This document shows, piece after piece, positions 1 through 64,000 of a stretch of 64,000 bases of DNA. The translations under genes and the position numbers were made by a program. The notes under the pieces were generated by a model. The model did no database searches. It worked only from the letters and a program-made list of their open reading frames with translations, and was not told the DNA's origin. The stretch is from Hymenobacter perfusus. Lineage in GTDB: Bacteria; Bacteroidota; Bacteroidia; Cytophagales; Hymenobacteraceae. The stretch spans positions 496,001-560,000 of the forward strand of contig NZ_RWIU01000002.1 in NCBI RefSeq assembly GCF_003944765.1, read 5' to 3'. Each line of letters opens with the position of its first letter. Within the stretch, counting starts at the first letter, position 1.

Positions 1-969
1 GCCGTTGCCGTTGCTCATGTCCTGGAAGGTGTAGTGCAGCGGCACGTCAAACAGGCTGGTGCGGCCCCCGGTAGCGGCGGCGTAGTTCTTCAGGTCCTGC
101 AGGTTACGGAACCAAGCCTCGCTCACGGCAAAGCGGCCGTTGGTTTTCACCGCGTCCAGCCACTGGTTTACGTAGGGCGTGTAAATGTGCTTGGTGGCAT
201 CGAGGCGGTAGCCGTCGAGGCTCATCTTGGTGGTAATCCAGTTGCCCCAGTTGATGGTTTCGGTCTGGTTGGACGCGTTGTTGTTGTACTGGATTTCCGA
301 GCCCAGCAGGTTGTCGTAGGCGTCGTTGTTGGCGTAGGGCTGGAAGTCCCAGCTTTTCCACTGGTACCAGCCATTGTTGGGCGCCTGCTGCGTGCCGGTG
401 AAGTTGTTGAAGCCCCACTTGTAGCTGCTATACGTATTGCCGCGGCCGGGGAAGTTGAACTTAGTGTACACCAGGTTGCCATTCACGTTTTCCTGCGCAT
501 CGGCCCAGGCCATGTGGTTCATTACCATGTCCTCGTACACCTGCAGGCCCTGGCCCTTCATGGCCCCGATAGCAGTCTGCAGCTGCCCGATGGTGCCGTA
601 ACGCGTGGCTACGGAGCCTTTCTGGTTGAATTCGCCCAAATCGTAGCGGTCATACACGCCGTAGCCGACGTCGCTTTGGCTGCCACCTTTGTAGGCTGGG
701 GGCAGCCAGAGGGCCGTAATGCCAGCGGCCTTCAGCTCAGCTGCCTTGGAGCCCAGCACCTGCCACCAGGTGCCCTGCGCGTTGCTGATTGGCACATCCC
801 AGTAAAACGCCTGCATCATCACGCCATTGGTCACCACGGCATTCTGGCCAGATGAAGTGGCCTGGGGCACGGCCGTGGCCGTGGGCTGCAGTTCCTCTTT
901 GCTGCACGAAGACAACAGGGAACCAGCCGCCAGCAGCCCCGAGAGGGCTACGGTCAGTTTTGCTTTCAT
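1..969 (-). CDS. Alpha-amylase lipoprotein (GH13), C-terminus beyond window
   Basis: The frame runs off the left edge, so about 323 N-terminal residues are visible and the end is missing. The start at 969 gives a lipoprotein signal with lipobox LLSSC (Cys22) and a short Thr/Gln-rich linker. The GH13 barrel shows region I (YEDMVMNHM), region II with the nucleophile Asp (DGYRLDATKH) and region III with the acid/base Glu (VSEAW). By family knowledge it hydrolyses alpha-1,4-glucans; the signal places it on the cell envelope surface or outside. It looks monocistronic: accC upstream has its own terminator and a TATACTTG box lies 38 bases before the start. Liquefying or maltotetraose-forming specificity cannot be told from this part. 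Confidence 0.92.
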   Translation of the reverse strand, partial: MKAKLTVALSGLLAAGSLLSSCSKEELQPTATAVPQATSSGQNAVVTNGVMMQAFYWDVPISNAQGTWWQVLGSKAAELKAAGITALWLPPAYKGGSQSDVGYGVYDRYDLGEFNQKGSVATRYGTIGQLQTAIGAMKGQGLQVYEDMVMNHMAWADAQENVNGNLVYTKFNFPGRGNTYSSYKWGFNNFTGTQQAPNNGWYQWKSWDFQPYANNDAYDNLLGSEIQYNNNASNQTETINWGNWITTKMSLDGYRLDATKHIYTPYVNQWLDAVKTNGRFAVSEAWFRNLQDLKNYAAATGGRTSLFDVPLHYTFQDMSNGNG

Positions 970-1006
970 AAAAGTGGGTGTTTTGGTTAGTGGGATTAGA
1001 ACACTG

Positions 1007-1014
1007 CAAGTATA
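1007..1014 (-). promoter_or_regulatory. Possible -7 promoter box of the amylase gene
   Basis: On the minus strand this reads TATACTTG, one mismatch from the Bacteroidota -7 consensus TAnnTTTG, 38 bases before the amylase start. No clear -33 TTTG is seen. The rest of the 318-base gap (970-1287) is AT-rich and holds a 10-base palindrome ATTGATCAAT at 1122-1131, which could be an operator, and the accC terminator. Confidence 0.4.
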
Positions 1015-1234
1015 CAGGGCACCAGTCGAAATCTGCCTATTCGAAACACGAGTAGCAGCATAATTTAGTGAGTAATCACTAACCTCCGTTAATCTCTTTT
1101 TTAAGCAATATCCGGTTCTGTATTGATCAATGCAGTGCAATTAAAAATTGTTTCGATTGTAATAATGGGCTGTTTGCCGGTTTTGGTGCTGCATTGATGT
1201 GCAGCTTCCGTGCAAAATTTTGGCCTCACAAACC

Positions 1235-1268
1235 AAAAAAGGCCTGATCCTCGCGGAACAGGCCTTTG
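1235..1268 (-). terminator. Intrinsic terminator after accC
   Basis: Read on the minus strand, AAGGCCTG and CAGGCCTT pair across an 11-12 base loop and are followed by a run of T. It lies about 20 bases after the accC stop and closes the efp-accB-accC group. Confidence 0.85.
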
Positions 1269-1287
1269 GTTTGGCGGAAAGTATGGT

Positions 1288-2634
1288 TTACAGCTCCGAG
1301 AAATCGAAGCTCGTTTCCAGGAACTTCGTGGTGAAGTCGCCGGCCTTGAACTGCTCGTTATCCATCAGCTTGAGGTGGAACGGGATGGTCGTTTTCACGC
1401 CTTCCACCACAAACTCGCTCAGAGCGCGCTTCATTTTCACGATGCACTCTTCCCGAGTCTGGGCCACAGTGATGAGCTTGGCAATCATCGAGTCGTAGTT
1501 CGACGGAATCTGGTAGCCGGCATACACGTGCGTATCCACGCGCACGCCGTGGCCGCCCGGGATGTGCAGCACCGTGATTTTGCCCGGTGACGGACGGAAG
1601 TCCTTCGTGGGGTCCTCGGCGTTGATGCGGCACTCCATGGCGTGCATTTTGGGCGAGTAGTTGTTGCCCGAAATCGGAATGCCCGCGGCCACCTTAATCT
1701 GCTCCTTGATCAGGTCGTAGTTGATAACTTCTTCTGTTACGGGGTGCTCCACCTGAATGCGGGTGTTCATCTCCATGAAGTAGAAGTTCCGGTCCTTGTC
1801 TACCAGGAACTCAATGGTACCCACGCCCTCGTAGCCGATGGCCGAAGCGCCGGCAATAGCCGCCGCACCCATCCGCTCGCGCAGATCATCGGTCATAAAC
1901 GGCGAAGGCGCTTCCTCCACCAGTTTCTGGTGGCGGCGCTGGATGCTGCAGTCGCGCTCCGAGAGGTGGCACACGTGGCCGAACTGGTCGCCGCACACCT
2001 GAATTTCGATGTGGCGGGGTTCCACCACAAATTTTTCCAGGTACATGCCGTCGTTGCCGAAGGCGGCTTTCGATTCGGTGCGGGCGTCGTTCCAAGCTTT
2101 CTCGAACTCGTCTTCGGCATTGATGATGCGCATGCCGCGCCCGCCGCCGCCGGCCGTAGCCTTCAGAATAACGGGGTACTTGATTTTGGCGGCAATCTTC
2201 TTGCCCTGCTCCACCGAATCAAGCAGGCCCACGGAACCCGGAATGCAAGGCACGCCGGCGGCAATCATGGTAGCCTTGGCCGAGGCCTTATCACCCATGC
2301 GGTTAATCATATCGGGCGAAGCGCCGATGAACTTGATGCCGTTTTCCTGGCACACGCGCGAGAATTCGGCGTTTTCGCTCAGAAACCCGTAGCCCGGATG
2401 AATGGCGTCGGCGTTGGTAATTTCGGCGGCGGCAATCAGCGTTGGGATACTCAGGTAGCTCTGCGACGAAGCGGGCGGCCCAATGCACACGGCCTCATCG
2501 GCGAAGCGTACGTGCAGGCTTTCCTTATCGGCCGTCGAGTACACGGCCACCGTCTTGATGCCCATTTCCTTGCAGGTCCGAATCACGCGCAGCGCAATTT
2601 CGCCCCGGTTGGCAATCAGTATTTTCTTGAACAC
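1288..2634 (-). CDS. accC: Acetyl-CoA carboxylase, biotin carboxylase subunit
   Basis: AccC carboxylates the biotin carried on AccB using ATP and bicarbonate, the first half-reaction of malonyl-CoA formation in fatty-acid synthesis. The 448-residue length is standard for the bacterial subunit. It begins [19 protein letters not shown], the hallmark biotin-carboxylase N-domain, and has the ATP-grasp glycine-rich loop ([12 protein letters not shown]), the metal-binding [14 protein letters not shown] stretch and a C-terminal domain. It follows accB by 109 bases that contain a heptad-repeat pair, and is probably co-transcribed with efp and accB. Nothing looks broken. Confidence 0.97.
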
Positions 2635-2662
2635 AGCTCTCAGGGTTAGATGTGAGAAAGGA

Positions 2663-2742
2663 GAGCTTAGAACTCAGACTCGCGGCGGCGTTGGGCCGAC
2701 TCACGGATTCTAAGTTCTAAGCTCTCAATTCTAAGCTCTAAA
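2663..2742. repeat. Heptad-periodic inverted tract, accB-accC gap
   Basis: Right arm 2708-2742 divides into consecutive 7-mers TTCTAAG, TTCTAAG, CTCTCAA, TTCTAAG, CTCTAAA. Left arm 2663-2677 (GAGCTTAGAACTCAG) is the inverse of the same word. The tract ends against the accB stop codon. Confidence 0.75.
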
Positions 2743-2743
2743 A

Positions 2744-3235
2744 TTACATTGGCTCAATCAGGAACAGCGGCTGGTCGTACTCCACGGGGGAGGCATTTTC
2801 GACCAGGGCTTTCACCACGCGGCCCGATTGCTCGGCCTCGATTTCGTTGAACAGCTTCATGGCCTCGATGATGCAGATTACCTGGCCTTTCTCCACCAAG
2901 TCACCCACCTGCACAAACACCGGCGAATCGGGGCTGTTGCTGCGGTAGAACGTGCCAATCATCGGCGACTTCAGGGCCACGTGGCTGGCACTGGCAGCCT
3001 CAGCGGCTGGCGCGGCCGGAGCCGTTGCCGGAGTAGCCGGGGCTGAAGCGGCGGCCGGGGCCGCAGCCGCTACGGGAGCCGGAGCCGCCGCTGGCATGGC
3101 CACACCAGCCGAAACCACTTTCGTGGAAGGCTCGCGCTGCACCGAAATTTTAAACTCGTCGGTTTCGATGTTGACTTTGTTCAGACCCGACTTGGCAATG
3201 AAGTCGATGAGGTCCTGGAGTTCTTTGGCTTTCAT
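2744..3235 (-). CDS. accB: Biotin carboxyl carrier protein of acetyl-CoA carboxylase
   Basis: AccB carries the biotin that AccC carboxylates and the carboxyltransferase then uses. I choose the start at 3235 ([13 protein letters not shown]), the usual family N-terminus, giving 163 residues; an in-frame ATG at 3283 lies inside the end of efp and is less likely. Order: N-terminal helical segment, a long Ala/Pro-rich linker (about residues 55-85), then the biotinyl domain with [11 protein letters not shown], where Lys127 is the expected biotinylation site. The gap to efp is 28 bases and accC follows, so the three genes probably form one unit. The gene for the carboxyltransferase is not in the window. 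Confidence 0.95.
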
Positions 3236-3263
3236 GGCGGTGGGAGAGGACTTGGTGGGCTGC

Positions 3264-3827
3264 TTATTTGACTCTTTCGACATAGGAGTAGTCGCTGGTC
3301 TTGATGCGGATTTTGGTGTCGGTATCAATGAACAGCGGCACCTGAATGCGGGCCCCCGTTTCCACGATGGCCGGCTTGAGGGTGTTAGTGGCGGTGTCGC
3401 CTTTCAGGCCGGGCTCGGTGTAGGTGACCACCAGCTCCACGGTAGTCGGCAGTTCGGCCGTGAGGGGCAGCTCGGTTTCGGCGTGGAACAGGATGGTGGC
3501 CACCTGGCCTTCCTTCATAATATCGGCAAACGGTACCATGGCCTTGGGCAGCACCACCTGCTCGAAGGTTTCGTTGTCCATGAACGTGTAGCCGTAGTCG
3601 TCCTTGTACAAATACTGGTGCGGGCGCTGCTCCACGCGGGCCGTTTCCACTTTCACCCCGGCGTTGAAGGTGTTATCGATAACACGGCCGGTTTTGATGT
3701 TGCGGAGCTTGGTACGCACGAAAGCCGGGCCTTTGCCGGGTTTTACGTGTTGGAATTCGGTGATGACGTGCAGGTCGCCGTTGTAGTTCAGAACGAGCCC
3801 GTTGCGGAAATCAGCAGTAGTGGCCAT
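3264..3827 (-). CDS. efp: Translation elongation factor P
   Basis: EF-P binds ribosomes stalled at consecutive prolines and restores peptide-bond formation. At 187 residues the length is standard for the three-domain protein. The N-terminal KOW-like domain carries the tip loop KPGKGPAF with Lys32 at the position of the functionally important tip residue; the C-terminal OB domains run to [13 protein letters not shown]. No modification enzyme gene is present nearby. It sits next to accB and accC, a common arrangement. A promoter-like box at 3999-4006 is followed by a strong terminator (3949-3990) 120 bases before the start, so expression may be attenuated in the leader. Confidence 0.97.
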
Positions 3828-3847
3828 GAGGAATGGGGGTAGTGGAA

Positions 3848-3948
3848 TTAAAAATTGGGAATTAAAAATTAAAAATGGTGGCTGGTCAAGTTGGTTCGCT
3901 ACCGGTAGACCAACCGATTCTTAATTCTTCATTTTTAATTTTTAATTG
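3848..3948. repeat. Heptad-periodic inverted tract, efp leader
   Basis: Left arm 3848-3875 reads TTAAAAA, TTGGGAA, TTAAAAA, TTAAAAA. Right arm 3918-3948 reads TTCTTAA, TTCTTCA, TTTTTAA, TTTTTAA, TTG. The arms are inverted relative to each other with about 42 bases between them, lying between the leader terminator and the efp start. Confidence 0.8.
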
Positions 3949-3990
3949 AAAAAAAACGTGCCGTCCCGGGAAACTGGCGGGGCGGCACGT
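3949..3990 (-). terminator. Intrinsic terminator between fabH and efp
   Basis: On the minus strand CGTGCCG and CGGCACG pair (with additional C/G pairs in the interior) and eight T residues follow. It can end the fabH transcript, but a promoter-like box lies on its upstream side, so it may also act in the efp leader. Confidence 0.88.
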
Positions 3991-3998
3991 CGGGAGTG

Positions 3999-4006
3999 CA
4001 AGTATA
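3999..4006 (-). promoter_or_regulatory. Possible -7 box upstream of the efp leader terminator
   Basis: Minus-strand TATACTTG, one mismatch from TAnnTTTG, placed 9 bases before the terminator stem. It is identical to the box before the amylase gene. No good -33 element is visible, so this is tentative. Confidence 0.35.
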
Positions 4007-4036
4007 GGAGGTTTTCCGTATTCGCGCCGCGTGAGG

Positions 4037-5050
4037 TTACGCCGTGCGCGGGTCGGGTTTGGGGTCATAGGCCCATTTCAGGTACAGCGCGCCCCAGGTA
4101 AAGCCGCCACCAAAGGCGGCAATGATGAGGTTATCCCCTTTGCGCAGCTGCTGCTCGTAGTCGGAGAGGCACAGCGGAATGGTGCCGTTGGTAGTGTTAC
4201 CGTACTTGTGAATGTTGAGCATCACCTTCTCGGGGCCGATGCCGACGCGGTGGGCCGTGGCATCAATGATGCGCTTATTAGCCTGATGGGGCACCAGCCA
4301 GTCGATGGTCTCGGCCGAAAGACCGTTGCGCTCCGCCACCTGGGCGGCCACGTCAGCCATATTTTTCACGGCAAACTTGAATACGGCGGCCCCTTCCTGG
4401 TACACGTAATGCTCGCGGTGGGCTACAGTATCGGCGGAGGGCGGCCGGCGCGAACCGCCGGCTTTCTGGTGCAGATACTGCTCGCCATTGCCATCGGAGT
4501 GCAACTCCTGATCCAGCAGACCCAGGCCATCGGTGTTGGGTTCCAGCAACACGGCCCCGGCCCCATCTCCGAAGATGATGCAGGTGGCGCGGTCGGTGTA
4601 GTCGATGATGCTCGACATTTTATCGGCCCCCACCACCACTACTTTTTTGTAGGTGCCGGTGGCAATGAACTGCGAGCCAGTGGCCAGCGCGTACATAAAG
4701 CCCGAGCAGGCCGCCTGCATATCGAAGCTGAAAGCCTTGGTAGCACCTACGGCTGCCGAAATAATGTTGGCCGTGGCCGGGAAAACCAGGTCGGGGGTAG
4801 TGGTGGCGCAAATCAGCAGGTCGATATCGGCAGCTTGGTTGCCGGTTTTGGCCAGCAACTGCTCTACGGCTTTAATACCCATCACCGAAGTGCCCTGGTT
4901 TTCGCCCTTGAGAATGTGTCGCTCCTTAATTCCCGTACGGCTTAAAATCCACTCATCGGTGGTATCCACCAGGGTTTCCAACTCCCGGTTGGTCAGCACG
5001 TAATCGGGCACGTAGGAACCGACTCCGGTAATGGCAGCGGTAATCTTCAT
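4037..5050 (-). CDS. fabH: 3-oxoacyl-ACP synthase III
   Basis: FabH condenses acetyl-CoA (or a branched acyl-CoA) with malonyl-ACP to start fatty-acid synthesis. The start at 5050 ([19 protein letters not shown]) is the usual family N-terminus and gives 337 residues. The thiolase-fold catalytic triad is visible: Cys in [10 protein letters not shown], His in PHQANKRI and Asn in KYGNTTNGT. It follows plsX by 69 bases in the classic rpmF-plsX-fabH order, so it is probably in that operon. Some Bacteroidota FabH enzymes prefer branched primers; the sequence alone does not settle this. Confidence 0.96.
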
Positions 5051-5119
5051 CAGCGAATTGGGGAACAGCAGATGCGGCAAAGGAAAAGTCCGGCTCGGCG
5101 GCCGGACTTACAGTCGCTC

Positions 5120-6061
5120 CTAGGACTTAAAGGTGTTTTTTATCTGATCAGCAATGCCGGAGTGGGCCATTTGGTAGCCTTGCAGCAGCATGTTGCAGAT
5201 GGCCTGAGGCGTGCTTACCCCGTGGCCGATGATGGCATTGTCGTTGATGCCAAGGATGGGCGAGCCCCCAACAGCTTCGTAGTTGAATTTGTCGAGGAAC
5301 GGGTCGTGAATATCTTTCTCGGCAATAATATCATACACCGATTCGGCCATTTTCAGGACCACGTTACCCGTAAAGCCGTCGCACACAATCACGTCGGCTT
5401 TGTCATTGAACAGGTCGCGGCCCTCGATATTGCCGATGAAGTGAATATGAGGGTTCACTTTCAGCAGCTGGTACGCGGCCTGGGTAATGGCTGTGCCTTT
5501 GCCTTCTTCCTCGCCCAGGTTCATAAGGCCCACCTTAGGCGTTTCAATACCCAGCACGTACTTGGCGTACAATGAGCCCAGTTCACCGAACTGCTCCAGC
5601 ATTTCGGGCTTGCATTCCGCATTGGCCCCCACATCCAGCATGATACCCATACCGCCGTGCAGTTTGGGGACAAAGTTGGCAATGGCAGGGCGCATCACAC
5701 CGGGAACCGCCTTCACGCTGAACATGGCACCCACCAGCATCGCGCCGGTATTACCGGCCGAGCAGAAAGCTTCCACTTCACCGGTAGCCAGCAGCTTGTA
5801 GCCAACAGCAATACTGGAATCCTGCTTCTGCTGGTAGGCTTTGGCCGGGTGCTCGCCCATCTCAATGATCTGGGAAGCGGAAACCAGGGTAAGGTCGGCG
5901 GCGGCGGCACCGTGCTGGTCCAGCAGGGGGCGCACGGCCGCTTCCTGGCCGATGAGCACTATCTGGGCCTTACCGGCCAGCGCCTGAGCGGCCAGAACGG
6001 CCCCATCGACGGCGGCTTGAGGAGCAAAATCGCCCCCCATTGCGTCCAGGGCTATCTTCAT
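5120..6061 (-). CDS. plsX: Phosphate acyltransferase PlsX
   Basis: PlsX converts acyl-ACP to acyl-phosphate, the donor for PlsY in phospholipid synthesis, and is peripheral on the inner membrane. It starts MKIALDAMGGDFAPQAAVDG, the diagnostic PlsX N-terminus, and is 313 residues long, as expected. Further family stretches are CSAGNTGAMLVG, ANFVPKLHGGMGIMLDVGAN and IVCDGFTGNVVLK. It lies between rpmF and fabH with gaps of 140 and 69 bases. No plsY is in the window. Confidence 0.96.
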   Translation of the reverse strand: MKIALDAMGGDFAPQAAVDGAVLAAQALAGKAQIVLIGQEAAVRPLLDQHGAAAADLTLVSASQIIEMGEHPAKAYQQKQDSSIAVGYKLLATGEVEAFCSAGNTGAMLVGAMFSVKAVPGVMRPAIANFVPKLHGGMGIMLDVGANAECKPEMLEQFGELGSLYAKYVLGIETPKVGLMNLGEEEGKGTAITQAAYQLLKVNPHIHFIGNIEGRDLFNDKADVIVCDGFTGNVVLKMAESVYDIIAEKDIHDPFLDKFNYEAVGGSPILGINDNAIIGHGVSTPQAICNMLLQGYQMAHSGIADQIKNTFKS

Positions 6062-6201
6062 GAACGGGGAATCAAAGAGGTCCGGGAGAGAAACCTCGGG
6101 CCGCAGTTCACCGCCCGGGGCGGGCTCCCGATGTCGGAAACCAACCGCCGGGCGGTAATAGTGGTTGCGGAGCCGCGAGGCAATAAGCAGCTAACGTACG
6201 A

Positions 6202-6426
6202 CTACTCTTCGTCGTTGTCAGTAGGAGCCGGAGCGGCTACGGGCGCGTAATCTTTGATAGCTACTTTACCGTTCAGGTACAGGTCGCCGTCTACTACGTA
6301 GGCTTTGTGACGCAGGTGCAGCTCGCCGGTAGTGGCGCAAAGCGTCACGGCTTTAGGAGTCAGCTTGTAGTGGCTACGACGCTTGTCGCGGGTAGCGGAG
6401 GAGGTCCGGCGCTTAGGATGTGCCAT
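6202..6426 (-). CDS. rpmF: Ribosomal protein bL32
   Basis: bL32 is a small protein of the large ribosomal subunit. The N-terminus MAHPKRRTSSATRDKRRSHY is diagnostic. At 74 residues it is a little longer than usual because of an acidic tail (PAPTDNDEE). Only one Cys remains where zinc-binding L32 proteins have four, so this is the zinc-free form that I believe is normal in Bacteroidota. It sits between the DUF177 gene and plsX, a widely conserved order. A 7-base periodic purine tract (6438-6465) lies just before the start codon. Confidence 0.97.
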   Translation of the reverse strand: MAHPKRRTSSATRDKRRSHYKLTPKAVTLCATTGELHLRHKAYVVDGDLYLNGKVAIKDYAPVAAPAPTDNDEE

Positions 6427-6437
6427 GGTCGGGGAAA

Positions 6438-6465
6438 AGTTAAAAAGTAAAAGTTAAGAGAGAAA
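6438..6465. repeat. Heptad-periodic tract before rpmF
   Basis: Consecutive 7-mers AGTTAAA, AAGTAAA, AGTTAAG, AGAGAAA lie within about 12 bases of the rpmF start. No inverted partner is obvious in this short gap. Confidence 0.6.
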
Positions 6466-6483
6466 AATCAGGCCCGATTCAGC

Positions 6484-7017
6484 CTAATTGAGGTTTTTGA
6501 GCGCATTCCAGCGCGGGTCGGTATCGTCGTCGTCCGCATCATCCTCGCCTTCCTTGCGGGTGGTGAAGATGAGCGTGGCATCGGCATCGGGGTTCTCGTC
6601 GGGTTCGTTCTGGAAGCGCGGGTGCAGCTTTTTCATGGGCAGGGCCAGTCCGATGTAGTCGAACAGGTGCTGGGCCAGCGGGAGCGTCTGGGTATCGGGT
6701 GTGATTTGCAGCACGTTGTCGTCCAGCTCCTGTGCCTGCTCCCCGAAACGCACCAGCAGTTGCTCCTGGGCGTCGATTTCCTGGTCGTAGTCGTCGAGGC
6801 TCCGGTCGCAGACCTGACGCACAGTACCCTGGAGGTCGAAATCCACGGTAATCAGCCGTTCGGTTTTGGTCAGGGTGATATCGGCGTGGATGTTACCGTC
6901 GGGAATCAGCTCTTGGTCGAATTGCTCGAAGAAGGAGCGGTCCAGATCAAACGCGAAATGGTGCGTTTTATCGGCCAGTCGGGCAATGTTGATGTCGTAT
7001 GGCGAATCCTTCTTCAC
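6484..7017 (-). CDS. DUF177 (YceD-like) protein
   Basis: A 177-residue acidic protein of the DUF177/YceD family, recognised from its position directly before rpmF and plsX, from the central FDLQGTVRQVCDRSLDDYDQ segment, where the family usually has a Cys-containing core, and from the Asp-rich C-terminal part (GEDDADDDDTDPRW). YceD proteins are linked to 23S rRNA processing or ribosome assembly in other organisms, but the biochemical role is not settled. Only one conserved Cys is seen here rather than a CxxC pair. A perfect TAnnTTTG box lies 21 bases before the start, so the rpmF operon probably begins here. Confidence 0.85.
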   Translation of the reverse strand: MKKDSPYDINIARLADKTHHFAFDLDRSFFEQFDQELIPDGNIHADITLTKTERLITVDFDLQGTVRQVCDRSLDDYDQEIDAQEQLLVRFGEQAQELDDNVLQITPDTQTLPLAQHLFDYIGLALPMKKLHPRFQNEPDENPDADATLIFTTRKEGEDDADDDDTDPRWNALKNLN

Positions 7018-7037
7018 GGTGAGTTTTTAGCAGGGGG

Positions 7038-7045
7038 CAAAAGTA
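7038..7045 (-). promoter_or_regulatory. -7 promoter box for the DUF177-rpmF-plsX-fabH group
   Basis: Minus-strand TACTTTTG matches TAnnTTTG exactly, 21 bases before the DUF177 start, which would leave a leader of roughly 14 bases. Confidence 0.55.
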
Positions 7046-7094
7046 ACAAGTTTTGCCCGTTTTGTAAAAGCAGCAGCCCAGTATGGCGCTTTGG

Positions 7095-7463
7095 TCAGGC
7101 GTTCTTCAGGATAAAATCCGAGGGAATACCCAGGCGCTCGTACAGGCGCTTGGCCAGATCGAGCGTAACGCGCCGCTTGCCGCTCAGAATCTGGGAGAGG
7201 CGGCCGGCGGGCACTTCCAGCAGCTCGGCCAGCTCCTTTTGCTTGAGCCGCATCTGCTGGCGCTTCAACTCAATCATTTCGGCCAGGGAGGTCGGCAGAT
7301 TGGGAATCGGCAGCAGGCCCAGCTTGCTTTCGTACACGTCAAGAGCCGTAATCAGCTCCCGAAACTCCGTTTCCAGGGCCACGTTGCCCTCTACGCCCGC
7401 AGCTACCAGCGCATCGAGGCGGCGCAGGGCGGTGCGATAGTCGGTAGGAGTGGTCAAGGTCAT
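7095..7463 (-). CDS. HigA-like helix-turn-helix regulator without a toxin neighbour
   Basis: This 122-residue protein matches the HigA-like (COG5499) layout: an N-terminal helical part (TDYRTALRRLDALVAAG...ALDVYESK) and a C-terminal XRE helix-turn-helix (RLKQKELAELLEVPAGRLSQ, then SGKRRVTLDLAKRLYERLGI). I start at the ATG at 7463; the frame is open a little further to a TTG at 7481 but that lies in the U-run of a terminator. The usual higB toxin would lie just upstream on this strand; the 301 bases there contain no such frame. It may therefore be a stand-alone regulator. Its promoter is the best match to consensus in the window (7516-7546) and is followed at once by an intrinsic terminator. 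Confidence 0.85.
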   Translation of the reverse strand: MTLTTPTDYRTALRRLDALVAAGVEGNVALETEFRELITALDVYESKLGLLPIPNLPTSLAEMIELKRQQMRLKQKELAELLEVPAGRLSQILSGKRRVTLDLAKRLYERLGIPSDFILKNA

Positions 7464-7471
7464 GAAAGCGT

Positions 7472-7502
7472 CGAAAAACAAAACGGAGCCGAACCGGCTC
7501 CG
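7472..7502 (-). terminator. Intrinsic terminator in the leader of the HigA-like gene
   Basis: Minus strand: CGGAGCCG, loop GTT, CGGCTCCG, then TTTTGTTTTT. It ends about 10 bases before the start codon at 7463 and starts 13 bases after the -7 box, so RNA from that promoter would be about 35 bases if terminated. Confidence 0.85.
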
Positions 7503-7515
7503 CTGATTACGGCTG

Positions 7516-7546
7516 CAAACTTACGGCGCAATTTTAAAACCGCAAA
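7516..7546 (-). promoter_or_regulatory. Bacteroidota promoter (-33 TTTG, -7 TAAGTTTG)
   Basis: On the minus strand TTTG (7543-7546) is separated by exactly 19 bases from TAAGTTTG (7516-7523). Both elements and the spacing match the consensus known from Bacteroides and Flavobacterium. It points at the HigA-like gene through the terminator at 7472-7502. Confidence 0.75.
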
Positions 7547-7677
7547 GTAAATTTCGTTTTTGGAAAGAAAGTTTCTGTTTGGTGCGACAGATATTTAACG
7601 ATTAGCCTTGTTTCTTCGAGGTAAGAGGAGTCTGGTATACAGCGTTTGAGCTGATGAAGCTGTGTAAAAAGTCGTCA

Positions 7678-7738
7678 GACCGTCATGCTGAGCTAGGCGA
7701 AGCGGTAGAGATGCTTCAACAGGCTCAGCATGACGGTC
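7678..7738. repeat. REP-like inverted repeat (GTCATGCTGAGC type)
   Basis: Perfect 16-base arms GACCGTCATGCTGAGC (7678-7693) and its inverse (7723-7738) with a 29-base spacer. No U-run follows either side, so it is not a classic terminator. The arm word resembles the elements at 8858, 46739 and 58891. It lies between pdxA and the HigA-like gene. Confidence 0.8.
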
Positions 7739-7764
7739 AAGGAACCTCGACGGAATTTTACCGC

Positions 7765-8817
7765 CTAGTCGTTGCGGGCACTGCGGGGAGCGGGACCAGG
7801 AATCAGGGGCTTTATTTCGGCTTCCGACTTGCGGTAGCGCACCAGCTCGCAGGCCATGTACAGGGCCTCGCGGAAAGACGTTTCGTCGGCCTGGAACTTA
7901 CCGGCCAGGCCGTAGGCCGTGCCATGGTCGGGGGAAGTACGGATGACGGGCAAACCGGCCGTGAAGTTCACGCCCCGCTCGAAGGCCAGGATTTTGAAGG
8001 GAATCAGACCCTGGTCGTGGTAGAGCGAGAGGGTGGCGTCAAACTGCTTGAACTGGCGGGTGCCGAAGTAGCCATCGGCCGGAAACGGGCCGTAGGCCAA
8101 GTGGCCTTCTTCCTGAAACCGGCGCAGCACGGGCGTTACCACGTCGGCCTCCTCGGTGCCGAGCAGGCCGTTCTCGCCGGCGTGGGGATTGAGGCCAAGC
8201 ACGGCCACGCGCGGCTTCTCGATGCCGAAATCGTGCTTCAATGAGTGCAGCAAAATGCGCAGCTTGGCCGTGAGCAGCTCCTTGGTTACGCGGCCCGGCA
8301 CGTCCTTGAGTGGAATGTGGCCCGTGACGGTGGCCACGCGCAGGTCATCGGCGGCCAGCAGCATCAGGCTTTCCCTGGCTTCGAAAAAGCTGGTCAGAAA
8401 CTCGGTGTGACCGGGAAAGCGGAAGTCGTCGGCCTGGGTGTTCTCCTTGCTGATGGGGGCCGTCACGAGGGCGTCGAGCAGGCCGGCTTTCAGGTCGCGG
8501 GCGGCGGCCTGCAGGCTCAGGCGGGCCGCCGTGCCGCTGGCCGGGCTGGGCTGGCCGGGGGTGAGGTGGTAGTCCTCATCCCAGCACGTGACGGCGTTGT
8601 GCTTGCCGGGGGCAATATCGGCCGCCTCGCGCACCTGCCGGAACGTGAGCGGCTCGTGGCTGGCGTCGTGCGGGAAGTCGCCGAAAAGCACAGCCGCCGT
8701 GCCGTAGACCACCGGCGTGCAGAACTTGAGCAGGCGCTGGTCGAGGAAGGTTTTATAGATGATTTCCGGACCGATGCCGGCTAGGTCGCCGACGGAAATA
8801 CCAATGCGTGGAAGCAT
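7765..8817 (-). CDS. pdxA: 4-hydroxythreonine-4-phosphate dehydrogenase
   Basis: PdxA oxidises 4-phosphohydroxy-L-threonine with NAD in the DXP-dependent pyridoxal-phosphate pathway. The 350-residue protein begins LPRIGISVGDLAGIGPEII and has the metal-ligand histidine motifs PGHTEFL, LNPHAGENG and RTSPDHGT, plus LVTAPISKE. The C-terminal PGPAPRSARND extension is non-conserved and may come from adjoining repeat DNA. No other pyridoxine gene is adjacent. The start codon is followed upstream by a heptad tract and a REP-like element, so it is probably transcribed alone. Confidence 0.95.
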   Translation of the reverse strand: MLPRIGISVGDLAGIGPEIIYKTFLDQRLLKFCTPVVYGTAAVLFGDFPHDASHEPLTFRQVREAADIAPGKHNAVTCWDEDYHLTPGQPSPASGTAARLSLQAAARDLKAGLLDALVTAPISKENTQADDFRFPGHTEFLTSFFEARESLMLLAADDLRVATVTGHIPLKDVPGRVTKELLTAKLRILLHSLKHDFGIEKPRVAVLGLNPHAGENGLLGTEEADVVTPVLRRFQEEGHLAYGPFPADGYFGTRQFKQFDATLSLYHDQGLIPFKILAFERGVNFTAGLPVIRTSPDHGTAYGLAGKFQADETSFREALYMACELVRYRKSEAEIKPLIPGPAPRSARND

Positions 8818-8821
8818 GTAT

Positions 8822-8856
8822 TGAGAATGAGTAAATGAGCGAGTAAGTGAATGGGG
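8822..8856. repeat. Heptad-periodic tract before pdxA
   Basis: Approximate 7-mers TGAGAAT, GAGTAAA, TGAGCGA, GTAAGTG lie within 5 bases of the pdxA start, beside the REP-like element at 8858. The period is less clean than at other sites. Confidence 0.5.
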
Positions 8857-8857
8857 C

Positions 8858-8990
8858 TGTCATCCTGAGCGAAGCGAAGGACCTTCTCCCGTTAGAGTGG
8901 TTCTGGCGTCGTTTCCCGCAGAGGACGCAGAGGCTACCGCAGAGTCGTTCAGAGGGGCAGAAGGTCCTTCGGCTCCGCCTCAGGATGACA
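8858..8990. repeat. REP-like inverted repeat (TGTCATCCTGAGC type)
   Basis: Left arm 8858-8886 begins TGTCATCCTGAGCGAAGCGA; right arm 8961-8990 ends CCTCAGGATGACA. Outer parts are perfect inverses; the inner part differs (GAAGCGAAG against CGGAGCCGAAG), so two sub-variants are paired. It fills the gap between pdxA and the aminopeptidase. Confidence 0.85.
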
Positions 8991-8999
8991 AGTGGACAA

Positions 9000-10448
9000 T
9001 TACAGCCCTTTCAAAAACTCATACGTGGAGCGGATGGCGGTGCCGGTGCCACCTTTGCCGCGGTAAGAATCGGGGGCGGTGAGGAAGGCGGGGCCGGCAA
9101 TATCGAAGTGAATCCAGGGGTAGCCCTCGGTGAAGCGCTCCAGGAACTTGCCGGCCGAAATGGCGCCGGCTTCGGCCTTGCCCAGGTTGCTGATGTCGGC
9201 AATGGGGCTCTTGATGTGGTCGGCGTACTCATCCCAGAGCGGAAACTCTACCAGTCGCTCGTGGGTAGCGTTGCCAGCTTTTTTGAGGGCCAGCATAGTT
9301 TCCTCGTCGGCGGTACCCATGTACACGGTGCCCTCAATACCGATGGCCCGCACGGCCGAGCCGGTGAGCGTGGCGTAATCGAGCACCAGTTGGGGCTCGT
9401 ATTTTTTGGCAAAGGCCAGCGCGTCGGCCAGAATGAGGCGGCCTTCGGCGTCGGTATTCATCACCTCCACCGTGAGGCCGCTGTACATGGTGATGACGTC
9501 GCCGGGGGCCAGGGCGGGGCCACCGGGGCGGTTGTCGGTGGCGGGCACCAGGCCGATGACGTGCAGGGGTACGTTGTTTTTGGCCAAGGCCGTGAGTACG
9601 CCCACCACCACGGCCGAGCCGGCCATGTCGCACTTCATCAGGTCCATGCTGTTGGGCGTGGGCTTGAGGCTGAGGCCGCCGGTATCATACACTACACCCT
9701 TGCCCACCAGCACAATAGGCTTGGCATTGGTGGCACCTTCCGGCTTGTACTCCATAATAGTGAAGGTGGGCGGCTCGGGGCTGCCCTGGTTCACGGCCAG
9801 CAGGCCGCCCATGCGCAGGGCCTCAATCCGCACCAGATCCAGTACTTCCACCGAGAAACCAGCGGCTTCGCCGGCCTGCTCGAACTGCTGGGCCAGCTGG
9901 GTAGCGTTGAGGTGGGAGTAGGGCATGTTCACCAGGTCGCGGGCCAGGTACACGCCTTGCAGCACGCCATCCAGCTCCTGTACCTGCTCGGCGGAGAGGT
10001 CGGGGCCGACCAGCGTGAGCTGCTGAAGCGTGGCCGGTTTCTTCGATTTCTCGTCGGTTTTGTAGCCCTCGAACTGGTAGGCCGTGAGGGCCAGCCCTTC
10101 TGCCAGGGCCAGGGCCCCGCCGGGGGCGGTGAGGTTACAGATATATAGTTCGGCCACCTCATCGGCCTTGAGCTGGGCGTGCAGCTTGTGGCCGGCTTTG
10201 CGCAGGGCTTCCGTGCTGAGGTCGGCCGTTTTCTTGTCCTCGGCCACCACGTAGTAGTGGTGGTGGGTGTACTGGTTCACGCTGATGAGCTTGTCATCGG
10301 CCTGCAGGCGGGTGGCCACGTACTGACGGGCGGCTTCGGGCAGGTCAGCGGCGGCGGTTACGGGCAGCTCCCGGGTGCCGGCCGGCAGAATGAACACGGT
10401 GTCGGCAATGGCGGGAAAATCGGCGGAGTAGGCGAGGGCTAAGGGCAT
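9000..10448 (-). CDS. Leucyl aminopeptidase family protein (M17)
   Basis: A cytosolic M17 metallo-aminopeptidase that removes N-terminal residues from peptides, normally as a hexamer with two metal ions per subunit. The 482-residue length is typical. The N-terminal domain is variable; the C-terminal catalytic half shows VGKGVVYDTGGLSLKP, MKCDMAGSAVVVG and the signature NTDAEGRLILADAL with metal-binding Asp and Glu, followed by DYATLTGSAV. It is bounded by a REP-like element downstream and by the divergent rsmA leader upstream, so it is probably monocistronic. The exact substrate preference is not predictable. Confidence 0.94.
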   Translation of the reverse strand: MPLALAYSADFPAIADTVFILPAGTRELPVTAAADLPEAARQYVATRLQADDKLISVNQYTHHHYYVVAEDKKTADLSTEALRKAGHKLHAQLKADEVAELYICNLTAPGGALALAEGLALTAYQFEGYKTDEKSKKPATLQQLTLVGPDLSAEQVQELDGVLQGVYLARDLVNMPYSHLNATQLAQQFEQAGEAAGFSVEVLDLVRIEALRMGGLLAVNQGSPEPPTFTIMEYKPEGATNAKPIVLVGKGVVYDTGGLSLKPTPNSMDLMKCDMAGSAVVVGVLTALAKNNVPLHVIGLVPATDNRPGGPALAPGDVITMYSGLTVEVMNTDAEGRLILADALAFAKKYEPQLVLDYATLTGSAVRAIGIEGTVYMGTADEETMLALKKAGNATHERLVEFPLWDEYADHIKSPIADISNLGKAEAGAISAGKFLERFTEGYPWIHFDIAGPAFLTAPDSYRGKGGTGTAIRSTYEFLKGL

Positions 10449-10521
10449 GAGTGGAAGCAGGTAAGGAGGAAGCCGGCACCGCGCTTCGGCCCGGGACAGG
10501 AAGAAACGGCTGGCACTGGCG

Positions 10522-10529
10522 TATCTTTG
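10522..10529 (+). promoter_or_regulatory. -7 promoter box upstream of rsmA
   Basis: TATCTTTG matches TAnnTTTG exactly. It would give a leader of about 160 bases that consists largely of the heptad arms at 10539-10695. Confidence 0.5.
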
Positions 10530-10538
10530 GGCCGTGAA

Positions 10539-10695
10539 GGTAACAGGTAGTAAGTAGTTGGTAGCAGGCAGTTGGAGGAAAGGTAGCTCCAGCTTAGTTC
10601 AAGCAACAGAAATATTGACTTGAGCCAGCCTGTTTCCTGGTACTGTTTGCACGCTGCTATCCTATTACCATCTACCCCCTACCTACTTCCTCCTC
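10539..10695. repeat. Heptad-periodic inverted tract forming the rsmA leader
   Basis: Left arm 10539-10580 reads GGTAACA, GGTAGTA, AGTAGTT, GGTAGCA, GGCAGTT, GGAGGAA. Right arm 10654-10695 reads CTGCTAT, CCTATTA, CCATCTA, CCCCCTA, CCTACTT, CCTCCTC and stops exactly at the ATG. The arms are inverse in word content. Confidence 0.82.
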
Positions 10696-11484
10696 ATGGA
10701 TTCCGTTAAAGCCAAAAAGCACCTCGGGCAGCACTTCCTCAACGACCCCAACATTGCCCGCAACATTGTGGAGGCCCTGCGCCTGCCCGATGGCGTGAAG
10801 GAGGTGCTGGAAATTGGCCCCGGTATGGGCGTACTCACCCAAACACTGCTGCAACACCCCGAATACCGCACTTCGGTAGTGGAAATCGACCGGGACTCGG
10901 TGGCGTACCTGGGCAAGCACTACCCGGCGCTGGCAGACCGGATTTACTCCCAGGATTTCCTGAAAATGGACCTGGCCAAGCTCTACGACGGGCAGCCGCT
11001 GACCATCATCGGCAACTTTCCCTACAACATCAGCTCCCAGATTTACTTCCAGGTGCTGGCTCACCGTCAGCAGGTGCGCGAGTGCGTGGGCATGATTCAG
11101 AAGGAAGTGGCCGACCGCCTCGCCGAAGGCCCCGGCTCCAAAACCTACGGCATTCTGAGCGTGCTGCTCCAGGCGTTTTATACTATCGAGTACCTGTTCA
11201 CGGTGCCGCCGCACGTGTTCAGCCCGCCGCCCAAGGTACAGTCGGCCGTTATCCGTCTCACCCGCAACAGCACGGAAAGCCTGGCCTGCGACGAGAAGCT
11301 ATTCTTCAAAGTGGTGAAACAGGCCTTCTCCACCCGCCGCAAAACCCTGCGCAACGCGCTGAAGCCGTTGGGTATGCCCCCCGAAGCCACCACTGACCCC
11401 ATCTTCGACAAGCGTGCCGAGCAGCTCAGCGTCGCCGATTTCGTGGGGCTGACGCAGCATGTAGCGGAGCATAAGGTGGATTAA
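10696..11484 (+). CDS. rsmA: 16S rRNA (adenine1518/1519-N6)-dimethyltransferase
   Basis: RsmA (KsgA) dimethylates two adjacent adenosines near the 3' end of 16S rRNA late in small-subunit assembly. The 262-residue length is standard. Motifs: KKHLGQHFLNDPNIARNIV at the N-terminus, SAM-binding EIGPGMGVLTQTLL, and the catalytic GNFPYNISSQI, with a C-terminal helical domain (STRRKTLRNALKPLG). The ATG at 10696 directly abuts the heptad tract and is the only sensible start. A 2-hydroxyacid dehydrogenase gene follows after 72 bases on the same strand. Confidence 0.97.
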   Translation: MDSVKAKKHLGQHFLNDPNIARNIVEALRLPDGVKEVLEIGPGMGVLTQTLLQHPEYRTSVVEIDRDSVAYLGKHYPALADRIYSQDFLKMDLAKLYDGQPLTIIGNFPYNISSQIYFQVLAHRQQVRECVGMIQKEVADRLAEGPGSKTYGILSVLLQAFYTIEYLFTVPPHVFSPPPKVQSAVIRLTRNSTESLACDEKLFFKVVKQAFSTRRKTLRNALKPLGMPPEATTDPIFDKRAEQLSVADFVGLTQHVAEHKVD

Positions 11485-11529
11485 TACACAGTGTTGCGTA
11501 GTGCTGTTGGCAAGGCATCACGACGGTAG

Positions 11530-11556
11530 TTTTTACTTCTCAATTTCTAATTGAAA
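11530..11556. repeat. Heptad-periodic tract before the hydroxyacid dehydrogenase gene
   Basis: TTTTTAC, TTCTCAA, TTTCTAA, then TTGAAA up to the ATG at 11557. The words resemble those of the efp leader tract. Confidence 0.6.
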
Positions 11557-12495
11557 ATGTCCCTCTGCCTCGTCATCGACGAAATGCACCCCAGCCTCCC
11601 TGAGTACCTGGAGCCGCTGGGTGTTACGCTGCACTACCGGCCCGAGCTGAAGGCCGCCGACGTGCCCGCCGCGCTGGCCGCGCACCCCTACGACGGGCTG
11701 CTGGTGCGCTCTAAGCTGCGCGTGACGCGGGAGCTGCTGGCCCACGGCCCGCACCTGCGCTACGTGGGCCGGGCCGGGGCCGGCGTCGATAACATTGACG
11801 AAGCCGCCCTGGCTGAAGCCAACGTAACGCTGCTCAACGCCCCCGAGGGCAACCGCGACGCGGTGGGCGAGTACGCCGTGGGGCTGCTGCTGGCGCTGCT
11901 ACGCAATATTACCCGCGCCGACCAGGAGGTGCGCCAGGGCCAGTGGCGGCGCGAGGCGAACCGGGGTGAGGAAATCGGGGGCAAAACCATCGGGCTGCTG
12001 GGCTACGGGCACATGGGCCGCGCCTTCGCTAAGCGCCTCCAGGCCTTCGACTGCACCGTACTGGCTCACGACCACGACCCGCGCGTGGAGCCCAACCACC
12101 ACGCCACGCTGGTAACGCTGGCCGAGCTGCAGGCGCGGGCTGAGGTGCTGAGCCTGCACATTCCGTACTCGGCGGCCAACCACCACTTTGTGAACGAGGA
12201 GCTGCTGGCCGGGTTCCGGAACCCGTTGTGGCTGCTGAATACGGCCCGGGGCGAGGTGCTCGACCACGCCGCCGTGGTGCAGCGCCTGCAAACCGGCCAG
12301 CTGCGCGGCGCAGCGTTGGATGTGCTCGAAAACGAGAAGCTCATCACCCTAAGCCCCGAACAGCAAACCCGCTACGACTACCTGCGCACGGCCCCGAACG
12401 TGGTTCTCTCGCCCCACGTGGGCGGCTGGAGCTTCCAGAGCTACGAGCGCATCAACCGGGTGCTGGCCGAGAAGCTACGGGTGTTTCTGGGGTAG
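11557..12495 (+). CDS. D-isomer-specific 2-hydroxyacid dehydrogenase (phosphoglycerate dehydrogenase-like)
   Basis: The 312-residue protein has the two-domain D-2-hydroxyacid dehydrogenase layout: an outer catalytic domain split around an NAD-binding Rossmann domain (KTIGLLGYGHMGRAF). The catalytic Arg (LNTARGEV), Glu (DVLENE) and His (LSPHVGGW) are all present. Stretches such as GRAGAGVDNIDE and NAPEGNRDAVGEYAVG resemble 3-phosphoglycerate dehydrogenase, so serine synthesis is plausible, but there is no C-terminal ACT domain and no serC or serB neighbour. Start at the ATG at 11557; a TTG six bases earlier is less likely. Confidence 0.9.
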   Translation: MSLCLVIDEMHPSLPEYLEPLGVTLHYRPELKAADVPAALAAHPYDGLLVRSKLRVTRELLAHGPHLRYVGRAGAGVDNIDEAALAEANVTLLNAPEGNRDAVGEYAVGLLLALLRNITRADQEVRQGQWRREANRGEEIGGKTIGLLGYGHMGRAFAKRLQAFDCTVLAHDHDPRVEPNHHATLVTLAELQARAEVLSLHIPYSAANHHFVNEELLAGFRNPLWLLNTARGEVLDHAAVVQRLQTGQLRGAALDVLENEKLITLSPEQQTRYDYLRTAPNVVLSPHVGGWSFQSYERINRVLAEKLRVFLG

Positions 12496-12544
12496 CTCCG
12501 GGGGAATGACGAGGGGCTTTCTGGCCGTTTTCCCCAACGTTTCG

Positions 12545-12552
12545 TATATTTG
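12545..12552 (+). promoter_or_regulatory. -7 promoter box of greA
   Basis: TATATTTG matches TAnnTTTG exactly. It lies 50 bases after the upstream gene and 16 bases before the terminator stem at 12569. No good -33 TTTG at 19 bases. Confidence 0.6.
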
Positions 12553-12568
12553 CCTAAACCTGTTCCGG

Positions 12569-12608
12569 GGAGAACGGCCAGCCGCGCTGGCCGTTCTCCT
12601 TGTTTTTT
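12569..12608 (+). terminator. Intrinsic terminator inside the greA leader
   Basis: A perfect 13-base-pair stem (GGAGAACGGCCAG with its inverse) around loop CCGCG, followed by TTGTTTTTT. It lies between the greA -7 box and the greA ATG at 12628. It may also end read-through from the upstream dehydrogenase gene. Confidence 0.9.
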
Positions 12609-12627
12609 GAGCTTACAGCACCCCACC

Positions 12628-13101
12628 ATGTCTACCATCAACTACTATACTCCCGAAGGTCTTCAGAAGCTGAAGGATGAGCTCCAGGACCTCAAAATCC
12701 GTGGCCGCGCCAAAGCCGCCGACGACCTGCGCGAAGCCCGCGACAAAGGCGACCTGAGCGAAAACGCGGAGTACGATGCCGCCAAGGAAGCCCAGGGGCT
12801 GTTGGAGTTGAAAATCTCCAAGCTGGAGGAAGTAGTCGGCAACGCCCGCCTGCTCGATGAGACGAACCTGGACCTGACCAAGGTGCTCATCATGAGCAAG
12901 GTGAAGCTCAAGAACCTGAAGAACAACATGGTGCTCGACTACACGCTGGTTGCCGAGGAAGAGGCCAACCTGGCCGCCGGTAAAATCTCCGTGAAGTCGC
13001 CCATCGGCAAAGGCCTGCTTGGCAAATCAGCCGGCGACACGGCTGAAATTACTGTGCCGGCTGGCAAACTGCAGTTTGAAATCCTGGAAATCAGCCGCTA
13101 G
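12628..13101 (+). CDS. greA: Transcription elongation factor GreA
   Basis: GreA enters the secondary channel of RNA polymerase and stimulates cleavage of backtracked RNA. The start at 12628 (MSTINYYTPEGLQKLKDEL) gives 157 residues, the normal length. The N-terminal coiled coil carries the acidic tip motif GDLSENAEYDAAKEA with the catalytic Asp and Glu; the C-terminal FKBP-like domain runs from about residue 80. The leader holds a promoter box and a perfect terminator hairpin, so most starts from that promoter could end after about 50 bases, an arrangement known from the Escherichia coli greA leader (GraL RNAs). Confidence 0.97.
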   Translation: MSTINYYTPEGLQKLKDELQDLKIRGRAKAADDLREARDKGDLSENAEYDAAKEAQGLLELKISKLEEVVGNARLLDETNLDLTKVLIMSKVKLKNLKNNMVLDYTLVAEEEANLAAGKISVKSPIGKGLLGKSAGDTAEITVPAGKLQFEILEISR

Positions 13102-13102
13102 C

Positions 13103-13256
13103 GGTGAGTTTGTGAAATTGTGAGTTGGTGAATTTCATCAACTACTTGAAAGGGCGGAGCCACTGGCTTCGCTCTTTTGCGTTTTGCCCCGTACTTTGGC
13201 TGACCCTGCCCGTGGTCTTTCACCACTTCACCACTTCACAATTTCACCACTACACC
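13103..13256. repeat. Octad-periodic inverted tract between greA and the HIT gene
   Basis: Left arm 13103-13134: GGTGAGTT, TGTGAAAT, TGTGAGTT, GGTGAATT. Right arm 13217-13256: CTTTCACC, ACTTCACC, ACTTCACA, ATTTCACC, ACTACACC. The period is 8 here. The left arm begins one base after the greA stop and the right arm ends two bases before the HIT start. Confidence 0.8.
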
Positions 13257-13258
13257 GT

Positions 13259-14161
13259 ATGCCTTCCATTTTCTCCCGCATCGTGTCCGGCGAGCTGCCC
13301 GCTTTTAAGGTGGCCGAAGACGAGCATCACCTGGCCTTTCTGGATATTACGCCGCTGGTGGAAGGCCACACGCTGGTTATTCCCAAGCGCGAAGTCGATT
13401 ACATTTTTGATATGCCGCCGGCCGAGCTGGCCGCCCTGCACTTGTTTGCTCAGCGCGTGGCCCGGGGCGTGAAAGCCGCCGTGCCCTGCAAGCGGGTAGG
13501 AGTGGCCGTTATCGGGCTGGAAGTGCCCCACGCGCATATTCACCTCATTCCGATGAACAACGTGTCGGATATGAACTTCGCCAACCCCAAGATTAAGGTA
13601 CCCGAGCAGCGCCAGAACCAGCTGGCCGCCGCCATTGGGGCGCAGGTGCCGGCCGTGGTGAGCGGCACCGCCGCCGCCCCCACCGACCCGCGCGACACCA
13701 AAGGCGGCCGCGAAACCATGGAGGAATCGGAGCCCCAGGCCAAAACAACCAAACCTGCCGCCGCTGCCAACGACCCGGCCCTGGCCCAACTGCGCGAGTT
13801 GACCAAGGGTCTCGTGTACATGAGCGAGGGCGACGCACCGCTGGAGCCCGTAAGCTTCCCGGCTCCCGCCGGCGGCCTCACCGATGCGGCCCTGGCCCAG
13901 CTGGCCGGCCTGCCCGCCGATACTCAGGTGGAAAAGCAGGAGCTGACCTACTTCCTGCGCAACCACACCGCCGACAACGGTGTGCTGGGCAACCCCGAAC
14001 TGGCCAACCGTTTCAAGGCCCTGCAAATGTACCTGAAACAGGAGCTTAGCGGCACGCAGGTGTACCGCTTCGGCACGGGCCCGCAAGTGCTGGTGCTGGT
14101 GTTGGGCGAGGGAGAAGGCGGCAAGCTCCATGGCTTCAAAACCGTGCTGACGGAAACCTAA
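13259..14161 (+). CDS. HIT-family hydrolase fused to a NuiA-like nuclease-inhibitor domain
   Basis: This 300-residue protein has two parts. Residues 1-130 are a HIT protein (nucleotidyl hydrolase/transferase superfamily) with the histidine triad HAHIH at 91-95 and family stretches HTLVIPKREVDYIF and CKRVGVAVIGLEVPHAH. Residues 131-175 are a low-complexity Ala/Pro/Thr linker. Residues 176-300 resemble the NuiA nuclease A inhibitor family: GLVYMSEGDAPLEPVSFPAP, LAGLPADTQVE, a helix ending LKQELSGTQVYRFG and a final FKTVLTET. HIT proteins of this type are normally about 130 residues and end before the linker. I infer an in-frame fusion; an internal ATG near 13718 could also make the inhibitor domain alone. 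A NucA-type nuclease gene lies at 16974-18440. Confidence 0.85.
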   Translation: MPSIFSRIVSGELPAFKVAEDEHHLAFLDITPLVEGHTLVIPKREVDYIFDMPPAELAALHLFAQRVARGVKAAVPCKRVGVAVIGLEVPHAHIHLIPMNNVSDMNFANPKIKVPEQRQNQLAAAIGAQVPAVVSGTAAAPTDPRDTKGGRETMEESEPQAKTTKPAAAANDPALAQLRELTKGLVYMSEGDAPLEPVSFPAPAGGLTDAALAQLAGLPADTQVEKQELTYFLRNHTADNGVLGNPELANRFKALQMYLKQELSGTQVYRFGTGPQVLVLVLGEGEGGKLHGFKTVLTET

Positions 14162-14189
14162 GCCGGTAGTCTACTGCTTGATAAACGAT

Positions 14190-14226
14190 AACGCCCGGTC
14201 TGTTAGACAGATCGGGCGTTGTCGTT
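14190..14226 (+). terminator. Terminator-like hairpin after the HIT-NuiA gene
   Basis: AACGCCCG and CGGGCGTT pair around a 15-base loop that contains its own short stem (TCTGTTAGACAGA); a weak T-run (GTCGTTTT) follows. Confidence 0.7.
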
Positions 14227-14332
14227 TTCCAGCCCGGCGGCTAGGAGCCGTCGGTCCGATCATCCTTCCCGAAACGGCTTCGGATAGCAGGTGAGCCATT
14301 ACTCGGCAACGGTTCAAGCTGCGGCTGGCTGG

Positions 14333-15418
14333 TTAGCCGGCTGGTAATGGCTCCTCAGTTTCAGCAGGTAGCAGCGGGTGGCCCAGGCGGGTGCGGCGGC
14401 GGATGCGGTTTTCGCGCTCAAATACGGTGATGAGCACGATGAAGTAGGAGAGCAGCAGCGGCCCCAGCACCAGCCCCAGAATCCCGAAGATTTCGACGCC
14501 CAGCACCACGCCCGCCAGCGTGATGAGCGGGTGAATATTGCCCATGCGCCGGGCCAGGAAAATGCGTAGCAGGTTATCAATGTTCATGATGACGATGCCG
14601 CCCACCAGCAGAATGCCCATGCCCTGGCCGGTGTGGCCCTGGGTGAGCTTGAGAATGGCGGCCGGCCCCCATACCAGCGGCGTGCCCAGCACCGGAATAA
14701 ACGCCGTGAAAAACGCCACCGTACCCCAGAACAACGCATCGGGGACCCCAAAAATCCAGAGGGTGAGGCCCGTGAGCGAGGCCTGCACGAAGGCAATGAG
14801 GGCCTGCCCGAGCACATTGGCATTCACTGTGTTGCGCAGCGAGTCGCCCAGCTCACGCAGGGTGCCGGCCCGGAACGGGAGGTAGCGGCGCAGGCCCCGC
14901 AAAAAGCCTTCCTCCTGGGTGAACATAAAATACAGCGTAAACAGCATCAACCCGATAATTACCGTGAAGTGCAGCAGCCCGCTGGCCAGGGAGGGAATCC
15001 GGCCGCTGAGCCAGCTCACACTCTGCTGCACCAGCCCGCGCACGCCCTGCTCGGTGGTGAACTGGTAGCCGGTTTTCTGCTCGATTTTGTGCAGCACGGC
15101 CATAATCTGGCTGGTATCCTGGGCGTAGGCCCGGATGCGGCTGACCAGCATGAGGCTAAGGGCCGTGAAGGGCAGGATAATCACCACGAAGGAAAACGTG
15201 AGCAGGCCGCCCGTGACTACCTGCCGGTTCCAGCCCCGCCGGTGTACCAGCGCCTGAAACCAGGGCCGCAGCACCACATACAGAATGCCGGCCCCCAGGA
15301 ATGCCGTAAGGTAGCTGCCCAACCCCACCAGAATCAGCACGGCCAGCCCCACCAGGCACAGAATCAGCAGCACGTACTGCTGGCGCGGGGTGTAGATGTT
15401 CTCGGAGGAAGCAGGCAT
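14333..15418 (-). CDS. AI-2E/PerM-family membrane protein
   Basis: A 361-residue polytopic protein of the AI-2E (PerM/TqsA) family, with about eight membrane segments. Two hydrophobic pairs near the N-terminus are followed by a soluble stretch (IMAVLHKIEQKTGYQF...), then a C-terminal membrane block with PVLGTPLVWGPAAIL and FGILGLVLGPLLLSYFIV, which are typical of the family. Members export various small molecules or ions, and the quorum-signal name fits only a few of them, so no substrate is assigned. I start at the ATG at 15418 (MPASSENIYTPRQQYVLL). It sits between convergent and tandem genes with no functional link I can see. Confidence 0.9.
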   Translation of the reverse strand: MPASSENIYTPRQQYVLLILCLVGLAVLILVGLGSYLTAFLGAGILYVVLRPWFQALVHRRGWNRQVVTGGLLTFSFVVIILPFTALSLMLVSRIRAYAQDTSQIMAVLHKIEQKTGYQFTTEQGVRGLVQQSVSWLSGRIPSLASGLLHFTVIIGLMLFTLYFMFTQEEGFLRGLRRYLPFRAGTLRELGDSLRNTVNANVLGQALIAFVQASLTGLTLWIFGVPDALFWGTVAFFTAFIPVLGTPLVWGPAAILKLTQGHTGQGMGILLVGGIVIMNIDNLLRIFLARRMGNIHPLITLAGVVLGVEIFGILGLVLGPLLLSYFIVLITVFERENRIRRRTRLGHPLLPAETEEPLPAG

Positions 15419-15549
15419 GGGAGCGGGGAATACGCGTGGTAAGAGCACCTAAAGAACGTCATTCCGGGCTTGCCGAGGAACCTTACGTGCGGATGTTATG
15501 ATGCTATTCCAGCAGCGGTACGCAGGATGCTCCGCTCTGCATAACGTAC

Positions 15550-16713
15550 TTATTCTTCCTTCACGCGGCGGGCCAGCAGCGCCACAACCAGGCCCATTAC
15601 GGCAATCAGGGAGAAGGACACGCGCAGACTAGTGGCGCCGGCTACCAGTCCGATAACCGGCGGGCCCAGCAGGAAACCGGCAAAACCAACCGTGGAAACC
15701 GCCGCCAGCGCCACGCCGGCCGACATCGTTTTGGACCTCCCGGCCGCCCCGTACACCAGCGGCACCACCGACGATACGCCCAAGCCCACCAGCATAAACC
15801 CAATGGTAGCCGTCAGGAAGCTTGGGAAAGCCACCGCCAGCAGCAGGCCAGCCGCTTCCAGCAAGCCGCTGAGGACCAGCGTACGGGTGCGCCCGAAGCG
15901 GTCCGTGAACCAGTCGGCAATAAAGCGGCCGGCGGCCATGGTACTCATAAAGGCGGCAAAGCCCACGCCTACCTGCGCGGCCGGCGCCTCCACTACTTTG
16001 CGGAAATACACGCCGCTCCAATCGAACATGGTGCCCTCGCAGAGCAAAGAGCAGAACGCCAGCACTCCCAGCAGCAGCAAGGATTTATCGGGCAGCACGA
16101 AGATGGGGGCGTCGGCTTCGCGGGGCGCGTCCTGGGGCAGCAGGAACGGCCGGGCCACCAGCAGCCCCAGCAGCACCACGCCGGATATCAGCAGAAAGTG
16201 CGGAAGGAGCGCCACGTGGTGAGCAATCATAAACGCGCCAATGGCGGAGCCGGCAAACCCCGCTAGGCTCCAGACGCCGTGAAACTTAGCCATAATGGAG
16301 CGGCCGTACATGCCCTCAACGCCCACGGCCTGGGTGTTCACGCTGATGTTGGCCATGTTACTGGCTACCCCAAACAGCACCAGCGCCGCCAGCAGTTGGG
16401 GCACTGAGGCGGCCAGCCCCAGCAGCGGCAAGCCCAGCGCGTACAGCATCACGCCCAGCACGGCCATCAACCGGCTCCCGAAGCGGGCCACCAGCCAGCC
16501 CGTGAGCGGCAGTGAGGTTACCAGTCCGAGCGGCACGGCCAGCAGTACGCCCCCCAGCTCGGTATCGGAAAGGCCCAGTTGCTGCTGCACCGTGGGAATG
16601 CGGGCGGCCCAGGTAGAAAAGCACAGGCCTTGCAGCAGAAAGGTGCTGCCCACCGCCAGCCGGTAGGTATGCCGGGGGCGTAGCGCCGATGAGGAAACGG
16701 ATTGAGTAAGCAT
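15550..16713 (-). CDS. Major facilitator superfamily transporter
   Basis: This 387-residue protein has about twelve predicted membrane helices in two halves, with YRLAVGSTFLLQGLCFSTWA at the N-terminus and a conserved cytoplasmic loop (DWFTDRFGRTRTL) between halves. The sequence is closest in style to the YbjJ/FucP-like sub-branch, but no substrate can be assigned. The N-terminal ARIPTVQQQLGLSDTELGG segment is typical of YbjJ-like carriers. A perfect -7 box (16824-16831) and an intrinsic terminator (16735-16777) both lie upstream of the start, so expression may be controlled in the leader. Confidence 0.9.
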   Translation of the reverse strand: MLTQSVSSSALRPRHTYRLAVGSTFLLQGLCFSTWAARIPTVQQQLGLSDTELGGVLLAVPLGLVTSLPLTGWLVARFGSRLMAVLGVMLYALGLPLLGLAASVPQLLAALVLFGVASNMANISVNTQAVGVEGMYGRSIMAKFHGVWSLAGFAGSAIGAFMIAHHVALLPHFLLISGVVLLGLLVARPFLLPQDAPREADAPIFVLPDKSLLLLGVLAFCSLLCEGTMFDWSGVYFRKVVEAPAAQVGVGFAAFMSTMAAGRFIADWFTDRFGRTRTLVLSGLLEAAGLLLAVAFPSFLTATIGFMLVGLGVSSVVPLVYGAAGRSKTMSAGVALAAVSTVGFAGFLLGPPVIGLVAGATSLRVSFSLIAVMGLVVALLARRVKEE

Positions 16714-16734
16714 GCAAGAAGTGGCCGGAAGCCC

Positions 16735-16777
16735 AAAAAAACGCCCATTCCACCCCCAGGGAAGGGCAGAATGGGCG
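16735..16777 (-). terminator. Intrinsic terminator in the leader of the MFS gene
   Basis: Minus strand: CGCCCATTC and GAATGGGCG pair, with further C/G pairing inside the loop, followed by seven T. It ends 22 bases before the MFS start codon and lies downstream of a TACCTTTG box. Confidence 0.87.
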
Positions 16778-16823
16778 GGGATGTCTCAAGGAAAAAACGA
16801 CGGTGCGGTGGGGCGCATCAAGG

Positions 16824-16831
16824 CAAAGGTA
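16824..16831 (-). promoter_or_regulatory. -7 promoter box of the MFS gene
   Basis: Minus-strand TACCTTTG, an exact TAnnTTTG match, 46 bases before the leader terminator stem and 110 bases before the start codon. Confidence 0.55.
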
Positions 16832-16928
16832 CGCGCCCGCCAGCGGAATAGTTCATCAACCTATGTAGGAACGGGTATTGGCGCTTGGTCGCGGATAGCA
16901 CTTGCTGCCCACCGGCTAACTTTCAACG

Positions 16929-16970
16929 GGGGGCGTTCAACGGGGAGACGCGAATACGCGTCTCTACAGG
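16929..16970. repeat. Half-copy of the GAGACGC palindromic element
   Basis: GTTCAACGGGGAGACGCG leads into the palindrome GAGACGCG AATA CGCGTCTC (16945-16964). The phrase GTTCAACG(A/G)GGAGACGC is shared with the larger element at 39001-39084. It lies just after the nuclease gene stop. Confidence 0.7.
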
Positions 16971-16973
16971 GTG

Positions 16974-18440
16974 TTACCGCGTTGGGGCGGTATCTACCTG
17001 GGCCTCCAGACTGTCCTGGGCGGCGAGGGAAATTTTGCTAAGCAAATCCAGGCCGGTAGCGGCTTCAATGGCGTCGATGCTGACGCGGTAGCGGCTCCAG
17101 TCGGGGCTCACGGACTGGTCGTTGGGGGTGTCTATTGCCAGCAGGCGGGCCTGGCCGGCGGCAATGCGCTGCACGTCGTTGCTGCCTTCGGGTAGAATCA
17201 CGAGCACCTTCCAGACGCGGGACGGCACCGTTACGTGGCCGTTATCAATGGTGGTTTTGAAGCCGTTGGTGCCGGTACCGCCCTTGCCGTAGCTGCCCAT
17301 GATGACGTACACCTCCTGGCCGCGCTGCACCTGGCCGCGGGTCCATTCCTCCAGGCTGCTCCAGGTGCGCTGGTTGTTGTTGCCGGCCTGCGGGAGCATG
17401 TTGGTCATCAGGAAAGTGGCCGAGTTGTCGTCCAGTTCGCGGGTGCGGTCGGCCGAGGGGCAGTTGTGGCCCTTGTCGAAGCCCGAGCCCGCGTAGGAGT
17501 TGCGCGTCACCTGGTAAAACTCCCGGGGCAAAGCCGGGTCGGGCCGGAAGTCATCCTGGCGCGGGGCCGAGCCGATGTCGGTGCGGGTGAGGTGCCAGCT
17601 CACCCAGGTGGGCGTGCCGCGCTGAGCGTTGTAGCCGATGGTGAACTGGGGCTTCACCAGCAGGTAGTTGGTGGAGCTGCTCAGGCTGGCCGTGGCGCCG
17701 CTGGGGTTACCCAGGCCCATATTGTCGTTATCGGTGGAAACGGACGGGGCCTGAGCCGGCTGAACGCGCGGGGAAGCAGGAGCTGAAACCGGAGGCGTAG
17801 CGGGAGCTGACGTGGTGTTGCCGCCCGCCACGGCCGTGCCCGCGCCGGATTCCAACACCACATCATCAATGTTCAGCCGGCCGGAACCACCGTCGGTCTT
17901 GCGGATTTCCAGCCGCAGCGGGCCGGGCGTGGTGCCCTGGAAGGTGGTGGTGAGCAGGCGCGCGCCTTTGGCCTGCACCGGTGCCCCGATGCGGCGGAAC
18001 GTGCGGCCGCCATCCACGCTGCCCCACAACTCCCAGGTGCTGGCCGTGTCCTGCCCGTAGGCGGCCGAGCTGATGCGGATGGTGCGCACGCCGCTGGGTG
18101 CATCGAAGTTCATGCGCAGGCGGCCCCGGGTGCGCAGGCGGGCGGCGTGCTCCCCGCGCTTGTGGTCTTGGTCGGAGGAGCCGATGAGGGCCTCGGTGAA
18201 GTGCCAGGAGCCGGACTGCAGCTGCTCGTCGGCCTCGGTGTAGGCGCCCTTGGTGCCCTGCTCAAACGTTTCGGGGAAGCGGCCGGGAGCCTGCGCTACG
18301 GAAGCGGCCGGCTCCACGGCAATGGCGGGCGGGGCGTCGGCGGCCGCCGGACGACTGGTTTCGGGCGGGGTAGAAGAACACCCGGCCGAAGACAGGCTGA
18401 GCAGAATACCGGAAAGCAGGAGCGGGGAGAAGCGACGCAT
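16974..18440 (-). CDS. Lipoprotein DNA/RNA non-specific endonuclease (NucA/NUC1 family)
   Basis: The start at 18440 gives a lipoprotein signal with lipobox SSAGC (Cys21) and 488 residues. A middle domain (about residues 55-200, SWHFTEALIG...NIDDVVLES) looks like a beta-sandwich or jelly-roll binding module. The C-terminal part is a beta-beta-alpha-metal nuclease: FDKGHNCPSADR with catalytic His325 (DKGH replaces the usual DRGH) and the metal-site region NMLPQAGNNNQRTWSSLEE. Such enzymes cut DNA and RNA without sequence preference, here at the cell envelope. The 201-base module between signal and nuclease is unusual for the family. A NuiA-like inhibitor domain is encoded at 13259-14161. Confidence 0.9.
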   Translation of the reverse strand: MRRFSPLLLSGILLSLSSAGCSSTPPETSRPAAADAPPAIAVEPAASVAQAPGRFPETFEQGTKGAYTEADEQLQSGSWHFTEALIGSSDQDHKRGEHAARLRTRGRLRMNFDAPSGVRTIRISSAAYGQDTASTWELWGSVDGGRTFRRIGAPVQAKGARLLTTTFQGTTPGPLRLEIRKTDGGSGRLNIDDVVLESGAGTAVAGGNTTSAPATPPVSAPASPRVQPAQAPSVSTDNDNMGLGNPSGATASLSSSTNYLLVKPQFTIGYNAQRGTPTWVSWHLTRTDIGSAPRQDDFRPDPALPREFYQVTRNSYAGSGFDKGHNCPSADRTRELDDNSATFLMTNMLPQAGNNNQRTWSSLEEWTRGQVQRGQEVYVIMGSYGKGGTGTNGFKTTIDNGHVTVPSRVWKVLVILPEGSNDVQRIAAGQARLLAIDTPNDQSVSPDWSRYRVSIDAIEAATGLDLLSKISLAAQDSLEAQVDTAPTR

Positions 18441-18561
18441 GGCAGGAAAGCAGTTTATCCGGCGAATGTAGCGCGAAGCGGTGGTTTCGCATTGGGTGGC
18501 CGGTTTCCGGCGGCTGCGGTTTGGGAAGCGCAGAACTGTCCGTAAGGGCATCATTCCGAAA

Positions 18562-18579
18562 AGAACGTCATGACGTTCT
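18562..18579. promoter_or_regulatory. 18-base perfect palindrome upstream of the nuclease gene
   Basis: AGAACGTCATGACGTTCT is a perfect inverted repeat without spacer, about 120 bases before the nuclease start and just after the stop of the upstream small gene. It may be an operator or a remnant of a REP-like element (the word AACGTCAT recurs at 15452). Confidence 0.4.
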
Positions 18580-18590
18580 GGTGGGGGACT

Positions 18591-19133
18591 TTACTTGCGT
18601 TTGATTTTGAGCTTGGTGGTGCCGACGGGAGCTTTGGCCTGCTGCATCTGGGCGGTCAGCGGCAGGCTGCTCATAGCCAGAATCACCTGGTCGTTGGGCA
18701 GAGAGGCGCAGGAAAGGGCCACTAGGCTGCCCTGCCACTTGTGGCTGAACCCATCGGGGCGGCCGGGACCGTAGAGGCCCTCGAACATGGGCAGCACCTG
18801 GCCGGTGTGCTCGGGACCCTTCACAATGATGGTGACGGTAGCGAACTGGTCTTTGAAGAACTTATAATGGATGCGGGCGGCCGAGAACCGGCCCACGCGC
18901 AGGTCCTCGCCTTCCCGCTCGTAAATCTTCTCGTCGCCCTTGTCCTGCAGCAGCTTGAGGTGCAGGCTTTCGGTGAGCGGAGAGCCGAAGCGCAGGCCCC
19001 GGAACCCGTTGCTTTCATCGAGGCGGCGCACGGAAGCCGGTTGTTGGGCCTGGAGCGTGAGTGTCAAGCTCAGCAACAACATAACTACACCCACCCGGGC
19101 CAGCCGTAAATCAGTAGAAAAATAGAAGCGCAT
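18591..19133 (-). CDS. Small exported protein of unknown function
   Basis: I do not recognise this protein. It starts at 19133 with a basic N-terminus and a clear type I signal peptide (VGVVMLLLSLTLTLQAQQ), so it is probably periplasmic, 180 residues in all. The mature part has FRGLRFGSPLTESLHLKLLQ, GRFSAARIHYKFFKDQFATV and a basic tail TTKLKIKRK. The pattern of a short beta-rich domain opening with GLRFG is seen in several Bacteroidota periplasmic proteins, but that is only a resemblance. It precedes the nuclease gene by 150 bases on the same strand, so co-transcription is possible. Confidence 0.85.
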   Translation of the reverse strand: MRFYFSTDLRLARVGVVMLLLSLTLTLQAQQPASVRRLDESNGFRGLRFGSPLTESLHLKLLQDKGDEKIYEREGEDLRVGRFSAARIHYKFFKDQFATVTIIVKGPEHTGQVLPMFEGLYGPGRPDGFSHKWQGSLVALSCASLPNDQVILAMSSLPLTAQMQQAKAPVGTTKLKIKRK

Positions 19134-19243
19134 ATGCAGAAGAAGCCGGCTATCTGCCCGCTGTCGGGGAAACGCCGAAGCCGGCAAAAACGTGTCCGGA
19201 AAATGTGTGGTCGGGGCGGTTTTATTGCGGCGGCCGTTTGGGG

Positions 19244-20425
19244 TTAGCGGAGAAAATCGGGGTACACCTGCAGGCAGACGGGGGCCGATAGCGCCACGCT
19301 GGTGCCGGTGGGCGTGAGGCGGCCGGTGCGGGCATCGGCAAAGTACGTCACCACGGTATCAGACTGCTGGTGGGCCACCAGCACCACCCGGCCGCTGGGG
19401 TCGAAGGTGAAGCTGCGGGGCGTTTTGCCGGGCAGGGCCACGTGCTCCACCAGTGCGAGGCGGCCGGTGCCCTCATCCAGGGCAAACACCACCAGGCTAT
19501 TGTGGCCCCGGTTGGAGCCCACCACAAACCGCCCGTTCGGCGACACGTGCACATCGGCGCAGGCATTCCAGCCGGTAAAGTCGGCGGGCAGACAGGGCAC
19601 CGTCTGGATTTCGCGCAGCGTACCCTGGTGCGCATCGTAAGCCAAGGAAGTAAGCGTAGAATCCAGCTCGTTGATGAGGAAGGCCAGGGGCCGGCTGGGG
19701 TGGAAGGTAAGAATGCGCGGCCCCGCGCCGGGTTTGGCCTGGAAAGCGGGCGTGGCTGTGCGTTGCAGGCGGCCCTGCTCCAGCGTGTAGCCGTACACGG
19801 TATCGGTGCCCAGATCCACGGCGAAAAAGTGCTTGCCACCCGGGCCGGCCACGATGCAGTGGGCGCGGGCGTTGCTCTGGTTTTTGTGCGGCCCCCGGCC
19901 GGTGTGCTGATCCTGGGAGGAGGCAGTTTGCAGGGTGCCATCGGGGTTCAGGGGCAGGGCCGCCACCGTGCCGCTGCCGTAGTTGGCCACCAGTGCGTAC
20001 CGGCCCTGCGGATCGAGGCTGATAAAGCACGGAATGGTTCCCGCTGATGCCTGCTGATTCAGCAGGGTAAGGCCCCCGCTCTGCTGGTTGATGGCAAACG
20101 CACTGACCCCGCCATTGGGGGTGTCCTGGTAGTTATCCACCTCGTTTACGGCGTACAGAAAGCGGTGGCGGGCATCCAGCGTCAGGTAGGAGGGGGCCGC
20201 CCCGCCCCGGGCTCCGGCTACCCGCGTGAGGGCCCCGGTAGCCGCATCCAGCCGGTACAGCCAGATGTTGTCCTGCTCGGCGGGGCCGTAGGTGCCGATA
20301 TACACCAGCCAGGAGCCCGCATCCGAGGCCCCGGCGCGTACGCAGGCCGGCAGCAACAGGGTACCCGCCGCTCCTACGGCAAGCGTGTGCAGGAAACGGC
20401 GGCGACTGAGGGTGACGGTAGACAT
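19244..20425 (-). CDS. Exported lactonase/6-phosphogluconolactonase-like beta-propeller protein
   Basis: A 393-residue protein of the lactonase (COG2706, YbhE-type) seven-bladed propeller family. The N-terminus carries a twin-arginine motif (SRRRFLHTLAVGAAG) and then LLPAC, a lipobox, so it appears to be Tat-exported and lipid-anchored. Propeller repeats show as SYLTLDARHRFLYAVNE, CFISLDPQGRYALVANY and ADVHVSPNGRFVVGSNR. Cytosolic members hydrolyse 6-phosphogluconolactone; an envelope location makes that substrate doubtful here, so the true lactone is unknown. It is alone in this stretch and divergent from the DUF885 gene. Confidence 0.9.
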   Translation of the reverse strand: MSTVTLSRRRFLHTLAVGAAGTLLLPACVRAGASDAGSWLVYIGTYGPAEQDNIWLYRLDAATGALTRVAGARGGAAPSYLTLDARHRFLYAVNEVDNYQDTPNGGVSAFAINQQSGGLTLLNQQASAGTIPCFISLDPQGRYALVANYGSGTVAALPLNPDGTLQTASSQDQHTGRGPHKNQSNARAHCIVAGPGGKHFFAVDLGTDTVYGYTLEQGRLQRTATPAFQAKPGAGPRILTFHPSRPLAFLINELDSTLTSLAYDAHQGTLREIQTVPCLPADFTGWNACADVHVSPNGRFVVGSNRGHNSLVVFALDEGTGRLALVEHVALPGKTPRSFTFDPSGRVVLVAHQQSDTVVTYFADARTGRLTPTGTSVALSAPVCLQVYPDFLR

Positions 20426-20660
20426 TGGGACGGAAAAAAACAGGTGGGAAAAGCCGCCCGAAGCGCCCGCGCCGGAACCCGACGCGTGGTGGTGGCATCC
20501 GGTGGCTGGCTCCTGCTTTGCCGCAGCGGCGGGGTAGCAGATGGGGCTGGAAAGGTTGACAGGCAGCCAAGGTAGCCGTTTGCTTTCTTATAAATGCCGC
20601 AACGCCGGCCACTAATCCGCGTCCATTCGGCACTACCTTGCGTTTCAAACTCGTCCGTAT

Positions 20661-22433
20661 ATGCCCCACCGCTACGTTTCCCGTTTTCTGCCCCTAGCCG
20701 GCCTGCTGGCCCTGGCCGCCTGCAACTCCGGCAGCCAACCCACTTCCGGCACCCCCGCCACGGCCGATGCCGACTTCGACCGGTACAAGTCACGCTTCAT
20801 TGACTCTTTGTGGTACTACAACCCCGAGTGGGCCAGCGGCGCCGGCTACCACCGCTACGACTCGCTGCTGGTGGTGCCCAACGCCGGCCGCCGACAGATG
20901 GAAGCGGCGGCTTTGGCCCGGCGGCGCAAAGAGATGGAAACCTACCCGCTCGAAAACCTGTCGGTGAACAACCAGACCGATTTCCGGCTGATGCAGAACT
21001 ATCTGCAGTCGGCGCGCTTTTACGCCGATACGCTGCGCGACTGGCAGTGGAACCCGGCCAACTACAACATCGGGGGCTCGGTGGCCGAAATCCTGAACGG
21101 CCGCTACTGGCCCCTCGACCGGCGGCTGCGCGCCATCAGTGGCAAGCTGATTCGGGTGGTGGATTACTACGAGGCGGCCAAAACCAACCTGGAACGGCCC
21201 ACCCGCGAGCATACCGACCTGGCCATCCGCCAGAACCAGGGCGGACTGGAGGTGTTCGGGCAGGCGTTGCAGGATTCGGTGGCGAAATCCGGCCTCACGG
21301 CCCAGGAAAAGCAGGATCTGCTGGCCCGGTTGGCTACTACCCGCCTGGCCATGGAAGGCTACGTGCGCTTCTTGCAGCAGCAGGTGCTGCCGGCCGGGCA
21401 GTTCCGGTCGTTTCGCATCGGCAAGCCGCTGTTTGACCGCAAGTTTGCGCTGGATATCCAGTCCACCTACTCCGCCGATGAGGTGTACCGCAAGGCCCTG
21501 CAGCACAAGCAGGAACTGCTGCGCGACATGAAAAAGCGGGCGACACGCCTCTACCCGAAATACTTCCCCGGCCAGACCCGCCCTGCCGACTCGCTGGCCG
21601 TGGTGCAGCAGGTGATTGGTCGCCTTTCGCAGCAGCACGCCACGCCCGAGGGTTTCGTGCAGGCAGTGAAGGACCAGATGCCTACGCTGGTAAAGTGGGT
21701 GGATGACCATAAGCTGCTCACCCAGGACCCAAGCAAGCCGCTGGTAGTGCGCGAAACGCCGTTGTACATGCGCGGCAGCGGGGCCGGAGCCAGCATTTCG
21801 GCCCCCGGGCCCTACGACAAGGCCGCCAACACCTACTACAATGTGGAGCCGCTCACCGGCCAGCCCGCCGCCCGCGCCGAGAGCTACCTGCGCGAGTACA
21901 ACACCTACACTCTGCAGATTCTGAACATTCACGAGGCCATTCCGGGCCACTATACGCAGCTGGTGTACGCCAATCGCAGCCCCTCTCTCATCAAATCCAT
22001 CTTCGGCAACGGGGCCATGATTGAGGGCTGGGCCGTGTACACCGAGCGCATGATGCTGGAAAGTGACTATGGCGGCAACACCGACGAAATCTGGCTGATG
22101 TGGGATAAGTGGAACATGCGCGTGACCCTCAACGCCATCCTCGACCACGAGGTGCAGGCCGGCAGCATCACGGAAGCCGAAACGGTGGCCACGCTCCGCC
22201 GCGACGGGTTTCAGGAGGAGGCCGAGGCCCGCAACAAGTGGCTGCGCGCCACTCTGAGCCAGGTGCAGCTGAGTAGCTACTTCACCGGCTCCACCGAAAT
22301 CTATGACCTGCGTGAGGAGCTGAAACGGCAGCAGGGAGCTAAATTCGACCTCAAAACCTTTCACGAGCAGTTCCTTGGTTTCGGTAGTGCTCCGGTGAAG
22401 TACATCCGCCAGATGATGCTGGAAAAAAACTAA
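20661..22433 (+). CDS. DUF885 metallopeptidase-like lipoprotein
   Basis: A 590-residue lipoprotein (lipobox LAAC, Cys21) of the DUF885 family, which is common in Bacteroidota and Gammaproteobacteria and is thought to contain zinc peptidases. The mature protein is largely alpha-helical. The key motif is NIHEAIPGHYTQL (HEAxPGH, resembling the zinc motif of M32-like peptidases), followed by MIEGWAVYTERMMLE with a candidate glutamate ligand. The proposed activity is inference from family resemblance. It ends with a strong hairpin at 22462-22502. No peptide transporter or partner gene lies next to it. Confidence 0.88.
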   Translation: MPHRYVSRFLPLAGLLALAACNSGSQPTSGTPATADADFDRYKSRFIDSLWYYNPEWASGAGYHRYDSLLVVPNAGRRQMEAAALARRRKEMETYPLENLSVNNQTDFRLMQNYLQSARFYADTLRDWQWNPANYNIGGSVAEILNGRYWPLDRRLRAISGKLIRVVDYYEAAKTNLERPTREHTDLAIRQNQGGLEVFGQALQDSVAKSGLTAQEKQDLLARLATTRLAMEGYVRFLQQQVLPAGQFRSFRIGKPLFDRKFALDIQSTYSADEVYRKALQHKQELLRDMKKRATRLYPKYFPGQTRPADSLAVVQQVIGRLSQQHATPEGFVQAVKDQMPTLVKWVDDHKLLTQDPSKPLVVRETPLYMRGSGAGASISAPGPYDKAANTYYNVEPLTGQPAARAESYLREYNTYTLQILNIHEAIPGHYTQLVYANRSPSLIKSIFGNGAMIEGWAVYTERMMLESDYGGNTDEIWLMWDKWNMRVTLNAILDHEVQAGSITEAETVATLRRDGFQEEAEARNKWLRATLSQVQLSSYFTGSTEIYDLREELKRQQGAKFDLKTFHEQFLGFGSAPVKYIRQMMLEKN

Positions 22434-22461
22434 GCCGGTTTTTTTCCCGTTTTAGGAAAAT

Positions 22462-22503
22462 AAATTCGTCTCGGGAAGGAATTTCCCGGGACGAAATTTT
22501 TGT
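22462..22503 (+). terminator. Intrinsic terminator after the DUF885 gene
   Basis: AAATTCGTCTCGGGAA pairs with TTTCCCGGGACGAAATTT (one mismatch), loop GGAA, followed by TTTTTGT. A TAAATTCG motif overlaps the stem but the stem position argues for a plain terminator. Confidence 0.82.
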
Positions 22504-22562
22504 CTGCGGAGGACATTTCGCCGGCTCCGGTTCCGCACCGCTTCTACCAATCAGCTTACCGC

Positions 22563-22910
22563 ATGAAAGTCATTGACACTAACGATGAGGGGTTACGCAC
22601 GCTCATCCACGATTATCCCCGGGTGCTGGCCAAATTCACTTCCTCCAACTGCCCGGTTTGTGACCTGCTGGCCCCGCCCTTTGAGCAATTTGCGCTGGAT
22701 ACCACCTACCAGACCACTGCCTTCCTGCGGCTGGATGCCAGTGAAAACCCGGTAGCCCGCAAAATGATGGATACCAAAGTGGCCCCGTTTTTTGTGTCGT
22801 ACTGCCGAGGACAATTGGTAGAATGTGATACGCTGCGCACGGAAGAGGAAGTCCTGCAAATGCTGCAACAGCTTCAGTCCTGCACCGATACTGTGGCCGC
22901 ACCGGTATAA
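22563..22910 (+). CDS. Thioredoxin-like protein
   Basis: A 115-residue cytosolic thioredoxin-fold protein. Lys23-Phe25 and the active-site motif SSNCPVCDLLAPPFEQF place Cys30 and Cys33 as the redox pair (CPVC instead of the usual CGPC). The downstream cis-proline segment appears in DTKVAPFFVSY. Start at the ATG at 22563; the longer frame beginning at 22500 runs through the terminator hairpin and is rejected. Members with CxxC variants often work as bacillithiol or mycothiol-associated or general reductants, but no role can be given here. It is followed 68 bases later by the YdcF-like gene. Confidence 0.88.
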   Translation: MKVIDTNDEGLRTLIHDYPRVLAKFTSSNCPVCDLLAPPFEQFALDTTYQTTAFLRLDASENPVARKMMDTKVAPFFVSYCRGQLVECDTLRTEEEVLQMLQQLQSCTDTVAAPV

Positions 22911-22965
22911 AGAGGCGGGCAAGTGACGTTTGGTGGCCGCGAAGTGAGGGCCGGAAATCCTGCCG

Positions 22966-22973
22966 TAGCTTCG
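22966..22973 (+). promoter_or_regulatory. Possible near-leaderless promoter box of the YdcF-like gene
   Basis: TAGCTTCG (TAnnTTTG with one mismatch) lies only five bases before the ATG at 22979, so transcription would start at or inside the start codon. The same octamer precedes the gene ending at 30968 by a similar distance (32349-32356). Confidence 0.35.
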
Positions 22974-22978
22974 CGGCT

Positions 22979-23749
22979 ATGTTCTTTATGCTCTCCAAGG
23001 TTCTGGATTTTCTGTTGTCGCCTACTATCTGGCTGGTGGGCCTGCTGCTGGCTGGGGTACTGATCCGGAACGCCCGGTGGCGGCCTCGGTTGTTGTGGGC
23101 GGCGGCGGCCGGGTTGCTGCTGTTCACCAATCCGGCTCTTATCAACGAGGCTATGCTGGCCTGGGAGAAGCCGCCCATCACGCTACGGCAGCTGGGCTAC
23201 CACGACGCGGGCATTCTGCTCACGGGCATCACCGAGGGCCGCAAATCACCGCACGACCGGGTATACGTGCAACAAGGAGCCGACCGGCTGCTGCACACGC
23301 TCTGGCTTTACCGGGCCGGCCGCATCCGTCGTATCATTATCACCGGCGGCTCAGGAGCACTGAATGGCCCGGTAGCGCAGACGGAAGCCAAGGAGCTGGA
23401 AGTGCTGCTGCGCTTGGCCGGGGTACCCCGGCAGGATATCTTGCTGGAAACCCGCAGCCGCAATACCCGCGAAAACGCATTGTTCACCAAAGAGCTGCTG
23501 GCCCAACATCCGGAAATCAAGTCAACGGTACTGATAACCTCCGCTTTTCACCAGCGCCGGGCCATTGGCTGCTTTGCGAAGGTGGGGTTGCACCCAACCC
23601 CTTTTCCGGCCGGCTACTACTCCTCCGACCGAAAACCCAGCCTCGCGTACTGGGTGCTGCCCGGCGACCAGCCCCTGAGCCTGTGGAGCATTCTGCTGCA
23701 CGAAGTAGCCGGATACATGGTGTACAAAGTACTCGGCTACGTGAGTTAA
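22979..23749 (+). CDS. YdcF/ElyC-like DUF218 membrane protein
   Basis: A 256-residue protein with two N-terminal membrane segments (FLLSPTIWLVGLLLAGVLI and LLWAAAAGLLLFTNPALI) and a DUF218 domain. The domain carries ILLTGITEGRKS, IIITGGSG, LETRSRNTRENALFTKELL and VLITSAFHQRRAIGCFAK, all typical of the ElyC/SanA/YdcF group. ElyC and SanA affect cell-envelope integrity in enterobacteria, while YdcF binds S-adenosylmethionine in structural work, so the function of this gene cannot be stated. The C-terminal LHEVAGYMVYKVLGY stretch is usual in the ElyC subtype. Its upstream spacing suggests an own promoter. Confidence 0.88.
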   Translation: MFFMLSKVLDFLLSPTIWLVGLLLAGVLIRNARWRPRLLWAAAAGLLLFTNPALINEAMLAWEKPPITLRQLGYHDAGILLTGITEGRKSPHDRVYVQQGADRLLHTLWLYRAGRIRRIIITGGSGALNGPVAQTEAKELEVLLRLAGVPRQDILLETRSRNTRENALFTKELLAQHPEIKSTVLITSAFHQRRAIGCFAKVGLHPTPFPAGYYSSDRKPSLAYWVLPGDQPLSLWSILLHEVAGYMVYKVLGYVS

Positions 23750-23822
23750 CAGCCGCCGGGAAAGTGCCGGATGCTGACATCAGGCGAAAAACACTGTCCG
23801 TAGCTGCTGCTGGCCGGCCCGG

Positions 23823-24608
23823 CTAGGCCGCCTGGGAAAGCGTGGCCGCAGGCACCACGTCCAGAGCGGCAATCTGAGCGCGGTAGGCTGGCGGGAGCAG
23901 GCTGGTTTTCAGCCACCGGAAAAGTGCCGCGTGCTGCGCGTAGCGGTACAGCGGTACCACGGCCCGGAGCCAGGCATGCTGCCCCAGCCGTAGTTGCTGC
24001 CTGACCACCGTAGGCACTACCAGCCGCTGCCCCTGCAACAGCAGCTGGTAGCGCAGCGGCCCCAGGTGTCGGCGGTACTGCCGGTACAAATCAGTTGTAA
24101 AGTGGCTGTGCAGAAGGTCCTGCTGCAGATGAAGCTGGCGGTCCGGGAGCCAGGCGGCATAGGTAGCGGGCAGCTCCGGAACGCCCATACGCTGGCCCAC
24201 CCGGCAAAACACGTCGAATACCTCCGCTTTTTCAGGCTCCGTGAGCTGCCGCTCCAGCAATTCAAACGCCCGGATGGAATAGTCGATAAGCATGTAGAGC
24301 ACGTCGCGGTAGGCCCAGGCCGGAATGGCCTGGCCGCGCTTGGCCTCCACGGCGGCGTGAATGGCGGCAATGGTGTCAATAGCCTGCTCGGCCCCGGCCC
24401 GGTCGGCAAATACAATCCGGCGGGCGTACTCCACCGTCGAAAATAGGCGGGCCAGCGGGTCGGCGGGCAGACGACCGGTGAAGTAGAGCCAGTCCACGGC
24501 CTTGTTCACGGCAAACTCGGCGGCGGCTCCGGCAAAAATGAACAGCACCGTATCGGCCTTGCCCCAGATGCGGCGCACTACCGAATCCTGCGCTACGAAA
24601 TATTCCAT
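23823..24608 (-). CDS. Oxygenase MpaB-family (DUF2236) protein
   Basis: A 261-residue protein of the DUF2236/MpaB family, haem-containing proteins related to latex-clearing oxygenases. Family features are VVRRIWGKADTVLFIFAGAA near the N-terminus, AVDWLYFTGRLPADPLARLF, and the central AIPAWAYRDVLYMLIDYSIRAFELL stretch. The start at 24608 (MEYFVAQDSV) is the best ATG. No signal peptide. The enzyme reaction is unknown for almost all members. It lies downstream of the aldehyde dehydrogenase gene with a terminator in between; a weak ACACTTTG box before that terminator might give a sixth leader-terminator arrangement. Confidence 0.8.
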   Translation of the reverse strand: MEYFVAQDSVVRRIWGKADTVLFIFAGAAAEFAVNKAVDWLYFTGRLPADPLARLFSTVEYARRIVFADRAGAEQAIDTIAAIHAAVEAKRGQAIPAWAYRDVLYMLIDYSIRAFELLERQLTEPEKAEVFDVFCRVGQRMGVPELPATYAAWLPDRQLHLQQDLLHSHFTTDLYRQYRRHLGPLRYQLLLQGQRLVVPTVVRQQLRLGQHAWLRAVVPLYRYAQHAALFRWLKTSLLPPAYRAQIAALDVVPAATLSQAA

Positions 24609-24729
24609 GCACGGGTAATTATTAAACTTCTGTTCCTGATACTGTCCTCGCGGAATTAGAATGTAATAGTAAAGCAAATTACTTTGAATTGCAAAGTTGA
24701 TATTTGGTCCTTGTAAGAATTCAACGAAA

Positions 24730-24771
24730 CAGCCCGGTCATCTGAGTCCTCTCTCAGGCTGCCGGGCTGTT
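24730..24771 (-). terminator. Intrinsic terminator after the aldehyde dehydrogenase gene
   Basis: On the minus strand CAGCCCGG and CCGGGCTG form the outer stem and CTGAG/CTCAG a second inner stem, followed by a weak TTTCGTT run. Confidence 0.75.
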
Positions 24772-24791
24772 GTACAAAGTGTTATCAGGTT

Positions 24792-26192
24792 CTACTCTAC
24801 TTTCTTGCTCGCTTGCGGTTTTTCGTCCTTCGCCACCCAGATGGATTTCTGGTTGACAAACTCCCGGATGCCCAAGTGGGAAAGCTCCCGCCCATAGCCT
24901 GATTTCTTGATGCCCCCGAACGGCATTTCCGGCGCCGACTTCACCAAGCTATTCACGAACACCGCGCCGGCCTCCACGCGGCGGGCCAGTTCCTGGCCGC
25001 GCCGGGCGTCGGCGGTCCAGATGGAGCCGCCCAGCCCGAAGCGGGAGTCGTTGGCGAGGCGGATGGCATCGTCGGCGTCCCGGGCTTCCAGGATGATGGC
25101 CACGGGACCGAAGAACTCCTCAGAGTAGGCGCGCTGGCCGGGTTTTACGTGGCTGAGCATCATGGGGCGGAACAGAGCGGTGCCGGGCTTGCTCTGGCCG
25201 CCGTATAGCTCCACCTTCGCGCCCTGCCGCACCGAATCTTCCACCTGCTGGGTCAGCTCGTCGGCCAGGTCGGGGCGGGCCAGGGGGCCGTATTGGGTGC
25301 TTTCGTCGAGCGGGTCGCCGGGGCGAAACGCCAGCAGGTGGGTTTTCATCTTCGAGATGAATTCCTTGAGCACCGGCTTTTCAATAATGAAACGTTTGGC
25401 GGCAATGCAGCTCTGGCCGGCGTTAATCATACGGGCCTGGGCGGCAGTTTTGGCGGCCACTTCCAGGTCGGCATCGGCCAGCACGATAAAGGCATCGGAG
25501 CCGCCCAGCTCCAGCACGGTTTTTTTGATCTGGCGGCCGGCCGTGGCCGCCACTGCCGCCCCGGCCGGCTCCGAGCCGGTAAGCGTCACGGCCCGCACCC
25601 GGTCGTCCTCGATGAGCTTTTCCACCAAATCGGAGCCGATGAGCAGGGTGCGGAACGTGGCGGGCGGGAAGCCGGCATCGTGGAAAATCTGCTCCAGCGC
25701 CAGCGCGCACTGCGGCACGTTGGAGGCGTGCTTGAGCAGACCCACGTTGCCGGCCATCAGGGCCGGGGCGGCAAAGCGCACCACCTGCCAGAACGGGAAG
25801 TTCCAGGGCATCACGGCCAGCACTACGCCAATGGGCTCGTGGGCAATGAAGCTGCGCTGGGCATCCGTCTTGATTTCCTCATCGGCCAGAAACTGCTCGG
25901 CGTGCTCGGCGTAGTAGTCGCAGCACAAAGCACACTTCACGGCCTCGGCGCGGCCGTCGGCAATGGGTTTGCCCATTTCCACGGCCATCAGGCGGGCCAG
26001 CTCGTCCTGCCGCTCGCGCAGCAGCTCGGCGGCGCGGTGCATCAGGCGGGCGCGGTGGGCGAAATCCGTGGTGCGCCACTCGGCAAATGCCCGGTGGGCC
26101 TGGGTGAGAATCCGCTCAGTTTTGGCCCAGCTGAAGGCGCGGAAACGCCGCTCGACGCGGCCGGTGTAGGGGTTGAAGGATTCGATGGGCAT
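24792..26192 (-). CDS. NAD(P)-dependent aldehyde dehydrogenase, succinate-semialdehyde type
   Basis: A 466-residue aldehyde dehydrogenase, starting MPIESFNPYTGRVERRFRAF at 26192. The catalytic Glu (KTVLELGGSDAFIV), catalytic Cys (NAGQSCIAAKRF) and C-terminal EMPFGGIKKSGYGRELSHLG are in place, with cofactor-binding VTLTGSEPAG. Among subfamilies the start and the SCIAAKRF site fit succinate-semialdehyde dehydrogenase (GabD/YneI type), which would link to GABA or polyamine catabolism; no gabT or related gene is nearby, so specificity is inferred only. The transcript ends at the hairpin at 24730-24771. The 236-base gap upstream, to the sigma factor, contains no gene. Confidence 0.92.
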   Translation of the reverse strand: MPIESFNPYTGRVERRFRAFSWAKTERILTQAHRAFAEWRTTDFAHRARLMHRAAELLRERQDELARLMAVEMGKPIADGRAEAVKCALCCDYYAEHAEQFLADEEIKTDAQRSFIAHEPIGVVLAVMPWNFPFWQVVRFAAPALMAGNVGLLKHASNVPQCALALEQIFHDAGFPPATFRTLLIGSDLVEKLIEDDRVRAVTLTGSEPAGAAVAATAGRQIKKTVLELGGSDAFIVLADADLEVAAKTAAQARMINAGQSCIAAKRFIIEKPVLKEFISKMKTHLLAFRPGDPLDESTQYGPLARPDLADELTQQVEDSVRQGAKVELYGGQSKPGTALFRPMMLSHVKPGQRAYSEEFFGPVAIILEARDADDAIRLANDSRFGLGGSIWTADARRGQELARRVEAGAVFVNSLVKSAPEMPFGGIKKSGYGRELSHLGIREFVNQKSIWVAKDEKPQASKKVE

Positions 26193-26365
26193 AGCAGCAG
26201 GAAAGGAAAAGGAATGACGGGTGGGAGAGAGGACGTAAAACAAGCTCAACGGCAGTCTGGTTGTAGCGGCATTGCAACTTCGCTGCCCGGCCGGCCGTAG
26301 CAACGTGGTTGCGCGCCGGTACTGTACTTTACGGGACCGTTGTGCTGAAATCTAGGTTTATCGTG

Positions 26366-26373
26366 TACTTTCG
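26366..26373 (+). promoter_or_regulatory. Possible -7 box of the sigma factor gene
   Basis: TACTTTCG, one mismatch from TAnnTTTG, 56 bases before the GTG start; a TTG at 26340-26342 is 23 bases upstream. The identical octamer precedes the gene at 48297 (48268-48275). Confidence 0.35.
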
Positions 26374-26429
26374 TTTCATCCGCAGGGTTTGGCCGCTTGT
26401 GCCGTCCCTGTTTCCCTTAGCTGCTGCCC

Positions 26430-26987
26430 GTGTCCGCTTCTACTCCTGAGTCAGCTGCCCTCGAAACCGAAGTTCTACTCGTGCAGCGTCTGCGCGACCG
26501 GGACGAAGGGGCCATGACCATCTTCTACAACAAATACTCCTCGGCCCTTTACGGCGTTATCCTGCGCATCGTGAAGAAGGAAGAAACCGCCGAGGACGTA
26601 CTCCAGGAAGCCATGGTGAAAATCTGGCACTCATTCCCGTCTTATGACGCCGAAAAAGGGCGTTTGTTTACCTGGGTGATGAATGTGTGCCGAAATTTAG
26701 CCATCGACAAAATCCGCTCCCGCCAGTACCGCGTAGGTAGTCGTACGCAGCCAATAGAGGAAAGTGCAGCGCTGCGCCAGGCCGCCGAACCATCATTCCG
26801 GCCTGAGCACATTGGTCTGCAGGAAATCACGAACAAGCTGAATCCGGACCAGCGACAAATCGTGGACCTGCTTTATTTCGGCGGATTTACGCAAAGCGAA
26901 GTGGCAGAAGAACTGAATCTCCCCCTCGGGACGGTGAAAACCCGTGCCCGGGCGGCCATCAAAGTACTTTCTAAACTGATTCGGTAA
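26430..26987 (+). CDS. ECF-type RNA polymerase sigma factor
   Basis: A 185-residue sigma-70-family factor of the ECF group. Region 2 spans AMTIFYNKYSSALYGVIL...VLQEAMVKIWHSFPSYD...WVMNVCRNLAIDKIR, and region 4 is the helix-turn-helix NPDQRQIVDLLYFGGFTQSE...LGTVKTRARAAI. It starts with GTG at 26430. The anti-sigma gene begins two bases after its stop, so the pair is certainly co-transcribed and the sigma factor is presumably held at the membrane. The nearest named relatives are SigK-type factors because the partner is RskA-like. The inducing signal is unknown. Confidence 0.94.
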   Translation: MSASTPESAALETEVLLVQRLRDRDEGAMTIFYNKYSSALYGVILRIVKKEETAEDVLQEAMVKIWHSFPSYDAEKGRLFTWVMNVCRNLAIDKIRSRQYRVGSRTQPIEESAALRQAAEPSFRPEHIGLQEITNKLNPDQRQIVDLLYFGGFTQSEVAEELNLPLGTVKTRARAAIKVLSKLIR

Positions 26988-26989
26988 TC

Positions 26990-27889
26990 GTGAACATACA
27001 GGACTACATCGAATCTGGCATCCTCGAAGAATACGCTCTGGGCGTACTCAGTGAGGCCGAACGCGCCGAAGTGGAGCGTATCGCGCGGGAACACCCGGAC
27101 GTAGCCCGGGAGTTGAAACAGGTGATTGGCGGACTGGACGTCTATGCCGAAGCCCACGCCGTAACGCCCCCCGACGGGATGCGCGAACGGGTGCTGGCGG
27201 GCTGGCAGCAGGCCATCCGGGCTACGGCCGAGCAGGAAAAAACCATTCAGACGGCCGATGCTCCGGTAGCCTCGCCCCGAATGGTCGTGTCTCCCGTGTC
27301 GGAGCCCGTAGCCGCTCCGGCTCAGCAGGAGGCGGTGGTCCGGCAGCTGCCCGCCGCCGAAGCTCCCGGCCGCATCCGCCTGATGATTGCCGCCTCGGTG
27401 GCTCTATTGATGCTGAGTGCGCTGGGCAACTATCTGTTGTACAGTCGACTGAAGGAAACGGAAGCCAACCTACAGGTAGCCCAGACGGAACAGTCGCGCT
27501 ACGCGGCTACCCAGAAAGCGGCCCTCAACGAGCGGGACCAGCAGTTGTCGGTACTGCGCAACGAGGCCTTCCGCCCCGTAGAGCTGAAAGGCACCCCGAA
27601 AGCCCCCGAGGCTTTGGCCCGCGTGTACTACAACACCCAGACCAAAGCGGTATTCGTGGACGTCCGCAACCTGCCCGCGCTGCCCGAAGGCAAGCAGTAC
27701 CAGCTGTGGGCCCTCGATAACGGCAAACCGGTGGATGCCGGCGTACTGGCCTCGGCTACCGCAGCCGGCGACAGTATCCAGCAGATGAAGGACATTGCCA
27801 GTGCCCAGGCCTTCGCCGTAACGGTGGAAGATGCCGGGGGAGCTGCCTCGCCCACGCTGAGCACCATGACGGTAGTCGGCAACATCTAG
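26990..27889 (+). CDS. RskA-like transmembrane anti-sigma factor
   Basis: A 299-residue anti-sigma factor with one membrane helix (about residues 129-151, IRLMIAASVALLMLSALGNY). The cytosolic part starts MNIQDYIESGILEEYALGVL, typical of RskA-type anti-sigma domains, and lacks a zinc-binding HxxxCxxC motif. The periplasmic part has a coiled-coil stretch and the conserved RskA C-terminal domain with LPALPEGKQYQLWALDNGKP. It starts with GTG at 26990, directly after the sigma gene. Release of the sigma factor in RskA systems uses regulated proteolysis; no protease gene is here. Confidence 0.93.
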   Translation: MNIQDYIESGILEEYALGVLSEAERAEVERIAREHPDVARELKQVIGGLDVYAEAHAVTPPDGMRERVLAGWQQAIRATAEQEKTIQTADAPVASPRMVVSPVSEPVAAPAQQEAVVRQLPAAEAPGRIRLMIAASVALLMLSALGNYLLYSRLKETEANLQVAQTEQSRYAATQKAALNERDQQLSVLRNEAFRPVELKGTPKAPEALARVYYNTQTKAVFVDVRNLPALPEGKQYQLWALDNGKPVDAGVLASATAAGDSIQQMKDIASAQAFAVTVEDAGGAASPTLSTMTVVGNI

Positions 27890-28010
27890 GAGCAAGTTGG
27901 AGTTAAAGCCGGGGAGCAGGTTGCGCAAGCAGCCTGCTCCCTGTCGTATCCGGCCGGGTGATTCGGGCAAATCCGGCTATCTTCCGGCCTTACCAATCAG
28001 CTTTTTCCTC

Positions 28011-28559
28011 GTGCACGGTACCATCTTCACGCTGCTTAAACGCTACGTCCAAACCCAGTACGACCACAGCACCTGGATCCGGCTGCTGGAAGCCTCGGGC
28101 CTTACGGCCAGTCACTTCGACCACAAAAACGTGTACCCCGACGAGCACATGTACCGGCTGGTAGGGGAGGCGGCCGCCATGACCGGCCTCTCGGCCGATG
28201 AGCTGCACGAGCGGTTCGGCGAGTACTTGGTGCCCGACCTGATGTACATGTACCAGCGGCTGCTGCAACCCGGCTGGACCACGCTGGACATGCTGGAGCA
28301 CACCGAAAACACCATGCACCGCCAGGTGCGCCAGGAGCACGCCGAGAATGCGCCCCCCGTGCTGAACGTGACGCGTATCTCGCCCGACGAGCTGTTTATC
28401 GACTATGTGTCGAAACGACGGATGGGGGCGCTGGCCGTGGGTATAGTGCGCGGCGTAGCTAATTACTACGACGAATCCGACCAGATTCTGGTGGAGCCTA
28501 CTACCTCCGAAAACGGCGAGCATGTCCGGATTCGGGTGCGCCGTACCCGGCCGGCGTAG
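28011..28559 (+). CDS. Stand-alone H-NOX (haem NO-binding) sensor protein
   Basis: A 182-residue haem nitric-oxide/oxygen-binding protein. With the GTG at 28011 (V-HGTIFTLLKRYV) the proximal haem ligand falls at His103 in NTMHRQV and the propionate-binding YxSxR motif at Tyr132, Ser134 and Arg136 (DYVSKRRMG), which agree with positions 102 and 131/133/135 of studied H-NOX proteins. The distal pocket lacks an obvious Tyr, so NO rather than O2 is the likelier ligand (inference). There is no fused or adjacent kinase or cyclase. It follows the anti-sigma gene by 121 bases, and a rhodanese gene follows 54 bases later, so the four may be one stress unit. Confidence 0.9.
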   Translation: MHGTIFTLLKRYVQTQYDHSTWIRLLEASGLTASHFDHKNVYPDEHMYRLVGEAAAMTGLSADELHERFGEYLVPDLMYMYQRLLQPGWTTLDMLEHTENTMHRQVRQEHAENAPPVLNVTRISPDELFIDYVSKRRMGALAVGIVRGVANYYDESDQILVEPTTSENGEHVRIRVRRTRPA

Positions 28560-28613
28560 GGGCTGGCTCAGGCGGCGCTTTTGTTTCTCTGAATTTTTGT
28601 AACTGCCTTGTTT

Positions 28614-29165
28614 ATGCTGCGGTGTCTGTTTTCCCGGCGGATTAGTTTGGTCATGGCCTTTTTTCTGGCCGTGGCCCTGACCGCCTGCGGGCAGCAGCCG
28701 GCCCCGGCTTCTTCAGATATGAGTGCCTACGACCACATGTTGAAGCTGCTCTACAAGCAGACGGTGCCCGTGGTGCAGCCTGCCGCCCTCACCGCGCTGC
28801 TGCAACAATCGGCCAGTGGACCGGTGCTGCTGCTGGATACCCGCACCCCGGCCGAGTACCGCGTGAGCCACCTGCCGGGAGCCCGGTTCGTGGATTTCGA
28901 CCATTACCGCGAAACCAACCTGAGCGGCGTGGCCCGCACCCGGCCGGTGGTGGTGTACTGCACGGTAGGCGCGCGGAGCGAGCAGGTGGGAGCGTGGCTG
29001 AGGGAGCAGGGCTTCCAGGACGTGCGCAACCTCTACGGCGGCATCTTCCAGTGGGTAAACGAAGGCTACGGCGTGGTAAACGCCCAGGGCACCACCGCCA
29101 ACGTCCATCCATACTCCGTGCTTTGGCGGCCCTGGCTAAAAAAAGGCACCCCGGCGTATGAGTAA
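28614..29165 (+). CDS. Rhodanese-like lipoprotein
   Basis: A 183-residue lipoprotein with lipobox LTAC and one rhodanese domain. The domain has LLLDTRTPAEYRVSHLPGAR and the active-site loop VYCTVGARSEQ with the catalytic Cys that would carry a persulfide. The tail NVHPYSVLWRPWLKKG is not part of the core domain. An envelope location means it could handle sulfur compounds outside the cytoplasm. I start at the ATG at 28614; a TTG six bases earlier is possible. It stands 54 bases after the H-NOX gene on the same strand, and the heptad tract begins right after its stop. Confidence 0.9.
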   Translation: MLRCLFSRRISLVMAFFLAVALTACGQQPAPASSDMSAYDHMLKLLYKQTVPVVQPAALTALLQQSASGPVLLLDTRTPAEYRVSHLPGARFVDFDHYRETNLSGVARTRPVVVYCTVGARSEQVGAWLREQGFQDVRNLYGGIFQWVNEGYGVVNAQGTTANVHPYSVLWRPWLKKGTPAYE

Positions 29166-29166
29166 G

Positions 29167-29357
29167 GTGTCAGTTGTTGGGTATTAGTTTTTCGTTTCTG
29201 GTGAGTTGTCGAGGTTGCTTAGAAAGTTGCCAGGACGTCATGCTTTATCTGTCGTCCGCCTGTCGAAGCGTGACGGTTTTTTCTGACTGCCCAAACAGCT
29301 TCGTCAGCAGCCAATCCGACCAATAACCAACAACGAAAAACCAAAACCAAAAACGAC
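29167..29357. repeat. Heptad-periodic inverted tract, rhodanese-glycosyltransferase gap
   Basis: Left arm 29167-29201: GTGTCAG, TTGTTGG, GTATTAG, TTTTTCG, TTTCTGG. Right arm 29311-29357: CCAATCC, GACCAAT, AACCAAC, AACGAAA, AACCAAA, ACCAAAA. The arms share inverse words (TTTTTCGTT, GTTGTTGG) but in a different order. The left arm touches the rhodanese stop and the right arm the next start. Confidence 0.8.
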
Positions 29358-29358
29358 T

Positions 29359-29967
29359 TTGCAACATCTCATCATCTTTGCCCGGCACCCGGAGTTGGGG
29401 CGCGTGAAAACCCGACTGGCGGCCGATATCGGTGCGGAAGCGGCCCTGGCAATTTACCGGCAGCTGCTGGCGCACACCCGGGCGGTGGTGGCTCCGCTGG
29501 CGGTACACAAAACCGTGTGGCTGGCCGAAACGGCCCACGCCCCGGAGCAGGCCGCTGACTGGCCCGGCTACGAGCAGCTACCCCAGCCCCCCGGCGACCT
29601 GGGCCAGAAAATGCAGATGGCCTTTGACCACGACTTGGCCCGGGGAGCCACGAAAGTGGTCATCATCGGGACGGATTGCCCGGGGCTGACGACTGAACAC
29701 CTCACGGAAGCCTTTGCCGCGCTAGACACCCACGATGTGGTGCTGGGGCCGGCCGCCGATGGCGGGTATTATCTACTGGGCCTGAAGCAGCTGCACGCCG
29801 AGCTTTTCCGGAATAAGCCCTGGAGCACGGCCACCGTGCGAACCGAAACCGAAGCCGACGCGGCCCGCCTGCACCTGCACCTGCACCGCCTGCCGGAGCT
29901 GACCGATATTGATACCGGGGCCGACCTGCGCGCCTGGCAGTTGGCTTCCGGCCAAACATTAGGCTAG
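29359..29967 (+). CDS. TIGR04282-family (DUF2064) glycosyltransferase-like protein
   Basis: A 202-residue protein with a nucleotidyl/glycosyltransferase-A fold of the TIGR04282 type (related to CofC and to arsenosugar-biosynthesis proteins). Motifs: LIIFARHPELGRVKTRLAAD at the N-terminus, the acidic GTDCPGLTTEHLTEAF site and LGPAADGGYYLLGLK. The TTG at 29359 is the only start that keeps the N-terminal motif, directly after the heptad arm. Function in vivo is unclear for this family; the neighbouring sugar-related genes begin 1 kb further on. The domain is complete. Confidence 0.85.
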   Translation: MQHLIIFARHPELGRVKTRLAADIGAEAALAIYRQLLAHTRAVVAPLAVHKTVWLAETAHAPEQAADWPGYEQLPQPPGDLGQKMQMAFDHDLARGATKVVIIGTDCPGLTTEHLTEAFAALDTHDVVLGPAADGGYYLLGLKQLHAELFRNKPWSTATVRTETEADAARLHLHLHRLPELTDIDTGADLRAWQLASGQTLG

Positions 29968-30015
29968 GGTTTGCGCGTATGGTAGCGCACCTTTGTGCCT
30001 CTGTTCCCCTTGTGT

Positions 30016-30996
30016 ATGCGTTGTGTTGTTGCGTTTTGGGCCGTGCTGGGCTTGGCCAGTGCCTGCTCCTCCAAATCTGACCGGAAGCCGGAGCGGGCTG
30101 CCGACCAGATTCCGCTGGGTAACCCGCTTACCCGGCGGGGTGGTCCGTTTCAGCAGCAGTGGGCCATGAACCCGTTGTGGGAGGATGGCAAGGCCGAGGT
30201 AGCCACCTACGAGGCCGAGCGGGTGCTGTACGGGGAGCCGCGCCGCTTCGAGTACACGCTTATCACGGTGAAGGAGGAGTTTAACCGCCAGTACAACGTC
30301 AAGACCGACGATTACCAGCGCAAGGACGTGTTTCCGGTGATGAAGGTGAACCAGTTCTGCCGCATCCCGACCCCCAACTACCCCTACCACTTCCTGACGT
30401 CTTTGTTCTTCCGGCGCGACCAGCCCGTGGAGCTGCACAAGCTCACCACTTCGTCGCAGGAGTGGTGCGGTACTACGTTCAAGGCCATTACCGATGACGG
30501 CCTGCAGTACCAGCAAACCTACAACTCGTACTGGGACGGGCAGGGCGAAGGCCGCCGGACGCTCCGCCACGACGTGCTGTTTGAGGATGCGCTTCCCTAC
30601 ACGCTGCGCAGTATGCGGTTTGAAACGCTGCCGACGGTAGCGGCCCGCATCTACGAGTTGCAGCAGACCAGCAAAGCCCCCGCCCCGCACCTCTACGAAG
30701 CCCAGATCAGGGTGGAAGATGGCCTGACAGCCGATACGCCTGAGCCGGCCTGGCGCGTGCGCGTGGCCCTCACCGACCAGAAACAGAACGTGTACTGGTT
30801 TGCCAAAACCTACCCCAACGTGCTGCTGCGCCAGACCACCTGGGACGGCCGCAACCTCTGGCTGAAGCAGGTGCGCCGCTACGCCTACTGGCCCCAGTCG
30901 GCCCCCGCCGCTACGCCAGCCGCTGCCGACTCCCATATAACTGATTCCGCCCCTGACTCCGTTGCCGCTATGCCTGACTCTGTAGCGGTGCGCTGA
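30016..30996 (+). CDS. Lipoprotein of unknown function
   Basis: A 326-residue lipoprotein: start at 30016 gives MRCVVAFWAVLGLASACSSK with Cys17 as the lipidation site. The mature part begins with a charged region and then reads NPLWEDGKAEVATYEAERVL, YGEPRRFEYTLITVKEEF, VFPVMKVNQF and SSQEWCGTTFKAI. I recall similar Bacteroidota proteins carrying the label septum formation inhibitor Maf, but nothing of the Maf pyrophosphatase is visible, so I do not use the name. A Ser/Ala/Asp-rich tail repeats DS(A)VAAMPDSV. Its last 29 bases overlap the end of the gene at 30968-32341 tail to tail. Confidence 0.8.
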   Translation: MRCVVAFWAVLGLASACSSKSDRKPERAADQIPLGNPLTRRGGPFQQQWAMNPLWEDGKAEVATYEAERVLYGEPRRFEYTLITVKEEFNRQYNVKTDDYQRKDVFPVMKVNQFCRIPTPNYPYHFLTSLFFRRDQPVELHKLTTSSQEWCGTTFKAITDDGLQYQQTYNSYWDGQGEGRRTLRHDVLFEDALPYTLRSMRFETLPTVAARIYELQQTSKAPAPHLYEAQIRVEDGLTADTPEPAWRVRVALTDQKQNVYWFAKTYPNVLLRQTTWDGRNLWLKQVRRYAYWPQSAPAATPAAADSHITDSAPDSVAAMPDSVAVR

Positions 30997-32341
30997 GGCG
31001 GCCTTGTCGCGCATCCAGGGCCAGCACCACCAGCACCACGCCGTATTCCAGGGCTACCAGCATCAGATTTTCGGTGTAGGCGCTGGTCTGATACGCCGCG
31101 TACGACAGCACCGCCATTCCGGACCACACCAGCGCGTAGCGGGCTTGGCTGAACACGCTCAGGGCCACCAGCGGCGTCAGGTACCAGGGGTGCACGGTGG
31201 TAGCCAGCAGGAAGTACAGCGTGAGCAGTAGCAGCAGGGCGTGGGGCAGGGTGGCCCAGGTTGGGCGCCGTTCCGTGAGGGCCAGTATGCTGGCCCCGAG
31301 GGCTACCGTGAGGGCCAGGGCCGGGCCGAGGCGGGCAATCTGGTTGTAGCCGGTGTACCACTGCCCGGCCGCCCGCAGCAGGTAGTAGAAGCTGGCGTTG
31401 AACTCGAACGTACGGAAGTACAGGTCCAGGCTCCGCCCGATGTTGCGCAGCAGTTCCAGGCTCAGGAACGGCCCGAACAGCAGCAGTAGGACCCCAGCCA
31501 AGCCGAGCCCGAACCGCACCAGCGGCCCGAGGGGCCACAGCTGTAAACGACGCAGCAGCAGCGGCAGCACCAGCAGCGGCAGCAGCTTGGTGGCTACGGC
31601 CAGCGCCAAGGCCCCGCCCGCCGCCAATGTTCGGCCGCGCGTAAGCAGCCAGAGCATCAGTAGTAGAAAGCTGACAACCAGAGCCTCGAAGTGCAGGTTG
31701 CCGGTCAGCTCCAACACCACCAGCGGGTTGAGCAGGTACCACAGTGCCCGGTGCGCCGGCTGCCCGAACCGGCGCAGCAGCAACACCAGCAGTCCGGCCG
31801 TGGCCGCTTCGGCCAGTAGAATGGCCAGCCGCAGCCCTACCACAAACCCCCGCGCCGAATCCGGAAACAGCCCTGCCGCCGCTCCAAACACCAGCTGACA
31901 CACTGGCGGGTACACCGAGTAATAATGGGGCGAGTTCAGGGCCGGATACTCCGCGCGCAGCTGTGCCCGGGTGGCGGCCGACAGCTTACGGCCCGCGCCG
32001 CTTGGCGGCGTGGCAGCCGCAGAATCAGGCGTCAGGAGTTCAGCGGGGCGGTATTGGTAGGGATTAATGCCGTGAGTAAGTAGCAGGCCGTCCCAGCGGA
32101 AGCGGTGATAATCGTCGGAGAAGGCCGGCAGTGCCGGCAGCCACAGCAGCCGCAGTAGCAGGGCCACGCCCAGCCCCAGCCGGAGCGACAAACCGGTTTT
32201 CAGCAGCACCACGTACAGCCCGAACGCCAACCCGAATAGCCCCAGCAACAGCCCGAAACTGGTACGCGGGGTGGCATATGCCAAGGCCGCGTAAGCCCCG
32301 GCACTTCCCAGAATGGTGCTGACTTGAAGGGCCGTTTTCAC
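30968..32341 (-). CDS. GT-C-type membrane glycosyltransferase (GT87/DUF2029-like)
   Basis: A 457-residue polytopic protein with about eleven membrane segments. The first large external loop carries FSDDYHRFRWDGLLLTHGIN, where the DD pair is the expected catalytic acid motif of GT-C enzymes that take a polyprenyl-phosphate sugar. VHPWYLTPLVALSVFSQARYAL near the end is typical of the DUF2029 group. It stands with two GT2 genes in the same direction (32470-34810), which could supply the lipid-linked sugar; this is inference. A TAGCTTCG box (32349-32356) lies 7 bases before the start, which suggests a near-leaderless transcript. Confidence 0.86.
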   Translation of the reverse strand: MKTALQVSTILGSAGAYAALAYATPRTSFGLLLGLFGLAFGLYVVLLKTGLSLRLGLGVALLLRLLWLPALPAFSDDYHRFRWDGLLLTHGINPYQYRPAELLTPDSAAATPPSGAGRKLSAATRAQLRAEYPALNSPHYYSVYPPVCQLVFGAAAGLFPDSARGFVVGLRLAILLAEAATAGLLVLLLRRFGQPAHRALWYLLNPLVVLELTGNLHFEALVVSFLLLMLWLLTRGRTLAAGGALALAVATKLLPLLVLPLLLRRLQLWPLGPLVRFGLGLAGVLLLLFGPFLSLELLRNIGRSLDLYFRTFEFNASFYYLLRAAGQWYTGYNQIARLGPALALTVALGASILALTERRPTWATLPHALLLLLTLYFLLATTVHPWYLTPLVALSVFSQARYALVWSGMAVLSYAAYQTSAYTENLMLVALEYGVVLVVLALDARQGRLSAPLQSQA

Positions 32342-32354
32342 GATAGAGCGAAGC

Positions 32355-32458
32355 TAAGTATTGAGACCTGCGTACTGAGTATTGAAAAATCTATCAGTAG
32401 TTTGATAGTCAGATGCTTGATGATTGTCTTACTACTCATCACGTATATCTCAGTACTT
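32355..32458. repeat. Heptad-periodic inverted tract between the GT-C and GT2 genes
   Basis: Left arm 32355-32389: TAAGTAT, TGAGACC, TGCGTAC, TGAGTAT, TGAAAAA. Right arm 32431-32458: ACTACTC, ATCACGT, ATATCTC, AGTACTT. The words are inverse (AAGTACT, GAGATAT). Confidence 0.78.
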
Positions 32459-32469
32459 AGGCAGCAAGC

Positions 32470-33960
32470 TTACTCGGCGTGGCGCAACGAGTAGAAAAAT
32501 ACCAATCCGTAGCCCGTAGCCAACAGCAGGTGCGTGGGCAGCAGGCCGTACTCGTGCAGATACAGGCCGGCCCCGATGCCGAACAGGAAATATGCGGCCA
32601 GCAGCCCTTCCAGCCAGGTCAGGCCGCTCAGCAGGCGGCTGGTGCGGTACCGGCGGCCCCGCCACGCACCCGGCCCCTGAAGCAGGCCCAGCTTAGGGGT
32701 GCGGATGAAAGCCGTGGACCGTCCGATCAGGCCCAGCAGCACGGCCCGCGAGTTGTGCAGACTCAGGCCCATCGAAAAGGCCAGAAACAGCAGCAACTGC
32801 CCTGCAAAGCCCGGTCCGGGCGGCTGGCGGTGCTGCCGGGCCTGCTGCCAGGCCGTGCGGAAGTAGAATGTGAGGGGCACCAGCGCCAGCAGGAAAAAGG
32901 CCGCCAGCCAGAACACCGGTCGTAATTCCTCGGCTCCCACGGCCCGCACAAATACCAGCGGCACGCTCAGCACGGCCATCACCAGAATAGCCACGAACAC
33001 GCAACTGTTGAGCAGGTGAAAGGTGGCGTGCAAACGAGTGCTCAGGGGCTGGCTGGAACGCCACACCCGGCCCAGGTGCTTGCGGGCGGTTTCGGCCGCG
33101 CCCTTGGTCCAGCGGAACTGCTGCGACTTCAGCGCGTCCATGGTGGCGGGCAGCTCAGCGGGGGCGGCCACCTGGGGCAGGTAGCGGAACTGCCAGCCCC
33201 GCAGCTGGGCCCGGTAGCTCAGGTCGAGGTCCTCGGTGAGGGTGTCGGCGCTCCAGCTGCCGGCGTCCTCAATGCAGGCCCGCCGCCAGATACCGCCGGT
33301 GCCGTTGAAGTTGAGGAAGTGTCCGCCCTGCTGCCGGCCCACCTGCTCCACGTAAAAATGCGCGTTCAGCCCAAACGCCTGGAGCGTAGTCAGCAAAGAA
33401 AATTCCTCATTGAGGTGGCCCCAGCGCGTCTGTACCACGCCGGTGCGGGAGCCATTCGGCTCATCCCGAAAAAAATGTGGCACCGTACGCTCCAGAAAAT
33501 CCGGCTCCGGCACAAAATCGGCGTCGAAAATAGCCACCAGCTCCCCGTCCGTGAGCGTGAGGCCGTGGGCCAGCGCCCCGGCCTTGAAGCCCGTGCGCTC
33601 CGGCCGCCGTACGTGGTCGATGCGCAGGCCCTGGGCCTGATAATAGGCCACACGGGCTGCCACCAGGGCCACGGTTTCGTCGGTGGAGTCGTCGAGAATT
33701 TGCAGGTGCAGGCGGTGCGTGGGGTAGCGCAACGCGGTACAGGCGTCGATGAGGCGTTCCACCACGTACTGCTCGTTGTAGAGCGGGAGCTGCACCGTGA
33801 GGCGGGGCCACTGCGGCGGCGCGGGCGGGGCGTCCTCAGCCAGCCGGGCGTAGGCCCGCCGGGCCAGCCGCGTCAGGTGCCACTGCGTGAGGCTGAAGCC
33901 CAGCAGTAGCAGCAGACACAGGCCGTAGAGCCCCACCAACACAACTTGCAGAAGAAACAT
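32470..33960 (-). CDS. Cellulose-synthase-like GT2 membrane glycosyltransferase
   Basis: A 496-residue processive-type GT2 enzyme. After an N-terminal membrane helix the catalytic domain shows PRLTVQLPLYNEQYVVERLI, the DxD-like site FDADFVPE, TEDLDLSYRAQ and QQFRWTKG (the Q-x-x-R-W motif), followed by four to five C-terminal membrane helices. By family it transfers sugars from nucleotide donors to a growing glycan or lipid acceptor; similar Bacteroidota proteins are often annotated cellulose synthase or glucosylceramide-synthase-like. No PilZ domain or bcs operon partner is present. It sits between the GT-C gene and a second GT2 gene. Confidence 0.92.
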   Translation of the reverse strand: MFLLQVVLVGLYGLCLLLLLGFSLTQWHLTRLARRAYARLAEDAPPAPPQWPRLTVQLPLYNEQYVVERLIDACTALRYPTHRLHLQILDDSTDETVALVAARVAYYQAQGLRIDHVRRPERTGFKAGALAHGLTLTDGELVAIFDADFVPEPDFLERTVPHFFRDEPNGSRTGVVQTRWGHLNEEFSLLTTLQAFGLNAHFYVEQVGRQQGGHFLNFNGTGGIWRRACIEDAGSWSADTLTEDLDLSYRAQLRGWQFRYLPQVAAPAELPATMDALKSQQFRWTKGAAETARKHLGRVWRSSQPLSTRLHATFHLLNSCVFVAILVMAVLSVPLVFVRAVGAEELRPVFWLAAFFLLALVPLTFYFRTAWQQARQHRQPPGPGFAGQLLLFLAFSMGLSLHNSRAVLLGLIGRSTAFIRTPKLGLLQGPGAWRGRRYRTSRLLSGLTWLEGLLAAYFLFGIGAGLYLHEYGLLPTHLLLATGYGLVFFYSLRHAE

Positions 33961-33966
33961 GAATCG

Positions 33967-34101
33967 GGTACTTGGATTGTGGGGGTTGGTACTGCTTGGG
34001 TTGCTGGCTGAAACAACTGGTTGTCAGTTTGTTCGCTGCTTTGGGGTGGCTGGCGCCCAATCACCAGACCAGGCACTAAGTACCACTTATCACTTACTAG
34101 A
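33967..34101. repeat. Heptad-periodic inverted tract between the two GT2 genes
   Basis: Left arm 33967-34001: GGTACTT, GGATTGT, GGGGGTT, GGTACTG, CTTGGGT. Right arm 34060-34101: ATCACCA, GACCAGG, CACTAAG, TACCACT, TATCACT, TACTAGA. AAGTACC in the right arm is the exact inverse of GGTACTT. The right arm reaches into the stop codon region of the next gene. Confidence 0.8.
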
Positions 34102-34810
34102 GGTAGCGGAAAATCGTCCAGAGAATTTTGTAGCCTGCGCCCAGCGTGCCCTTCACCGTGCCCGATACCTTGCTGACACCAATGCGGCGGCGGTAGCGCA
34201 CAGGCACTTCCACGGAGCGCAGGCCCAGCTTGGCGGCTTTCAGCTGCATTTCCACCGTCCAGCCGTAGGTGGTATCCTGCATCCCGATACGCAACAATGC
34301 CTCCCGCCGGATTGCGCGGAACGGGCCCAGATCGGTGAAGCGGGCGCCGTAGAGGCGACGAAGTAAGGTGGTGGCCAGCCAGTTGCCGAAAATCTGCTGG
34401 GGGAGCATGGAGCCGGCCTCGCGCTGGCCCAAGGCCCGGGACCCAATCACCAGATCGGCCTCCTGGCGCAGCAGTGGGGCCACCAGGGCCGTCATATCCT
34501 CGGGGTAGTCGGAATAGTCACCATCCAGAAATACAATGATATCGGGCTGCTCGGCCAGAGGCCGGCCGTAGCAGTGGGCCATGCCGGCCAGGCAGGCGTG
34601 GCCGTAGCCGGGGCGGGTTTCGCGCAGCACGGTGGCCCCGGCGGTGCGGGCTACCGCGCCGGTCTGGTCGCGGGAGTTGTTATCCACCACAATGACCTCG
34701 CGCACCAGGCCGGCCGGAATTTCGGCCAGAACCCGGGCAATTGACTGCTCCTCGTTGTAGGCAGGAATGATAACGTCGATGACGGAGGGGTGCGGGGCAG
34801 AGGCGGGCAT
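34097..34810 (-). CDS. GT2 family glycosyltransferase (dolichol-phosphate-mannose-synthase-like)
   Basis: A 237-residue soluble GT2 enzyme. Motifs: VIDVIIPAYNEEQSIARVL, EVIVVDNNSRD, DIIVFLDGDYSDYPEDM with the DxD site, and FTDLGPFRAIRREALLRIGM. The start MPASAPHPS at 34810 fits a CATCTTTG box about 20 bases upstream. The protein lacks the C-terminal membrane helices of GtrB-type synthases, so it probably works with a separate membrane partner; the GT-C gene in the same group is a candidate. Transcription diverges from the GAF gene at 35000. Confidence 0.92.
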   Translation of the reverse strand: MPASAPHPSVIDVIIPAYNEEQSIARVLAEIPAGLVREVIVVDNNSRDQTGAVARTAGATVLRETRPGYGHACLAGMAHCYGRPLAEQPDIIVFLDGDYSDYPEDMTALVAPLLRQEADLVIGSRALGQREAGSMLPQQIFGNWLATTLLRRLYGARFTDLGPFRAIRREALLRIGMQDTTYGWTVEMQLKAAKLGLRSVEVPVRYRRRIGVSKVSGTVKGTLGAGYKILWTIFRYL

Positions 34811-34926
34811 GAGTGGCAGTTAAGACTGCAAAGATGCACACCCGGTAGCTACCATCCGGTGCGGCCCCTGCGCAGCGGCCGGGCGGCAAAGCCCGCTGCC
34901 GGCTAGGGTAGGGAGGGGTAATTACG

Positions 34927-34934
34927 TAGCTTTG
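34927..34934 (+). promoter_or_regulatory. -7 promoter box of the GAF-domain gene
   Basis: TAGCTTTG matches TAnnTTTG exactly, 4 bases before the terminator stem at 34939, so RNA would start at the foot of the hairpin. The region is between divergent genes. Confidence 0.6.
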
Positions 34935-34938
34935 CGTA

Positions 34939-34976
34939 AATCAGCGGCTTGGCTTCGTCAGGCCGCTGATTTTTTA
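34939..34976 (+). terminator. Intrinsic terminator in the leader of the GAF-domain gene
   Basis: AATCAGCGGC pairs with GCCGCTGATT across a 13-base loop, then TTTTTT. No plus-strand gene lies upstream, because the neighbour is divergent, so the terminator can only act on RNA starting at the box at 34927. Confidence 0.85.
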
Positions 34977-34999
34977 CCCTACCTGCTGTTCCCGGTCGT

Positions 35000-35713
35000 A
35001 TGGATCATTTACCCGACTCGCTGATTCCGGCCGACGATATTTCCCGTCTGCGCAGCCTGCATCACTATCAGGTGCTGAATACCACGCCCGAGCCGGTGTT
35101 TGATGAGTACGTGGCCCTGGCGGCTCAGCTTTTTCAGCTGCCTATCTCGCTGCTGTCATTGGTAGATGAGCAGGAAGTGTTTTTCAAGGCCAACATCGGG
35201 CTGCCCGGTTTGGAGCGCGTGGCCCGGCCTGACAGCCTGTGCTCGGCGGCCATTCTGCAGGGAGAGGTGCTGAGTTATGCGGATCTGGCCACTGAAGGCT
35301 GCAATCTGGTCAACCCCTACGTGGCCCAGGCGGCGGGTTTGCGCTTTTATGCCGGCGCGGCCCTGCACATGCCCGATGGCAGTAACATTGGCTCCTTGTG
35401 CGTGATGGGCCGGGAGCCGCGCAGCATCGAGCCCGACGAACGAGTTCTGCTCACCACGCTGGCCCGGCTCCTTAGCCTGACCATTGAACTGCGCCGCCAC
35501 TACCTCGGGGCCGGTCGGCAGCCGGAATGGCTGGCGGCGCAGCAGGAGCTGCAGGCCCTGCTGACCGATGAAGCCGCCATGGCGCGCTACCTCACCAGCC
35601 AGCCGGATACGCCTTCTGCCAACGAGGCGGCGCCGGTCCGGCAGCGGCTGCTTACGTTGCGCCGGGTGCTGGAGGAGCGCCTGGCCGAATTTGCTCCCCC
35701 GGCGGCCGGTTAG
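35000..35713 (+). CDS. GAF-domain protein
   Basis: A 237-residue cytosolic protein made of one GAF domain (residues about 25-175) and a helical C-terminal tail. Landmarks are LHHYQVLNTTPEPVFDEYVA, LPISLLSLVDEQEVFFKANI, the Cys-containing RPDSLCSAAILQGEV and NIGSLCVMGREPRSIEPDE, as in the GAF proteins found in front of sensor kinases. No kinase, cyclase or phosphatase domain is attached. GAF domains bind small ligands, often cyclic nucleotides, or sense redox state; the ligand is unknown. A gene of unknown function follows after 29 bases and is probably co-transcribed. The leader has the promoter-terminator arrangement described separately. Confidence 0.88.
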   Translation: MDHLPDSLIPADDISRLRSLHHYQVLNTTPEPVFDEYVALAAQLFQLPISLLSLVDEQEVFFKANIGLPGLERVARPDSLCSAAILQGEVLSYADLATEGCNLVNPYVAQAAGLRFYAGAALHMPDGSNIGSLCVMGREPRSIEPDERVLLTTLARLLSLTIELRRHYLGAGRQPEWLAAQQELQALLTDEAAMARYLTSQPDTPSANEAAPVRQRLLTLRRVLEERLAEFAPPAAG

Positions 35714-35742
35714 CCGCCCCGATTTCCCTTTTTCTCTCGCCG

Positions 35743-36312
35743 ATGTCAGGTTTATTCCAGGAAATATTTGAGCGGGCCCGCCAGGAAAAGCGCCTGCTGG
35801 GCGTGCGCACCAGTCAGAGCGACCCGGGCCGGTTCTCGGTGGGTTACGTGGTGAGCTTCTCGGAGGAAGTGGTGGTGCTGCGCATCATCAACCGCGACGG
35901 GATGCCCACGGCCATTCAGTCGTTCAACATGTCGGAGGTGTTCCAGGTCGATTTCGACGACCAGTACATCCGCCACGTCGAGTTCAAGGCCGATAACCTG
36001 GACAAGGTGTACGCCGGCCTCAAGTCGCCGCAGTTTCTGGAGCAGGAGTATGTGACGGTGCCGCTGCTGCTGGAGCGGGCCCACCAGCTGGGCCAGCTCG
36101 TGAACGTGTACACCCATCTGGGCATGGATTACTACGGCTACATCCGCCGGCTCACGCCCGAGCAGGTGCTCATGGAGTGCTACACCGAGTACGGCGCGCC
36201 CGACGGGCTGGTGGTGTACCGGGTGGAAGACGTGCGCAACTTCATCTGGAGCAACGAGGACACCCGGGTGCTGGAGCTGCGCCTGAAGCCGCGCGGCCCG
36301 GCGGGCGCGTAG
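35743..36312 (+). CDS. Conserved-looking protein of unknown function
   Basis: I do not recognise this 189-residue soluble protein. It has no signal peptide or membrane segment. The sequence alternates short hydrophobic strands and charged turns (VGYVVSFSEEVVVLRIINRD, YIRHVEFKADNLDKV, LVNVYTHLGMDYYGYIRRLT) and looks like two related beta-rich halves, each ending in a [VA]xFxxD-type segment: EVFQVDFDDQYIRHVEF and DVRNFIWSNEDTRVLEL. It may be an internal duplication. It follows the GAF gene closely (29 bases), so the two may act together; the start ATG at 35743 is clear. Confidence 0.82.
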   Translation: MSGLFQEIFERARQEKRLLGVRTSQSDPGRFSVGYVVSFSEEVVVLRIINRDGMPTAIQSFNMSEVFQVDFDDQYIRHVEFKADNLDKVYAGLKSPQFLEQEYVTVPLLLERAHQLGQLVNVYTHLGMDYYGYIRRLTPEQVLMECYTEYGAPDGLVVYRVEDVRNFIWSNEDTRVLELRLKPRGPAGA

Positions 36313-36354
36313 CCGGGGCCGTTTCGGCCGCCTCTGGCGGCGGGAATGGCTAGG

Positions 36355-37521
36355 CTACTTCCGGTTCGGGTACGATACCTCGCACACGCACCGGAACCCG
36401 ATGTGCGGGGCCGGCCCGCCGTAGGTGCCGCGCGCCTTCACGGTGCAGGCCTCCAGTGGATCGAGGTAGCTGCCGCCCTTGGTAACGCCGCGCTCCTGCA
36501 CCATTTCGGCGGCGTTGCCGGCTAACTGATACAGGCCAAAGGGAGTTGGAGCCAGACCGTACACATAGTCAGGAGTGCTCAACGTCATGAAACCTGGTGT
36601 CGTCCAGCGGTAACGTATGGTCGGCAACGGCTTTTGCGTACGGTTGAATTCGGTGATTTGCTCCTTGACTTGCCCTTCTGATTGTGCGCTGCCAGCGCGC
36701 CGCTTGAGGTAGGCGGCGGCGGCTGGATTTATCCGTGCCGGCTGCTGTAAACAGGGCATGGAGTGTATCTGGTTTGTGCCAGCGTTGGCCATGTACTCCC
36801 ACTCTGCCTCCGTAGGAAGTCGATAGGTAACGCGCGTAAAATCAGATTGCACCGTATCAAGTGGTAAGCCGGTACGACCTGGCTGCCCTTGCTGATAGAG
36901 CGTTGTAACGCGCTGGCTACGCCAGCGGCAATATGCTTGTGCCTGCTCATAACTGATTCCGGTTACCGGGTAGAGAAAGTAAAATGGATCAGTGAAATAA
37001 TCTGGTTGTGGTAACATGTTTCGTTGAGGCCACATCCGGGCAGCCTGGGCGGAATCACCGTCAAATTCCAGATAACGAATAAACTGCTGCCACTCCAGGT
37101 TAGATACTTCCGCTTCGTCAGGGCGGTAATCAACACCTGGTAGTAGCAGGTTGCCCGGGAACTGTAGCGTCTGTTTGGTGGCCTTCTGGGCTTGCGCTAC
37201 CAATTGCCCCAGTGGCGTTTCAGGCGCTACCACGCACTCATTCATGGTCAGGACCTCATTGTCCTTGAAGCCTCGGTAAATAGGATAGGCCGGATCTTCA
37301 ATATTGATGGATACCAGCCCCGGCTTTTGCCAATGGACAGCAGGCTGTGTATCGGCGGGCCACGTAATGCCGGTTCCTATGATAGGCTGCCCGGTATAGG
37401 CGCTATACCTGCCTGGTAACGTGCTGCTAGGCTTGACGCTTGCACAGGCATGCAGAAAAAAGACTCCAGAAGCCAGTGAGGCAAGTAATGAAGTGGGTGT
37501 AAGTCGTGGCAGTAAGGTCAT
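36355..37521 (-). CDS. SUMF1 (formylglycine-generating-enzyme-like) lipoprotein
   Basis: A 388-residue lipoprotein (lipobox FLHAC, Cys26) with an FGE-sulfatase/SUMF1 domain: VSNLEWQQFIRYLEF, GISYEQAQAYCRWRSQRV, TYRLPTEAEWEYMANAG, LYQLAGNAAEMVQE and HIGFRCVCEV. The fold is shared by gliding-motility lipoproteins GldJ and GldK, which are larger, and by many non-catalytic Bacteroidota lipoproteins. The catalytic Cys pair of true FGE is not evident. Codon use and base composition are distinctly less GC-rich between about 36600 and 37500 than in neighbours. A GCAAGCTA box (minus TAGCTTGC, 37527-37534) lies just before the start. Confidence 0.87.
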   Translation of the reverse strand: MTLLPRLTPTSLLASLASGVFFLHACASVKPSSTLPGRYSAYTGQPIIGTGITWPADTQPAVHWQKPGLVSINIEDPAYPIYRGFKDNEVLTMNECVVAPETPLGQLVAQAQKATKQTLQFPGNLLLPGVDYRPDEAEVSNLEWQQFIRYLEFDGDSAQAARMWPQRNMLPQPDYFTDPFYFLYPVTGISYEQAQAYCRWRSQRVTTLYQQGQPGRTGLPLDTVQSDFTRVTYRLPTEAEWEYMANAGTNQIHSMPCLQQPARINPAAAAYLKRRAGSAQSEGQVKEQITEFNRTQKPLPTIRYRWTTPGFMTLSTPDYVYGLAPTPFGLYQLAGNAAEMVQERGVTKGGSYLDPLEACTVKARGTYGGPAPHIGFRCVCEVSYPNRK

Positions 37522-37538
37522 GATTGCAAGCTAAACGC

Positions 37539-38936
37539 TTACCCCAAAATCCGCAAAGAATCGGCGGAAATGAGCTGCGACGCCTGGTAGCGGCCTTCGC
37601 GCGGGCCGTTTTCGAGGTTGAGCACGCCGCGCGGGCAGGCGGTGCTGCACAGGCCGCAGCCCACGCAGGAAGCCCGCACAATCGGCTCGCCGCGCTGGGC
37701 GTACTGCTTCACGTCGATGCCCATTTCGCAGACGTTGGAGCAGTTGCCGCAGGAAATGCACTGGGCGCCGTTGGTGCTGATGCGGAAGCGGGAAAAGTGC
37801 TTTTGCAGCAAACCCAGGTAGGCGGCCATGGGACACCCGAAGCGGCACCACACCCGGCTGCCCATCAGCGGGTAGAAGCCCACGCCAATAACGCCGGAGA
37901 AAATAGAGCCGATGAAAAAGCCGTACACTTTGCTCAGCCCATCCACCGGGCTCAGGCCACTTACCAGCGGCAGGCCCGACTGCTGCGGCGTGGTGAACCA
38001 ACCCGGCAACACGCCCGCCGCGCCCAGCCACAGCAGCGCCGTGACCAGTACAATAAAGCCCAGAATGGGGTAAATCAGGCGGACTTCCCAGCGCCAGGCG
38101 GCGCGGCTTTTGTGGGAGAGGTGGCGGTACGGGTCGCCGGCGGTTTCGGCCAGGCCGCCGCATCCGCACACCCAGGAGCAGTACCACCGCTTCCCGAAGA
38201 AGTAGGTGAGCACCGGCGTGGCCACGAACGACATCACCGCACCCCAGAACACCATGAACACGCCCAGGGCCGGGCCGCCATCCTTCAGCAGGTAGCTCAC
38301 GGTGCCCGGAAACAGGTAGTCGTACTTGAGGGGCCAGAAGTAGCTGAAGTAGTACTCGGGCCGCTGAAAAGCCAGCAGCAGCCCCGGCAGCAGAAAGGCA
38401 AATCCCAGTTGAAAGAACATGACCGAAGCCGTGCGGATGCGCTGGTAGGGCGAGTGACGGTACTTCCACAAGGCCCGCCCGCCCATCAGCAGCACGGCCA
38501 GGGTGTAGAAGGTGCCGTAGAGAAACCACTGGTCGGCGGGCCGGCGGCGTAGGGCCTGGCTGACGGGGTCGAGGGCGTGGACGAGCTGGTTGAGCGGGCC
38601 GAAATTGCCCTGGCCATTATCGGAGCTGAACCAGTAGAGCACCACGTAGAAGCCGGTGAGGACCACGGCCGTAAGCCAGGCCAGGGCCCCACGGGCGGTA
38701 CTGCCGCGCAGCCACTGGTCGTTGAGGCGCACGCCGGCAGGGCCGCGCCCGAAGGTGTACCAGCTCCAGCCCAGCGTGCCCGCACTCACGAGTCCCAGGG
38801 CCGCGAAAAAGCACAGCCGGGCCCGGGCTGCGTCTCCGTCGAAAGCCACGGGCAGCAGCAGCAGTAACCCCAGACCCACTACGGCCAGCAGCAGCTTTTC
38901 AGGTACCGAAACCGGCGAAACAGGAGCAGTTGTCAT
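37539..38936 (-). CDS. Membrane-bound 4Fe-4S ferredoxin-type protein (polyferredoxin)
   Basis: A 465-residue protein with an N-terminal membrane region of about eight helices and two C-terminal 4Fe-4S clusters of the CxxCxxCxxxC form: Cys393/396/399/403 (CISCGNCSNVC) and Cys424/427/430/434 (CVGCGLCSTAC). An extra Cys-rich stretch (YCSWVCGCGGLAET, and CRFGCPMAAYLG) lies between the membrane helices. The layout resembles NapH, CcoG and RnfB-like quinol-electron carriers. It probably moves electrons between quinones and a soluble or FAD protein. The gene is downstream of the FAD oxidoreductase and the His-tailed small protein, and just upstream of the SUMF1 gene. Confidence 0.9.
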   Translation of the reverse strand: MTTAPVSPVSVPEKLLLAVVGLGLLLLLPVAFDGDAARARLCFFAALGLVSAGTLGWSWYTFGRGPAGVRLNDQWLRGSTARGALAWLTAVVLTGFYVVLYWFSSDNGQGNFGPLNQLVHALDPVSQALRRRPADQWFLYGTFYTLAVLLMGGRALWKYRHSPYQRIRTASVMFFQLGFAFLLPGLLLAFQRPEYYFSYFWPLKYDYLFPGTVSYLLKDGGPALGVFMVFWGAVMSFVATPVLTYFFGKRWYCSWVCGCGGLAETAGDPYRHLSHKSRAAWRWEVRLIYPILGFIVLVTALLWLGAAGVLPGWFTTPQQSGLPLVSGLSPVDGLSKVYGFFIGSIFSGVIGVGFYPLMGSRVWCRFGCPMAAYLGLLQKHFSRFRISTNGAQCISCGNCSNVCEMGIDVKQYAQRGEPIVRASCVGCGLCSTACPRGVLNLENGPREGRYQASQLISADSLRILG

Positions 38937-39000
38937 GGCGGTAGGGGAAGTCAAAAGACAAGGAGGAAAAAAGGGAAAGGCGGAGGCGTTGAATTGAGTA

Positions 39001-39084
39001 GAACGATGTAGAGACGCAACACTTTGCGTCTCCCCGCGTGCTGTTCAACGAGGAGACGCAAAGTGTTGCGTCTCTACATCGTTC
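39001..39084. repeat. Perfect 33-base inverted repeat of the GAGACGC type
   Basis: Arms 39001-39033 and 39052-39084 are perfect inverses; each arm holds its own palindrome around GAGACGCAACACTTTGCGTC. The spacer is 18 bases and contains GTTCAACG, shared with the half-copy at 16929. Placed in the 272-base gap between the small membrane gene and the polyferredoxin gene; the rest of that gap has no gene. Confidence 0.9.
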
Positions 39085-39186
39085 TGCGGCTCGCCGATGG
39101 AACCAGGCGGCATTTCAGCCGGAAGTCAGCACGCGGGATTGGCTATGCCTTCCTTCGGTTTCTCGCAGGCTCGGAATAACGTTCTG

Positions 39187-39214
39187 TTAATCAACAACAA
39201 CTAAAAACTCAATG
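39187..39214. repeat. Possible heptad-periodic tract at the end of the small membrane gene
   Basis: TTAATCA, ACAACAA, CTAAAAA, CTCAATG lie against and across the gene stop. It has no evident partner and is the weakest of the series. Confidence 0.35.
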
Positions 39215-39433
39215 ATGATGATGGTCGTCGGAGGGCTTGCCGAAGTAGTTGAGCAGGGTGCCGCCAATGTACAGCGCCAGCCAGCACAGGTACAAGTAGT
39301 TGTAGCCTTCGGGCTGCGCGTTGCCCAGTAGCCGGATGATGAGCTGCGCGCCGCCGCTCATGACGGCCCCTACCACGGCAATAAACTGGAAGCTGTTGAG
39401 GGCGTTGGGATGATATAGTTTGGAGAAATCCAT
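39209..39433 (-). CDS. Small two-helix membrane protein with a poly-His tail
   Basis: A 74-residue protein with two membrane helices (FQFIAVVGAVMSGGAQLIIRLL and YLYLCWLALYIGGTLLNYF) and a C-terminal SDDHHHH, which could bind a metal such as copper or iron. I choose the ATG at 39433 (MDFSKLYHPN); a longer frame from 39442 is less likely. I do not recognise a family. It lies 37 bases after the FAD oxidoreductase and upstream of the polyferredoxin, so it could be a subunit or anchor of a redox complex; this is inference from position. Confidence 0.72.
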   Translation of the reverse strand: MDFSKLYHPNALNSFQFIAVVGAVMSGGAQLIIRLLGNAQPEGYNYLYLCWLALYIGGTLLNYFGKPSDDHHHH

Positions 39434-39470
39434 CGGGAGCAAAGAGAAAAAACGAAAAAAGCAGCGGCCG

Positions 39471-40796
39471 TTACCGCCCGAACAACCCTTTACGGCGGCG
39501 TAGCGCCACCGGATGCTGCGGAAACTGCTGGTTGAAGGCCGCCACCATAGCGGCCTCGTGCTGACGGAAAAACTCAGGGTCGAAGTTAGCAGCTCCCAGC
39601 TCGGCCAGCACCTGCGGGGCAGGCGTACCGGCCTGCAACCAGGCGTGCCAGGTTTCGTGGCGGTGACGCAGGCCCAGCACGTTCACGCCCGTCACGGCCA
39701 GCGTATCGCGCCGGAAATTCAGGCGCAGCAGGTGGCGGCCGTTGGGGTGCTGCCAGCAGAAGCTGTGTTCCGCGGGCTCGGGGCGGGCGGGCACGCGGCC
39801 GTAGGTCTGGTATTCGAGGTCGAAGAACTTGGCCGAGTTAAACCACACGCCGCGCCGGTAGGGGCGGGGCTGTCCGCAGAGCGTGTAGGCCACGGTTTCG
39901 CCCTGCTGCCGGCCGGTGTACCAGAGCTGTTCCACGGCCACCTCGCCGGGGGCCGGCGCGCGGTGCTGGGCACAGTCGCCGGCGGCGTACACATCGGGGG
40001 CGCTGGTTTGCAGCAGCTCATCTACCAGAATACCCCGCGCCACCTCCAGACCGGCGGTTCGGGCCAGGTCGGCGTTGGGTTCGACGCCGATAGCCAGCCC
40101 CACCCACTGGGCGGGCAGCTCCTCGCCGGTACTGGTGCGCACGGCCCGCACCCGGCCCTGGGTATCGGGCAGCAGCGCGGCCAGTTCGGTGCCGTAGCGC
40201 ACCGTGATGTGGTGGACCACCAATTGTCGTTGCACCAGAGCCGCCTCTTCGGGCGGCAGCACCGAGCCCCAGTAGTGCGCGTCGCGGATGAGCATGGTCA
40301 CGGCCACGCCCTTGGAGGCAAGCATCTCGGCCAGCTCGATGCCAATCAGCCCGCCGCCTACTACTACCGCCTGCCCGATGCCGTGGGTGTCGCGGGTCAT
40401 CTGCTCCAGGTCGGGCAGCGTCACGAAGCCCTGCACGCCGGCCAACTCCCGGCCCGGCCACTCGCCCGGGCGGCTGCGCGAGCCGGTAGCCAGCAGCAGC
40501 TTATCGTAGGAAAGCACGGCGCCGGTGCTCAGCGTGAGGGTGCTGGCCTGCGCATCAAAGGCGGTAGCAGTGGCCTGGATCAGCTCCAGACGGTTTTCCT
40601 GCCAGAACCAGTCGTCGTAGGGCTTGATGTCCTGGGGGCGCAGGTGGCCCAGGTACACGTACATGAGGGCCGGGCGCGAAATGTGGTACGGGCTTTCGTC
40701 GGCTACCAGCGTGATGCGGGCTTCGGGCCGGAGCCGCCGGGCCGTGAGGGCGCACGTAACGCCGGTAATGCCATTGCCGATGATGACCAGATGCAT
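39471..40796 (-). CDS. FAD-dependent pyridine-nucleotide oxidoreductase
   Basis: A 441-residue flavoprotein of the NADH:rubredoxin/nitrite-reductase FAD family. The first dinucleotide-binding site is at the start (MHLVIIGNGITGVTCALTAR), the second NAD-binding site is VVVGGGLIGIELAEMLASKG, and the FAD-adjacent motif is DVYAAGDCAQ. I start at the ATG at 40796 rather than the longer open frame. The C-terminal 90 residues form an extra domain with YRRGVWFNSAKFFDLEYQTY. A perfect -7 box precedes it (40832-40839). Order FAD protein, small membrane protein, polyferredoxin suggests an electron chain. Confidence 0.92.
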   Translation of the reverse strand: MHLVIIGNGITGVTCALTARRLRPEARITLVADESPYHISRPALMYVYLGHLRPQDIKPYDDWFWQENRLELIQATATAFDAQASTLTLSTGAVLSYDKLLLATGSRSRPGEWPGRELAGVQGFVTLPDLEQMTRDTHGIGQAVVVGGGLIGIELAEMLASKGVAVTMLIRDAHYWGSVLPPEEAALVQRQLVVHHITVRYGTELAALLPDTQGRVRAVRTSTGEELPAQWVGLAIGVEPNADLARTAGLEVARGILVDELLQTSAPDVYAAGDCAQHRAPAPGEVAVEQLWYTGRQQGETVAYTLCGQPRPYRRGVWFNSAKFFDLEYQTYGRVPARPEPAEHSFCWQHPNGRHLLRLNFRRDTLAVTGVNVLGLRHRHETWHAWLQAGTPAPQVLAELGAANFDPEFFRQHEAAMVAAFNQQFPQHPVALRRRKGLFGR

Positions 40797-40831
40797 GCGG
40801 GGAAGGCGCGGAAAAGTGGTGGACGCCCGGG

Positions 40832-40839
40832 CAAAGCTA
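40832..40839 (-). promoter_or_regulatory. -7 promoter box of the FAD oxidoreductase gene
   Basis: Minus-strand TAGCTTTG, an exact TAnnTTTG match, 35 bases before the start codon. No terminator lies between. Confidence 0.55.
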
Positions 40840-40935
40840 CGCCACCCGCGCACATGTGGTTTGAACCAGCACTTAACCCCGCGGCCCGCCCGCGCGTACA
40901 GCCCTCTACATTCCTCACTCAAATTTCCCCGCCCC

Positions 40936-41325
40936 ATGGCTACCGATAACGAAAAGTCGAATAAGGACATCATTCATAACGACGAGCAGGCCATTCCCGA
41001 GAACGAGCAGCTGCAGAAAGAGAAGGAGTTCAAGCAGAGCATGAGCAACGACAAGGCCGCCAGTGACCCCTCGGCCCAGCGCAATACCGGCGCGGGCGGC
41101 TACACCCAGCGCGCCGACCAGAAAGACCAGCTTGAAAACCTGCACATTGGCGGGGCTGAGGGCGTCCCCCAGGGCGGCAACGACCACGAAAATGCCGGTG
41201 AGCAGGCCAGCGGGCCGGGCTTCGAGGTGGAAGGCAGCTACGACATGGGGAACCCCATCCGGAGCCAGGAGCAGGAGTTCGGCGAGAAAGAGCCGAGCGG
41301 CCCTGCCAAGCCCGCCCACGACTAG
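40936..41325 (+). CDS. Highly charged, low-complexity protein of unknown function
   Basis: A 129-residue hydrophilic protein starting MATDNEKSNKDIIHNDEQAI at 40936, rich in Asp, Glu, Lys, Asn and Gly, without hydrophobic core, signal or membrane segment. It is very probably largely disordered, like the stress-associated hydrophilins or late-embryogenesis-type proteins that accumulate during osmotic or desiccation stress. That role is inference from composition only. An internal stretch GAGGYTQRADQKDQ is the only part with any pattern. It is followed by a strong terminator at 41351-41393 and is transcribed alone, divergent from the FAD gene. Confidence 0.75.
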   Translation: MATDNEKSNKDIIHNDEQAIPENEQLQKEKEFKQSMSNDKAASDPSAQRNTGAGGYTQRADQKDQLENLHIGGAEGVPQGGNDHENAGEQASGPGFEVEGSYDMGNPIRSQEQEFGEKEPSGPAKPAHD

Positions 41326-41350
41326 GGTTTGCTTTATGTTGTCCCGCAGT

Positions 41351-41393
41351 CCGGGGCTCGTTTCCAGTTTGGGAACGAGCCCCGGTTTTTTTA
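41351..41393 (+). terminator. Intrinsic terminator after the hydrophilic protein gene
   Basis: CCGGGGCTCGTTTCC pairs with GGGAACGAGCCCCGG (one mismatch) and eight T follow. The remaining 200 bases to 41601 hold a weak TATCTTTA box at 41492-41499 and no gene. Confidence 0.9.
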
Positions 41394-41600
41394 CGATAAT
41401 TCCATTCAATGGACCGAAATGGTGCTAATCGTAGCGGTAAATAAATCCGAAAATTGGAATACCCGATTAGGTTACGCTTCTGTTAAACCTATATCTTTAG
41501 GGGCCGATGGTGTCTGAGAAGAAAGAAATTCCTCGGTAGCTCTCTGCTCAACCCCTCGCCCCAGCCCCGAAAAATCCCCACTTTTTTTACCTAACCGTTT

Positions 41601-42302
41601 ATGGATGCTAACACCACTACTCCCGCTGAAAATGAAGATCTGACCCCGGAGGTGCAGGACGAAGAAGAGGATTTTTCGTCGGGCAACCGCCGGCTGGCCA
41701 TTATTGTGGGGGCCATTGTGGCCATTGTAGTGCTGGGCTACGTGCTGCTGCCCGCCCAGGCGACCCGCCGGCTGGCCGCTGTCATGCCGGTAATGGAACT
41801 CGGTGAGGCCACCGTTACCGGAGCCCGCGCCACTGAGGAGGCCAAGCCCGCCGAGGAAGCCACCGCCGAAGAAGAAGCCACCAAGTCCGCCACGTCGGCA
41901 ACCAAGACCGTGGCCGCTGCCCGCCCCACCGCTGCTGCCACCACAACGGCCACCATTGATGCCCCGGCAACTACTGTGGCCGAGGAGCCGGTAGCTATTG
42001 AGCCTGTGCCCGCCGCCGCCGCTCCGGCCCCCGAAGCCGCCCCCGCTACCGTGACCATGAGTGGCCGTATCCTCGACGAAAACGGCCGCCCGATGGCCGG
42101 TGCCACCGTGATGGTGCGCGGCTCGAAAAAGGTAACCGGTACCGATGCCAATGGCAACTACACCCTGGAAGTACCCGCCGGCGACAACACGCTGGTATAT
42201 GGCTACGGCGGCTACGAGGACCAGGAAGTACGCACCCGTAGCACTCAGCCCCAGAACGTAACGCTACTGCCCCGGGAAGGAGCCACGCGCCGCCGGCGCT
42301 AG
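41601..42302 (+). CDS. Membrane protein with Ala/Pro/Glu-rich linker and carboxypeptidase-regulatory-like domain
   Basis: A 233-residue protein: acidic N-terminus (MDANTTTPAENEDLTPEVQD), one membrane helix at about residues 32-52 (LAIIVGAIVAIVVLGYVLL), a 90-residue Ala/Thr/Glu/Pro-rich linker, then a CarboxypepD_reg-like beta-sandwich (SGRILDENGRPMAGATVMVR, TDANGNYTLEVPAGDNTL, YGGYEDQEVRT) and a basic tail TRRRR. In Bacteroidota the same beta domain usually begins TonB-dependent receptors, but here it is tethered to the inner membrane without a barrel. It could cross to the periplasm and contact envelope partners; function unknown. Confidence 0.83.
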   Translation: MDANTTTPAENEDLTPEVQDEEEDFSSGNRRLAIIVGAIVAIVVLGYVLLPAQATRRLAAVMPVMELGEATVTGARATEEAKPAEEATAEEEATKSATSATKTVAAARPTAAATTTATIDAPATTVAEEPVAIEPVPAAAAPAPEAAPATVTMSGRILDENGRPMAGATVMVRGSKKVTGTDANGNYTLEVPAGDNTLVYGYGGYEDQEVRTRSTQPQNVTLLPREGATRRRR

Positions 42303-42348
42303 GCAATTAGCCGCCCCGTCGTCGGCCTTCTTGACGCTTAAGTAAATG

Positions 42349-42386
42349 AAAAAAGCCCCGTCAGCTAACTGAAGGGGCTCTTTTTT
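42349..42386. terminator. Bidirectional intrinsic terminator
   Basis: AAAAAAGCCCC and GGGGCTCTTTTTT with TCAG/CTGA extending the stem give U-runs on both strands. It serves the convergent genes ending at 42302 (plus) and 42406 (minus). Confidence 0.9.
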
Positions 42387-42405
42387 GTGCAGTAGCAGCT
42401 GCGTT

Positions 42406-43875
42406 TTACTCCGATTTGGTGCCGGCAAAGCGGCGGCCGAACAGGAAGTACACCGGGATGCCTAGCGCCACCAAGCCCAGGCCCCGCTGGGAAAACTCCG
42501 CCGTGTCGGGGGCCACCAGCAGGATAATGCAGAAAGCCGAGGCCAGTGTTACGTAGATGGCTGGCAGCACCGGGTAGCCCCAGGCCCGGTAGGGGCGCGG
42601 CGCCTCGGGCCGCGTGCGGCGCAGCACAAAAATGCCGATGATGGTGATGACGTAGAACAGAATCACCGAAAACATCACGTAGTTAAGCAGTTGCCCGTAG
42701 GAGCCACTCAGGCAGAGTAGGCAGGCCCACAGGCATTGCGCCCACAGCGCCCGGCTGGGCACGCCGGCCGCGTTCAGGCGGGCCAGCCCCGGGAAGAACA
42801 CCCCATCCTGGGCCATGGCGAAGTAGGCCCGCGCCCCGCTCAGAATAATGCCATTATTGGCGCCGAAGGTGCTGAGCATAATGAGCACGGCCATCACGTA
42901 CGCACCTTTCTGGCCCAAAACCGACTCGGCCACGGCCGTGGCTACCCGGTCGTCGGTGGCGTATTGGATGCCGCGGCCGGCTACCGTGGTAGCTTCCGGG
43001 GAGCCGTGCAGGGGCAGCACCAGCAGGTACACTATGTTGATGAGGATGTACAGGCCCGTCACGATGGCCGTGCCCATGGCCATGCTGCGCACCAGCGTGC
43101 GTTCGGGGTTCACAATTTCCTCGCCCGCAAACCCAATATTATTCCAGGAATCGGAGGAAAACAGGGAGCCCGTCATGGCCATGCCAATAGCTACTACCAG
43201 TCCGGACAAGCTCAGGGGCACGGGCGCAAACGAGGCACCGGGGGCCGGGAAGCGCGTAGCCGTCCATACATCCTGGAAGTTGGCCGAAATGGCGTCGTGG
43301 TTGATGCCTAGGGCCACCCCGAACAGGATGAGCAAAGCCAGGGCCACCAGCTTGGTGCTACCCAGCACGTTCTGAATGAGCTTGCCGGTGCGCACACCCT
43401 GCGCGTTTAGGGCCGTAATGCCGATAATCAGGAGGATGGCCAGCAGCTGCACGCTGCTGAACTCCAGGCCGGCAACCTGAAATAGCACGTTTTTCACACT
43501 GAACCACGGCAGCAGTACGCCGGTGAACTTGGCAAACGCCACCGCCACGGCCGCAATTACGCCGGTCTGGATGACGGTGAACAACGACCAGCCGTAGAGG
43601 AAGGCCACCAGCTTGTTGTACGACTCGCGCAGGTACACGTACTGGCCGCCCACTTTCGGGAACATGGAGGCCAGCTCGCCGTAGCTGATGGCCCCGGCCA
43701 TGGTAATAACGCCCGTGAGCAGCCACACCACCAGCAGCCAGCCGCTGGAGCCCACCTGCCGGGCAATATCGGCCGACACAATGAAGATGCCGGAGCCAAT
43801 CATACTGCCAGTCACAATCATGACGGCATCAAACAGCGTAATGGCCCGCTGAAAATGGCCTTGTTTTTCGGACAT
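42406..43875 (-). CDS. Amino acid permease (APC superfamily)
   Basis: A 489-residue transporter with about twelve membrane helices. The N-terminal helix 1 motif TLFDAVMIVTGSMIGSGIFI is characteristic of amino-acid/polyamine antiporters of the APC superfamily. Later stretches TGVITMAGAISYGELASMFP and ETLVRSMAMGTAIVTGLYIL-like segments fit the LAT/SteT subgroup; the exact sequence is NPERTLVRSMAMG. Substrate cannot be predicted. I start at the ATG at 43875 (MSEKQGHFQRA). It is divergent from the 908-residue gene and shares a terminator with the 41601 gene. Confidence 0.93.
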   Translation of the reverse strand: MSEKQGHFQRAITLFDAVMIVTGSMIGSGIFIVSADIARQVGSSGWLLVVWLLTGVITMAGAISYGELASMFPKVGGQYVYLRESYNKLVAFLYGWSLFTVIQTGVIAAVAVAFAKFTGVLLPWFSVKNVLFQVAGLEFSSVQLLAILLIIGITALNAQGVRTGKLIQNVLGSTKLVALALLILFGVALGINHDAISANFQDVWTATRFPAPGASFAPVPLSLSGLVVAIGMAMTGSLFSSDSWNNIGFAGEEIVNPERTLVRSMAMGTAIVTGLYILINIVYLLVLPLHGSPEATTVAGRGIQYATDDRVATAVAESVLGQKGAYVMAVLIMLSTFGANNGIILSGARAYFAMAQDGVFFPGLARLNAAGVPSRALWAQCLWACLLCLSGSYGQLLNYVMFSVILFYVITIIGIFVLRRTRPEAPRPYRAWGYPVLPAIYVTLASAFCIILLVAPDTAEFSQRGLGLVALGIPVYFLFGRRFAGTKSE

Positions 43876-43968
43876 AGGGGGAGAGTAGAAAGTGTTTCGG
43901 GGCGGAAGATAGAAAACTGCCTTCCAAACCCCAGCTCCGGCCCCATGCCGCACTCCGCCCCGAATGCC

Positions 43969-43976
43969 TATTTTTG
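43969..43976 (+). promoter_or_regulatory. -7 promoter box of the 908-residue protein gene
   Basis: TATTTTTG matches TAnnTTTG exactly, 27 bases before the ATG at 44004, giving a leader of about 20 bases. Confidence 0.55.
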
Positions 43977-44003
43977 CCGTTCCCCACCTCCCGGGTTTCC
44001 CGC

Positions 44004-46730
44004 ATGTCGAACCGACTACTGGTTTTTTTAACGGCTCTGCTACTGTTCACGGCGTTGGGCTCCTACGTGTACTACCGCCGCACCGTGGCCCGCGTACCCG
44101 TGGACCCCTGGGCCCTGGTGCCCGACGATGCCGTGCTGGTGGCCGTCACCCGCGACCATCCCACGCTGGTGCGCCACCTCAAGGAAACCCAGCTCTGGGA
44201 CAACCTCAAGGCCGTGCGCTACTTTCAGCAGGTAGAAAACCAGCTGACCCTGGCCGACAGCCTTACCGGCGGCCGGAGCGTGGTGCTGAAGTTTCTGGGC
44301 CGGAAGCGGGTGTTTACCTCCCTGCACGTCACGGGGCCAGGCCGTTTTGATGTGCTGTTTCAGGTGCCCATCGGGAGCGTGCGCGAGTACCGCCAGATCC
44401 GGGGGCTGCTCGAAGGCCTGGGCCGCGACCCGCGGTTTCAGGTAACTCACCGTACCTATGAGGACCAGCAGCTTACGGAGGTGCGCAGCCAAGGCAGCCC
44501 GGACGGCATCACGCTGCTCAACTACCGCAACCACCTGCTGCTGAGCGCCAGTCCGGCCCTGGTGGAAGCCGTGGTCCGCCGCCTGCAGCACCCCGAAGCC
44601 CCCACTGTGGCGGCCGAGTTTCAGAGCACCGATTACTTCCAGCTGCGCGACGTGGATGCCACCCTGCTGCTCAACCAGCGGCGGCTGCCGCAGCTGCTGG
44701 GCGTGTTTTTTCGGCAGGAACTGACCCCCGAAATTGCCGCCGTAGCCAGTCTGGCCCGAAACGAAATGACGGAAATGAAGCTGGCCGGCAACAAGGTCAT
44801 CTTCAACGGCTTCGCCAACCCCGAAACGGCCCGCGACGGTCTGCACCAGCGCCTGGTGGGCCAGCCCGCGCAGCGTCTGCGCATGGCCGAGGTGCTGCCG
44901 CTGCGGGCCGCGCTGGTGGTGCACATCGGGCTGGGGCCGGTAGCAGTTTTGCGCGGCCCCCGGCCCCCGGCCCCCGATTCCTTGGCGGCCGTCACCGGCC
45001 CGCTACTCGACAGCCTCACGGCTCAACTCAGCCAGGAAGTAGCGTTGTGCTACCTGAGCACGCCTTCGGCCCGGGCTAGGCCGGGCAAGCTGGCGCTGGC
45101 ATACACGCCCAACCCCGGCAAAGTGAGCAGCCTGCTGGGCCAGCTGCGCCGGGCCGCCGGGGCCAGTCCGGGCTTCACGCGGGTGGGCCCCTACCAGATT
45201 TACCAGACCGGCGTGGCCGAGCTGCCGCAGCTGCTGCTGGGGCCGGCCTTCCGAGGGTTTGCCCGGCCGCTGGTGGCGCAGGTGGGCAACTACGTGGCCT
45301 TTGCCGATGATGAGACGGCCCTGTTTCAGTGGCTGACCGATGTGACGGCCGGGGAGGTCTGGAGCCGCTCACCCACGCAGGTGGCGTTCTTGCAGGAGGC
45401 CCAGCCGCTGGCCCGGCTACGGGTGCTGCTGGACACGCGCAACTGCTGGAACCTGCTGCTGCGGGGCTTGCAGGAGGAGCGGCGGGCGGGCCTGCTGCGC
45501 AACGAAACACTGTTTAAGCGCTTTCCGCAGGTGAGTATGCAGTGGGTGCCCGCCGCCAACGAGCAGGAAGCGGGCGCGCAGTATTTCACCCAGTTTGTAC
45601 TGCGGCACCCCATTGTGGGCCCCGCCGAGGCGCGCCCCCAGAACCAGAACGGCACGGGCAGCGTGCTGGCTTTTAAAATACCGCTGAGCAGCTCGCCCGA
45701 AATAGTGCTGGTGAGCGGGGCCAAGCTGCCCGGCGTGCTGGTGCAGGATACTGCCCACGTACTGCACTACATCACCCCCGACAACGTGGTGGCCTGGTCC
45801 GATTCGTTGCCGGGGCCGCTGGTGGGGCCTACGTACCGGCTGCCGGGGGCTACTGGTTTTCTGTTGGCTACGCCGGGGCAACTATTTCAGTTTAACAGCC
45901 GGGGTCAGGTGCAGCCCAACTTCCCGCTCAACCTGCCCGATACAGTGCGGGCTACTTCCCTGAGCGTTTCGCCAGCGGGAGGCAGTGCTGCCCGTCGGCT
46001 GCTGGTGGCCGGGGCCAGCGGTAATCTTTTCCTGTACGATACGCAGGGCCGCACCTTCCCGGGGTGGCAGCCCAAGCAGCTGGAGTTCCGACTGGCCGGC
46101 CCGCCCCAGTACCTCACCGTGGACGGCCGCGACGTAGTGGTGGTGCTGCTGGAAAACGGCTACGTGTATGCCCTTGATCAGGCCGGTAATCCGTATCCGG
46201 GCTTCCCCATCAGCGTGGGGGCGCGGCTGGCAGGCAGCGGCCTAGCCGAAACCGGCCCGACCCTGAGCCGCACCCGCGTGACGGTAGTCACCCAGCACGG
46301 CGAGCTGGTGAGCTTCAACTTGAGCGGCGACGTGGTAAGCCGCCGCCGGGTGGCCACCTGGAGCCGCACCAGCCGCTTCCGCCTCATCCCCGATCAGCAG
46401 CAGCGCAGCTTCGTGGTGGCCCGGGAGGACGGTAACCGGTTCACCCTATTCGATGCTAATAGCCGCCAGCTGCTCAGCCAGACGTTCGTGACCACCGCGC
46501 CCCGCGCCGTGCAGTACTTCAACTTCGGGCCCGGCCGGCAGGTATACGCCGTCACGGAAACCGGCCCCGGTAAGGCCTACCTCTACGATTCCCGCGCCCG
46601 TCTTATCGGCGGTCAGCCCTTTAGCAGTACCGTGGCGCAGGTATCCCTTTCCTATGACCCCGCTACCGGCCTCTACCACCTGTTCCGCGTCGTCGGCTCC
46701 GAACTCCGCCGCACGGATGTCAAATTGTGA
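44004..46730 (+). CDS. Large membrane-anchored protein with DUF3352-like and beta-propeller regions
   Basis: A 908-residue protein with one N-terminal membrane helix (LLVFLTALLLFTALGSYVYY) and a large extracytoplasmic part. The first 500 residues have the style of DUF3352-type proteins (WALVPDDAVLVAVTRDHPTL, VVLKFLGRKRVFTSLHVT, LPQLLLGPAFRGFARPLVAQ, YVAFADDETALFQWLTDV). The last 330 residues look like PQQ-type propeller blades (LLVAGASGNLFLYDTQGRTF, VVVVLLENGYVYALDQAG, FVVAREDGNRFTLFDANSRQ, YAVTETGPGKAYLYDSRARL). No catalytic motif is visible. Possibly an envelope scaffold or folding factor by analogy with BamB-like propellers, but that is guesswork. It is the largest gene in the window. Confidence 0.85.
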   Translation: MSNRLLVFLTALLLFTALGSYVYYRRTVARVPVDPWALVPDDAVLVAVTRDHPTLVRHLKETQLWDNLKAVRYFQQVENQLTLADSLTGGRSVVLKFLGRKRVFTSLHVTGPGRFDVLFQVPIGSVREYRQIRGLLEGLGRDPRFQVTHRTYEDQQLTEVRSQGSPDGITLLNYRNHLLLSASPALVEAVVRRLQHPEAPTVAAEFQSTDYFQLRDVDATLLLNQRRLPQLLGVFFRQELTPEIAAVASLARNEMTEMKLAGNKVIFNGFANPETARDGLHQRLVGQPAQRLRMAEVLPLRAALVVHIGLGPVAVLRGPRPPAPDSLAAVTGPLLDSLTAQLSQEVALCYLSTPSARARPGKLALAYTPNPGKVSSLLGQLRRAAGASPGFTRVGPYQIYQTGVAELPQLLLGPAFRGFARPLVAQVGNYVAFADDETALFQWLTDVTAGEVWSRSPTQVAFLQEAQPLARLRVLLDTRNCWNLLLRGLQEERRAGLLRNETLFKRFPQVSMQWVPAANEQEAGAQYFTQFVLRHPIVGPAEARPQNQNGTGSVLAFKIPLSSSPEIVLVSGAKLPGVLVQDTAHVLHYITPDNVVAWSDSLPGPLVGPTYRLPGATGFLLATPGQLFQFNSRGQVQPNFPLNLPDTVRATSLSVSPAGGSAARRLLVAGASGNLFLYDTQGRTFPGWQPKQLEFRLAGPPQYLTVDGRDVVVVLLENGYVYALDQAGNPYPGFPISVGARLAGSGLAETGPTLSRTRVTVVTQHGELVSFNLSGDVVSRRRVATWSRTSRFRLIPDQQQRSFVVAREDGNRFTLFDANSRQLLSQTFVTTAPRAVQYFNFGPGRQVYAVTETGPGKAYLYDSRARLIGGQPFSSTVAQVSLSYDPATGLYHLFRVVGSELRRTDVKL

Positions 46731-46738
46731 GTTTGTGA

Positions 46739-46904
46739 GTGTCATTGCGAGGCGGAGCCGAAGCAATCCGTCCTTCACAAAGCTCCTAACGCTGACCTAT
46801 TCCAAAGCCCCTGACGCCAGTCCGGATGTCAGGGGCCTTTCTGTATGACTAGGCTTTGCGCACTGAAAAGGACAGATTGCTTCGGCTCCGCCTCGCAATG
46901 ACAC
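46739..46904. repeat. REP-like inverted repeat (GTGTCATTGCGAGGCGG type)
   Basis: Arms 46739-46768 and 46875-46904 are perfect 30-base inverses beginning GTGTCATTGCGAGGCGGAGC. They enclose the terminator at 46804-46840. The inner CGGAGCCGAAG word is shared with the right arm of the element at 8858-8990. Confidence 0.88.
46804..46840 (+). terminator. Intrinsic terminator after the 908-residue gene
   Basis: AAAGCCCCTGAC and GTCAGGGGCCTTT pair around a 12-base loop, inside the REP-like element. Confidence 0.8.
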
Positions 46905-46924
46905 TTACTCACTAAATCACCACT

Positions 46925-48133
46925 TCACCTATTCGTCAGCCAGCCCTTGCGGTAGAAATAGGTGAGCTGGCCGATGACGATGAGCAGCAGCAGCCCCAGC
47001 AGCACCGGGTAGCCCCAGGGGCTGTACAGTTCCGGCATGTTGAGGTAGTTGATGCGGCCGTCGGGGGCTTCGCGCTGGAAGTTCATGCCGTAGAGGCCCA
47101 CCACGAAGCTTAGCGGAATGAAAATACTGCTGATAATGGTCAGCACCTTCATCACCTCATTGGCGCGGTTGCTCTGGTCCGACATGTACAGCTCCACCAG
47201 GCTGCTCACGGTTTCGCGGTAGCTCTCAGCCAGGTCCAGGGCCTGAATGGCGTGGTCGTAGCAGTCCTTGAAGAACACCTTGATTTCCTCGGGCACCGTT
47301 TCATCGGGCATGCGCAGGAGTTCCGCAATCTTCTCCCGCTCGGGGTATACCAACCGCCGAAAGCGCACAATATCCTTCTTGATGTGCAGGATGCGGTTGA
47401 GCACCCGCCGGTCGGGGCGGCCCTGGAAAATGCGCTCCTCTAGGGTTTCCAGGTAGTCGCCGATGGCGGCCATGGTGGGGTAGTAGTGGTCGAGCACCAC
47501 ATCGGTGAGGGCGTAGGCCAGGTACAGCGGCGTGCGGCGGCGGATGTTGCTGCGGCCCGTGCGCAGGCGCAGGCGCACGGCTTCCAGGCAGTCGTCGTAG
47601 TCATCCTGAAAGGTGAGCACGTAGTTGGAGCCGGTGAAGATGCTTAGCTGGTCGTCGTCGATGTCCAGCAGGCGCGTGAATTCCGTCATGCGCGACACCA
47701 GAAACAGGCCGTCTTCGGTTTCCTCCACCTTGGCCCGCTGGTAGTCGCCCAGCACGTCCTCCATCTGCAACGGGTGAATCCGGAAGTCCTCCTGAATGCG
47801 CTGCATCAGGGGCAGGTCGTCGTAGCCGCGCACGTCAATCCAGTGCTTCTGCTCGGGGTGCTTTTGGAAGTAGGCCAGCAACTCGTCGTACTGGTGGAAT
47901 TCGTGCTCCTTGTAAAAATTCTCGTCGTAAGAAATCAGGAACAGACGTGGCGGCAGGGCATCTTCCCGCACGATGAGCGTGCCGGGGCGCTGGCCCACCA
48001 TTTGCTCGCGGGCCTGACGCGTGGCGTCCCGGTCGGCTACGGCGCGGGTGTGCAGGTGGTCATCTTCTTCGTTGGGAAGCGGCGCAGCGGTTGGCGGCGG
48101 CGGGAGGGGAATGGCAGGCGGTGGGGTCGACAT
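46925..48133 (-). CDS. corA: CorA-family divalent metal ion transporter
   Basis: A 402-residue CorA-type channel for Mg2+ (or Co2+). The C-terminus carries the GMN motif (LYGMNFQREAPDG) after the first of two membrane helices (SSIFIPLSFVVGLYGMN and VLLGLLLLIVIGQLTYFYR) and a short basic tail. The long N-terminal cytosolic domain has the usual alpha/beta part and the stalk helix (ALDLAESYRETVSSLVELYM). The start at 48133 (MSTPPPAIPLPPPP) gives a Pro-rich extension that is not conserved; an internal start is possible but I see no good one. It ends next to a heptad tract. Confidence 0.93.
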   Translation of the reverse strand: MSTPPPAIPLPPPPTAAPLPNEEDDHLHTRAVADRDATRQAREQMVGQRPGTLIVREDALPPRLFLISYDENFYKEHEFHQYDELLAYFQKHPEQKHWIDVRGYDDLPLMQRIQEDFRIHPLQMEDVLGDYQRAKVEETEDGLFLVSRMTEFTRLLDIDDDQLSIFTGSNYVLTFQDDYDDCLEAVRLRLRTGRSNIRRRTPLYLAYALTDVVLDHYYPTMAAIGDYLETLEERIFQGRPDRRVLNRILHIKKDIVRFRRLVYPEREKIAELLRMPDETVPEEIKVFFKDCYDHAIQALDLAESYRETVSSLVELYMSDQSNRANEVMKVLTIISSIFIPLSFVVGLYGMNFQREAPDGRINYLNMPELYSPWGYPVLLGLLLLIVIGQLTYFYRKGWLTNR

Positions 48134-48267
48134 GCAAAAGGCAGGAGGCAACGGAATGAAGCAGTTTACGGGATTTCGCCGAAAAAGCTGGGTACTGTCC
48201 GGCAAATAAGGCTGCCTGCCACGCTGTGCCGGTAGCGGCGCGTACTGAATAGGGCGGGAAATACTCG

Positions 48268-48275
48268 TACTTTCG
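48268..48275 (+). promoter_or_regulatory. Possible -7 box of the GNAT/FemAB-like gene
   Basis: TACTTTCG, one mismatch from TAnnTTTG, about 22 bases before the TTG start at 48297; the same octamer precedes the sigma factor gene. Confidence 0.35.
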
Positions 48276-48296
48276 CCGGCCGTTTTTACTCTGCCT

Positions 48297-49304
48297 TTGC
48301 TACCCTTAGTCCCCGTTTCTGCTGCTGTGCTGCCCCTACCTGCTTTCGAGGCCCGGTACGGCGTGCGGCTGCTGACGGGCCCGGCCCCGGCCGCGGTGTT
48401 GCCCCTGGCGTACGCGCCCTCGCTCTACCTTACCCCCGCGCATCTGGCTCTGCAATACGGCCCCGGCGAGCGGCTGCACTTCTTTTTGGAAGAGGCCGAA
48501 TCGGGGCGTACGGTTGCGCAGCTGACGGTGTTTCTGAGTGCGGATGCTACTACCGCCCGCAGTCCCTGGCAGGCACCTTTCGGCGGCGTACAAATGGCCC
48601 CGGAGCTATCCAAAGCGGTGCTGACGGAGTTTCTGCGGGTAGCTGAAGCCGAGTTGCGAGGTCGGGGAATACGGCGGTTTACGGTGCGGGCTCCCGCCTT
48701 TGTCTACGAGCCGGCGGCCAGTGCCCGCCTGACCGAAGTGCTTACCCGGCTTGGCTATCAGGTGCCGCTGGCAGAGCTCAACAACCATCTGCCCCTGGAT
48801 CAGGAGTATACCGCCCGGCTGCATCCTTCGGAGCGGCGGCGGCTGCTGAAATGCGAGCGGCACGGGTTGCGCTTCGAGCAGGAGCCGCCGCTGCTGCTGC
48901 CGCTGGCGTACGAGTTTCTGCGCCGCTGCCGCGAGGAGAAGGGCCAGGAGCTGTCGATGACGCTGGAGCAGCTCCAGCTGCTCTTTCGGGCGTTGCCGCG
49001 CCAGGTGTTCCTGTTCTCGGTGCGTGACGCGGCGGGGGAATGGGCAGCCCTGACCATTGCCATTCAGGTGCGGGCCGATGTGCTGTATAACTTCTACCCG
49101 GCCAGTCCGTTGGCCTATAACTCTTTGAGCCCGGTGGTTTTGCTGAATGCCGGGCTGCATGCGTTTGGCCGGGCCAGCGGGATGCGTCTGCTCGATTTGG
49201 GCACCTCCACGCTGCCGGAGGGCCTGAACCATTCATTGCTGCGGTTTAAGCGCCACTTGGGCGGTGTGCCCAGCCTCAAGCTGACGTTTGAAAAGGCGTT
49301 GTAG
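48297..49304 (+). CDS. GNAT/FemAB-like acyltransferase
   Basis: A 335-residue protein with the double-GNAT fold of FemAB-type acyltransferases. The C-terminal half has EFLRRCREEKGQELSMTLEQ, VRDAAGEWAALTIAIQVRAD, a FYPASPLAYNSLSPVVLL strand and the diagnostic RLLDLGTSTLPEGLNHSLLR and FKRHLGGVPS. Such genes are common in polysaccharide loci, where they are thought to acylate glycans or peptidoglycan. The start is the TTG at 48297, since no ATG precedes the conserved part. It comes just before the flippase and glycosyltransferase genes in the same direction, with a 157-base gap. Confidence 0.83.
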   Translation: MLPLVPVSAAVLPLPAFEARYGVRLLTGPAPAAVLPLAYAPSLYLTPAHLALQYGPGERLHFFLEEAESGRTVAQLTVFLSADATTARSPWQAPFGGVQMAPELSKAVLTEFLRVAEAELRGRGIRRFTVRAPAFVYEPAASARLTEVLTRLGYQVPLAELNNHLPLDQEYTARLHPSERRRLLKCERHGLRFEQEPPLLLPLAYEFLRRCREEKGQELSMTLEQLQLLFRALPRQVFLFSVRDAAGEWAALTIAIQVRADVLYNFYPASPLAYNSLSPVVLLNAGLHAFGRASGMRLLDLGTSTLPEGLNHSLLRFKRHLGGVPSLKLTFEKAL

Positions 49305-49461
49305 CCGCTCTGCGGGCAATGCGGAGCCGTGTATTCCAGGCTCGTGGTTGAACGCCACCGGCCACCCCGGTACCCGTTGTAGTACCTGGAAGTCGTAACT
49401 CAAAAGATATTCTGCCGATCAGGTAACTCCCGGCCGGCCGCTGACTGCTTACCCTCGCTTT

Positions 49462-50742
49462 ATGACCCTGCCCGATTCCCAGCCCGAACCCCGCGCCGCC
49501 GTACTAGGCCGGTTTCTGCGTGGCTCCCTGGGTTCTGCGGTAGCCGTGGCGGCGCGTACGGCGGGGGCGTTGCTGCTCAACAAGCTGCTGGCCGTGTACG
49601 GCGGCCCGGGCGGACTTACGCTACTGGCGCATTTTCAGAACCTGATGGCCCTGTTCACCACGCTGCCCAATGATGGGGTGCATGTGGGAGTGGTCAAATA
49701 CCTGGCCCCGCTGCGGGCCGGTTCGGGCCGCTACCGGGCGTGGCTGGGGGCGGGGCTGCTGCTGAACGCGCTGGCGCTGGCCCTGAGCGTGGCGCTGGTG
49801 CTGCTGGTGCCCGGCCCGCTGGTAGGCGTATTTCAGATGGGGCCGGGCTGGAGCCTGCTGTTCGGGCTGGGGCTGTTGCTGCTCATCGGGCACGCGTTTG
49901 TGGTGACGGTGCTGCTGGCGGCCGGCCGGCTGGGAGCCTACGTGGGCCTGACGGTGCTGCTGAGTGCTTTGGGGCCGTTGGCCGTGGCAGCCGTGCTGGG
50001 AGCCGGTGGCCCGGTACCGTATGCGCTGCTGGCCTACCTGGGGGCGCAGGGCCTCACCCTGGGGCCGGCCACGTGGGTAGCAGCCCGGTCCGGACTACTG
50101 CCCCGACTGCGCGGCCGCATCAGCCGCCCGGCTCTGCGCGGACTAGGCCGATTTCTGCTGATGGCCCTGAGTGTGCTGCTGTTTTCCAAAGTAGTGGATT
50201 TCAGTCTGCGCGAATTGCTGATCCGGCAGTTTGGGCTGGCCGCCACCGATTTATGGCAGGCCGTGGCCAAGCTCTCCGACAACTATACCATGGTGTTTTC
50301 GGCGGTAATGAGCAGCGTGTATTACCCGCGCCTGGCTGCTCTGAATACCCGCCCCGCCGCGCGCGGCCAGTTTGTGCGTACGGTGCTGCTGCTGCTGGCC
50401 CCGGGGCTGGCCCTGGCCCTGGGGCTGCTGTGGCTGCTGCGCGGCTGGCTGCTGCCGCTGCTGTTCGAGCCCCGCTTTGCCGCCGCCGACTTCCTGCTGG
50501 GCCCCCAGCTACTGGCCGACTGGGCTAAATTTCTGACCTGGACGTTGCTGTTTCTACTGACGTCGCAGGCGCGGGTGGGGCGCTACGTGGCCGTGCAGGC
50601 TGCGTCGGCGGTGGTGCTGGCCGGCTTGCTGGCGGTGTTACTACCGCGCTACGGGCTGCTGGGCGCCCCGCTGGCCCAGGCCGCCCGCTACGGGCTGCTG
50701 CTAGGGTGGTGTCTGTGGTTCTTTCGACGGGAAATCCGGTGA
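49462..50742 (+). CDS. Wzx-type polysaccharide flippase
   Basis: A 426-residue polytopic protein with about twelve membrane helices, of the polysaccharide-export/MATE-like (Wzx, O-antigen translocase) family. The starting block RGSLGSAVAVAARTAGALLLNKLLAVYG is the first helix pair, GGPGGLTLLAHFQNLMALFTTLPNDG a family-specific loop, and WQAVAKLSDNYTMVFSAVMSSVYYPRLAAL a conserved middle segment. It would move lipid-linked glycan units across the inner membrane. A GT2 gene begins 73 bases later. No wzy polymerase gene is in the window, although the GT-C genes nearby could play related parts. Confidence 0.88.
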   Translation: MTLPDSQPEPRAAVLGRFLRGSLGSAVAVAARTAGALLLNKLLAVYGGPGGLTLLAHFQNLMALFTTLPNDGVHVGVVKYLAPLRAGSGRYRAWLGAGLLLNALALALSVALVLLVPGPLVGVFQMGPGWSLLFGLGLLLLIGHAFVVTVLLAAGRLGAYVGLTVLLSALGPLAVAAVLGAGGPVPYALLAYLGAQGLTLGPATWVAARSGLLPRLRGRISRPALRGLGRFLLMALSVLLFSKVVDFSLRELLIRQFGLAATDLWQAVAKLSDNYTMVFSAVMSSVYYPRLAALNTRPAARGQFVRTVLLLLAPGLALALGLLWLLRGWLLPLLFEPRFAAADFLLGPQLLADWAKFLTWTLLFLLTSQARVGRYVAVQAASAVVLAGLLAVLLPRYGLLGAPLAQAARYGLLLGWCLWFFRREIR

Positions 50743-50815
50743 GAGGCTGGCCGTATCAGCCGGCCCCAGGCCCGCCAGCACACCCAGGGAAGGGCCTTTC
50801 GTATCTTGCTGCCGC

Positions 50816-51736
50816 ATGCCTACCGCTTCCCAGCCCCTCGTTACCATTGTGGCTTTGTGCTACAACCACGCCCGGTTTCTGGAAACCGCCCTCGACTCCA
50901 TTCTGGCCCAGACTTACCCGCACCTGGAGGTGTTCCTGGTAGACGATGCCAGCACCGATGGCAGTGCCGATATCCTGCGCCGCTACGCGGCCGCCCACCC
51001 CGGCTGGCACCTGCGTCTGCTTCCTGCAAACGTGGGCAACTGCCGCGCCTTCAACTCGGCACTACGGGAGGCCCGGGGCGAGTTTATCATTGATTTCGCT
51101 ACCGATGACGTTCTGCTGCCCGAGCGGGTACAGCAGCAAGTATCGGCGTTTGCCGCCGCCGGCCCCCGCTGCGGCATGGTGTATTCAGATGCGGAGCTGA
51201 TTGACGAGGCGGGCCGGTTCGTGCGCCGTCATTTTCGCCGCGATGCGCAAGGCCAGTTGCACCCCCGGCCGGCCAGTGGGGCGGTATTTGCTGAGGTGCT
51301 GGCCCGCTACTTTATCAGCACGCCCACTATGCTGATGCGCCGGTCCACCCTCGCGCAGCTCGGCGGCTACGATGAAACCCTGGCCTATGAAGATTTCGAC
51401 TTCTGGGTGCGCGCCAGCCGCGACTGGGACTTCTACTTCCTCGATACCGTAACCACTCAAAAACGGCTGCACCCGCAGTCAATGTCGAGCAAAGGCTACC
51501 GCCCCCACGACCCGTATCTGCTTTCCACCATCAAGGTTTGCCGCAAGGCCCAGGCCCTGTGCCGCACCCCCGCCGAGCGGGCTGCGCTGGCCATCCGGGT
51601 CCGGTGGGAGCTGCGTCAGGCCGCACGCCACCGCAACTTCCCCGAGGCCCGGGAGCTGTACCAGCTGCTACGGGAGCTACGCGCCGTAAAGCCACTGGAC
51701 TGGCTGCTGGGCCAGGCCGCAAAGTGGAAAGGCTAA
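50816..51736 (+). CDS. GT2 family glycosyltransferase
   Basis: A 306-residue soluble GT2 enzyme. Motifs: PLVTIVALCYNHARFLETAL, EVFLVDDASTDGSADILRRY (nucleotide-sugar site), RGEFIIDFATDDVLL with the DxD-type TDD site, and YEDFDFWVRASRDWDFYFLD. Start ATG at 50816; a TATCTTGC box (50800-50807) is only 8 bases before it. It follows the flippase and precedes a convergent GT-C gene, so it likely builds the glycan unit that the flippase moves. Sugar donor and acceptor cannot be told. Confidence 0.92.
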   Translation: MPTASQPLVTIVALCYNHARFLETALDSILAQTYPHLEVFLVDDASTDGSADILRRYAAAHPGWHLRLLPANVGNCRAFNSALREARGEFIIDFATDDVLLPERVQQQVSAFAAAGPRCGMVYSDAELIDEAGRFVRRHFRRDAQGQLHPRPASGAVFAEVLARYFISTPTMLMRRSTLAQLGGYDETLAYEDFDFWVRASRDWDFYFLDTVTTQKRLHPQSMSSKGYRPHDPYLLSTIKVCRKAQALCRTPAERAALAIRVRWELRQAARHRNFPEARELYQLLRELRAVKPLDWLLGQAAKWKG

Positions 51737-51783
51737 CCGAAATAATTCTGACCCATCAAACAGAAGTTTCCGGAGTGACGTTG

Positions 51784-51804
51784 CTACTTCTCACTTCTCA
51801 CTTA
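51784..51804. repeat. Heptad-periodic tract running into the stop of the GT-C gene
   Basis: CTACTTC, TCACTTC, TCACTTA. Its right part encodes the last codons and stop (51791-51793) of the minus-strand GT-C gene, so the tract has entered coding sequence. Confidence 0.7.
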
Positions 51805-53461
51805 ATTCCACCTCGTATAGCTCCACGCGCCCGTCCTGGGCCACCAGCCGGCGCCTGGGGTACCAGCTCAGTACTGAATCAGGGGAATAGCGGATGAGTT
51901 TGCGGGTTAGTTCGTCGTTGCTGAGGGTAGCGCGGTTGAGCAGCAGCCAGGCGTGCTGCCCGGGAGCAAGTTGCACCGAGTCGCGGGCCCAGTAGCGGCG
52001 GTAGCGTAGGCCGGGGGGCACCTGGAAGCCGTAGGTGAAATCGTAGTTGCCAATCAGGTAGTCATCCACCAGCACCGTGCCCCGTGCTGGAGTCTTGAGG
52101 TGCGTCCGCATCAGCCGGTCCTGCGCAAAATGCTCCGAAACCGATGGCTTCCGCATAAAATACATCGGCCGGATAGCCAGCGTCAGGGCCAGTACCAGCA
52201 CGGTGCCGGCCGCTAGGGCCGGGGTACCCGGTGCCAGCCGGGCCGGCCAGCGGCGCAGGTTGCCGCCGACGCCCAGTACCAGTACCAGCAGCCCCGGTCC
52301 CGCGTACACTACGGAAAGCGCGCTCCGCAGCCAGGCTGCCATCAGTAAGAGGGCCAATCCGGCTACTACCGCCGGCCCGCCGGCCCGCCCGACCAGCCGT
52401 TTCAGCCCGAAACCGGCGGCCAGGGCCAGTGGGGGTAGGAGCGGAGTAGTCATGCGGGGCAGCAGCGTGATGGGGTTGTACTGGCTCAGCGAGGTGCTGC
52501 CCACCCAGTATAACAGCAGCGTAATACCCGCTAAAACCAGCCAAAACCGGCGGTCCGACGCTTCCTGGCGGTTTCCTGTCGGCCCGGAAGAACGCCCAAC
52601 CGCTGCCCCGGCCAGCACCAGCATCAGCCCCATTCCCGCGCCCACGAAAAAGCTGAGCGGCTGCCAGGTAACGCGCGCCAGCAGCGCGGCCCGGTTGCCG
52701 GCGAGGAAATTCCCGTCTTTCAGATATTCGTTGGTATGCTCAATCAAATGAAGGCGATAGAGCGCATCATGGGTAACGTATTGGTAGAAGCTCAGGTAGG
52801 CCGCCAGCAGCAGCGCGCCCGTACTTAAAGCCGCTACCCAGAACCGGCCGTGCTGCCGTTTTACAGTATCAAGTCCCAGTACGCCCACGTAAAAAGGCAG
52901 GTAGTAAGCAATGGTTTCCTTGCTGAGCAATGCTGCGAAGCTCAGCAAGGCAAACCCTGCGCCCCACCAGCCGGCCCGGCGGCCCGGCTCCCGGCCCCGC
53001 AGCAGCGCGGCGGCTCCGGCCAAGCACCAGAACATCAGGATGTTGTCGGGGTAGAGGTAGTTGGTGAGGTTGAGGGTGAAGTAATGCAAGCCCAGCAGCA
53101 GCATGGATGCGCTGGCTACCACCGGCTCCCGCTGCCGGTACAACCGCCAGATCAACCCCGCACAACCCAATGTAGCCAGCAGCGGCCACAGCGTAGCACT
53201 GAGGATACTGACGCCGAACAGCGCGAAAAAAACCGCTACCGGCCCAAAAATGAGGTAACGCTCCTTCAGCGGGTCGTGCAGCAGGCCCTGGGGGTCGGGG
53301 GCCAGGTGGAATGTGCCTGCCAGCAGCTGGTGCGCGTAGCGGGCATAGTAATAGTCGTCGAGGGCATAGAGGCCTTCGTGGGTCAGGAGGAAATAGGCCA
53401 CGGTCAGGAGCACTACACACAGCAGCGTCCAGTCGGGCAAGCGGGTCAGCGTACGATTCAC
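51791..53461 (-). CDS. GT-C-type membrane glycosyltransferase (ArnT/GT39-like)
   Basis: A 556-residue polytopic protein with about twelve membrane helices and a C-terminal soluble domain (from about residue 440). The first extracytoplasmic loop has GLYALDDYYYARYAHQLLAG, where the DD pair is the candidate catalytic acid motif of GT-C enzymes such as ArnT and PMT. KERYLIFGPVAVFFALFG and LTNYLYPDNILMFWCLAGAA follow family patterns. The C-terminal part ends ELSEK from the heptad tract. By family it uses a polyprenyl-phosphate sugar donor. It is convergent with the GT2 gene and divergent from the gene at 53590. Confidence 0.87.
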   Translation of the reverse strand: MNRTLTRLPDWTLLCVVLLTVAYFLLTHEGLYALDDYYYARYAHQLLAGTFHLAPDPQGLLHDPLKERYLIFGPVAVFFALFGVSILSATLWPLLATLGCAGLIWRLYRQREPVVASASMLLLGLHYFTLNLTNYLYPDNILMFWCLAGAAALLRGREPGRRAGWWGAGFALLSFAALLSKETIAYYLPFYVGVLGLDTVKRQHGRFWVAALSTGALLLAAYLSFYQYVTHDALYRLHLIEHTNEYLKDGNFLAGNRAALLARVTWQPLSFFVGAGMGLMLVLAGAAVGRSSGPTGNRQEASDRRFWLVLAGITLLLYWVGSTSLSQYNPITLLPRMTTPLLPPLALAAGFGLKRLVGRAGGPAVVAGLALLLMAAWLRSALSVVYAGPGLLVLVLGVGGNLRRWPARLAPGTPALAAGTVLVLALTLAIRPMYFMRKPSVSEHFAQDRLMRTHLKTPARGTVLVDDYLIGNYDFTYGFQVPPGLRYRRYWARDSVQLAPGQHAWLLLNRATLSNDELTRKLIRYSPDSVLSWYPRRRLVAQDGRVELYEVELSEK

Positions 53462-53472
53462 CCCGGCAAGAT

Positions 53473-53588
53473 CAAGTGAAATAGTGAAACGGGGAAATAG
53501 TGGGTTTACGCGCCGGATGGCGCAACTTGCGCAACCTGCACCGTGCAGCAGGCAACCTGCTGCTTATTTGTCCCGCTATTCCTCCCGT
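53473..53588. repeat. Octad-periodic inverted tract between divergent membrane genes
   Basis: Left arm 53473-53504: CAAGTGAA, ATAGTGAA, ACGGGGAA, ATAGTGGG. Right arm 53564-53587: TTATTTGT, CCCGCTAT, TCCTCCCG, ending two bases before the GTG at 53590. Period 8. The GAAATAG/CTATT words are inverse. Confidence 0.6.
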
Positions 53589-53589
53589 T

Positions 53590-55245
53590 GTGTCGCGCCG
53601 TATTCTGCTTGTGCTGCTGCCGCTTGTGCTCCTGTTGCTGGGCGGCGCGCTGCTGGGCTGCTACTTCGAAACCAACGACGACCTGACCATCGTGGCCCTG
53701 CTGCGCGGCGAAACGGCTGCCGCCCCGGTCACCGACCTGCTACTATATTTCCATGGATTCGCCTGGCTCTGGAGCCGGCTGTACGCCGCCGAGCCGCTGG
53801 TTGCCTGGTATGGCCTTACGCTGTATGGGCTGTTGTATGCGGCCACGGTGCTGGTGTTTACGGTGCTGTACAGGCTGCTGCGTCCGCACGCTGGCCGGGG
53901 GCTGGTACTGGCGGTACTAGTGCTGTTCTGGGGCGTGGCGTGGGTGGAACACGGCCTCTGGTTCAATTACGTGCGGGTACCGCTGCTGCTGGCCGGGGCC
54001 GGGGTGCTGTTTGCCGCCCAGCGCGCCCCCGCCCGATGGGCATTGGCGGTGGGCGTGCTGGCTTTTGGGCTGAGCTGGCTGATCCGGCCCAGCGCGGCCG
54101 TGCTGGGCACGCTGGCTGTGGTGCCGGGGGCGTGGTGGCTGGCGCAACGGCGCAGTCTGCCGGTATTGGTTGGGGCCGCCATCTGGGCTGTGCTGGGCGC
54201 TTTGTGGCTGAACCTCACCTGGAGCCCCGCTGCCGCCACCTTCCGCCGGCTCGATGTGCTCAAATCCAACCTCAACGACTTCCAGCTAACCGCCCCGCCC
54301 GCTCAGCCGCTCACGCCACCGGATAGCCTGGGGTTAGCGGCCGTTCAGCACTGGATGTTTGCGGATTCCACCTTAGTGAACGAAGCGCTTTTTGCCCGCG
54401 CCGCACCGTTCCGACTGGAGTACTTCGTGCAGGAAACGACCCTGGTCAAACTGCTGACCTTGCTCCGGCAACTCCCCCGCGACTATTTCCCCCTGCTGCT
54501 GCTGCTGGCTGTTACCTGGGCCCTGGTGGGCCGCCGGCCGGGCAGCCGCTGGTTCTGGCTGGGGCAGCTCGGGTATGCGGGGCTGCTGCTGGCCCTGGGC
54601 ACGGTGCTGAAGCTGCCGCCCCGGCTGGCCCTGCCGCTCCTGGATTTCTGGGTCCTCAGCAATCTGGTTTTTGTGTTTCGCCTGCACCCGTTACCCCGCC
54701 GGGCGGGGGCTGTGCTGCTGGTGGCGTTGCTGGTGACGGCTGGGCCGTACGGCTACAAAACCTGGCACCGCAGCCAAGTGCTGGCCGAGGAGCAGGAACG
54801 TAACTTTCAGCGTCGGGAGCAGCTGTTTCAATTATTAAAAGGCACGCGAGTAGTTGTGTCCGATCTATGGGAAGAAACCTATAAGTCGCAGAGTCCTTTC
54901 ACGGAGGGGCATCCGCCCCAGATCTATGCCTTCCGAATAATTGGGTCCCAAAACCGCAAATTTATGTCCCTGTTGGGCTGGCAAACCCTACACCCCTCGC
55001 AGCCCGCACTCCGCCGGCACCTCACCGGTTCGCGCGACTTCACCGAGGCGCTGCGGCGGTTGGGCACCCGGCCGGATGTGGTTTGGCTGCTCTCGCCCGA
55101 AGGGGCCGCAATGCTCAACCGGCATTGGCAGCTGCGCCGGCAGCCCGGGCAGCCGGTCACGCGCCTAGAGCGAGTGCCACCAAATCGCCGAACCCGGAAA
55201 AATACTATGCATGCATACCAGTTTCGTGTAAAATTCCCGCAATAG
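53590..55245 (+). CDS. Polytopic membrane protein, GT-C-like
   Basis: A 551-residue protein with about eleven membrane helices. I choose the GTG at 53590 (SRRILLVLLPLVLLLLGGAL) because the upstream 90 bases are the repeat arm; the open frame itself begins at 53500. The first loop reads GCYFETNDDLTIVALLRGE, again an acidic ND-D motif where GT-C enzymes carry their catalytic Asp, so a glycosyltransferase role is plausible. Later stretches LLRQLPRDYFPLLLLLAVTW and DFTEALRRLGTRPDVVWLLS lie in the last third. No family name can be given. The last 60 bases and the gap to 55352 are AT-richer than the rest. Confidence 0.8.
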   Translation: MSRRILLVLLPLVLLLLGGALLGCYFETNDDLTIVALLRGETAAAPVTDLLLYFHGFAWLWSRLYAAEPLVAWYGLTLYGLLYAATVLVFTVLYRLLRPHAGRGLVLAVLVLFWGVAWVEHGLWFNYVRVPLLLAGAGVLFAAQRAPARWALAVGVLAFGLSWLIRPSAAVLGTLAVVPGAWWLAQRRSLPVLVGAAIWAVLGALWLNLTWSPAAATFRRLDVLKSNLNDFQLTAPPAQPLTPPDSLGLAAVQHWMFADSTLVNEALFARAAPFRLEYFVQETTLVKLLTLLRQLPRDYFPLLLLLAVTWALVGRRPGSRWFWLGQLGYAGLLLALGTVLKLPPRLALPLLDFWVLSNLVFVFRLHPLPRRAGAVLLVALLVTAGPYGYKTWHRSQVLAEEQERNFQRREQLFQLLKGTRVVVSDLWEETYKSQSPFTEGHPPQIYAFRIIGSQNRKFMSLLGWQTLHPSQPALRRHLTGSRDFTEALRRLGTRPDVVWLLSPEGAAMLNRHWQLRRQPGQPVTRLERVPPNRRTRKNTMHAYQFRVKFPQ

Positions 55246-55312
55246 CCGGCAAAAGCCAAAATTTTATTATCTACGAAGGACTTATTCCGGATCCGATGGA
55301 GTAGGGTAGATA

Positions 55313-55320
55313 TACCTTTG
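55313..55320 (+). promoter_or_regulatory. -7 promoter box of the acyl-ACP desaturase gene
   Basis: TACCTTTG matches TAnnTTTG exactly, 31 bases before the ATG at 55352. Confidence 0.55.
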
Positions 55321-55351
55321 AGGTTGATAGTACTCCCTTTTCCCTATTGCC

Positions 55352-56332
55352 ATGATTACCGCCAACATGACCTCCCGTGGGGAAGTGCTCCAGCATATGG
55401 AAGGCTTCCTGAAAGAAAACCTCGGTACCTTCCTGAAAAGCGTGGAAACCAGCTGGCAGCCGTCCGACTACCTGCCCGATTCCCGCCTCGATACGTTTTT
55501 TGACGAGGTGAAGCTGTTGCGTGAGCGGGCCAAGGAGCTGAGCTACGACTTACTGGCCGTGCTCATCGGCGACACGATTACCGAAGAAGCCCTGCCCAAC
55601 TACGAGGCGTGGTTCCACCAGCTCGATGACCTCAACCGGGACCCCGACAACGGCTGGGCCCAGTGGATCCGGGGCTGGACGGCGGAGGAAAACCGCCACG
55701 GCGACCTGCTCAACCGCTACCTCTACCTCTCGGGCCGCGTGAACATGCGCGAGTTTGAGGTGAGCACCCAGTACCTCATTGCCGACGGCTTCGACCTAGG
55801 CACCGCCCACGATCCGTACCGGGCCTTCGTGTACACCAGCTACCAGGAAACGGCTACCAACCTCTCGCACCGCCGGGTGGGCCAGCTGGCCCGCAAAGTC
55901 GGCGATGATGGCCTCTCCAAAATCTGCGGCATGATTGCCGGCGACGAAAACCGCCACGCCCGCGTCTATAAGACCTTCGTGGAGAAGATTTTTGAGGTTG
56001 ACCCCTCGGAAATGATGCTGGCCTTCGAAGACATGATGCGCAAGAAAATCGTCATGCCCGCCCACTACATGCGCGAAATGGGCGTGGAGATGGGCAAAAC
56101 CTTCGGCCACTTCACCGATGCGGCCCAGCGCCTGGGCGTGTACACCAGCCACGACTACACCGACATTCTCGATACGCTGATTACCGACTGGAAAATCGAC
56201 CAGATTACCGGCCTTACCGGCGCCGCCGAAAACGCCCGGGAATACATCATGGCCCTGCCCAACCGCCTGCGCCGCGTAGCCGACCGCATGTCCGTTCCCA
56301 AGCTGGAGTACAAGTTCAAGTGGATCGAGTAA
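55352..56332 (+). CDS. Acyl-ACP desaturase
   Basis: A 326-residue soluble di-iron enzyme of the stearoyl-ACP desaturase family, which introduces a double bond into acyl-ACP. The two iron-binding motifs are present: EENRHGDLLNRYLYLSG and DENRHARVYKTFVEKIF, each with an ExxRH pattern. Flanking YEAWFHQLDDLNRDPDNGWA and QETATNLSHRRVGQLARKVG are typical. It is preceded by the TACCTTTG box at 55313 and ended by the terminator at 56391. Membrane-fatty-acid unsaturation links it loosely to the fab and pls genes at 4-6 kb. Confidence 0.95.
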   Translation: MITANMTSRGEVLQHMEGFLKENLGTFLKSVETSWQPSDYLPDSRLDTFFDEVKLLRERAKELSYDLLAVLIGDTITEEALPNYEAWFHQLDDLNRDPDNGWAQWIRGWTAEENRHGDLLNRYLYLSGRVNMREFEVSTQYLIADGFDLGTAHDPYRAFVYTSYQETATNLSHRRVGQLARKVGDDGLSKICGMIAGDENRHARVYKTFVEKIFEVDPSEMMLAFEDMMRKKIVMPAHYMREMGVEMGKTFGHFTDAAQRLGVYTSHDYTDILDTLITDWKIDQITGLTGAAENAREYIMALPNRLRRVADRMSVPKLEYKFKWIE

Positions 56333-56340
56333 GTGTTAGG

Positions 56341-56375
56341 ACTTAGTTGCTAGTGCCTGGTGCCTGGTGAGTAAG
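56341..56375. repeat. Heptad-periodic tract after the desaturase gene
   Basis: ACTTAGT, TGCTAGT, GCCTGGT, GCCTGGT, GAGTAAG lie in exact 7-base phase, 9 bases after the stop. Confidence 0.75.
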
Positions 56376-56390
56376 AACGGACAAACAGAA

Positions 56391-56427
56391 AAAAAGAGGC
56401 CCCGCCGTAACCCGGTGGGGCCTCTTT
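56391..56427 (+). terminator. Intrinsic terminator after the desaturase gene
   Basis: AAAAAGAGGCCCCGCCG pairs with CGGTGGGGCCTCTTT (bulge at the top). Good stem and A/T flanks on both strands. Confidence 0.85.
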
Positions 56428-56440
56428 CATATACTTCTAA

Positions 56441-56503
56441 GCTCTAAGCTCTAAGCTCTAAGCTCTAAGCTCTAAGCTCTAAGCTCTAAGCTCTAAGCTC
56501 TAA
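56441..56503. repeat. Nine perfect tandem copies of GCTCTAA
   Basis: 63 bases made of nine unbroken 7-base units, with a partial unit on each side. It ends two bases before the stop of the PliI-like gene. The same word family (TTCTAAG, CTCTAAA) forms the accB-accC tract at 2663-2742. Confidence 0.95.
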
Positions 56504-56505
56504 GC

Positions 56506-57117
56506 CTAGCGCTGGGCACCCATCACCAGTTTGCCGTTTGCATCGAGCGTGTACTCTATGGTGCGGTTGCCGGCAGTCTGGGTTGAATCGAGGGGGGTAA
56601 CGGGGAAGGAGCGCACCAGCTTGTTGCCACTGATCTGGTACATATCCTGGCCGGTGTAGCCCATACCGGCGTTGCCAGCGGGCGTGCCGGGGAAGCTGAT
56701 TGGCGCGTAGCCCCGCTCAGCAAACTCGTAGGCATACAGGCCGCCGTTGGCTTTCTTGTTGTCGGTCATGATGTACAACTCAGGCTTGCCGTTGCCGTTC
56801 AGGTCGCCGGAGGCCACGTTGGTCACGGCACCGGCTACTTCCAGGCGCAGTGGGTCAATGGTCTGGGCCGAGCCACGGTAGGAGCGGATGCTCACGATGC
56901 GGGGCTCCTGCGAGCCAAAGGTTTTTACCGTAAAACGGTATTCGCCCTGGGTTACTTCGCGGTTGAAGCTTACGTCGCTCTCATCCACCGTGGGAGAGGA
57001 GGGAACTGTGTCCGAAGACGTTTCGCTGGCAACCTGACGGGTAGAATCGCAGGCCGACAGCGTGGCGGCAGCAACGCCGGTAGCCAGAAGCAGACGAGAA
57101 AAGGAGGCGGTACGCAT
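56506..57117 (-). CDS. PliI-like (I-type lysozyme inhibitor family) lipoprotein
   Basis: A 203-residue lipoprotein (lipobox LSAC, Cys23). The mature part after a Ser/Thr-rich linker fits the PliI family: FNREVTQGEYRFTVKTFG, DLNGNGKPELYIMTDNKKAN, GYTGQDMYQISGNKLVRSFP and the closing GNRTIEYTLDANGKL. PliI proteins protect Gram-negative cells by inhibiting invertebrate-type lysozyme in the periplasm; the inhibitory loop cannot be judged here, so inhibition is inferred from family only. The stop lies directly at the heptamer array. The 228-base gap upstream is AT-rich and holds a near-palindrome at 57270-57286 but no gene. Confidence 0.72.
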   Translation of the reverse strand: MRTASFSRLLLATGVAAATLSACDSTRQVASETSSDTVPSSPTVDESDVSFNREVTQGEYRFTVKTFGSQEPRIVSIRSYRGSAQTIDPLRLEVAGAVTNVASGDLNGNGKPELYIMTDNKKANGGLYAYEFAERGYAPISFPGTPAGNAGMGYTGQDMYQISGNKLVRSFPVTPLDSTQTAGNRTIEYTLDANGKLVMGAQR

Positions 57118-57345
57118 AGAAAAAGAGAATTAGGGAAGATGCGGCATAAGCCCCGGCACTCGCCGGAACCTGAGTTTCATCGGGAGAGAGTTTGGCCGTT
57201 GTAAACGCAATGTAATTAGATTGAGTTGTATTTTTTCTATTATATATTGATTAAGTTATTAATCGTCAGATATATACTGACTTGCGAATGAATTAACGAG
57301 AAACTCTGCGTATCGGATTGTTTCCGGCTGTTCTGCCACCTGACA

Positions 57346-57627
57346 CTAGGCCACCACCTGTACGCCTTTCCAGAACGCTACGCGGCCCTGAATCTGCTGA
57401 GCGGCTTCCTTTGGCTCCGGGTAAAACCAGGCGGCATCTTTATTGAGCTCCCCCTCTACGCGCAACGAATAGTAGCTGGCCCGGCCTTTCCAAGGGCAGG
57501 TAGTATGCGCGATACTATCCTCAAAAAACTCTCGCTTGATGGAATCGGCCGGGAAATAGTGGTTGTTTTCAACGACCACGGTTTCGTCGCTTTCGGCAAT
57601 GACGGTGTTGTTCCAGATGGCTTTCAT
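57346..57627 (-). CDS. DUF427 protein
   Basis: A 93-residue single-domain DUF427 protein, recognised from MKAIWNNTVIAESDETVVVE, NHYFPADSIKREFFEDS, HTTCPWKGRASYYSL and KDAAWFYPEPKEAAQQIQGR. The length is normal for the family. The fold is a beta-barrel-like sandwich; function is unknown, and many members adjoin metabolic or redox genes. The start is at 57627. A long perfect inverted heptad hairpin (57636-57723) lies immediately upstream and separates it from the divergent VWA gene. Confidence 0.93.
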   Translation of the reverse strand: MKAIWNNTVIAESDETVVVENNHYFPADSIKREFFEDSIAHTTCPWKGRASYYSLRVEGELNKDAAWFYPEPKEAAQQIQGRVAFWKGVQVVA

Positions 57628-57635
57628 GGGATATT

Positions 57636-57723
57636 GGATTTTAGTTGTCGGTTGCCGGGTGGTAGTTCGCAGGATACTATGCGGTCCTGCGAACTACCAC
57701 CCGGCAACCGACAACTAAAATCC
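57636..57723. repeat. Perfect 39-base inverted repeat with 7-base periodicity
   Basis: Left arm 57636-57674 (57639-57673 reads TTTTAGT, TGTCGGT, TGCCGGG, TGGTAGT, TCGCAGG) and right arm 57685-57723 are perfect inverses with a 10-base spacer. It lies between the divergent DUF427 and VWA genes. No U-run follows. Confidence 0.95.
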
Positions 57724-57761
57724 GGCTTCTGTTGTTCTAAAAGCTCACTCCCCCAATTTAT

Positions 57762-58868
57762 ATGTCCGCAGGCTTTCGTTTTCGGGATTTCGTGCCCGAG
57801 GAGTCGACTGAGAAAGGCTTCGACTCCCTTTTTAAGATATTCATGCAGCTGGTCACCATCACCAGCGGCGACGTGGGCGAGGCGCTTTCCTGGCTGAATG
57901 AGCTGGATAAGCAGTACGGCCTCACCGAGGATGGCTACGGCATGGGCGACTTCATCGAGGACCTCAAGAAGAAGGGCTACATCGATGAGGACGAGCAGAA
58001 AAAAGGCGAGTTCACCATCACGGCCAAGAGCGAGCAGAAAATCCGCAAGTCGGCGCTGGAGGAAATCTTCGGCAAGCTTAAGAAATCAGGGCCGGGCAAC
58101 CACCGCACGCCCCACATCGGCCAGGGTGACGAGCAGAGCACCGATATGCGGGAGTTCCGCTTCGGCGACTCGCTCGATCAGATTTCTATGACCGAGAGCA
58201 TCCGCAACGCCCAGCTCAACCACGGCATGGACGGCGACGAGTTTATGCTGACCGAGGGCGACCTGGAAGTGCGCGAAAACGAGCACAAAAGCCAGACTAG
58301 CACCGTGCTCATGATTGACATCTCGCACTCGATGATTCTGTACGGCGAGGACCGCATCACGCCGGCCAAGAAGGTGGCTATGGCCCTAGCCGAGCTGGTG
58401 AAGCAGAAGTACCCCAAGGACTTCCTTGACGTCATCGTGTTTGGCAACGACGCCTGGCAGATTGAGGTGAAGGAGCTGCCCTACCTGCAGGTGGGCCCCT
58501 ACCACACTAACACCGTGGCCGGCCTGGAACTGGCCCTGGACCTGTTGCGCAAGCGCAAAACGCCCAACAAGCAGATCTTCATGATCACCGACGGCAAGCC
58601 TACCTGCCTGAAGGAAGCCGGCGGCTACTACAAGAACTCGTTCGGGCTCGACCGCAAAGTGGTCAACAAAACCCTGAACCTGGCCGCCTCGGCCCGCCGC
58701 CTGAAAGTGCCCATTACCACCTTCATGATTGCCGACGACCCGTACCTGCGCCGCTTCGTGGAGGAATTCACGGAGGTGAACCAGGGCAAGGCGTACTACT
58801 CGTCGCTCAAAGGCCTCGGCCACATGATTTTCGAGGACTACAAGCGCAACCGCCGCAAAAACGTGTAA
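57762..58868 (+). CDS. VWA-domain protein, partner of a MoxR-type ATPase
   Basis: A 368-residue cytosolic protein. The N-terminal 170 residues are charged and helical (GALSWLNELDKQYGLTEDGY-like), the C-terminal 190 residues form a von Willebrand A domain. The metal site MIDAS motif DxSxS is Asp186, Ser188, Ser190 (MIDISHSM), with ITDGKPT later. The MoxR-like ATPase gene follows at 59022 after a REP-like element. VWA/MoxR pairs generally act as a chaperone-like module that inserts metals or assembles complexes; the client here is unknown. Confidence 0.92.
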   Translation: MSAGFRFRDFVPEESTEKGFDSLFKIFMQLVTITSGDVGEALSWLNELDKQYGLTEDGYGMGDFIEDLKKKGYIDEDEQKKGEFTITAKSEQKIRKSALEEIFGKLKKSGPGNHRTPHIGQGDEQSTDMREFRFGDSLDQISMTESIRNAQLNHGMDGDEFMLTEGDLEVRENEHKSQTSTVLMIDISHSMILYGEDRITPAKKVAMALAELVKQKYPKDFLDVIVFGNDAWQIEVKELPYLQVGPYHTNTVAGLELALDLLRKRKTPNKQIFMITDGKPTCLKEAGGYYKNSFGLDRKVVNKTLNLAASARRLKVPITTFMIADDPYLRRFVEEFTEVNQGKAYYSSLKGLGHMIFEDYKRNRRKNV

Positions 58869-58890
58869 CGGCTAAACGGCCGCTGCCGTC

Positions 58891-58987
58891 TGTCATCCTG
58901 AGCTTGCGAAGGACCTTATTACATCAGCACGACGACCGAATGGTTTCGTTCTAGCGTGATAAGGTCCTTCGCAAGCTCAGGATGACA
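58891..58987. repeat. REP-like inverted repeat (TGTCATCCTGAGCTTGCG type)
   Basis: Arms 58891-58918 and 58960-58987 are perfect inverses of TGTCATCCTGAGCTTGCGAA plus GGACCTTAT. The spacer is about 41 bases. It separates the VWA and MoxR genes. Confidence 0.9.
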
Positions 58988-59021
58988 AATCAAATCCATT
59001 CGCACATCCTATTCTCCCTTC

Positions 59022-60578
59022 ATGCCTTCTTACGATTCTCTCTCCGCCGACCAGCTCCAGCAAATCACCACGCTCGGCGCCCTGAAAAAATCCGGCTACC
59101 AGCCGCGCTCCGTGAAACAGGAGCTGCGCGACAACCTGATCAAGAAACTCCAAAGCAAAGAGGACGTGTTTCCCGGCATCTTCGGCTACGAGGAAACCGT
59201 GATTCCCGAGCTGCAGCGCGCCATTCTGGCCGGCCACCACATCAACCTGCTGGGTCTGCGCGGCCAGGCCAAAACCCGCATTGCGCGCCTGCTCATCGGT
59301 TTGCTCGATGAATGGGTGCCGGTAGTGGCCGGCTCCGAGCTTAACGACGACCCGCTGCAGCCGCTGTCGGTGTTTGCCAAGAACCTGATTGCCGAGCACG
59401 GCGACAACACGCCCGTGACCTGGATGGGCCGCCAGGACCGCTACACCGAGAAGCTGGCTACGCCCGACGTATCCGTAGCCGACCTCATCGGCGACGCCGA
59501 CCCCATCAAAGCGGCCACGTTGCGGCTGCCGTACTCGGATGAGCGGGTGATTCACTTCGGCCTGATTCCAAGGGCGCACCGGGGCATTTTCGTGATTAAC
59601 GAACTGCCCGATTTGCAGGCCCGCATTCAGGTGTCGCTGTTCAACATTCTGCAGGAAGGCGACATCCAGATCCGGGGCTTCAAGGTGCGGCTGCCGCTGG
59701 ATCTGCAGTTTGTGTTCACGGCCAACCCCGAGGACTACACCAACCGCGGCTCCATCGTGACGCCCCTCAAGGACCGCATCGACGCCCAGATCATCACGCA
59801 CTACCCGAAATCCATCGAAATCGGCAAGCGCATCACCAAGCAGGAAGCCCGTATCAAGGACGAGCAGCGCGGGATGGTGACCACCAACGAAGTGATTCAT
59901 GACCTGGTGGAGCAGGTGGCCGTGGAGGCCCGCGCCTCGGAGTTCGTGGATGCCAAGTCGGGCGTGTCGGCCCGCCTAACCATCTCGGCTTTCGAGCAGG
60001 TGGTGGCCGGGGCCGAGCGCCGCGCCCTCATCAACGGCGAAGCCACTACCTACGTGCGCCTCGGCGACTTCATCTCGGCGGTTCCGGCCGTGACGGGTAA
60101 GGTGGAGCTAGTGTACGAAGGCGAGCAGGAGGGAGCCGGCATCGTGGCCGAAAAGCTGATGGGCAAAGCCATCCGCACGCTGTTCCTGAACTACTTCCCC
60201 GACCCCGACAAGGCCAAGAAGCTCAAAGGCCGCCCCTCGCCCTACAAAACGGTGCAGGAGTGGTTCGGCTCAGGCCACACCGTGGACCTGCTCCACGATG
60301 CCAGCACGAAAGACTACCGCGCCGTGCTCGACCAAGTGCCCGGCCTGCGCGACATCGTGACGGAGCTACACCCCTCCGAAACGCCCGAGCACACTTACTT
60401 CCTGATGGAGTTTCTGCTCCACGGCCTGAGCGAGTACAGCCTGATTTCGCGCAACCGCCTCACCGCCGGCGCCCAGTTCAAGGACCTGCTCAGCAGCATG
60501 TTCACCATGCCCAGCTTCGGTGAGGATGACGACGAGGACGACGAAGATGAGAAGCCCCAGCGCGGCCGCCGTCGGTAG
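59022..60578 (+). CDS. MoxR/magnesium-chelatase-type AAA+ ATPase
   Basis: A 518-residue AAA+ ATPase. Walker A is GLRGQAKTRI at residues 78-87 (Lys84, Thr85). The second motif reads GIFVINELPDLQARIQVSLF, in which the usual Walker B acid pair is E-L-P-D. The sensor-like part is TANPEDYTNRGSIVTPLKDR. The C-terminal part carries acidic low-complexity EDDDEDDEDE. It works with the VWA protein encoded just upstream. This set is recognisable as the MoxR-VWA type rather than a true magnesium chelatase. A bidirectional terminator follows at 60611. Confidence 0.92.
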   Translation: MPSYDSLSADQLQQITTLGALKKSGYQPRSVKQELRDNLIKKLQSKEDVFPGIFGYEETVIPELQRAILAGHHINLLGLRGQAKTRIARLLIGLLDEWVPVVAGSELNDDPLQPLSVFAKNLIAEHGDNTPVTWMGRQDRYTEKLATPDVSVADLIGDADPIKAATLRLPYSDERVIHFGLIPRAHRGIFVINELPDLQARIQVSLFNILQEGDIQIRGFKVRLPLDLQFVFTANPEDYTNRGSIVTPLKDRIDAQIITHYPKSIEIGKRITKQEARIKDEQRGMVTTNEVIHDLVEQVAVEARASEFVDAKSGVSARLTISAFEQVVAGAERRALINGEATTYVRLGDFISAVPAVTGKVELVYEGEQEGAGIVAEKLMGKAIRTLFLNYFPDPDKAKKLKGRPSPYKTVQEWFGSGHTVDLLHDASTKDYRAVLDQVPGLRDIVTELHPSETPEHTYFLMEFLLHGLSEYSLISRNRLTAGAQFKDLLSSMFTMPSFGEDDDEDDEDEKPQRGRRR

Positions 60579-60610
60579 TTAGTAACGCAAATCGTAAAGT
60601 TCGCACCACT

Positions 60611-60651
60611 AAAAAAGCCCCGCGTACCGAAAGGTGCGCGGGGCTTTTTTA
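60611..60651. terminator. Bidirectional intrinsic terminator
   Basis: AAAAAAGCCCCGCG and CGCGGGGCTTTTTT pair and leave U-runs for both strands. It separates the convergent MoxR and cyclophilin genes. Confidence 0.92.
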
Positions 60652-60666
60652 GTAGTAAGCGGGCAA

Positions 60667-61128
60667 TTACGCCTGCTCGCTTACCACGATTTTCTGAATC
60701 TCGTCGTTGGCTTTGATCTGCTCGATGATGTCGAGGCCTTCTACCACTTTGCCGAATACCGTGTGGTTGCGGTCGAGGTGGGCCGTGTTCTGGCGGTCGT
60801 GCACGATGAAGAACTGGCTGCCGCCGGTGTTGCGGCCGGCGTGGGCCATGCTCAGGGCGCCGCGCTCGTGGTATTGATGCTCGCCGTTCAGCTCGCAGTC
60901 GATTTTGTAGCCGGGACCGCCGGTGCCGGGCGTGCCGGAGGCACCGTCGCGGGAGTTAGGGCAGCCGCCCTGAATCACGAAGTTGGGAATGACGCGGTGA
61001 AACTTCAGGCCGTCGTAGAAGCCCTTCTGAGCGAGGTCGGTGAAGTTCTTCACGGTTTTAGGAGCGTCCTGTTCGTAGAACTCCACTTTCATAACACCTT
61101 TGTTGGTGTGGATTTCGGCAGTTTTCAT
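60667..61128 (-). CDS. Cyclophilin-type peptidyl-prolyl cis-trans isomerase
   Basis: A 153-residue cytosolic cyclophilin that speeds proline isomerisation in proteins. Core motifs are KTVKNFTDLAQKGFYDGLKF, HRVIPNFVIQGGCPN, GALSMAHAGRNTGGSQFFIV and HLDRNHTVFGKVVEG, including the catalytic Arg (HRVI) and Gln-Phe pair (GSQFFI). I start at the ATG at 61128 (MKTAEIHTNKGVM). There is no signal peptide. A perfect -7 box lies at 61194-61201. Confidence 0.95.
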   Translation of the reverse strand: MKTAEIHTNKGVMKVEFYEQDAPKTVKNFTDLAQKGFYDGLKFHRVIPNFVIQGGCPNSRDGASGTPGTGGPGYKIDCELNGEHQYHERGALSMAHAGRNTGGSQFFIVHDRQNTAHLDRNHTVFGKVVEGLDIIEQIKANDEIQKIVVSEQA

Positions 61129-61193
61129 GTGCTTGCTGATGGGGTGGTACAGGCCCTTGTACGCCAAAGGCCGGGCGGCGGGTGCCGCCGGGG

Positions 61194-61201
61194 CAAAGGT
61201 A
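61194..61201 (-). promoter_or_regulatory. -7 promoter box of the cyclophilin gene
   Basis: Minus-strand TACCTTTG, exact TAnnTTTG, 65 bases before the start at 61128. A GC-rich hairpin (GGCGGCACCCGCCGCC) follows but without a U-run. Confidence 0.5.
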
Positions 61202-61366
61202 ATAAGTCGGGGCCGGTCGCGCCCGACTGCCCCCGACATCCACTGAGGTGTAACATTCGGGGCAGTGGTAAACATCCAACGCCTCAGGGAGTTCGTAAGC
61301 GTACTTATCGGCATCTTGCCGGATAAACATCTTTTCCTCCTCTCCCCAAACCCTAATTTTTCCTGT

Positions 61367-62011
61367 ATGCACAAGCATCTGCGCTCCGCTACGCTGACCC
61401 TGTTCTCGGTAACTACGTTAGGCTTCGGCCTCAGCAGCTGCGGCGACAACAAAACGGCTGAAACGGCCACTACCACCGAGTCGATGGCGACGACCGTTGA
61501 CTCTACCACTATGATGTCGGACTCCGCCCGCATGGGCAAGACCGAAGGCGTAATGGTAGACGGCGTGGCCATGACCCCCGATAAAACCATCGTGCAGAAT
61601 GCCGTAATGGCTTCCAGCGTCAGCACGCTGGTGAAAGCCGTGCAGGCCGCCGGCCTCGACGGTACTCTGAGCGGCCCCGGTCCGTTCACCGTTTTTGCTC
61701 CTACCAACGCCGCTTTCGATAAACTGCCCAACGGCGCACTGGCCGGCCTGCTCAAGCCAGAAAGCAAGGACAAACTGGCCGGTGTGCTCACCTACCACGT
61801 TATCCAGGGCCGCCTGGTAGCTCAGGATCTGAAAGACGGGCAGGAGTTGACCACCGTGAACGGTGAGAAGCTGAAAGTATCGGTGAAGGACGGCGTGGTA
61901 ATGATTGGCAACGGTAAAGATGCCCCCGCCACCGTGCAGATTGCCGACGTGATTTCCAGCAACGGCGTTACCCACGTTATCGACGGCGTGATTCTGCCCC
62001 TGGCAAAGTAG
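61367..62011 (+). CDS. Fasciclin-domain lipoprotein
   Basis: A 214-residue lipoprotein (lipobox GLSSC) with one fasciclin (FAS1) domain. The domain shows VMASSVSTLVKAVQAAGLDG, GPFTVFAPTNAAFDKLPNGA and LTYHVIQGRLVAQDLKD, ending HVIDGVILPLAK. A low-complexity Thr/Ser-rich linker of about 55 residues lies between the lipidation site and the domain. FAS1 domains mediate adhesion at cell surfaces or matrix binding. I start at the ATG at 61367, since the open frame before it lacks a signal. A bidirectional terminator follows at 62058. Confidence 0.94.
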   Translation: MHKHLRSATLTLFSVTTLGFGLSSCGDNKTAETATTTESMATTVDSTTMMSDSARMGKTEGVMVDGVAMTPDKTIVQNAVMASSVSTLVKAVQAAGLDGTLSGPGPFTVFAPTNAAFDKLPNGALAGLLKPESKDKLAGVLTYHVIQGRLVAQDLKDGQELTTVNGEKLKVSVKDGVVMIGNGKDAPATVQIADVISSNGVTHVIDGVILPLAK

Positions 62012-62057
62012 GCTGTCAGCTTTTCGACGAACCCACAAAGGCTCGTCGGATACCAGC

Positions 62058-62092
62058 AAAAAGGACCCGGCCGTTTCGGTCGGGTCCTTTTT
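62058..62092. terminator. Bidirectional intrinsic terminator
   Basis: AAAAAGGACCCG and CGGGTCCTTTTTT pair around a loop that can fold further (GCCGTTTCGGT). It serves the fasciclin gene and the convergent dehydrogenase gene. Confidence 0.9.
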
Positions 62093-62115
62093 TGTGCCTG
62101 CCGGACCGGGGCGGT

Positions 62116-63000
62116 TTACAGCCCGGCGCCGTCGGTGATGCGCTCGGCAAAGCCGGCCCAGTCGCCCTTTTCGCCTTTGGCTACGGTGGTTGAGAGGTGG
62201 TCGTGGAGGATGTTGGCAAAGGGCATGGGCACCAAATGGGTGCGGGACTCATCCAGTACCAGACGCATATCCTTGCGAATGATGGCCGGAGCTGCGCCCA
62301 CGGGCTGGTAGTGGCGCTCGGCCACCAGCTTGCCGTAGCCTTTATAAATGGGCGTATTGAAGAGGGTGGAGGTGAAGAACTCGTACACCTGCTGCCGGTC
62401 GAGGCCACTTTTCTGGGCCAGGGTAAAGGCCTCGGCCATGGCCTCAATGGCGGCTCCCAGCATAAAATTGCCGCAGAGCTTGACCGTGCTGGCGGCACCC
62501 GGGTCGTCGCCGAAATCATACACGCCCTGGCCCAGCGCGTTGAGCAACGGCCTAAGCTTACGGCGGGCACTGTCTTCTCCGGAAGCCGCTAGCCAGAGTT
62601 TGGCGGCAGCGGCCACATCGGGCTTCCCAAACACGGGAGTGGCTATCAGGGTGCTACCGTGTCGGGTGTGGGCTTCGGCGAGGCGGCGGTTGGTATCGGG
62701 AGCCACGGTGCTGCAGGAGGCGTGCACGGCCCCGGCGGGCAAAGCTGGTAGCAGGCCATCAGGGCCGAGGCACAGTTCCTCCAGGGCCGCATCATCGGTG
62801 ACCATGGTAAAGACGAAAGCCGCGCCGGCTACGGCCTCGGCTGGTGTGGCGGCTACGGTAGCGCCCAGCTTTTTGAGGCCGGCGGCTTTGCTGGCGGTGC
62901 GGTTGTATACGGTGAGGCGGTGGCCGGCTTTTAGCAGGTTTTCGGCCATGGCCTCGCCCATATTTCCCAGGCCGAGGAAGGCTACGTTATGCTGTGTCAA
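62116..63000 (-). CDS. NAD(P)-dependent beta-hydroxyacid dehydrogenase (3-hydroxyisobutyrate dehydrogenase-like)
   Basis: A 294-residue protein of the 3-hydroxyisobutyrate/GLYR1-type family. The Rossmann N-terminus reads VAFLGLGNMGEAMAENLLKA with the GxGxxG loop, then VYNRTASKAAGL. The C-terminal helical domain has the substrate-binding GNFMLGAAIEAMAEAF and Lys in that set (VKLCGNF). Close relatives include glyoxylate and succinic-semialdehyde reductases; the substrate is open. The ATG at 63000 abuts a heptad tract (63002), and the gene runs toward the fasciclin gene. Confidence 0.9.
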   Translation of the reverse strand: MTQHNVAFLGLGNMGEAMAENLLKAGHRLTVYNRTASKAAGLKKLGATVAATPAEAVAGAAFVFTMVTDDAALEELCLGPDGLLPALPAGAVHASCSTVAPDTNRRLAEAHTRHGSTLIATPVFGKPDVAAAAKLWLAASGEDSARRKLRPLLNALGQGVYDFGDDPGAASTVKLCGNFMLGAAIEAMAEAFTLAQKSGLDRQQVYEFFTSTLFNTPIYKGYGKLVAERHYQPVGAAPAIIRKDMRLVLDESRTHLVPMPFANILHDHLSTTVAKGEKGDWAGFAERITDGAGL

Positions 63001-63001
63001 A

Positions 63002-63141
63002 GGGGAAGTTGTGAAGGGTGAGGTTGTGAACGTTCTTGGATTCGGATTCTACGCAAACCAACTCAGCTATGGCCAGCGTGTTCACAACTTTGCCCGTTAC
63101 CACTTCACAATTTCACCTTTCACCTTTCACAACTTCACCTA
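63002..63141. repeat. Heptad-periodic inverted tract between rsgA and the dehydrogenase gene
   Basis: Left arm 63002-63029: GGGGAAG, TTGTGAA, GGGTGAG, GTTGTGA. Right arm 63099-63140: ACCACTT, CACAATT, TCACCTT, TCACCTT, TCACAAC, TTCACCT, running into the rsgA stop (63139-63141). The left arm touches the dehydrogenase start. Confidence 0.82.
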
Positions 63142-64000
63142 CTTCCGGTTGTCCTCGGCTTGCTGCATGCTCACGTAGCTGTCGTAGCGGGGGAGGGCAA
63201 TGCGGCCCTTGTCCACGGCTTCGCGTACGGCGCAGCCGGGCTCGTGCAGGTGCTGGCAGTTGTGATAGCGGCACTGGTTGAGCAAGGCGCGCATCTCGGG
63301 AAAGTAGTGGGCCAGCTCGCCGGGCTTCATATCCACCAGGCCCAGCTCCTTGATGCCGGGCGTGTCAATTAAGTAGGTGCCGGGACGTACTTCCAGCATT
63401 TCGGCGAATGTGGTGGTGTGCACACCCTTATCGGAATACTCACTGATTTCGGCCGTTTTCAGGTCGAGGTCGGGCACCAGAGCGTTGATGAGCGTGCTCT
63501 TGCCCACGCCCGAATGGCCCGACAGCAACGACACCTTACCATCCAGCAGCGCATCGATGTCGGCCACGCCTTCGCCGGTGTGGGCCGAGCAGCGCAGGCC
63601 CGGGTAGCCCACGCGGGCGTACATTTTCAGAATCTGATCCTGATAATCGGCCAGGTCCTCGTCGTAGAGGTCAGTTTTGTTGAAGAGCAGCGTGACGGGA
63701 ATCCGGTAGGCCTCGGCCGTCACCAGAAACCGGTCAATAAACCCGAACGAGGTAGCCGGTGAGGCCAGCGTGACCACCAGTAGCCCTTGGTCGAGGTTGG
63801 CAGCCACGATGTGGGCGTGCTCAGTCTTATGCACCGAGCGGCGGATAATATAGTTGCGCCGGGGCTCGATGTGGTGAATCACGCCCGCGCCTTCGGTCTG
63901 CTCCTCCACCGTGAAATCCACCTGGTCGCCCACGGCCAGCGGGTTGCTGACTTTGAGGCCCTTGTGCTTGAACTTACCCCGCAGGCGGCAGCGGTGCAGC
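63139..64000 (-). CDS. rsgA: Ribosome small subunit-dependent GTPase A, N-terminus beyond window
   Basis: RsgA is a circularly permuted GTPase that checks late 30S assembly. The frame runs off the right edge, so about 287 residues are visible and roughly 25-30 N-terminal residues are missing. Visible order: OB-fold part with CRLRGKFKHKGLKVSNPLAV, the G4 motif FNKTDL, G5-like CSAHTGEG, then G1 (GHSGVGKSTLINAL) and G3 (DTPGIKELG), and a C-terminal zinc site (CRYHNCQHLHEPGC). The stop lies inside the heptad tract that fills the gap to the dehydrogenase gene. Confidence 0.96.
   Translation of the reverse strand, partial: LHRCRLRGKFKHKGLKVSNPLAVGDQVDFTVEEQTEGAGVIHHIEPRRNYIIRRSVHKTEHAHIVAANLDQGLLVVTLASPATSFGFIDRFLVTAEAYRIPVTLLFNKTDLYDEDLADYQDQILKMYARVGYPGLRCSAHTGEGVADIDALLDGKVSLLSGHSGVGKSTLINALVPDLDLKTAEISEYSDKGVHTTTFAEMLEVRPGTYLIDTPGIKELGLVDMKPGELAHYFPEMRALLNQCRYHNCQHLHEPGCAVREAVDKGRIALPRYDSYVSMQQAEDNRK

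Follow-up and report, generated by a model that had tools for sequence, protein, structure and literature searches.

What does the hairpin in front of greA do in Hymenobacter perfusus? The window (the whole 64,000-nucleotide stretch of DNA that was analysed) contains a greA gene whose start is preceded by a promoter box, a strong hairpin and a run of T. An earlier note on this DNA had seen there the same layout as in the Escherichia coli greA leader, which yields the short GraL RNAs, and had suggested either convergent control or an ancient feature. We asked whether the elements are real and conserved, whether they belong to greA, and how they might act.

Anatomy of the greA leader and its conservation in Hymenobacter

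The gene was located at 12628..13101 on the + strand, with its ATG at 12628 as previously noted. Its protein scored 156 bits against TIGR01462 (cut-off 139) and matched both Gre Pfam domains, PF01272 and PF03449. A second, diverged Gre-like gene (L002 / G000:C11:81793-82164) showed about 31% identity and stayed below the TIGR01462 cut-off; weak second Gre-like matches were found in many genomes of the genus. Upstream of greA, in the same orientation, lies a D-2-hydroxyacid dehydrogenase gene, whose end at 12495 is 70 nt short of the stem. The gene after greA (13259-14161) encodes a HIT domain (PF01230) with a NuiA-like (nuclease A inhibitor) domain behind it (PF07924), a pairing that struck us as unusual.

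The sequence TATATTTG, a match to the -7 box TAnnTTTG of Bacteroidota sigma-A promoters, lies at 12545-12552 on the + strand, exactly as the earlier note had it. No other exact copy occurs in the window; since 0.51 copies were expected, the box alone is without significance. Downstream on the same strand, the 5' arm GGAGAACGGCCAGC (12569-12582) and the 3' arm GCTGGCCGTTCTCC (12586-12599) form 14 perfect pairs around a 3-nt loop, a structure supported by the pairing and by the genus alignment. The terminator scan and the fold extended the hairpin to 17 pairs, including two G-U pairs, at 12566-12602. It is followed by a split U-tract, TTGTTTTTT (12600-12608, + strand), in which the T-run 12603-12608 comes after TTG; the tract TTGTTTTTTG overlaps the foot of the 17-bp extended stem. 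The earlier note had described a perfect 13-base-pair terminator at 12569-12608. The hairpin stands, with 14 pairs instead of 13, and that span takes in the hairpin plus the T-run.

The fold of 12556-12640 reached -34.2 kcal/mol against -20.1 (sd 2.7) for shuffled sequences (z -5.2). Terminator-like sites as such were not in excess in a 10 kb scan (8 found, 9.9 expected), and the greA-leader stem was the longest among the eight. Another strong terminator-like hairpin, with 16 pairs and then TTTTTTT, was seen at window positions 16742-16777 on the - strand. An 8-nt periodic repeat (GTGANNTN / TTCACNAN) was also observed at 13104-13135 and 13218-13256, and again at 53474-53488 and 63104-63140. 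The copies on either side of the greA 3' terminator form an imperfect inverted repeat of 34 nt (79%). With one mismatch allowed, TTCACNANTTCACNA occurred 8 times in the window where 0.05 were expected, and similar repeat runs were seen by eye in many Hymenobacter greA loci.

All 120 genomes of the genus contained greA (G107 only in part). We compared the leaders of 70 of them, made up of 30 loci from the greA search and 40 picked by hand for spread. A perfect TAnnTTTG (TATATTTG or TATCTTTG), a hairpin and a T-run were present in 70/70. In every leader the box stood 13-17 nt ahead of GGAGAACGG, a sequence within the 5' arm, which was followed by its complement and then by the T-run. The earlier note had proposed a comparison of greA leaders for a conserved promoter-terminator pair and had held that absence of the hairpin in close relatives would speak against its idea; the pair proved to be conserved throughout the 70, the hairpin was present and the idea survived. 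An early non-T interrupted the U-tract in all 70 leaders (CTTGTTTTTT, CTTGCTTTTT, CTTATTTTTT, TTTCTTTTTT and similar forms).

The 70 leaders gave 54 distinct core sequences (alignment A1). All 755 countable cells of the 14-bp stem formed standard pairs, and nine stem pairs were invariant. Double-sided changes occupied 51 cells at three pairs against 15.8 in shuffles, and none of 500 shuffles, which ignore the relatedness of the sequences, reached 51. Two other measures did not stand out: the count of stem pairs showing a double-sided change (3 against 1.6, with 27/500 shuffles at least as high) and the number of pair types in the stem (8 against 8.0). The lowest stem pairs are optional, because pairing fell to 93.7% of cells once the three lower pairs were included.

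Predicted start site and room for an antiterminator

The TAnnTTTG box of Flavobacterium psychrophilum was mapped at -12 to -5 (PMC9723704). With the -7 box placed in the same way, +1 would be A12557, the stem would begin at +10 to +13 and the T-run would end at +52. The predicted short leader RNA (12557-12608, + strand, ending inside the T-run) would be 47-52 nt long, in agreement with the length of about 50 bases given in the earlier note. Its fold has an energy of -32.9 kcal/mol (z -6.6 against shuffles).

The putative start is separated from the stem by 9-12 nt, and close spacing was also found in other leaders. From the -7 box to the start of the stem we measured 10-16 nt across the 70 genus leaders. 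The 29 order leaders had a median distance of 10 (from -1 to 46) and the 11 phylum leaders one of 7 (from 1 to 32). Box and stem adjoin each other in leaders of Pontibacter. Because the stem would begin about ten bases into the transcript, an antiterminator, a leader peptide or an aptamer does not fit; given A12557 as the start, a classical antiterminator has no transcribed room before the stem. Curated Rfam covariance models gave no leader or riboswitch match at gathering score anywhere in the window.

One segment, 12521-12535 (+ strand), is complementary to the 5' arm at 14/15 positions and was considered as an antiterminator. We rejected it: it lies upstream of the promoter box, outside the conserved element, and is specific to the window, being found in 1/70 genus leaders. 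The other 69 reached at most 10/15 complementarity. Even in a longer transcript, the terminator stays in the minimum-energy fold despite this segment.

A stem at or near the predicted 5' end, as seen in many leaders, together with a very stable fold, would also suit a hairpin that keeps greA mRNA from being degraded and has a T-run beside it only by chance. Such protection needs neither a U-tract nor a fixed spacing between stem and T-run, whereas the T-run stood behind the stem in 70/70 genus leaders, and we consider this reading very unlikely. The counts outside the genus given below do not bear on it, as the detector required a T-run there.

Distribution of the hairpin and its assignment to greA

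Leaders outside the genus were searched with a detector that required a stem followed by at least 6 T in 8, at a score threshold of 15 that we set ourselves. The samples were 20 of 84 genomes of other genera in the family, 40 of 109 genomes of other families in the order and 20 of 133 other genomes of the phylum, all picked by hand for spread. A leader terminator scoring at least 15 was found in 70/70 leaders of the genus, 20/20 of the family, 33/40 of the order and 13/20 of the rest of the phylum, against 0.2-0.3 per set expected from shuffles. Some leaders had been picked because R1, a covariance model of the leader element, matched them (L095 and L096 in the family, L114-L116 in the order), and L102 in the order was a known R1 match; without leaders having known R1 matches the counts were 18/18 for the family and 29/36 for the order. 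The scored hairpin was absent from 7/40 order leaders and 7/20 phylum leaders. Three of those missed (L122, L148 and L149) have imperfect hairpins with T-runs by eye and were counted as misses; leader L125 was only 125 bases long. Regardless of score, a hairpin was found in 35/40 order and 16/20 phylum leaders.

The core AACGGY...RCCGTT was present in 70/70 genus, 20/20 family and 27/40 order leaders and in 0/20 phylum leaders. The layout thus recurs in the phylum sample and the sequence is common only within the order. This bears on the idea that the short RNA acts in trans, the invariant GGAGAACGG/CCGTTCTCC being kept for base-pairing or for protein binding. The nine pairs invariant in 54 distinct sequences are in keeping with it. 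So is a comparison with the best hairpin after greA: at 30 genus loci, GGAGAACGG was found in 30/30 leader hairpins and the 3' hairpin core GGGCGAA in 18/30. The conserved part would be locked in a very stable stem, however, where it makes a poor seed, and outside the order the core was not found (0/20) while the layout persists. We therefore regard a role in trans as quite unlikely.

Two further motifs were noted near the T-run. TTTT[AT]?ATTG, mostly at its end, occurred in 10/40 order leaders (L099, L100, L109, L112, L113, L121, L123, L132, L134 and L136) against 1.3 in shuffled sequences, and in 0/20 family and 0/20 phylum leaders; it is possibly an extra element at the release site. A second form, ATTGTAY after the T-run, was present in 5/20 family and 4/40 order leaders (order shuffles, 1.5).

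Promoter and hairpin were counted as coupled when TAnnTTTG ended within about 18 nt of the stem. Among leaders with a hairpin, a perfect box was found in 70/70 (genus), 7/20 (family), 14/35 (order) and 7/16 (phylum), against 0.7, 0.55, 0.93 and 0.48 in shuffles. With one mismatch allowed, the counts rose to 70/70, 17/20, 20/35 and 10/16, against 9.4, 3.5, 9.9 and 5.0. Loose matches alone are weak evidence, because shuffles reach 9.9/35 in the order and 5.0/16 in the phylum. In many leaders outside the genus the box is only loosely matched, which counts against the explanation that we prefer.

Run on the genome that holds the window, R1 had a single strong place, at the greA leader (E 1.3e-19; the palindrome also matched on its reverse strand, E 4.8e-7). 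A second copy of the element in this genome was rejected, the next match having an E of only 0.015. In the order, R1 matched 42/194 genomes at E up to 0.01; these weak matches are not taken as evidence because many fall at places other than greA (for example in G226). An exact promoter-box and hairpin pattern was also scanned in one genome per species across 84,980 species. It gave 83 stretches, all re-found by script, with 52 directly before greA and 31 elsewhere. The distance from CCGTTCT to the start was 29-40 nt in the 52 before greA; among the matches listed (49 of the 52), the genera were Hymenobacter, Pontibacter and Solirubrum. The other 31 were scattered over Firmicutes, cyanobacteria, proteobacteria and Chloroflexota-like bacteria, and one was labelled 'uncultured bacterium'.

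The hairpin could instead be the 3' terminator of the dehydrogenase gene upstream, unrelated to greA. That neighbour is codirectional in the window, and terminators are common before genes with codirectional neighbours. As a control we took one locus containing greA, about 20 kb long, from each of 20 genomes, added the window, and compared genes with an upstream gap of at least 60 nt. Gene starts were set mechanically at the first ATG; this rule hid the hairpin of two greA genes and perhaps some hairpins of other genes. A terminator stood ahead of greA in 17/21 cases and ahead of other genes in 24/237; the greA rate is not independent, because we already knew the leaders when the 20 loci were selected, and the leader counts above are the better measure for greA; the rate for other genes is unaffected. 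Two of the four greA misses (L251 and L262) have the hairpin once the start is taken from the protein match. With a codirectional upstream gene, the counts were 11/13 for greA and 21/141 for other genes; with a divergent one, they were 6/8 and 3/96 (Fisher p 1.5e-6). Where the upstream gene is divergent, a terminator that follows a promoter box can act only on a transcript into greA. In addition, the hairpin is downstream of the conserved box, and by eye the sequence above the box shows no conservation in the genus except for the adjoining 10-20 bases, which close relatives share. On the divergent loci we rejected the terminator of the upstream gene, a reading that we consider highly improbable for this hairpin.

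Comparison with GraL and proposed mechanism

Roughly two thirds of the greA transcripts of E. coli end at the terminator in the leader, and imprecise termination there yields GraL, a set of RNAs of 37-59 nt (PMC6829880). A role in trans, with nudE, was reported for GraL. GreA increases GraL at the expense of readthrough, loss of GreA brings GraL down about fourfold, and repression fails with cleavage-dead GreA; the feedback works in vivo and was not reproduced in vitro (PMC6829880). The Hymenobacter leaders share with this system an intrinsic terminator between the greA promoter (here the -7 box only) and greA, in 70/70 leaders, where the terminator is a stem plus U-tract, here recognized by sequence only. 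They also share a hairpin near the start site and an RNA of about 50 nt, which is predicted here and falls within the 37-59 nt of GraL. They differ in position: in E. coli the hairpin is found 103-131 nt ahead of the ATG, with a published distance of 19 nt from the start site (PMC6829880), whereas here the hairpin is 29-59 nt before the ATG and would begin at about +10 to +13. The likeness claimed in the earlier note was thus borne out, with a promoter-hairpin pair that is conserved.

R1 gave no match at the greA leader of MG1655 when run on that region (L159, E up to 1). Its sole match was at 1654-1712 on the + strand (E 0.36); the leader is on the - strand, upstream of 2216. By these comparisons, the leader is GraL-like in kind, without sequence relation to GraL. 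As to the alternative of a convergent or an ancient feature, the terminator looks old within Bacteroidota because 13/20 leaders outside the order have it; a link to E. coli found no support, R1 having no match at the leader. The non-greA matches of the exact pattern scan gave, as a by-product, a set outside Bacteroidota: from 26 named loci 25 genomes were searched, 20 of which had greA (17 of the 20 labelled as Firmicutes groups). The same detector, which found the E. coli terminator, found none before the best greA in these 20 genomes (0/20); among second greA copies a leader terminator was seen in 1/6. Independent origins of the Bacteroidota and E. coli terminators are favoured, only weakly, because the set is small and greA attenuators are in print for bacilli and Clostridia.

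Naville and Gautheret (2010) reported greA-leader attenuators in Proteobacteria, bacilli and Clostridia from comparative genomics, with greA/rnk ranked seventh among gene families (PMC2965389). The 5' terminators before greA are common to their cases and ours. Their cases each had a clear antiterminator (PMC2965389), whereas here there would be no transcribed room for one, given A12557 as the start. The main text of that paper, its supplement aside, contains no word starting 'Bacteroid' or 'Cytophag'. The F. psychrophilum study deals with the same phylum and the same promoter type and described 64 structured 5' regions and leader-peptide attenuation (PMC9723704); greA is not named in its main text, the supplementary table aside. 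Among the literature matches listed, judged by titles and the opening lines of abstracts, none dealt with a greA leader in Bacteroidota, which speaks only weakly against an earlier description; an entry in a supplementary table is possible.

We propose, with a probability of about 0.7, that this is a promoter-proximal, terminator-only leader of the GraL kind that keeps greA mRNA down, perhaps with GreA itself as the agent. RNA polymerase would start at about A12557, form the hairpin almost at once (+10 to +13) and pause between about +47 and +52, within the U-tract. Some complexes would release an RNA of about 50 nt and the remainder would read on into greA, so that greA mRNA is capped. With no room for an antiterminator or a sensor domain, the decision would have to lie with the polymerase and its factors. 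GreA competes with other factors for the secondary channel of the polymerase. We favour it as the factor because of the E. coli precedent: abundant GreA would most likely raise termination, a negative feedback like that of GraL, and its cleavage of backtracked RNA at the U-tract pause would restore a termination-competent complex. It counts against this picture that a GC-rich stem of 17 bp could end almost every transcript. We assume partial termination because GreA is needed and the U-tract is split, and the split tract could itself be the source of partial termination.

The same anatomy would serve a constitutive throttle or insulator that fixes greA at a low level and blocks readthrough from upstream, with no response to GreA or to any other signal. 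Neither a sensor nor an antiterminator is present, and the stem starts close behind the -7 box in genus, order and phylum leaders. Against a fixed throttle it may be argued that a weak promoter achieves an equal effect without waste; moreover, the nine invariant pairs and the AACGGY/RCCGTT core in 27/40 order leaders suggest a constraint beyond pairing. We consider the throttle unlikely. Our proposal can also be widened to a ligand-free switch throughout Bacteroidota, in which a bare terminator has the polymerase as its sensor and GreA cleavage sets readthrough, E. coli having arrived at the same independently. We hold this wider version tentatively and lean somewhat against it.

For the biology of the group, the finding means that an RNA element is common to most order leaders sampled, with covariation in the genus and no Rfam match in the window. 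A conserved greA-leader terminator makes GreA feedback testable in a second, distant bacterial group. The version in this lineage is leaner, with the stem near the 5' end and without an antiterminator, and isolates the minimal element. With such a minimal leader one can ask directly whether GreA activity is read out by a terminator on its own.
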